This document shows, one piece after another, positions 1 through 20,393 of a DNA stretch of 20,393 nt. The stretch spans positions 1 through 20,393 of IMG/VR virus record IMGVR_UViG_3300030106_000525; one strand, 5' to 3'. The position numbers and the translations under genes are program-made. Under the pieces are notes generated by a model, which saw only the letters and a program-made list of their open reading frames with translations, was not told where the DNA came from and did not search any database. This stretch comes from a virus. Position 1 is the first letter of the stretch, and every line of letters starts with the position of its first letter.

Positions 1-113
1 AACCATTGACCATCTTGATCGTCATATCTGTAAAGAACCTTAAAATCATCTTTACATTTTTCTTCAATCTCACTAATAGCAATTGGTTCGCTTGGTCTGT
101 AATATGTACTCAT
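1..113 (-). CDS. Hypothetical small protein, C-terminus outside window
   Basis: The gene starts at the ATG at 113-111 and runs off the left edge. The 37 visible residues begin MSTYYRPSEPIAISEIEEKC and continue charged and hydrophilic, with no recognisable motif. The start overlaps the stop of the preceding gene by four bases (ATGA), and a GGGAG Shine-Dalgarno sequence lies about 8 bases upstream. The whole leader and start region (GGAGAAAATAAATGAGTA) is repeated exactly at the start of the next gene upstream. I do not recognise a family; it is probably one of the small accessory genes that follow the replication module. Confidence 0.6.
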   Translation of the reverse strand, partial: MSTYYRPSEPIAISEIEEKCKDDFKVLYRYDDQDGQW

Positions 114-124
114 TTATTTTCTCC
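107..124 (-). repeat. 18-bp repeated RBS/start cassette, copy 1
   Basis: On the minus strand this reads GGAGAAAATAAATGAGTA, which contains the Shine-Dalgarno, spacer, ATG and second codon of the partial gene. An identical 18-mer at 331-348 does the same for the neighbouring 75-aa gene. Confidence 0.7.
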
Positions 125-337
125 CATTTCTTTAGCAATATAAGATGATACTACTCCTTGAGTAATAATTGTATCATCTCCATTTCGTTCTTCATAAAAA
201 ATATAATCTGAGTTTAAATCTACAATCGAATTATGCAAATCTAACCAAGATTTATCTTTGACTTTTTTAATATTATAAATTTTTTCTAAAGCATTACGAT
301 TTTTCGTATAAACTTTGATTGCCTTATCTCTACTCAT
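110..337 (-). CDS. Hypothetical 75-aa protein
   Basis: A 75-residue hydrophilic protein with a basic N-terminal half (MSRDKAIKVYTKNRN) and a more acidic middle; no signal peptide, membrane segment or metal motif is visible. The ATG at 337-335 follows a GGAG Shine-Dalgarno at 7 bases, and a promoter with a perfect TTGACA box sits about 35-60 bases upstream. Its stop overlaps the next start (ATGA), so the two are translationally coupled. The family is not recognised. Small proteins in this position in phages often act on the host early in infection, but nothing in the sequence shows that here. Confidence 0.65.
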   Translation of the reverse strand: MSRDKAIKVYTKNRNALEKIYNIKKVKDKSWLDLHNSIVDLNSDYIFYEERNGDDTIITQGVVSSYIAKEMGENK

Positions 338-348
338 TTATTTTCTCC
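331..348 (-). repeat. 18-bp repeated RBS/start cassette, copy 2
   Basis: Exact second copy of the 18-mer at 107-124, again carrying GGAG, spacer and ATGAGTA of a small gene. The two copies lie 224 bases apart, so the genes may share their start regions by duplication, or share a regulated ribosome-binding site. Confidence 0.7.
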
Positions 349-369
349 ATAAAATAATTTATTTATGTA

Positions 370-398
370 CATATAGGCAATGTATTTCCTTATGTCAA
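370..398 (-). promoter_or_regulatory. Sigma70-type promoter for small left-end genes
   Basis: The minus strand has TTGACA (398-393), a 17-base spacer and TATATG (375-370), placed in the short gap between two genes and upstream of the 75-aa gene. The -35 box is a perfect consensus and the -10 matches at four of six positions. It would let the two small left-end genes be transcribed separately from the replication operon, probably by host RNA polymerase. Confidence 0.6.
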
Positions 399-408
399 CA
401 AATTATTA

Positions 409-630
409 TTAAAAAAGATCAATTTCTTCATAATCGAAAACATCACCAAATTTTTCGCTGGCTAAACCACTGTTTGATAAGTACCACTGTTGCTTGTCAT
501 TCAACATTCTTTTAGCAATCTTATCTTTAACATCATCAAGTAAATATTTATCAATGTATTTCATTAATTCTAAATATTCTCTTCTTGACATTTTCTCTGG
601 TTTTTTGTCATTCCATGTATAATAATCCAT
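409..630 (-). CDS. Hypothetical 73-aa protein
   Basis: A 73-residue hydrophilic, lysine- and aspartate-rich protein beginning MDYYTWNDKKPEK and ending in an acidic tail (VFDYEEIDLF). No membrane segment or known motif is visible. The ATG at 630 has only a distant AAGGA upstream. An internal ATG at residue 14 (MSRREYLELM, base 591) has AGAGAAA directly before it and would give a 60-aa protein, so the start is uncertain. It lies after the primase-helicase gene, separated by a 91-base AT-rich gap, and ahead of the promoter at 370-398. Function unknown. Confidence 0.55.
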   Translation of the reverse strand: MDYYTWNDKKPEKMSRREYLELMKYIDKYLLDDVKDKIAKRMLNDKQQWYLSNSGLASEKFGDVFDYEEIDLF

Positions 631-684
631 AACTTTATTAAATCCTTTTCACGCTGTTTAATGTCTATACAATTAAAGAACGCT

Positions 685-721
685 TATTATTGGATTATTC
701 TTGGATTTTTTTTAAAAAAAA
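685..721. other. Tandem 11-mer repeat next to T8A8 palindrome
   Basis: Two abutting 11-mers (tattattggat at 685-695, tattcttggat at 696-706, ten of eleven bases identical) run into eight T then eight A (706-721), directly after the primase-helicase stop codon. The rest of the 631-721 gap is AT-rich without a convincing promoter. The U-rich side could help transcript termination, but no GC stem precedes it. Short direct repeats beside an AT tract also resemble a small origin or DNA-bending site; this is inference only. Confidence 0.35.
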
Positions 722-2887
722 TTAATTTATGTTGTCTCTTGCAGTCTGTGCTTGGTATTCGCCACGACTCATTGGCCCATTGATAGTGCCAAGCCATTTG
801 CGACCACCAGCAGTGGAGAAACTATATTTATCTACTCTGCCATCAGTAATTAACTCTCTGACAATACCATCCAGAACTCGCTGCGACAAACCGAACAATT
901 CCTGGGGTGCGTTGGAATCGTCCATTCTCATCATCAGCGAATCTGCACCTCCTTGTTGGCATAGGGCTTGACCACCATATTCACAGTCACGAATCCAGTT
1001 AAACAGAACATTTTTGCGTAGATCTCTGTTAGTTCCTATGTTCAATTGTTCGATATCTTCAGTTCGATCAACCAATAATCCTGTATTTATATCCCGAACA
1101 AATCTACGAATTGTACGATTCGCTGGCCCATTGGACTTAACAACTGCTCCGTCAAAACACCGATTGCGTTGATAATCTATGTTCAATTCCTTACAACGCT
1201 TCTTAGCCGATCCTTCATCTAACTGCCATAAAGTAAATGCACACCGAACACCATCAACAAGTGCAGACGTACCTCTAATCAAATTCCGAGCTTGTTCTGG
1301 TGTTGATATAACTGTGTCGTCCTTAACCTTTGTCATATGGTGACACATCATTATTGATGCACCAGTCTCCGAACCCATCTTGGACATTAATCCAGTTAGA
1401 GCAGCTCCAGATGCTGGATCAGAGTTCACATCTGCGTGTACGAATGATGCTAACGGATCAAAGATAATAAGTTTAAGATTAGACATATGAAGTATCTGCT
1501 CATATATACGTTCAAACTCTTCTGATGTTGTTAGCTCACCATGTACGCTTTGCAGTATTGGAAACACACCACCGACATTTGGCAGAGATACAATTCGCAA
1601 CTCATTCTCATAATGAAATCTTTTATCGTCTGGATCAAGACGTTCAATACGTCTATGCATTTCCGCTTCGTCATCCTCAGCCGTAAACACTACAACATTA
1701 CCGAACTCCGAAACTGTGCCACCGAAAGATTTCTGCATTGGCGTACCAGACGCTACTTTCATTGCCAAATCCAACGTCAACATACCTTTACCTGCATCTC
1801 CTGCGGCAGACAGTATAATCGGCACACCCATAGGAAATGTATCTTCTACAATAAACTTCTGTATTGGAGCATCACCGACAAATCTTGAAATCAGCAGACT
1901 GTCATCTAACAGATTAATATTATGCTTTACAGATGTAGATGGCGTTTGCAGAAAGTTATTAATATCAAAACCCTCATTGACTGCATCATCCACATCCCAT
2001 CTTTCTGGCTTACCTCTTGGTGGTGTTAATATCTTTACTGACCTTACACCTGCGTTGAGTGACAACTCTTGAACAAGTTCTGCAACCTTTCTACCTGCAG
2101 TGTCATTGTCTGGCCACAATATAAGTTCCTTGCCTTGCAAAGGCGAGAAGTCGTACTGTGATGCAGACTTCTTTGTAAGCATACCTGCACCACCCATTGT
2201 ACAAGTAGCAGTGTAACCTTTCTCATTCAGCACATCTGCACACTTCTCACCTTCAACCCAGATAACCTGGTCTGATGCTAAAATGTTCGGAATATTATAC
2301 AATGGTCTGACATCTGGCATACGAGGATATGGATGGTCGCCTGTAAACTGTCTAAATTCTTTCTTGGGTTTACCATGTGTGTCCAAGACTGGATTACCAG
2401 CACCATCTCTGACAAGATACTTACGAACCGAACAAATTACTGTACCTTCTGCATTTACATATTTATGTTCTGCGTCAAATGGTGTGTTAAGATCAATCTG
2501 CCTTTTAACTGGATTTTCCGCTGGTCTATCCCGAACAAAACTTTTTGCTTCATCAAGATAGTCTGCAAACATCTCCTTGATTTGTGGCAGTTTCATGTTG
2601 CGACCTTCCATCATTATCTTGACTATGCCACCGATACCGATACCACCATTAAAGTCCTGACCTTTCATAAAGTATGGACTTCTTGGGTTTATATCTATCT
2701 TTAATGATTTACCTTCTTCGCCATCTGTTGAACCAATGGAAAACTCGTCACCTCGAACAACGCCATTTGGAAAAGTAGTTTTAAGCATATCTATTTGTAC
2801 TTGTGCTGGTACTTTCTTGCTTATTTCCTCTACTAGTTCTTTAGCAGATATACTAGATTTAGTGCTATCAAATGGTAAAATACGCAT
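722..2887 (-). CDS. TOPRIM primase / RepA-like (AAA_25) replicative helicase
   Basis: Probable bifunctional replication protein that would prime and unwind DNA at the phage fork. Counting from the upstream ATG at 2917, a TOPRIM core has VEGEK (221-225) and LWPDNDTAG (267-275), giving the metal-binding Glu and DxD. A RecA-fold helicase follows, with a P-loop AAGDAGKG (371-378), Walker B LIIFDP (483-488) and an HHMTK motif (526-530). The C-terminal 100 residues look like a helix-rich tail. The P-loop has Gly where Ser/Thr is usual after Lys. I prefer the ATG at 2887 (720 aa) because GGAG lies six bases upstream and it follows the previous stop by one base; the ATG at 2917 overlaps that gene and lacks a Shine-Dalgarno. 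No N-terminal zinc finger is visible. It is the last large gene of the replication operon. Confidence 0.9.
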   Translation of the reverse strand: MRILPFDSTKSSISAKELVEEISKKVPAQVQIDMLKTTFPNGVVRGDEFSIGSTDGEEGKSLKIDINPRSPYFMKGQDFNGGIGIGGIVKIMMEGRNMKLPQIKEMFADYLDEAKSFVRDRPAENPVKRQIDLNTPFDAEHKYVNAEGTVICSVRKYLVRDGAGNPVLDTHGKPKKEFRQFTGDHPYPRMPDVRPLYNIPNILASDQVIWVEGEKCADVLNEKGYTATCTMGGAGMLTKKSASQYDFSPLQGKELILWPDNDTAGRKVAELVQELSLNAGVRSVKILTPPRGKPERWDVDDAVNEGFDINNFLQTPSTSVKHNINLLDDSLLISRFVGDAPIQKFIVEDTFPMGVPIILSAAGDAGKGMLTLDLAMKVASGTPMQKSFGGTVSEFGNVVVFTAEDDEAEMHRRIERLDPDDKRFHYENELRIVSLPNVGGVFPILQSVHGELTTSEEFERIYEQILHMSNLKLIIFDPLASFVHADVNSDPASGAALTGLMSKMGSETGASIMMCHHMTKVKDDTVISTPEQARNLIRGTSALVDGVRCAFTLWQLDEGSAKKRCKELNIDYQRNRCFDGAVVKSNGPANRTIRRFVRDINTGLLVDRTEDIEQLNIGTNRDLRKNVLFNWIRDCEYGGQALCQQGGADSLMMRMDDSNAPQELFGLSQRVLDGIVRELITDGRVDKYSFSTAGGRKWLGTINGPMSRGEYQAQTARDNIN
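1094..1103 (+). repeat. CCGAACAAAT motif, representative copy of a dispersed family
   Basis: The 10-mer CCGAACAAAT occurs at 1094-1103, 2428-2437, 3992-4001 and 16757-16766 on the plus strand and as its complement at 5493-5502, 13286-13295 and 20100-20109. The shorter core CCGAAC is also at 891, 1244, 1701, 2531 and 4768 (plus) and, inverted, at 2285, 5130, 7683 and 7770. All copies are inside genes, and the 10-mers encode FVR, CSV, PNK and EQI in three frames. Function unknown. Confidence 0.6.
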
Positions 2888-2888
2888 A

Positions 2889-3707
2889 TTACACTCCACA
2901 CATTCCGTCACATTCATCTAAGAAATTCAACTGACCCTTATCCTCAGCAGAAGAAAAATCTACCTCTGACAATGGCTTCAAAGATGAATGAACAAATTGT
3001 TCTACATTTTTTACATTTTGTGTCCTAATGTTTTTATCAAACTCAACTGCATCATTAAAACTTTTCGGATCATTAATTTTCATGTCACGCCAAAGTTTGT
3101 TATCGTGATACGGACAAGCTATACAAGCAGATTTAGCTAATTTTTTGTTAGGATAATGTTTGTTAAACCACTCATGGCAATGATGCCTTTTCATGCCTAA
3201 CTCAAGCAATGGCCACCTATTTATAATGTATTTATCTTTATTTTCTTTTACTCGTTGTATTTCATCAACAGATATACCTATCCATGTCTCACATAAAACA
3301 TCTTTAGCTCTCTGTCCTTTTTTTAAACCGAGCAATTCTCTTGTCTTGGTTCTAATTGGTTGTATCTTGTAATCATTGGTGCATTGTCTCATACCTATAC
3401 CAGACTTTGTAAAAAACGGCATGGTAACAAACTTACTACCAGACTTGTTTACACCTTTTAATGCGTGTTCTTTGATATTACCTATTGTAACCTTATAGAC
3501 AGGATAAGGTAATCTTTCCTCTAACCATTCAAGATGTTCATAAACACCATCTGGTTCGTACTGTGTGTCTGCAAATATAGCACAATCTGGCATAGGTGTT
3601 ATCTCACCTTTAGCTGCCATCAAAGCTAGTACAGATGATTGTACTCCAGCACCTAGACTAATAACTCTTAAATTAGCGTTTGGCACTTCTTTGCTAAAAC
3701 TTATCAC
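2889..3707 (-). CDS. PP-loop / phosphoadenosine phosphosulfate reductase-like protein
   Basis: Member of the adenine-nucleotide alpha-hydrolase fold family that phage annotations often call PAPS reductase. Near the N-terminus is a PP-loop-like SLGAGVQSS, followed about 25 residues later by FADTQYEP, the usual second substrate-loop position. Further on are RQCTNDYKI, WIGISVDEIQR, a HHCHEWF segment and a CIACPYHDN motif (CxxC), with another Cys pair (CDGMC) at the C-terminus; these may bind metal or a cluster. The start is taken as GTG at 3707, which overlaps the upstream stop as GTGA and has GGGGGAG about 9 bases upstream; a TTG at 3716 is the alternative. Real sulfate reduction is unlikely from context. 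Members could activate substrates by adenylation for nucleic-acid modification, but this is inference. Confidence 0.8.
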   Translation of the reverse strand: MISFSKEVPNANLRVISLGAGVQSSVLALMAAKGEITPMPDCAIFADTQYEPDGVYEHLEWLEERLPYPVYKVTIGNIKEHALKGVNKSGSKFVTMPFFTKSGIGMRQCTNDYKIQPIRTKTRELLGLKKGQRAKDVLCETWIGISVDEIQRVKENKDKYIINRWPLLELGMKRHHCHEWFNKHYPNKKLAKSACIACPYHDNKLWRDMKINDPKSFNDAVEFDKNIRTQNVKNVEQFVHSSLKPLSEVDFSSAEDKGQLNFLDECDGMCGV

Positions 3708-4444
3708 TCCCAACAACTCCCCCTAAACTCACAATACTTACAAGCATAATAATCTGAGTCAACTGCAATTCTTGGCAATAGCTCATTATTCTTACTTGCA
3801 TTTAAAATATCTACGGCTTTATCACTTGTCTTCTGTGCAAGGTGCATATTAAACGGAACAAGTTCAAAATATATCTCGCAAGTATTTTTGTTGATGACAG
3901 TAAACAATGCAGGATTGTCTGTCAAATTCATGTAAGACTGATATAAAGCAATCTGTGCTGCATATGTTTCATTTGTCCTTAGTACGCCTTTCCGAACAAA
4001 TTCATTGAAGCTCTTGTCATTAGCAGACTTACACTCCCACAACATAGGATACTTGATATCATCTGGCCCACCACAGATTACACCATCTATATGACCTCTT
4101 ATCTGATCATCTGCTATGGAAAAACCAAACTGTTCGCCATTCTTATCTGTGCTTCTTAGATCAAAACCTGCATTAACAATCCACCCATGAGCCATGTCTT
4201 CTATCACATGACCAAACTGAAATATCCTATACACCTTTGCAGTAAAGCCACTACCAGGGTCTTGCTCTTTACCCATGTATCTATACTGTATCTTTCTTGC
4301 ACAAGCATCACCCAGAGAAGAAGCACCAAGATAGGTTCTCTGTTTCTCTTTCTTTTTGCTTTCAACTATACTGTCATCAATTAGCTGTGCTATTTTGCTC
4401 TTTGTTTTTTCCAAAGGGGAACTCTGCACTTTTGTCTCCGACAT
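3704..4444 (-). CDS. Cas4-like PD-(D/E)XK nuclease with four-Cys cluster
   Basis: Predicted DNA exonuclease of the Cas4/RecB-nuclease type. From the ATG at 4444 (246 aa) it shows a Cys in LGASSLGDACARK, a His in QFGHVIED, the catalytic Asp in GHIDGV, the ExK pair in LWECKSAN and the QIALYQSYM motif. Three Cys at the C-terminus (CKYCEFRGSCW) with the N-terminal Cys form the four-Cys Fe-S ligand set of Cas4 and AddB. The reading frame extends upstream to an ATG at 4489 (261 aa), but that deepens the overlap with the preceding gene to 113 bases and the AGGAG there abuts the ATG. Neither start has a good Shine-Dalgarno, so it stays open. No CRISPR array or cas1/cas2 is present, so a role in recombination or end processing is more likely. 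Confidence 0.85.
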   Translation of the reverse strand: MSETKVQSSPLEKTKSKIAQLIDDSIVESKKKEKQRTYLGASSLGDACARKIQYRYMGKEQDPGSGFTAKVYRIFQFGHVIEDMAHGWIVNAGFDLRSTDKNGEQFGFSIADDQIRGHIDGVICGGPDDIKYPMLWECKSANDKSFNEFVRKGVLRTNETYAAQIALYQSYMNLTDNPALFTVINKNTCEIYFELVPFNMHLAQKTSDKAVDILNASKNNELLPRIAVDSDYYACKYCEFRGSCWE

Positions 4445-4622
4445 TGTATTTGAGCCAAATGGCTGCCAAGTAAGTTTCGTCAACGTCATCTCCTACATCC
4501 TTCATTTGTTGTATTGTCATTACTAAATATAAAATTGCCTGCTCATCTAGCTCAGATAACTTTGTGTTCCAGTCTAACTGACCACAGAGCTTGGCTACAT
4601 CCTTTAAAATATTAAATGTCAT
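4377..4622 (-). CDS. Hypothetical 81-aa protein
   Basis: An 81-residue protein beginning MTFNILKDVAKLCGQLDW, mostly predicted helical by eye, ending in a polar tail. It lies between the methyltransferase second half (11-base overlap at its start) and the Cas4-like nuclease (68-base overlap at its end). I do not recognise a family. It shows no membrane segment or metal-binding pattern. The tight overlaps on both sides support it as a real, translationally coupled gene, though the length of the overlap with the nuclease leaves the exact boundary uncertain. Confidence 0.55.
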   Translation of the reverse strand: MTFNILKDVAKLCGQLDWNTKLSELDEQAILYLVMTIQQMKDVGDDVDETYLAAIWLKYNVGDKSAEFPFGKNKEQNSTAN

Positions 4623-5478
4623 TCTCTGCTTCCATTATAGCTTTTCCTATCATTTCTGCAATCTGTGGCACAATAGCATTACCAAGACCTTTAAGTCTTT
4701 TCATCCTATCCTTTTGACCAACTGCCACTCTTGGCGTATCCTTCTCCCAGTTCTCATCCCATACAACCCGAACATTTTTAAGGGAAGCGTCTTGATTCTT
4801 TAAATCAGTCCACCCTTTCGGATAACCCATAAGTAATTCAACCCACTCAGAGGCTAACGTACCCTCACCAGTATTACGAACATTTGGATCATTACCCAAC
4901 ATTTTCTGCATATTGCCACCAGCCTTGCCTGCAGCATCTTCATTAGCAGTAGGTGTTGGAAACATTTGTAAATGCTGAATAGCATCTGGCAATGAGTTTG
5001 TTTCTGGGTTTCTACCTGTCTTTGCCATTGTTTCTGGCTTTCGTGGCATTAGATGATCTCTTGCAGTTGGCGTTGGAAAATTCCACTTCACCATTCTTGG
5101 TGGTCGCAATGTTGTGCCATTCATCATCTGTTCGGCTTCTATTTCTGTAAGCACACCTTCTTCAACCATCTTTCTCAACATCAACGTCTGACCTTCAGAT
5201 GCGTGACCATAACCTTTTGTAGTAGGTGTTGGCCACATTACTTTTTGATTTTCCTCAATAACTTTAGTCGCAAGAGTATGTGATCTTGTTTTGCCTACAG
5301 AAGGTGGTACTTTTTTTCCATCTTTATAATCTCTTGCTCTTGGAGTAGGCCACACTTTAACAGAGTCTGCTAAATTTAAACTGTGACTGCTATTGCCGTC
5401 CTTAGACTTACGTCTACCATTTTCTGTAAGTTCTGCTTGTGGATGCTCTATCTCTTGTGTTGTAGGTGTCGGCCACAT
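4612..5478 (-). CDS. Cytosine-5 DNA methyltransferase, C-terminal half (target recognition and motif X)
   Basis: Second half of a C5-cytosine methyltransferase. The 288-aa product starts at an ATG one base after the stop of the catalytic half, in the next frame. It holds five repeats starting WPTP or FPTP at about residues 2, 43, 82, 134 and 173, spaced 39-52 residues, several ending in an S/T-L-x3-V helix. It ends with SEWVELLMGYPKGWT (about 210-224), a segment I associate with phage methyltransferase C-termini, and RLKGLGNAIVPQ (about 261-272), matching motif X. There is no catalytic PCQ here. No Shine-Dalgarno precedes the ATG, so translation may be coupled to the upstream stop or reached by frameshifting. 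The same frame is open further upstream to 5868, but that stretch only shadows the catalytic half. It would supply DNA specificity. Confidence 0.75.
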   Translation of the reverse strand: MWPTPTTQEIEHPQAELTENGRRKSKDGNSSHSLNLADSVKVWPTPRARDYKDGKKVPPSVGKTRSHTLATKVIEENQKVMWPTPTTKGYGHASEGQTLMLRKMVEEGVLTEIEAEQMMNGTTLRPPRMVKWNFPTPTARDHLMPRKPETMAKTGRNPETNSLPDAIQHLQMFPTPTANEDAAGKAGGNMQKMLGNDPNVRNTGEGTLASEWVELLMGYPKGWTDLKNQDASLKNVRVVWDENWEKDTPRVAVGQKDRMKRLKGLGNAIVPQIAEMIGKAIMEAENDI

Positions 5479-5479
5479 A

Positions 5480-6079
5480 TTAGAAGAGTGAGATTTGTTC
5501 GGGTTGTTTAAGCTCTTTTGATTCTTTTCTAACGATTGGTTTACCATCTCCTCTTGGATTAGCAATGATCCAGACTCGTTCTCTTCTGTGGAAAGCACCG
5601 ACCCCTGAAGCTGGAATAATATGTGGGATGGCTTGATACCCAATACTTTCCAAGTCAGAGAGTGTCCTTTGCAATCCCAATGGCTCATTAACAAAGCCTC
5701 GCACATTTTCTCCAATGACCCATTTAGGTTGTAGGTTTTCAATAATGGCAACCATTTCTGGCCAGAGATCGCGGTCGTCATCTGCTCCCTTTCTTGATCC
5801 TGCCAACGACCAGGGCTGACATGGGAAACCTCCTGTGATGATGTCAATTTTTCCAAGTTCTTTTTCATTTATTGTCCTCACATCTTCATATATCGGCACA
5901 TTAGGCCAACGCTTTTTTAAAATTTCTTGAGCAAATGGTTCGTTGTCGCAAAATGCAACTGTTTCAAATCCACTAGCCCAACTTAAACCTAAAGCAAATC
6001 CACCAATACCACTAAACAAATCTAAATGTCTTAATGGATTGTTGGGTCGTCTTTGTTCATCATTATCTTTTTCTTCCAT
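5480..6079 (-). CDS. Cytosine-5 DNA methyltransferase, catalytic half
   Basis: The 199-aa product carries the AdoMet and catalytic motifs of C5-cytosine methyltransferases: motif I DLFSGIGGF (20-28), motif IV GGFPCQPWS with the nucleophile Cys87, motif VI GENVRG (123-128) and motif VIII HRRERVW (164-170). It stops soon after motif VIII, before the target-recognition region, which is encoded in the next frame one base after the stop. It ends EQISLF, close to the consensus QLxLF pentapeptide that binds the DnaN sliding clamp; this supports a genuine C-terminus. The ATG at 6079 has GGGAG upstream and overlaps the previous gene by 49 bases. It would methylate phage DNA, perhaps against host restriction, or act with a host enzyme. 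M.AquI-type enzymes are known natural two-subunit examples. Confidence 0.85.
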   Translation of the reverse strand: MEEKDNDEQRRPNNPLRHLDLFSGIGGFALGLSWASGFETVAFCDNEPFAQEILKKRWPNVPIYEDVRTINEKELGKIDIITGGFPCQPWSLAGSRKGADDDRDLWPEMVAIIENLQPKWVIGENVRGFVNEPLGLQRTLSDLESIGYQAIPHIIPASGVGAFHRRERVWIIANPRGDGKPIVRKESKELKQPEQISLF

Positions 6080-6297
6080 CCTACTCCCTCTTCATCTCTC
6101 ATAAAGTACACAGTAAATAACTCTGACCCCATATGAGATATGATTGCATGACCTGAATTAGTGATGTCGTTATTTGTATCGAAAACTGTCTGTAACTTAT
6201 CCTCTAGTTCAAATAAAAAACCACTGTCATCTAAGTCATTTTTTAATGCAGTAAAGAAATTTACATGAAGTATACCCTCATCTGTATCTAATAACAT
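6031..6297 (-). CDS. Hypothetical 88-aa protein
   Basis: A small, acidic protein beginning MLLDTDEGILHVNFF and ending KKIMMNKDDPTIH. No motif I recognise. The start is placed at the ATG at 6297, which has an excellent AGAGGTG Shine-Dalgarno three bases away; a GTG at 6318 overlapping the helicase stop (TAGTG) would add seven residues. The 3' end overlaps the methyltransferase start by 49 bases in a different frame, so the last residues (EEGVGWKKKIMMNK) come from DNA that also holds that gene's Shine-Dalgarno. It sits between the SF2 helicase and the methyltransferase; function unknown. Confidence 0.55.
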   Translation of the reverse strand: MLLDTDEGILHVNFFTALKNDLDDSGFLFELEDKLQTVFDTNNDITNSGHAIISHMGSELFTVYFMRDEEGVGWKKKIMMNKDDPTIH

Positions 6298-6317
6298 TCT
6301 CACCTCTATGGATGCCA

Positions 6318-7991
6318 CTATGCAACATCCTTATTCATTACATTATAAATCATGGCATCAATGCCTTGTTTGTTCCAAAGATAGTTAAGGTGACAAGCTG
6401 CTCTGTACTTCGTCCAAGAGAAGTCAAAAGGATTTATAGTAATTCCTAAATTACCTAACATTATTCTCTGTTTATCACTAATCTTCTCATTAAGCCATCT
6501 TTTACCTTTCTTAGAACTATCACTATCTTCAATCTCTCTTAGAAAGTCGTCAGCAGACGCAATTGCTTGTTGCCTTGTTCCTATACTGACCATCCTTAAC
6601 TTGCCACCTGTACGCTTTACAATGCCACAAGACAAGTCTCCAAGATCAGCAATCAACGCAAAACCATTAAATCCTGTCGCAGACAAGCATTTACCTGTTC
6701 CAAATATATCTGTCCATCTAAACGGAGAGCGATCAATAAGTTCTACCTCTGTCATGTTAAACTCTACAAGGTTATCATCTTTGTCTTGACCAAACTCAAA
6801 ACCACAGATAGGACACTCTCTTACACCTAATGGCACTACAGAGTTACATTCAGGACAAGACTTCTCTGGTGCTTGACCACTGCCGTCTGCCTTGCCGCCA
6901 TCAAGATTGACATCATCTTCTAACGATCCATGTGTTAACACAGATGTACCAAAGTCTAATACGATACAATCTGTCTTAATAATGTTAGGATGTTCATCTG
7001 GATTAATTGTTCTTAATCCTCTGCCAATCATCTGTACCATTGTTGCTTTATAAGAACATGGTCTTGTTAATATAATGCAAGAGACAGGTGGTGCATCAAA
7101 ACCCTCTGTCAATACTGCCACATTTACAACTACCTGGAGTTCACCATTCTCTAAATCCTCAAGCATATTTGCACGAACAGTTTTATCTGTTTCACCTGTT
7201 ACAACTTCTGCTCTAACACCTTGATTGACAAACTCATCACATAAGTCTTCTGCATGAGCCACAGTAGAACAGAATACAACTGTCTTACGATCTGCTGCTC
7301 TTTGTCTCCATTCATCAACAACTCTTTGATTAATAGCTCGTTTGTTCATAATACGAGCCACCTGATCCATATCAAAATCAACTATTGTTTTACGAACATT
7401 TTGCAGTTCAGAACGTACACCTACGTCAATAACGTAAGTTCTTGGAGTTACAAGAAAACCCTCACGAATGAGTGTTGATATTTCTATTTGATGGCTGCAA
7501 TTGGTAAAGACCTCACGTAAACCTTTTTTATCACCACGATTAGGTGTGGCAGTAAAGCCAACGATTTCAACATTCTTATTAGTTTGTTTAGCATGATTAA
7601 TAATTCTTAGGTAAGTATCTGCAACAATGTGATGGCTCTCATCAACAACTACCATGTCAATTGGCTTCATGTTCTGCAAATTGTTCGGTCTTGATAACGT
7701 CTGCACCATAGAGAATACAGTGTCACCAGACCAATCTTTCGCTTCAGCATTGACAACGCTAGTAGATATGTTCGGATTAACTCTCTTAAACTTGTCCATG
7801 TTCTGGTTAACAAGCTCATCTCTGTGCTGTAATACAAGAACATTCTTATTATCTTTTCTCTTACCGATAAGAGATGACAACATGATTGTCTTGCCAGCTC
7901 CTGTAGGTGCGACAACAACAGTATTACCATGCTTGTCTAAAGCATCTGATGCAGAGTTAACTGCTATCTCTTGATATGGTCTAAGTAGCAT
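6318..7991 (-). CDS. SF2 DEAD/DEAH-box helicase with zinc ribbon
   Basis: Superfamily 2 helicase of 557 aa. Motif I APTGAGKT (28-35), motif II DESH (117-120), motif III TATP (147-150), a TEGFD segment (295-299) and motif VI QMIGRGLR (320-327) are all intact. A CPEC-x10-CPIC zinc ribbon follows at 379-396, then a unique C-terminal domain of about 160 residues ending with a Trp- and Tyr-rich stretch (WTKYRAACHLNYLW) similar to tails of phage helicases. Such proteins remodel forks or recombination intermediates, as UvsW does in T4, which fits the Sak4-like ATPase and Cas4-like nuclease in the same operon. The ATG at 7991 overlaps the preceding stop (TAATG). Confidence 0.9.
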   Translation of the reverse strand: MLLRPYQEIAVNSASDALDKHGNTVVVAPTGAGKTIMLSSLIGKRKDNKNVLVLQHRDELVNQNMDKFKRVNPNISTSVVNAEAKDWSGDTVFSMVQTLSRPNNLQNMKPIDMVVVDESHHIVADTYLRIINHAKQTNKNVEIVGFTATPNRGDKKGLREVFTNCSHQIEISTLIREGFLVTPRTYVIDVGVRSELQNVRKTIVDFDMDQVARIMNKRAINQRVVDEWRQRAADRKTVVFCSTVAHAEDLCDEFVNQGVRAEVVTGETDKTVRANMLEDLENGELQVVVNVAVLTEGFDAPPVSCIILTRPCSYKATMVQMIGRGLRTINPDEHPNIIKTDCIVLDFGTSVLTHGSLEDDVNLDGGKADGSGQAPEKSCPECNSVVPLGVRECPICGFEFGQDKDDNLVEFNMTEVELIDRSPFRWTDIFGTGKCLSATGFNGFALIADLGDLSCGIVKRTGGKLRMVSIGTRQQAIASADDFLREIEDSDSSKKGKRWLNEKISDKQRIMLGNLGITINPFDFSWTKYRAACHLNYLWNKQGIDAMIYNVMNKDVA

Positions 7992-8058
7992 TACTCATGT
8001 TCCCATCTATAGAATATGTGATCATTAATACGAACAGTTCTTGTAAACTTCTCTGACC
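7991..8058. repeat. Duplicated hydrolase-tail segment, copy 1
   Basis: 68-bp segment matching 8258-8325 at 56 of 68 positions by direct comparison. It encodes the last 20 or so residues of the 39-aa ORF, with the 19-residue identical string SEKFTRTVRINDHIFYRWE. The differences are largely synonymous, so the peptide has been kept while the DNA drifted. Confidence 0.85.
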
Positions 8059-8110
8059 CAAATGTACTATAAGTATATCCATTTTTTTTTATAAAGTTTT
8101 TTAGTTTCAT
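7991..8110 (-). CDS. 39-aa protein repeating the cell-wall hydrolase C-terminus
   Basis: The start is placed at ATG 8110 because GGAG lies eight bases upstream and the longer reading (to 8206) merely shadows the small CxxC gene. The product has a basic N-terminal half (MKLKNFIKKNGYTYSTFG) joined to a segment identical over 19 residues to the C-terminus of the SleB-type hydrolase encoded just upstream. It lacks the hydrolase catalytic region. It may be a remnant of a duplication, a decoy or partner subunit that shares the hydrolase tail, or just a leader for coupling to the helicase, whose ATG overlaps its stop. Function unknown. Confidence 0.5.
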   Translation of the reverse strand: MKLKNFIKKNGYTYSTFGSEKFTRTVRINDHIFYRWEHE

Positions 8111-8122
8111 TATTCTATCTCC
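8105..8122 (-). repeat. 18-bp start-site repeat, copy 1
   Basis: On the minus strand GGAGATAGAATAATGAAA, giving the ribosome-binding site and start of the 39-aa ORF. An identical 18-mer at 8253-8270 forms the end of the hydrolase gene and the start of the 47-aa gene. Confidence 0.8.
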
Positions 8123-8258
8123 TACTCTCTGCTTTTCTATCTGTCGTTTTATATGTTCTACTAAAAACGTATTCTCTTCCATGCTGAGAACATAGATATT
8201 TACCATGCTCTATAACAGTAGCTTCTTTGTTGCATTTGATGCACTTATGTTTTTTCAT
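8115..8258 (-). CDS. Small 47-aa CxxC/CxxH zinc-finger-like protein
   Basis: This 47-residue ORF begins MKKHKCIKCNKEATVIEHGK and has Cys6, Cys9, Cys23 and His26, a CxxC-x13-CxxH layout that could bind one zinc ion. The remainder is basic (ending KAESRR), which would suit nucleic-acid binding. The ATG at 8258 overlaps the hydrolase stop (TAATG) with GGAG eight bases upstream, and its 3' end lies just before the start of the 39-aa ORF. Small proteins of this kind are frequent in phages and mostly uncharacterised. The longer ORF reading through this DNA in another frame is its shadow. Confidence 0.6.
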   Translation of the reverse strand: MKKHKCIKCNKEATVIEHGKYLCSQHGREYVFSRTYKTTDRKAESRR

Positions 8259-8270
8259 TATTCTATCTCC
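8253..8270 (-). repeat. 18-bp start-site repeat, copy 2
   Basis: Same 18-mer as 8105-8122, here encoding the hydrolase C-terminus (Trp-Glu-Ile-Glu-stop) while acting as Shine-Dalgarno and start for the 47-aa gene. Confidence 0.8.
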
Positions 8271-8325
8271 CATCTATAAAATATGTGGTCATTTATTCTT
8301 ACAGTTCTGGTAAACTTCTCTGACC
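8258..8325. repeat. Duplicated hydrolase-tail segment, copy 2 (probable parent)
   Basis: 3' end of the hydrolase gene, matching 7991-8058 at 56 of 68 positions. This copy is taken as the parent because the segment is a natural part of the hydrolase fold here. Confidence 0.8.
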
Positions 8326-8680
8326 AGCTAGGTTTGACATAATGAGCATGATAATGTGTTGCTCCATTTGTAACATCAAACAAATATCCAGCCATCACTG
8401 CTTCAGCTATGTCAATAGCAAAACCCCAAGCAACCATGTCATCAATCTTTTCTGGTTTACCATCACACCAAAATGTAAACTGACATTCCCATTTTATAGG
8501 GATGCTGGTATCCCAACTATAATAGTTCCCTTGTTTCACAACATCACAAACATTATCTGGAAACCTATAGTCATACACTCGTTGTTGAATTGTTTGTGCC
8601 ACTGCGATTCTACCTACAGGTGGCTCTCCTCTAGCTTCAAAGAAAATGGCTGTGGCCATGCAAGTTATAGCATCAAACAT
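8258..8680 (-). CDS. SleB-type cell-wall hydrolase (Hydrolase_2 family)
   Basis: A 140-aa enzyme predicted to cleave peptidoglycan glycan strands, like the catalytic domain of the spore-cortex hydrolase SleB. It shows the EARGE motif (FFEARGEPPVGRIAVAQT, about 13-30) with probable catalytic Glu15, then ECQFTFWCDG (66-74), and the family's HYHAHYVKPSW (109-119) and tail ending in NDHIFYRW. No signal peptide is visible, so export would need a holin or incorporation in the virion. The ATG at 8680 has GAGAGGA eight bases upstream and overlaps the previous stop by eight bases; ATGs at 8716 and 8731 lie deeper in that gene. It is unusual in sitting within the replication operon, far from the T4-type lysozyme. 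Confidence 0.85.
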   Translation of the reverse strand: MFDAITCMATAIFFEARGEPPVGRIAVAQTIQQRVYDYRFPDNVCDVVKQGNYYSWDTSIPIKWECQFTFWCDGKPEKIDDMVAWGFAIDIAEAVMAGYLFDVTNGATHYHAHYVKPSWSEKFTRTVRINDHIFYRWEIE

Positions 8681-9833
8681 TGGTATTTTCCTCTCTGCCT
8701 CGTAAGATGTAATCATGTTCAATAATACCATTTTTCTTACTGCCTACCTTCATAGGCTCAATCCATATTCTTTTACCATCTGGCTTTCTTCTCCAGTGTC
8801 CTCTTCTCATATGTTCTGCTTTTGGTGTTCCTGTGCCACTGACAATACCTTTATAAACTTTTCTGATGTTAGGTTTAGGTAAATCAATTGTCACTAATTT
8901 AAGAGTATGTTTTGGTGCAATAACACCATATCGAGTATGTGTTACTTTAGGATTAGTTTTTGCATTGTTGTAAACAATATGATCATAATTAAGTGTACCT
9001 AAGATAGATATGATAAGTCTTAAATCACCCTCCATAGCAATTAAATCACCCTCAACTTGCTTACTCATACGATCATGGTCAAAACCACTGTTAAATTGTT
9101 TATCGGTAAGAAACATTTCTATGCCAATGGATTGACCTGTTTCAATCCTATCTTTAAACCATCCAAATGCTTTATTGTTATTTTTTTCTTTGACTGATTT
9201 CATGTACCCATTACCAAGCAAACTCTCCATAGTTTTTGTTCTGCTTAACTCTAGTAATTTTTTATCACGTACATTTACATTTCTATCCCAGTCAACAATA
9301 TCCTTAAATGCTTGTGATAATAACTTATTGTCATTAGAAAAATAGAAACCATTTCCAGAACAAAGTATTTTGCCGTTTGCAAAATTTTTATCGACACCAT
9401 ACATTGTATAAAAATATTGATTATTAATTTTTTGAATATGATAACCAACCTTTTCTAAACCTTCATATTTTTTTTCTAAAACATTATAGGTTGATCTAAG
9501 ACTATCATTTAATTTATAATCACAAATATTTAATCTTGATTTTTCATCCCATTCAATCCACATATTATTAAATGGTGGTATTGCTCTTTTAGCTAATTCT
9601 ACTAATTTAGTTGGACTTTCATAAGATAAATTTGTTGCTACTTCTAACAGTTTGTTATCAATAAAAAACTTTTGAGCATCAACTAATTCTCTTCTAGCTC
9701 TTCTTGATGCCATAATAGCATTTTTATTTGTATCTCTTTTACCAGCTTTTTTATTACTACAGAAATAATAGATACCTCTGTCTGGATTTGATAATCCAGC
9801 TAATACTTGATTTGCAAATAAGATATCATCCAT
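8673..9833 (-). CDS. Conserved-looking phage protein of unknown function, 386 aa
   Basis: A soluble protein beginning MDDILFANQVLAGLSNPDRG, rich in Lys, Asn and Tyr, without signal peptide or membrane segment. The C-terminal 60 residues have HMRRGHWRRKPDGKRIWIEP followed by VGSKKNG and a final His-Asp-Tyr, a pattern I associate with uncharacterised phage proteins whose tails are rich in Arg, His and Trp and may bind nucleic acid. The ATG at 9833 has AGGGG six bases upstream. The central part (YTMYGVDKNF, FDIVDWD-like stretches) matches nothing I know. It is the first gene after the two-hairpin leader and so may be regulated separately from the genes before it. A primary role in replication or host takeover is possible but not shown. 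Confidence 0.65.
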   Translation of the reverse strand: MDDILFANQVLAGLSNPDRGIYYFCSNKKAGKRDTNKNAIMASRRARRELVDAQKFFIDNKLLEVATNLSYESPTKLVELAKRAIPPFNNMWIEWDEKSRLNICDYKLNDSLRSTYNVLEKKYEGLEKVGYHIQKINNQYFYTMYGVDKNFANGKILCSGNGFYFSNDNKLLSQAFKDIVDWDRNVNVRDKKLLELSRTKTMESLLGNGYMKSVKEKNNNKAFGWFKDRIETGQSIGIEMFLTDKQFNSGFDHDRMSKQVEGDLIAMEGDLRLIISILGTLNYDHIVYNNAKTNPKVTHTRYGVIAPKHTLKLVTIDLPKPNIRKVYKGIVSGTGTPKAEHMRRGHWRRKPDGKRIWIEPMKVGSKKNGIIEHDYILRGREENTNV

Positions 9834-9854
9834 CACTATCCCCTTTCATAATGG

Positions 9855-9884
9855 TGGGGAGTTTTGCCTCCTATGTACTCCCCA
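9855..9884 (-). promoter_or_regulatory. Leader hairpin with competing Shine-Dalgarno-like stem
   Basis: On the minus strand TGGGGAG pairs with CTCCCCA across a 16-base loop containing AGGAGG. The same CTCC can pair instead with the loop GGAG, so two exclusive folds exist. It lies 20-50 bases upstream of the 386-aa gene. No U-tract follows, so it is not a typical terminator; it could control translation or mRNA processing. Confidence 0.4.
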
Positions 9885-9891
9885 AACATAG

Positions 9892-9924
9892 TCTAGCACA
9901 CACGAGGATTGTGTTGAGGCTAGA
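9892..9924 (-). promoter_or_regulatory. Second hairpin in the same leader
   Basis: TCTAGC pairs with GCTAGA (six base pairs), followed after a four-base bulge by ACACA pairing with TGTGT around a seven-base loop. This is 11 base pairs in an otherwise AT-rich genome, just downstream of the ssDNA-binding gene stop. It may protect the upstream mRNA 3' end or mark a processing site. Confidence 0.45.
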
Positions 9925-9936
9925 AACTGTGTGTGA

Positions 9937-10539
9937 CTACTTCGCCCAGTCAGGAACAGTGCCTTCTGAACTAGGTGCAGTAGATGTGCTAACATTATTA
10001 GCTGCACTAGTAGTCTGTTGTGGTTGATTAGGGCCAATATACCCATTCTGACCAACAGTAAGAGGTGCGATTAATCTATTCTTATCGGCATATCCATTTG
10101 TACCTTTTTCAATGCCAATCTTAATACACAACTGCATACCTCTTAAATCGTCAATACCATTGATCTTTCTCTTCTCTTGTGCTTCAGGAGACATATCATT
10201 TGAGTCAATACCTCTTGCACTCTCGATAATCGCTCTCATAAGTTTAAGACCAATATCTTTTGCAACAGGTACATTCTTCTCATTTAATTTATCTCCATCA
10301 ACAAAAAGTCTATGCCAAACTTTACGACCATCATAGTCACCACCAATGATGGTAAATTCTAATGGCAGCCATTTAGCTTTGCTATGTTGACTTTTAAGAA
10401 AAAAGTTTCCTCTCCCAAACTCAGGGATTTCAGTGTCACCACCTTGCAGTTGCATAACTGCATAAGCGATTGTTTTATCAGGGATTAATTCAAAATCACC
10501 TGTTTTTGTATCAGACTCAATTTGATTGAAATCAAGCAT
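9937..10539 (-). CDS. Putative single-stranded DNA-binding protein (DUF669-like)
   Basis: A 200-aa protein resembling the DUF669-type proteins encoded beside Sak4-like ATPases in phages and often proposed to bind ssDNA. Conserved-looking stretches are GGDYDGRKVWHRLFVDG (about 65-82), IGLKLMRAIIESARGI and the beta-rich IKIGIEKGTNGYADKNRL, followed by a Gln/Thr/Ser-rich linker and a short tail VPDWAK. The tail is not strongly acidic, unlike bacterial SSB. The ATG at 10539 has GGAGG five bases upstream and overlaps the previous stop by eight bases. Pairing with the upstream ATPase suggests it coats ssDNA for annealing or strand exchange. The assignment is by overall pattern, not a diagnostic motif. 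Confidence 0.6.
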   Translation of the reverse strand: MLDFNQIESDTKTGDFELIPDKTIAYAVMQLQGGDTEIPEFGRGNFFLKSQHSKAKWLPLEFTIIGGDYDGRKVWHRLFVDGDKLNEKNVPVAKDIGLKLMRAIIESARGIDSNDMSPEAQEKRKINGIDDLRGMQLCIKIGIEKGTNGYADKNRLIAPLTVGQNGYIGPNQPQQTTSAANNVSTSTAPSSEGTVPDWAK

Positions 10540-11395
10540 TATTACCTCCATTATTATTTTTAGCTAGATTAAAGTCTAAAGTATTATTTGGATTATTGCC
10601 ATCTCCATTAATTTTTTTCAATAGCTTACCCAAATGTGGTTCTTCTAGTAACTCTAGTTTACCAGATCGGTCTTTGGCAGGATAGTTCCATTCATTAAGA
10701 GTTTGACATACAAAGGCTCTGTAAGGTGGTGTCTTCTCATCACCTTGCATAACTGCCATTGTAATGACTTCATCTACAATGCCTGGTAGTTCCCTACCTG
10801 TCTTTGAACCCTCAATTTGGAGTTCATGTAATGGGCGACCATACTCATCAACACGGCTATCTAAAATGCCAACAAAGACAACATTCTTGTCTCTGATATG
10901 TTGAAGATGTGTTAACCACCCCATCATTTCTCTACCTTGCATACCATAAGCAGCTCTTGTATCTAATCGACCATTTGATGTCTTGCAATCAGGTTGGTTT
11001 TGACACCACTGAAAACACAGACGACCAGCTACAGTAATACTATCAATGAAGATAGTATCGTATTTAGCTAATAGTTCATGTGGATTACCATAGATTTGAC
11101 AAACTGCATCATAGTTTGCTTGTGAATATGCTTGGTCTTCATTGACAGTAGGATTAGGGCCACCTAAAAAACAAGCAAAGTTTCTACACTCTTGCCAAGT
11201 TTTAGGACGGATAACATCAATAGGCCAGCCACTGATGGCTGCATCTCCAGCCTCTAAATCCATAAACAAAGTTCGTTTACTGTCAAGGGTGCGGGCAAGA
11301 GTTGTCTTGCCTACACCACTAGGGCCAACGATAACCATCTTATGACCCCTTTTTTCTTTCAGCCTTTCTTCGGCAGAAATAATATTTAACCCCAT
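10532..11395 (-). CDS. Sak4-like RecA-fold ATPase (AAA_24)
   Basis: A 287-aa P-loop ATPase. Walker A is GPSGVGKT (24-31) and Walker B is TIFIDS (114-119). Further motifs are AAYGMQGREMMGWLTHLQ and the beta strand VVFVGILD, both typical of the phage nucleotide-binding AAA_24 group that includes the single-strand annealing ATPase Sak4. It ends with an Asn/Gly-rich tail. The family promotes ssDNA annealing or recombination with a partner SSB, which is encoded immediately downstream with an eight-base overlap. The ATG at 11395 overlaps the previous stop (TAATG) and has GGGGAG eight bases upstream. The Cas4-like nuclease and SF2 helicase of the same operon would complete a recombination set. Confidence 0.8.
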   Translation of the reverse strand: MGLNIISAEERLKEKRGHKMVIVGPSGVGKTTLARTLDSKRTLFMDLEAGDAAISGWPIDVIRPKTWQECRNFACFLGGPNPTVNEDQAYSQANYDAVCQIYGNPHELLAKYDTIFIDSITVAGRLCFQWCQNQPDCKTSNGRLDTRAAYGMQGREMMGWLTHLQHIRDKNVVFVGILDSRVDEYGRPLHELQIEGSKTGRELPGIVDEVITMAVMQGDEKTPPYRAFVCQTLNEWNYPAKDRSGKLELLEEPHLGKLLKKINGDGNNPNNTLDFNLAKNNNGGNNA

Positions 11396-11838
11396 TACTC
11401 ATTCTCCCCAAAAGTAATTTTAACACCTTGCAAACTAACAGTTCTAAACTTTTTAAGTTCTTGCTTTACATCAGGTGTTGCGTTGGTAAACCTTGCATCA
11501 GGAACAGTAATAGAAACCTTACTGTAGTGTCTTGCAAGATCAGATGGCAATGTATTCAAATATTCAAGCAACTTCTCTTGATCCCAAGAAGTTCTCTTTC
11601 TTAATTCTACTTTTACTTTGACACCATTGTCTTCAAAGTTAGCAGTGCCAAAATCTTTACCCTCATCAAAGAGTTGTTTCTTGGCTTTATCCAAATACAT
11701 CTGCTCAAGATTTTTATTAAATTCGTCGAGCTGTTGTTTAGCTTCCTCGAATTGTTTGGTCAAATACTCTTTCCTAAGTTTTAAAGATTGAGTATCAGAA
11801 ACATCAATGAATTTCATTGCACTAGAATTATTAGTCAT
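11395..11838 (-). CDS. Coiled-coil phage protein upstream of Sak4-like ATPase
   Basis: A 147-aa protein with a charged coiled-coil-like segment at about residues 18-58 (LKLRKEYLTKQFEEAKQQL and on), then a compact alpha/beta C-terminal part with ELRKRTSWDQEKLLEYL and a VSITVPDARF strand. It is the first gene behind the promoter at 11871-11899 and has a GAGGTGA Shine-Dalgarno. I do not recognise a named family, although genes of this shape often precede Sak4-like ATPases in phages. Its place suggests an early accessory factor for recombination or replication. Confidence 0.7.
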   Translation of the reverse strand: MTNNSSAMKFIDVSDTQSLKLRKEYLTKQFEEAKQQLDEFNKNLEQMYLDKAKKQLFDEGKDFGTANFEDNGVKVKVELRKRTSWDQEKLLEYLNTLPSDLARHYSKVSITVPDARFTNATPDVKQELKKFRTVSLQGVKITFGENE

Positions 11839-11860
11839 ATTTCACCTCGTAATGTTAAAC

Positions 11861-11871
11861 TAGAAATTCTA
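11861..11871. promoter_or_regulatory. Perfect 11-bp palindrome TAGAAATTCTA
   Basis: Lies at the expected transcription start of the replication-operon promoter, one base from the larger palindrome. It could be a second operator; AT-rich palindromes of this size also arise by chance, so support is modest. Confidence 0.35.
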
Positions 11872-11899
11872 ATATGGGATAATCCCATAAATATGTCAA
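11871..11899 (-). promoter_or_regulatory. Main promoter of the replication operon
   Basis: The minus strand reads TTGACA (11899-11894), a 17-base spacer and CATATT (11876-11871): a perfect -35, optimal spacing and four of six at -10. It starts directly after the DUF1064 stop codon and lies about 30-60 bases upstream of the first gene of the replication operon. It is probably read by host sigma70 RNA polymerase early in infection and controlled through the palindrome in its spacer. Confidence 0.7.
11873..11889. promoter_or_regulatory. 17-bp operator-like palindrome within promoter spacer
   Basis: TATGGGATAATCCCATA is a perfect inverted repeat of 8-bp arms around one base, placed between and overlapping the -35/-10 region. 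A repressor bound here would block polymerase. The half-site ATCCCATA recurs at 12190-12197 inside the DUF1064 gene. The nearby ribbon-helix-helix protein is the obvious candidate ligand, though this is inference. Confidence 0.6.
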
Positions 11900-12271
11900 C
11901 TACTTTTTTTTAGAAATTTTAATATCTATGTCAAATAGTGCTTTTACTAACTTCATTTTTAGCTTGAAATCAGTAGTTTGCACACCTTTTGCATCTTCAA
12001 CAATTTTTTCTTCTTTGCCGTTTTCATGCACCAATGTGTATACAAAATCTGCTATGTAATTACATATTTTATAGTTGTTAACTACAATTTCATATTTAAC
12101 TTGGCGTTCTAAATCCCTTACAACTCCAGCGAGTGCCATAGATGATAGTTGACCATAACGCTCTGCCTCCCATTTGGAGTCAAACTTGTATCCCATAAAC
12201 TCAGTTTTTTTAGCGTTATATTTATTATACTTCCCATACTGTCTAGGATAGTGTATACTTTTTTTAATCAT
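11900..12271 (-). CDS. DUF1064 phage nuclease (PD-(D/E)XK type)
   Basis: A 123-aa protein of the DUF1064 family, predicted restriction-like endonucleases found in many phages and suspected to process DNA junctions. It shows FMGYKFDSKWEAERYGQL (25-42), a RQVKYEI strand, YIADFVY with the catalytic Asp (72-78) and VEDAKG supplying the ExK-equivalent acidic and Lys residues (91-96), followed by DFKLKMKLVKALF. The N-terminus is basic. It starts at ATG 12271, 22 bases from the oppositely oriented regulator gene, and ends right at the replication promoter. It is therefore upstream of the main promoter and must use another one, not clearly visible. Confidence 0.8.
   Translation of the reverse strand: MIKKSIHYPRQYGKYNKYNAKKTEFMGYKFDSKWEAERYGQLSSMALAGVVRDLERQVKYEIVVNNYKICNYIADFVYTLVHENGKEEKIVEDAKGVQTTDFKLKMKLVKALFDIDIKISKKK
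12231..12259 (+). promoter_or_regulatory. Candidate promoter for the plus-strand island
   Basis: TTCCCA, 17 bases, then TATACT on the plus strand: four of six and five of six to consensus. It lies inside the 5' part of the opposing DUF1064 gene, 34 bases before the regulator ATG. Support is moderate because it is within coding DNA. Confidence 0.4.
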
Positions 12272-12292
12272 TTCTTAGAAAGGGTACACCAT

Positions 12293-12484
12293 ATGGCATC
12301 AAATGAAAAGTGGAAAAGTGTGAGTGTAGATATCAACACTTACAAGAGATTAAAAAAAATAGCTTTAGATGAAGATCGTAAAGTGGGTCAACAAATCACT
12401 AATCTTGTCAAGAAAGAATTTGAGTCAAGATATGGAAGTGATATTAAAGATATGGGTATTGGTTCTGCCAAACAGATACAATGA
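12293..12484 (+). CDS. Ribbon-helix-helix (Arc/CopG-like) DNA-binding regulator
   Basis: A 63-aa protein with the ribbon-helix-helix layout: a short strand KSVSVD (8-13), then INTYKRLKKIALDEDRKV and a second helix QQITNLVKKEFESRY. Such proteins dimerise, insert the paired strands into the DNA major groove and usually repress phage or antitoxin promoters. The frame is open further upstream, but that 48-residue extension is the reverse of the DUF1064 gene, and ATG 12293 (ASNEKW) has AGAAAGG about 10 bases upstream. It is on the strand opposite to almost all other genes and lies beside the operator-bearing replication promoter. It may repress early genes or itself. Confidence 0.75.
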   Translation: MASNEKWKSVSVDINTYKRLKKIALDEDRKVGQQITNLVKKEFESRYGSDIKDMGIGSAKQIQ

Positions 12485-12663
12485 AAAAAGAAGTATATAT
12501 ATATGCAACACAAGAAGCTGAGAATACTCCTATAACAATTAATATATTAGAACGTAATAAAGAATTTAAACATGACTTTCAGAAACATGAAATAACGTCA
12601 TATCAAGCTCTTAAATTAGCTACTGAAATAATGTTAATGTTGAAAAATAAAATTAAGGACTAA
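12481..12663 (+). CDS. Hypothetical 60-aa protein coupled to the regulator
   Basis: A 60-residue protein beginning MKKEVYIYATQEAENTPITI, with a beta-rich N-terminal half and a C-terminal helix (SYQALKLATEIMLMLKNKIK). Its ATG overlaps the regulator stop (ATGA), showing a two-gene operon. Its end overlaps the lysozyme 3' end by 11 bases, tail to tail. It could be a partner or corepressor of the ribbon-helix-helix protein; toxin-antitoxin pairing is not supported by any RelE-, MazF- or PIN-type residues. The codon use and lack of a strong Shine-Dalgarno leave some doubt. No membrane segment, so it is unlikely to be a holin. Confidence 0.55.
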   Translation: MKKEVYIYATQEAENTPITINILERNKEFKHDFQKHEITSYQALKLATEIMLMLKNKIKD

Positions 12664-13099
12664 CTTCTTCCATACGTTTACATAAACGCTCAGCCCTATT
12701 TGTTACCTGACGATACCATCTCGAATCACGCATCTGATTTGCACTTTCTTGCCAGTTGCCGTCCATGACAGCTTGTATATGCTTACGAAATCTGCTGTAA
12801 CGCGGCAGGCCGAGATTGAACATCATATTCGCTATTATTTGTTTTACGGGCTCTGGCAATTTATCCCAATCATCATAAACTTTTTTGCAATCCATAATCA
12901 CACTTTGTATATCTTGTTCAAAAAGTTCTGTTACTCTTTCCTCAGATATTTTTGCACCTAACTCCAAATCATATTCTGGTTCGTCTTCACGACACAGATG
13001 ACCTATCCCACAAGTCTTTAGCGAGAGATGATCAAGGTAAGTTTCATATTTGACCCCCTCATCAATGATGAGTTGTTCTCTTAATTTTTCTAAGTCCAT
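12653..13099 (-). CDS. T4-type phage lysozyme (glycoside hydrolase 24)
   Basis: A 148-aa endolysin that would cleave the glycan backbone of peptidoglycan at lysis. The T4 lysozyme catalytic triad is in place: Glu14 in IDEGV, Asp23 in TYLDH and Thr29 in KTCGIGHL, with the E-x8-D-x5-T spacing of T4 (Glu11, Asp20, Thr26). The C-terminal lobe has ANMMFNLG and RWYRQVTNRAERL, also typical. No signal-anchor segment precedes it, so export would need a holin, and none is seen in the window. The start ATG overlaps the previous stop (TAATG) with AAGGAAG upstream. It ends the late operon, next to the convergent regulator island. Confidence 0.9.
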   Translation of the reverse strand: MDLEKLREQLIIDEGVKYETYLDHLSLKTCGIGHLCREDEPEYDLELGAKISEERVTELFEQDIQSVIMDCKKVYDDWDKLPEPVKQIIANMMFNLGLPRYSRFRKHIQAVMDGNWQESANQMRDSRWYRQVTNRAERLCKRMEEVSP

Positions 13100-15990
13100 T
13101 AATTTCTTCCTTGTAATTGTTTTGCTAACTCTTGAGTTTTAGGATTTGGATTAAAGGCAGCAGTCGTTGCTAAATTTTGTTGTGGTTGAGTTACATTTAT
13201 ACCACCTATTGAAGAAGATTGAATTGGTGCAGTGACATTAGGAGTTGGTATTAATGTTCTTTTTACCTCTTCAGATGTTTCGCCAATTTGTTCGGCTGCT
13301 GCTTGAGCACCTAATTGTCTTGTTCCAGCCGTTGTTCTTGCAGCTACATTAGCCACTGTTCCTAAAACATTCATAGTTTTTACTAATCTTTGATTAGGTG
13401 TACCTGTTTTAGCAAAGAAATTTAATGCTGTAGGACTTGCAAATAATCTTGCCATACCTTTCATTCTTACATTTGCTGGTAGTTTAGCAATAGGGTGAGC
13501 TGCAAAAGTAGCTGCATATATACTACCTTCTTTACCAACATCTCCTAAAAATGTTAAATCTTTTGCAAATTGCTCTACAACTTTATAGTGATCATCTCCT
13601 ATTATTTTTTTTAAAACACCTGGTCTATATCTGTTCATAGCATCAAGTAAGGCTCTTGATTTTGCAGGTGATGTAAATATATCATCACCAACAGAACGAA
13701 ATAAATCAGTTACCACAGCCTCTCTAATTTTTTCTAATTCTGTAAGATTTCCAGAAAAAAATTTTTGTAAACGACCTACTTCAGAGCTAGTTATATTAGT
13801 TCTTATCATTTCTCTAGCAGCATCTTCTGCTGTTAAAGTACCATCATTAAATTTTTTAACGATAGATATTGAATTAGCCTCTTGAAATTCTTTAGAAGCT
13901 CTAGCTAAATCTTGTAAAGAATCAGTTATACCTTTGTTAGCATTTGCTTTAACTATATTTCGTAAAGCAGCATCATCAATATTTGTGAGGCTAACTTGAC
14001 CAATTGTGTCAGCTAATTTTTGTACCTCATTCCATTGCTTACCAAATAAAACTTTTCCTGTTGTTCCTAAATTATTAATATGATTTCTAAATGCTTTACC
14101 ATTAAACATTTTAGGATTAAACAAATCTAAATTTGTTTTGCCTAACGCATCATTTAAGTATGATCTTGCTAACTGTGATCTCAATTGTTCTTGAGCAGTT
14201 TTATCTACGACTAATCTTCCTTTTTCTACTTTTGTCATAGAATTTAATACAGAATTTAATCTTTTTGGTGAATTTGATTTAATTATTTTATCAAAAAATT
14301 TATCAGTATTAAATGTTCCATCAGTATTATAAGATTGTCTCATATCTCTTATGACACCAAATTTTTCTAAATCATCAAAAGGTTTTTTACCTTCTTTATA
14401 AAAACCTGCAGCTTTATCTCTTAACTCACCAATTCTTTTAAGTTGTTCTTTAATTTGTGGATTATCTTTTATTATGTTTTCTAAACCATCTATACCCTTT
14501 GCACTTGCAGCTAAATGGTCTGCACTTAACAAATTATCAAATTCATCTAACAATCTTGTTAATTGTTTTCTTCCTTCAGAAGATAAATCTGCTGTTCCAT
14601 AGTATAAAGTATCGTTAATTATTTTTCTTTGAGCAGATAATTGAGTAAAAGTAGCTTTGCCTTTTAACGCTTTTACTTTTTTAATAGCTGCAGCTAATTG
14701 AGGTTCTAACAAATCAGGATTACGAGTATTAACAACTCTATCCATAATGTTATCGCTTAAAGAATTTAATTTTCCTGTATTTATAAATCTTACATCACCC
14801 GCAAAAGTTCCAGAGCCTCTTACTAATCCGTCTAAATTTTTTAAAGCATTATCTAATGCTGTATAATTAATGTCAGCACCATCTTGAAAATTTTTAAATG
14901 ATTTAATCATTGAATCAATTGCAAAATCATCAATATCTAAATCACTTTTAACGCCTTTTTCTAAAACATCAACGCTGTCTTTCACTGCTTTTAATGATGA
15001 TTGACGAGCTTTTTCTAAATCATCTGATAATTTTTTATACTTTGGCCCTGCAACATTTGCAAACGATTGACCAGCAGCATCTAAATCTGCTAAATTTTTT
15101 AAAAGTGCTTCTTTTTCTTGTAGTGCTAAATTAGTATTATTAATTATTCTTTGATAGTCTCTAGTTGCACCTTCAGCAAATTTTTGAGAATAAGCTAACG
15201 GAGAAGGTGCACCTAATCTTTCTAAACTTGGTTTAAAACCTCTCCTAACAAGATCAGCACCTCTTGCCGCATCTAATGGATCACCTGATAACCTTTTAGC
15301 ACCAGCACCTATTGCTCCTTTAGCAATTCTAAATGTTCCAAGCGTTACCAAATCAACTGTACCAGCTAAAGCAGCTTCTTTTGCTAAATCTTTTCCTATT
15401 TCTGGTAATGTTTGTTTTTGAACACCAAGTAAAGCCTCTATACCTTCTTCGGCTGCTTGACCAGTTGCCGCACCAGCTGCAGCTCCAGCAGCACTTCCAA
15501 AAACTCCACCAGGTATACCTAATATACCGCCAATAATTGATCCTACTGTTTCAGGAACTACACCTGTCAAATCAGCAAGATCACGAGCAGAAAATCCTTT
15601 TTCTTCTAACACCACATTTTTTTCAGATGGTTTCATTCCAACTTTTGATTGACCGATTGGTGTTAATGCTAATCTGCCTTTTGAGTCTTTTGTATATCCT
15701 TCTTTTCCAACTTTTTTAAGAAGTATGGCTTCTTTCTCTTCCTCTGTTTCTCCAAAAGAAACTAAAGCTCTTAGTCCACCAGTTGCACCAGTTTCATAAT
15801 CAAAGTCTGCATCTTCATCAGCAGTTTTTGATTCTTGTAATAAATCTTCAAAAGAGCTAGTTTTTTGAGTAGTTGGTTGACCAAAAAATTGAGATTTAAT
15901 TTTAGATACTTCTTCTTCAGTAGGCTCATCACCTGCAATTCTTACTTTAACTACTCCGTCATTAGGTGTTCTAACTTGTATAATTCCCAT
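13099..15990 (-). CDS. Putative large internal virion / DNA ejection protein, 963 aa
   Basis: The largest gene here. Its N-terminus (GVVKVRIAGDEPTEEEVSKI, 12-31) is a short beta/alpha motif seen in several phage virion proteins. A Gly/Ala-rich hydrophobic stretch follows at about 143-180 (SIIGGILGIP, then AAGAAAGAA-like repeats), which could insert into or cross a membrane. The remaining 700 residues are mostly helical, Lys- and Leu-rich, with a TLIPTPN-containing flexible C-terminus. This layout, its size and its place after smaller structural genes resemble ejection proteins of podoviruses that leave the capsid with the DNA. No lytic transglycosylase motif was found. Function is inferred from order and composition, not a diagnostic domain. 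Confidence 0.6.
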   Translation of the reverse strand: MGIIQVRTPNDGVVKVRIAGDEPTEEEVSKIKSQFFGQPTTQKTSSFEDLLQESKTADEDADFDYETGATGGLRALVSFGETEEEKEAILLKKVGKEGYTKDSKGRLALTPIGQSKVGMKPSEKNVVLEEKGFSARDLADLTGVVPETVGSIIGGILGIPGGVFGSAAGAAAGAATGQAAEEGIEALLGVQKQTLPEIGKDLAKEAALAGTVDLVTLGTFRIAKGAIGAGAKRLSGDPLDAARGADLVRRGFKPSLERLGAPSPLAYSQKFAEGATRDYQRIINNTNLALQEKEALLKNLADLDAAGQSFANVAGPKYKKLSDDLEKARQSSLKAVKDSVDVLEKGVKSDLDIDDFAIDSMIKSFKNFQDGADINYTALDNALKNLDGLVRGSGTFAGDVRFINTGKLNSLSDNIMDRVVNTRNPDLLEPQLAAAIKKVKALKGKATFTQLSAQRKIINDTLYYGTADLSSEGRKQLTRLLDEFDNLLSADHLAASAKGIDGLENIIKDNPQIKEQLKRIGELRDKAAGFYKEGKKPFDDLEKFGVIRDMRQSYNTDGTFNTDKFFDKIIKSNSPKRLNSVLNSMTKVEKGRLVVDKTAQEQLRSQLARSYLNDALGKTNLDLFNPKMFNGKAFRNHINNLGTTGKVLFGKQWNEVQKLADTIGQVSLTNIDDAALRNIVKANANKGITDSLQDLARASKEFQEANSISIVKKFNDGTLTAEDAAREMIRTNITSSEVGRLQKFFSGNLTELEKIREAVVTDLFRSVGDDIFTSPAKSRALLDAMNRYRPGVLKKIIGDDHYKVVEQFAKDLTFLGDVGKEGSIYAATFAAHPIAKLPANVRMKGMARLFASPTALNFFAKTGTPNQRLVKTMNVLGTVANVAARTTAGTRQLGAQAAAEQIGETSEEVKRTLIPTPNVTAPIQSSSIGGINVTQPQQNLATTAAFNPNPKTQELAKQLQGRN

Positions 15991-15991
15991 A

Positions 15992-17812
15992 TTAACTCAC
16001 AATGTCATAAATGCCGTCATCACCTTTAACAAGACTAGCAGTTGGATCAGCTTTGACTGACTCTCTATTTATATTTACTCCAGCACTTTTTAATTTAGAA
16101 TATGCTTCATTAACATTGTTTCTGCCTTTAGTAATAATGACTTCGTATAATCTGCCAAGTTTTCTAGTTAATTCTGCTTCATCACCTTCAGTGAATGATA
16201 TTTTACCTACAATTTCTCTTACTAATTCTCTATCAGTATCTGATAATGTTTTACCTGATTCACCTAAAATATCTGCTGCATTTTCTGCTTGTAATTTAGT
16301 TAACAAAGTTTGTATTTGTTTTATAGGTGTAGTATCACCACCAACATCAAAACCAAGATTTCTAAATCCTTGAACAACACTTTGACCTAACTGTGAAACA
16401 ACATCAATGTCAGTTCTGTTTAATAAAGATGCCATTTCTTTAAAATCTTTTTCTTGTCTGTTTAAATCTTGTTCCATAGATTGAATTTGACCTATTACAC
16501 TATCAGCATCATCTACAAAGGCAGGTTTAACATTACCACCAGCGTTAGCGTCTGGTAATTGAACATAAAATCCTAAATCTTTGTCAGCTCCACTAAACAA
16601 AGGAATAAATTTAGATGTTTTAGAATATTGATCTTTTACTTCTGGAGCTTTCATCATTTCTTTAGCTACATCTAAATAATCAGATGCTTTTACGATTTCA
16701 AAATTATCATTAAAGTTTTTATTTTGATCTAATTTAGACAATTCAAATTTATTAACCCGAACAAATTCACCTTTGCCTTGAGTAATTGCTTCTGCAATAC
16801 CTAATGGGCCACCCTTTTTACCTTTAGGAACAACATAAAAATTCTCTCTTTTCATCATTTCTTCTTTTTCTAATTTCGCTGTTGCCTCATCTTCTGCAAC
16901 TTTACCTAATGCGTATTCACCAGCTTTAGCTGCGGCAAGTTTAGCTTGTTGTTTAGCTTTTTCAAAGACTGGTAATGCTTTTGATCCAGCCTCACCAACT
17001 GCACTTAACATATTACCTACATTAAAACCTTTACCAGCTTTATTCTGCATAAGTGCTAAACCTAATGCCATGAGTGCACCTGACTTATCAACTTTACCTG
17101 ATGCGTCAATACCTGTTGCTTCAGAAAATTCTTTTTTGTAATCTTCTAAAGTTTTTCTTTTTGTTGGTTGTCCTTCTCTTGCATCTGCCGCAGATTGTAA
17201 AGCAGAACTAAAAAGTTCATCTAATTTATCTTGCTCTGATACTGCTGAAGTTTCACCAGCTTTATCTGTTGTATCTGTTTTAGTTTTAGTTGTATCAGTT
17301 TTGGTATCACCTGTTAATCCAAAAGTTTCATCATCATCCATTGTAAGTTGTGAGTCTTCTGATGGAAATGTTGGTGCAAATTTTGAATCTTTTGGTGCAA
17401 ATTTTGGATCAAATATATCAGGACTAATTATTCCAAAACCCATATCTCCACTAGGGTCTTGTTGTCTTGCTTGTGGAGCTAATTTTAATTGTGATTTTTT
17501 TATGTCTTCTATTTCTTTTCCACTACCTATTGCAGGTAAACCAAGCAACTTATCTAATCCAACAAAAGGTTCTGCTACAAAGTCAAGACCTTCTCCTATC
17601 CCACTTCCAATTCCTTTTGCTATAAATTTAAGTGCTTGTGACCCTATAGTTTCTTCAGGTAATTTTTCTTCAAGATAATCACCAATTGCTGCACTTGCAC
17701 CTTTACCAGGCCCAAGAAATGTAAAACCTGGAAGAAAACCTGTAGGTTCTGCTATTTGTACATCTTTAATATTAGTTGCACCTTTAGGTGGATTAGGTCT
17801 GTTAGTAGCCAT
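15992..17812 (-). CDS. Putative virion structural protein, 606 aa
   Basis: Begins MATNRPNPPKGATNIKDVQI, with a Gly-rich region of about 100 residues, then a low-complexity Thr/Lys/Asp linker near 165-190 and an Ala/Lys-rich helical segment (about 280-320: FEKAKQQAKLAAAKAGEYAL). The C-terminal half is mixed alpha/beta with a predicted long helix around SMEQDLNRQEKDFKEMASLL. No enzymatic motif is visible. Its placement directly upstream (in transcription) of the 963-aa protein, with no gap, suggests an internal virion or tail-tube-associated protein made in similar amounts. The start ATG 17812 follows the previous stop by two bases. Confidence 0.6.
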   Translation of the reverse strand: MATNRPNPPKGATNIKDVQIAEPTGFLPGFTFLGPGKGASAAIGDYLEEKLPEETIGSQALKFIAKGIGSGIGEGLDFVAEPFVGLDKLLGLPAIGSGKEIEDIKKSQLKLAPQARQQDPSGDMGFGIISPDIFDPKFAPKDSKFAPTFPSEDSQLTMDDDETFGLTGDTKTDTTKTKTDTTDKAGETSAVSEQDKLDELFSSALQSAADAREGQPTKRKTLEDYKKEFSEATGIDASGKVDKSGALMALGLALMQNKAGKGFNVGNMLSAVGEAGSKALPVFEKAKQQAKLAAAKAGEYALGKVAEDEATAKLEKEEMMKRENFYVVPKGKKGGPLGIAEAITQGKGEFVRVNKFELSKLDQNKNFNDNFEIVKASDYLDVAKEMMKAPEVKDQYSKTSKFIPLFSGADKDLGFYVQLPDANAGGNVKPAFVDDADSVIGQIQSMEQDLNRQEKDFKEMASLLNRTDIDVVSQLGQSVVQGFRNLGFDVGGDTTPIKQIQTLLTKLQAENAADILGESGKTLSDTDRELVREIVGKISFTEGDEAELTRKLGRLYEVIITKGRNNVNEAYSKLKSAGVNINRESVKADPTASLVKGDDGIYDIVS

Positions 17813-17814
17813 AT

Positions 17815-18873
17815 TTACTGTCCATATGGAGCAACACCCTGTAAGGTTGTATAAGCACCTATACCTGCCAAGAATGGGTTTGTTGCTGGTGTTACTGTAG
17901 ATTGAAACGTACTTGCTATGTCAGAGCTTGGCATCCCTGATAAGAAGCTAGAGCCTAATTGAAGTCTTGTAAATGGCTCCATTATATTTTGCATTTGATT
18001 TTGTCTGTAAGCGTCAAGCATTTGTTGTTGATATGTTCTACCCATTGCACCTAAACTTGAAAGAGAGCCTAAATCAGCACGTCCTAACTCAGATGTCAGT
18101 CTTCCCAAATCTCCAGTAGTGCCAGCGAAACGATTATAAACGTCACCCAAACCTCCAAATTTAGCACCAATATCTCCAAATCTTGTACCTACCTCTCCTA
18201 ATTGACTACCTAAACGACCAGATAGTTCTGTACTTCCAAGAAAGTTTTTCATGGCGTTTTGAAAACCACTTGATCTTAATCCACTTAATGTTCTTGCTTT
18301 TTGATCTGCCGTGTTTCTAGCTAGTTCTGCTTCTAATACAGCACTACGACCACTACCACGACCTGTACCTACACCTTGACCTTTACCTTGCAATCCACTT
18401 AATAACTGTTGTCTTCTTTGACCATAATCTCTATCAATATCTTTTTCTGCTTGTTGTATAACTTGTTCTTGAAACGGATCAAAAAACTTTTGCATACCTG
18501 CAGATGGATCAGCTAATGCACCAATACCTCTTGATATGGCTGAACCTGCCGCACCTAAAGGTGTCATAGCTGTTCCTAATGCTTCTTGTGCAGTTCCTAA
18601 AGAACCTAATCCTTGACCTACTTGATCAGATGCACTTTGTACAAATGGTGCATATGATCCAAACATTTGAGGTGCATATGAAAAAGCCATCTGTTGTAAT
18701 GGGTCTAAACCAGCTAATTTAAAATCAGGTAAATCTATTGGTTTATCAAGAAGACCTGGTGTGGTTTGAGTCGCTCCATCAAACGTACCAAATAAACCTG
18801 ATAAAAGACGTTTTTGTAAACCTTCAAGATAAGGTGGTAAGCGTTTTACCTGTTCAACTGTTTGAACTGCCAT
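17815..18873 (-). CDS. Putative virion protein with glycine heptads, 352 aa
   Basis: Begins MAVQTVEQVKRLPPYLEGLQ and contains a middle Arg/Gln-rich region with YGQRRQQLLSGLQGKGQGVG and GRGSGRSAVLEAELARNTAD, a signature of phage virion proteins that resemble tail or neck components. From about residue 210 to 270 it has heptad-like repeats of LG/FG (for example LGEVGTRFGDIGAKFGGLG). Two earlier stretches (LGSLGTAQEALGTAMTPLG) are similar. These look like a fibrous or amphipathic segment. ATG 18873 overlaps the previous stop (TAATG) with GAGAGG eight bases upstream. Exact role unknown. Confidence 0.6.
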   Translation of the reverse strand: MAVQTVEQVKRLPPYLEGLQKRLLSGLFGTFDGATQTTPGLLDKPIDLPDFKLAGLDPLQQMAFSYAPQMFGSYAPFVQSASDQVGQGLGSLGTAQEALGTAMTPLGAAGSAISRGIGALADPSAGMQKFFDPFQEQVIQQAEKDIDRDYGQRRQQLLSGLQGKGQGVGTGRGSGRSAVLEAELARNTADQKARTLSGLRSSGFQNAMKNFLGSTELSGRLGSQLGEVGTRFGDIGAKFGGLGDVYNRFAGTTGDLGRLTSELGRADLGSLSSLGAMGRTYQQQMLDAYRQNQMQNIMEPFTRLQLGSSFLSGMPSSDIASTFQSTVTPATNPFLAGIGAYTTLQGVAPYGQ

Positions 18874-19655
18874 TATGCCATCCTCTCCAACTTATTCATC
18901 ATATCATAGGCTTTTTGTATACCTAATCTTTGATTGCCATTACCTAAACCTTTTACTGCATCTTTTGTCAATACAAACTCACCAGCTGTCAACATAGCTG
19001 GTACATCATCTTTTGTTCCTGAACCCTCTGATGGGTCTATGCCACCATCACGTCTAGGAAATTGCATCTCACCACCTTGAGCTTTGCCTACTATTGGTAA
19101 ACCACCTACTTGTCCACCTGGCCCACCTCCACCAAAAGGTCTTTGTTCAAAGCCATAAGGTGATTTCTCTTCTTCATCTCCTGATGCTAACAATTGTGCT
19201 AATAATCCCGCAGCCAAACCTTCTCCTAATTGTGTATTTAAAACTTTACCTAAAAGAGAGTCTTCCATCCCTAATGTTTGCAAAAGTTCACCAGAATATG
19301 TTTTTGGTGTAAAGGCTGGTTGTACGTTTGTTTTTTGTGTGTCGGTTGTTTGTGTTTGAGTAGGTTCTGTTCCTTTGTTTAATCTACCCTCTTGTCCACC
19401 ATATAACAGACTAAGCATGGGGTCTGTTCCTTTATTTAACCTACCCTCTTGACCTTTATACAAAGCACTAAGACCAGATGGTAATCCTAATTTATCAAGA
19501 AGAGCACCTTTTAAAAAGTTCTGTGGCTTTTCACCACCTAAAGCACCTGATAGTAAACTCATTACGGCAGGACTGCCTAACCCTTTACCCATGCCTGGTG
19601 CTATTGCATTTATGGCTATCGGAGCTAGTTTCTTTAATATGTTACCTAAATTCAT
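18873..19655 (-). CDS. Putative virion protein with tape-measure-like C-terminal motif, 260 aa
   Basis: The N-terminus is hydrophobic and Ala/Gly/Leu-rich (LAPIAINAIAPGMGKGLG). A 19-residue tandem repeat follows (61-79 and 80-98, GQEGRLNKGT core), then a Thr/Gln linker. The C-terminus contains RRDGGIDPSEGSGTKDDVPA and MLTAGEFVLTKDAVKGLGNG, the PAMLxxGEFVxxxxAVxxxG pattern often found at the ends of phage tape-measure and related proteins. The protein is far too short for a tape measure of a long tail. The ATG at 19655 has AGGA seven bases upstream. Likely a minor virion component; the motif itself is of unknown function. Confidence 0.6.
   Translation of the reverse strand: MNLGNILKKLAPIAINAIAPGMGKGLGSPAVMSLLSGALGGEKPQNFLKGALLDKLGLPSGLSALYKGQEGRLNKGTDPMLSLLYGGQEGRLNKGTEPTQTQTTDTQKTNVQPAFTPKTYSGELLQTLGMEDSLLGKVLNTQLGEGLAAGLLAQLLASGDEEEKSPYGFEQRPFGGGGPGGQVGGLPIVGKAQGGEMQFPRRDGGIDPSEGSGTKDDVPAMLTAGEFVLTKDAVKGLGNGNQRLGIQKAYDMMNKLERMA
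19362..19475. repeat. Two tandem 57-bp (19-aa) repeats
   Basis: Units 19419-19475 and 19362-19418 encode residues 61-79 and 80-98 of the 260-aa protein; both contain GQEGRLNKGT and end in an acidic residue plus Pro. DNA similarity remains high, suggesting a recent in-frame duplication. Confidence 0.75.
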
Positions 19656-19664
19656 GCTCTTATC

Positions 19665-19988
19665 CTAACTTATTTCTAAATAACTTACAACCAAATGTAA
19701 ACGATTAGCTGTAGCCGCTGTCGCTTTTAATATTTCAGAGTCTTGTAACACTAATGGTTGTGTCAACAATTCAACTGTTGTATTTGCACTAACAGCCTTT
19801 ACTTTAAACAAACTAAACACTGCACTATCTGTATCTGTTATAGTTAATGTAATTGTATCAGCATTTCCACTATCTTCTGATACAAGCATTGATTTTATAA
19901 TATTTGTAGAGCCAACAGGTGTTGTCAACACAGTTGTTGCATTTGTTGTTGTTAAATCTACCTTTGCATTTTTGTATGTATTAGCCAT
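19665..19988 (-). CDS. Putative small virion protein, 107 aa
   Basis: Begins MANTYKNAKVDLTTTNATTV and is a beta-rich, Thr/Ser/Val-rich protein with DTITLTITDTDSAVFSLFKV in the middle, matching the composition of small head-tail or capsid-decorating proteins. The start is placed at ATG 19988, which overlaps the preceding stop (TAATG) and has AGGATA before it; a GTG-type start 15 bases upstream is unlikely because it lies inside the preceding gene. It is followed by a TAG and the 260-aa gene ten bases later. I do not recognise the family, so the role is inferred from its place among structural genes. Confidence 0.6.
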   Translation of the reverse strand: MANTYKNAKVDLTTTNATTVLTTPVGSTNIIKSMLVSEDSGNADTITLTITDTDSAVFSLFKVKAVSANTTVELLTQPLVLQDSEILKATAATANRLHLVVSYLEIS

Positions 19989-20146
19989 TATCCTGTAAAC
20001 CAACCAAATGCTTGTGCATCATCTTCAACTGTGCTTGTTGTCTGTTGAGATATAAACAATTCTAACGCTCTTATCAAATCTTCTACATACTGTCTATCAA
20101 TTTGTTCGGGTGGCTCTGGTAATCTAGGAGGTATAACAACTGACAT
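19988..20146 (-). CDS. Small 52-aa ORF in virion operon
   Basis: Encodes MSVVIPPRLPEPPEQIDRQY and continues for 32 residues, with a short Pro-rich N-terminus, a helix VEDLIRALELFISQQ, and the end AFGWFTG. The start overlaps the previous stop (TAATG) with GGGAG six bases upstream, and its own stop overlaps the next gene in the same way, so it is well supported by context. Small Pro-rich proteins with one helix occur between structural genes of many podovirus-like phages; function unknown. One of the CCGAACAAAT motifs lies within it (codons for Glu-Gln-Ile). Confidence 0.65.
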   Translation of the reverse strand: MSVVIPPRLPEPPEQIDRQYVEDLIRALELFISQQTTSTVEDDAQAFGWFTG

Positions 20147-20393
20147 TATCTTCTCCCATCTGGTCTAATGTTGACTCTAGGTGTACCAAGTTTCCATTTC
20201 ATGCCTGTTGCACTTGAGTCTACACGCAAAGCAAATGAACGTCCTCTTGCCCGTAAATTTATTTGATTGGTAAATAATTCTACAGGTGATGTAGCAGTTC
20301 TTGTTGCAGTGCCACTAGATGTGTTGCCATAGTCCTCACCAGGCTCATTTCTTGCTTTGATTGTAAAGTTAGCCGCAGGTGTGCTTTGATTAA
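20146..20393 (-). CDS. Virion protein, C-terminal part only
   Basis: The last 81 residues of a larger protein extending past the right edge. The visible end includes FTIKARNEPGEDYGNTSS, NQINLRARGRSFALRVDS and GTPRVNIRPDGRR at the stop. The RARGR...LRV...G..W.LG..R..IRPDGRR pattern is one I have seen at the end of a large structural protein in marine podovirus-like phages, though I cannot name it. The stop overlaps the next start (TAATG). Confidence 0.65.
   Translation of the reverse strand, partial: NQSTPAANFTIKARNEPGEDYGNTSSGTATRTATSPVELFTNQINLRARGRSFALRVDSSATGMKWKLGTPRVNIRPDGRR

Follow-up and report, generated by a model that had tools for sequence, protein, structure and literature searches.

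Two C5-cytosine methyltransferases stand closest to the locus described here: M.AquI, whose subunits show a short overlap, and M.EcoHK31I, whose small subunit is reportedly read in an alternate frame from DNA shared with the large subunit. One source (PMC3404938) presents both as natural enzymes of two polypeptides: in the published layout of M.AquI (CYCGRG), alpha carries motifs I-VIII and beta motifs IX-X, and in M.EcoHK31I (YGGCCR), the large subunit carries motifs I-VIII plus X, motif IX being found solely in the small polypeptide. The same source places a predicted TRD in the large subunit of M.EcoHK31I (PMC3404938) and, together with a second one, indicates that bisected C5 enzymes complement best if they are cut between motif VIII and the TRD (PMC3404938, PMC5944983).

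Organization of the methyltransferase locus

The window, as we call the whole stretch of DNA analysed, comprises 20,393 nucleotides of the viral record IMGVR_UViG_3300030106_000525. A first-pass annotation had read in it a cytosine methyltransferase spread over two frames, and this reading held in part. ORF1 (alpha; 5480..6079, minus strand; 199 aa), which is preceded by a Shine-Dalgarno-like GAGGGAG at 6084-6090, matches PF00145 (DNA_methylase) at 2.7e-47 and TIGR00675 at 9.7e-39 and covers the C5-methyltransferase motifs I-VIII, with motifs I, IV (PCQ), VI (ENV), and VIII (RxR) found in it. Its stop codon (5480-5482) follows directly after motif VIII (HRRERVWII), and its C-terminus reads ...KQPEQISLF, which confirms the EQISLF end noted before. 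The last five residues, QISLF (5483..5497, minus strand), form a pentapeptide of the DnaN-clamp-binding type that is kept in all three close relatives described below. Relative to ORF1, the +1 frame holds the WPTP repeats as well as motif X (RLKGLGNAIVPQ).

These parts belong to ORF2 (beta; 4612..5868, minus strand; 418 aa), which overlaps ORF1 in a different frame by 389 nt (5480..5868, minus strand). For example, the letters of motif IV PCQ (5816..5824, minus strand) are read in +1 as part of EVSHVSPG of ORF2, a frame correspondence that was read directly. ORF2 contains five [W/F]PTP modules (4864..5475, minus strand), the number and order of which vary among relatives, a motif-IX-like segment, LASEWVELLMGYPKGWTDL (4801..4857, minus strand), and motif X (GNA), RLKGLGNAIVPQIAEMIGKAI (4615..4698, minus strand). 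In the first-pass annotation, the second half began at ATG 5478, one base past the ORF1 stop (TAA-T-ATG). Its frame, however, is open from ATG 5868 (418 codons), with a Shine-Dalgarno-like GAGG (5876..5879, minus strand) located 7 nt upstream of this ATG, and a further element of this kind, GGGAG (5785..5789, minus strand), is found upstream of a second candidate start, ATG 5781 (MTTAISG...), while inspection of the sequence upstream of ATG 5478 revealed no Shine-Dalgarno-like element. Both halves therefore exist, the second one starting within the first, and ORF2 is very probably a real gene with its start inside ORF1; its translation may begin at 5868 or at 5781, since residues 1-29 differ among close relatives.

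The profile phrog_1008 ("DNA methyltransferase") matches residues 3-219 of ORF2 at 9e-32, overlapped part included. Pfam searches with ORF2 and eight relatives gave no significant match, relaxed E-values (up to 5-10) for the ORF2 family brought up noise only, and neither the family nor its IX-X end retrieved anything in sequence searches of solved structures.

Near the methylase, the window encodes a PAPS-reductase-like protein (phrog_424; 2889-3716, minus strand), the C-terminal region of which reads GQLNFLDECDGMCGV, and such a protein is also located near the methylase of locus L095 (1251-2072). Two neighbouring ORFs elsewhere in the window, 7991-8206 and 8258-8731 (both minus strand), have nearly identical 21-residue tails, SEKFTRTVRINDHIFYRWE(H/I)E, so that their 3' end is duplicated. 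By eye, the longer ORF (8258-8731) has the look of a cell-wall hydrolase.

Conservation of the split

The same stop, the same split, and the same ORF2 were found in three further contigs (L002/L085, L003, and L004/L086), which are 97% identical in ORF1; the split position, whose recurrence had been suggested as a check, does recur. Past the ORF1 stop, frame 0 of the window is interrupted by 26 stops over 289 codons, and that of the relatives by 26-34, indicating that it was abandoned long ago. Within the 288 non-overlapping codons of ORF2, the window differs from L085 by nine synonymous and no non-synonymous changes and from L003 by 12 synonymous and two non-synonymous changes (dN/dS 0.046). 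In the overlap, ORF2 codons 20-98 revealed zero changes in 234 nt when the window was compared with L003 or L085, and changes do occur in the overlap on both sides of this block. The differences of L086 and L087 from the window consist of whole WPTP modules.

Nested relatives in phages and bacteria

Paenibacillus phages, Diva among them, carry the ORF2 homologue as an annotated internal gene within an intact DNA-cytosine methyltransferase. Scanning viral contigs with the ORF2 family uncovered at least 442 relatives, and 89 of the 108 loci analysed have the family ORF in the +1 frame inside a methyltransferase frame that is open through motif X. When methyltransferases were fetched by ORF1 similarity alone, every evaluable one (75/75) had the C-terminal part of the ORF2 family, in the +1 frame in 74 cases. 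A search for same-frame fusions with motif IV in the viral set found this motif in the own frame of none of 198 ORF2-family ORFs; one genome locus, L249, shows both motifs in one frame. A genome scan yielded 274 relatives; the best 80 of these loci, 73 of which are nested, come from Bacteroidota, Verrucomicrobiota, Bacillota, Acidobacteriota, Pseudomonadota, Chloroflexota, and others. To our knowledge, genes on the same strand seldom share a long overlap that is conserved across phyla. The same second protein lies within an apparently intact methylase gene in hundreds of relatives from phages and bacteria, so that one DNA stretch appears to encode both catalytic and DNA-recognition parts of the enzyme. 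The ORF2 family is absent from Pfam and has no NCBIfam model, and the catalytic frame alone is annotated in many records.

The layout of the window also occurs in L170, L183, and L275 (Brevibacillus borstelensis), where ORF1 stops directly after motif VIII (170-176 aa), the +1 ORF continues through LMGFPxGW into motif X, and frame 0 is full of stops. The sequences of these loci are nearer to the Paenibacillus-phage type than to the window, a resemblance that suggests at least two origins of the split layout.

Some individual loci showed peculiarities of their own. In L095 and L096 (2373-3614) as well as L169 (2035-3150), a stop codon interrupts the frame-0 methylase after motif VIII and before motif X, with the +1 ORF still open, and the +1 internal ORF of L167 (2441-4249) has 602 codons with seven WPTP-type modules and extends far beyond methylase motif X. 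The Roseovarius MAG chromosome OX638333.1 displays at least five copies of one nested methylase locus (L211, L213, L214, L217, and L218), which might belong to a prophage or mobile element present in several copies.

Selection in the two frames

Selection was compared by pN/pS in 14 nested genes; the values are crude pairwise ratios, and because the genes are related, the underlying events are not independent. Between motifs VIII and X, the ratio of the +1 frame (0.11) lay far below that of frame 0 (2.70), while motifs I-IV gave the reverse (3.1 in +1, 0.07 in frame 0) and motif X favoured frame 0 (0.41, compared to 1.1 in +1). Motifs IV-VIII were intermediate, with 0.19 in frame 0 and 0.95 in +1, as expected since both frames matter in that stretch. 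A second group of 19 genes revealed the same codon-position pattern, and in a third, more diverged, window-like methyltransferase group the VIII-X comparison was saturated and uninformative. In the nested relatives, the VIII-X region is selected in the +1 frame and not in the methylase frame. Uniformly intact homologues had been named in the first-pass annotation as an observation that would speak against a split enzyme; most relatives are indeed intact in frame 0, yet their +1 frame is selected, so that the intact frames do not contradict it.

When the synonymous codons of frame 0 were permuted (300 permutations per gene), the length of the +1 ORF was not reproduced: in most of the 84 genes it exceeded all 300 permutations, in 76 at most one permutation reached it, and the length of the +2 frame was ordinary in nearly all 84. 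Internal ORFs often start with AAAGGAG-N5-9-ATG followed by MTQKELF, MTQMDLF, MESxxxVEQLTLF, and similar sequences; a Shine-Dalgarno-like sequence is present before 25 of 50 internal starts, compared to 10 expected from synonymous resampling.

Clamp-type motifs

Protein ends of the QLxLF type bind the DnaN clamp. A Q..[LM]F motif in the part of the internal ORF up to motif IV was found in 30 of 83 non-redundant nested loci, while synonymous resampling of the frame-0 codons predicts 2.7 +/- 1.6 loci (maximum 8 in 500 resamplings). This enrichment near the N-terminus of the homologous internal proteins speaks indirectly for the clamp idea of the first-pass annotation. In L092 and L095, which belong to another methyltransferase subfamily, QLDLF is placed differently relative to the methyltransferase frame. 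L170, L183, and L275 retained QLNLF or QLTLF at the N-terminus of ORF2; the N-terminus of the window ORF2 is without a clamp motif (EKLTSS), and QISLF ends ORF1 instead. A transfer of the motif from beta to the tail of alpha would fit but is no more than suggestive, as the beta clamp motif is patchy (12 of 43) in the window's own clade. With a QxxLF motif at the C-terminus of alpha, the replication clamp may serve as a tether for the enzyme, and we regard the chances that the enzyme binds the sliding clamp as evenly balanced.

Predicted folds and motif IX

In the AF2 model of a nested alpha (L089 frame 0; 60 homologues), residues 1-160 reached pLDDT values of 83-98, residues 161-254 stayed mostly at 41-61 without secondary structure, and the motif X helix (265-284) was confident. 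Against M.HhaI, the model scores Z 23 with 184 of 327 residues aligned, and a profile of nested alpha covers M.HhaI 12-176 at 1e-35, motif X (298-318) giving merely a sub-threshold echo. Nested alpha thus looks like a catalytic domain without the small DNA-recognising domain.

The model of the window ORF2 (82 homologues, two rows from annotated records being excluded from the alignment) has a mean pLDDT of 60 and is mostly of low confidence; confident parts are residues ~35-90, some of the WPTP modules, the segment resembling motif IX, and the helix of motif X at the C-terminus. Residues ~35-90, which lie within the overlap, are predicted to form helices and a beta hairpin at LTWK...LFQL. Foldseek/VIA with this model gave no meaningful PDB fold match, a result that says little because of the low confidence of most of the model. 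Nearly invariant in the ORF2 family are SG, W64, W73 (of LTWK), PTP, and GxLNPxWVExLMGxP. The latter, in the window LxxxWVELLMGYPKGW, resembles M.HhaI 274-291, LHPRECARVMGYPDSYKV, which lies within residues 272-307 (motif IX; residues verified); the likeness was seen by eye, no profile match was significant, and profile searches with the ORF2 family or its IX-X end found no C5 methyltransferase. By this resemblance, the segment is a candidate for the motif IX that is missing from alpha. The WPTP modules differ in number and appear to move between methyltransferase subfamilies: L089 and L092 share one module at 84% identity, compared to 38% for alpha motifs I-VIII of the same pair.

Interpretation and alternative explanations

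In our reading, the two overlapping genes of the locus together encode a heterodimeric C5-cytosine methyltransferase, with a catalytic alpha and a beta providing recognition and motif IX, and we would assign this reading a probability of roughly 0.7. ORF1 would be the catalytic domain with motifs I-VIII, and ORF2 would be translated independently from a start within ORF1 in the +1 frame, contributing an N-terminal folded unit, tandem WPTP modules replacing the TRD, motif IX, and motif X. Judged from sequence, it is likely that ORF1 and ORF2 form one methyltransferase; that the WPTP modules set its specificity is, in our view, about as plausible as the opposite.

The internal protein might instead be a separate partner or regulator, such as a clamp-tethering or DNA-binding accessory, leaving alpha with an unusual specificity of its own. 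This would fit with ORF2 alone matching no methyltransferase fold or Pfam family, with the clamp motif on the internal protein of many relatives, and with the TRD of M.EcoHK31I being predicted in the large subunit (PMC3404938). In the split loci of the window group and of L170, L183, and L275, however, beta continues in frame into motif X and occupies the place of TRD and motif IX, and the VIII-X part of alpha is predicted to be disordered and is unselected in its own frame, so that we consider a mere partner unlikely. Still less probable is a simple split of the M.AquI type in which ATG 5478 would be the start of the second subunit. The division of motifs I-VIII and X is that of M.AquI, and translational coupling would be possible across the single base between stop and ATG, but the Shine-Dalgarno-like sequences stand before 5868 and 5781, the frame is open for 130 codons further upstream and belongs to a family shared with the nested proteins, and the upstream part (residues ~35-90) is predicted to fold.

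A programmed +1 frameshift, joining ORF1 and ORF2 into one long polypeptide, and a single-base error had been offered as alternatives in the earlier reading, and both are contradicted by the three contigs with the same split and the 26 stops in frame 0. A shift after motif VIII, within the 389-nt overlap of frames, would yield a full-length enzyme; it is, however, unnecessary given an internal start with a Shine-Dalgarno-like sequence and the N-terminal clamp motifs of relatives, it would cost ORF1 its QISLF end, and no shift-prone site is evident by eye at TTC TAA, which makes it very improbable. For an assembly error or a decaying pseudogene, the interrupted frame is the sole argument, and against the split shared by three further contigs, the 26-34 frame-0 stops, and the ORF2 dN/dS of ~0.05 it is hardly credible. 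Sequencing error, pseudogene, and frameshift were accordingly rejected.

Extending the heterodimer reading beyond the window, we tentatively propose, at somewhat less than even odds, a class of cytosine methyltransferases, very widespread in phages and bacteria, that would have their recognition subunit in the +1 frame of their own catalytic gene, shuffle WPTP recognition modules, and often carry an N-terminal clamp motif, the window representing a lineage in which the overlapping genes have partly separated. If this is true, half of a common methyltransferase family would be hidden from annotation because the overlap joins two frames of an apparently single enzyme, which would explain the seeming absence of a folded recognition domain in "intact" methylases. 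Module exchange would then make specificity re-programmable, and the clamp motif would direct methylation to newly replicated DNA. Modular specificity and clamp-coupled methylation in phages thus form a directly testable hypothesis.

Comparison with known systems

An out-of-frame gene within a phage methylase gene is likewise known from the ShiLan domain (PMC11855218), where it is an inserted HNH homing endonuclease of patchy occurrence (PMC11855218), whereas ORF2 is found in all evaluable relatives and is without a Pfam match. A hidden endonuclease of this type was rejected because ORF2 has no HNH match and, being present in 75/75 evaluable methyltransferases, is not patchy. The same +1 internal ORF as in the nested relatives is annotated inside an intact methyltransferase in Paenibacillus phage Diva ("g49 internal gene", AJK27714.1) and its kin; there, motif X remains in the methyltransferase frame, while in the window it lies in ORF2. 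In the mostly open-access literature searched, no description of an overlapping gene inside C5 methylases was found. As far as could be checked, new features are the breadth of the family, the evidence for selection, the clamp motif and WPTP modules, and the conversion from a nested to a split layout.

Compared by published description, the nested relatives share with M.EcoHK31I the partition of motifs I-VIII plus X (PMC3404938), a layout from which the window departs, its motif X being on ORF2. They differ in that the TRD of M.EcoHK31I is placed in the large subunit, whereas here the VIII-X part of frame 0 looks unselected, and the text consulted on M.EcoHK31I does not describe tandem WPTP modules or clamp motifs (PMC3404938). 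The ancestor was probably nested, like most relatives, with an alpha carrying motifs I-VIII and X and disordered filler between them, and a beta in the +1 frame over this filler; in the lineage of the window, the alpha frame would have been closed after motif VIII and motif X moved into the beta frame. The partition of the window is that of M.AquI, with motif IX assigned by resemblance, and the two-subunit enzyme of M.AquI layout that the first-pass annotation had favoured is still the best reading; what changes is the second subunit, which, unlike that of M.AquI, begins in the +1 frame ~130 codons into alpha and comprises WPTP modules as well as a conserved domain at its N-terminus. From these comparisons we infer, including the direction of change, that the M.AquI-like arrangement of the window is derived from an M.EcoHK31I-like one, which suggests a route from enzymes of the M.EcoHK31I type to those of the M.AquI type.
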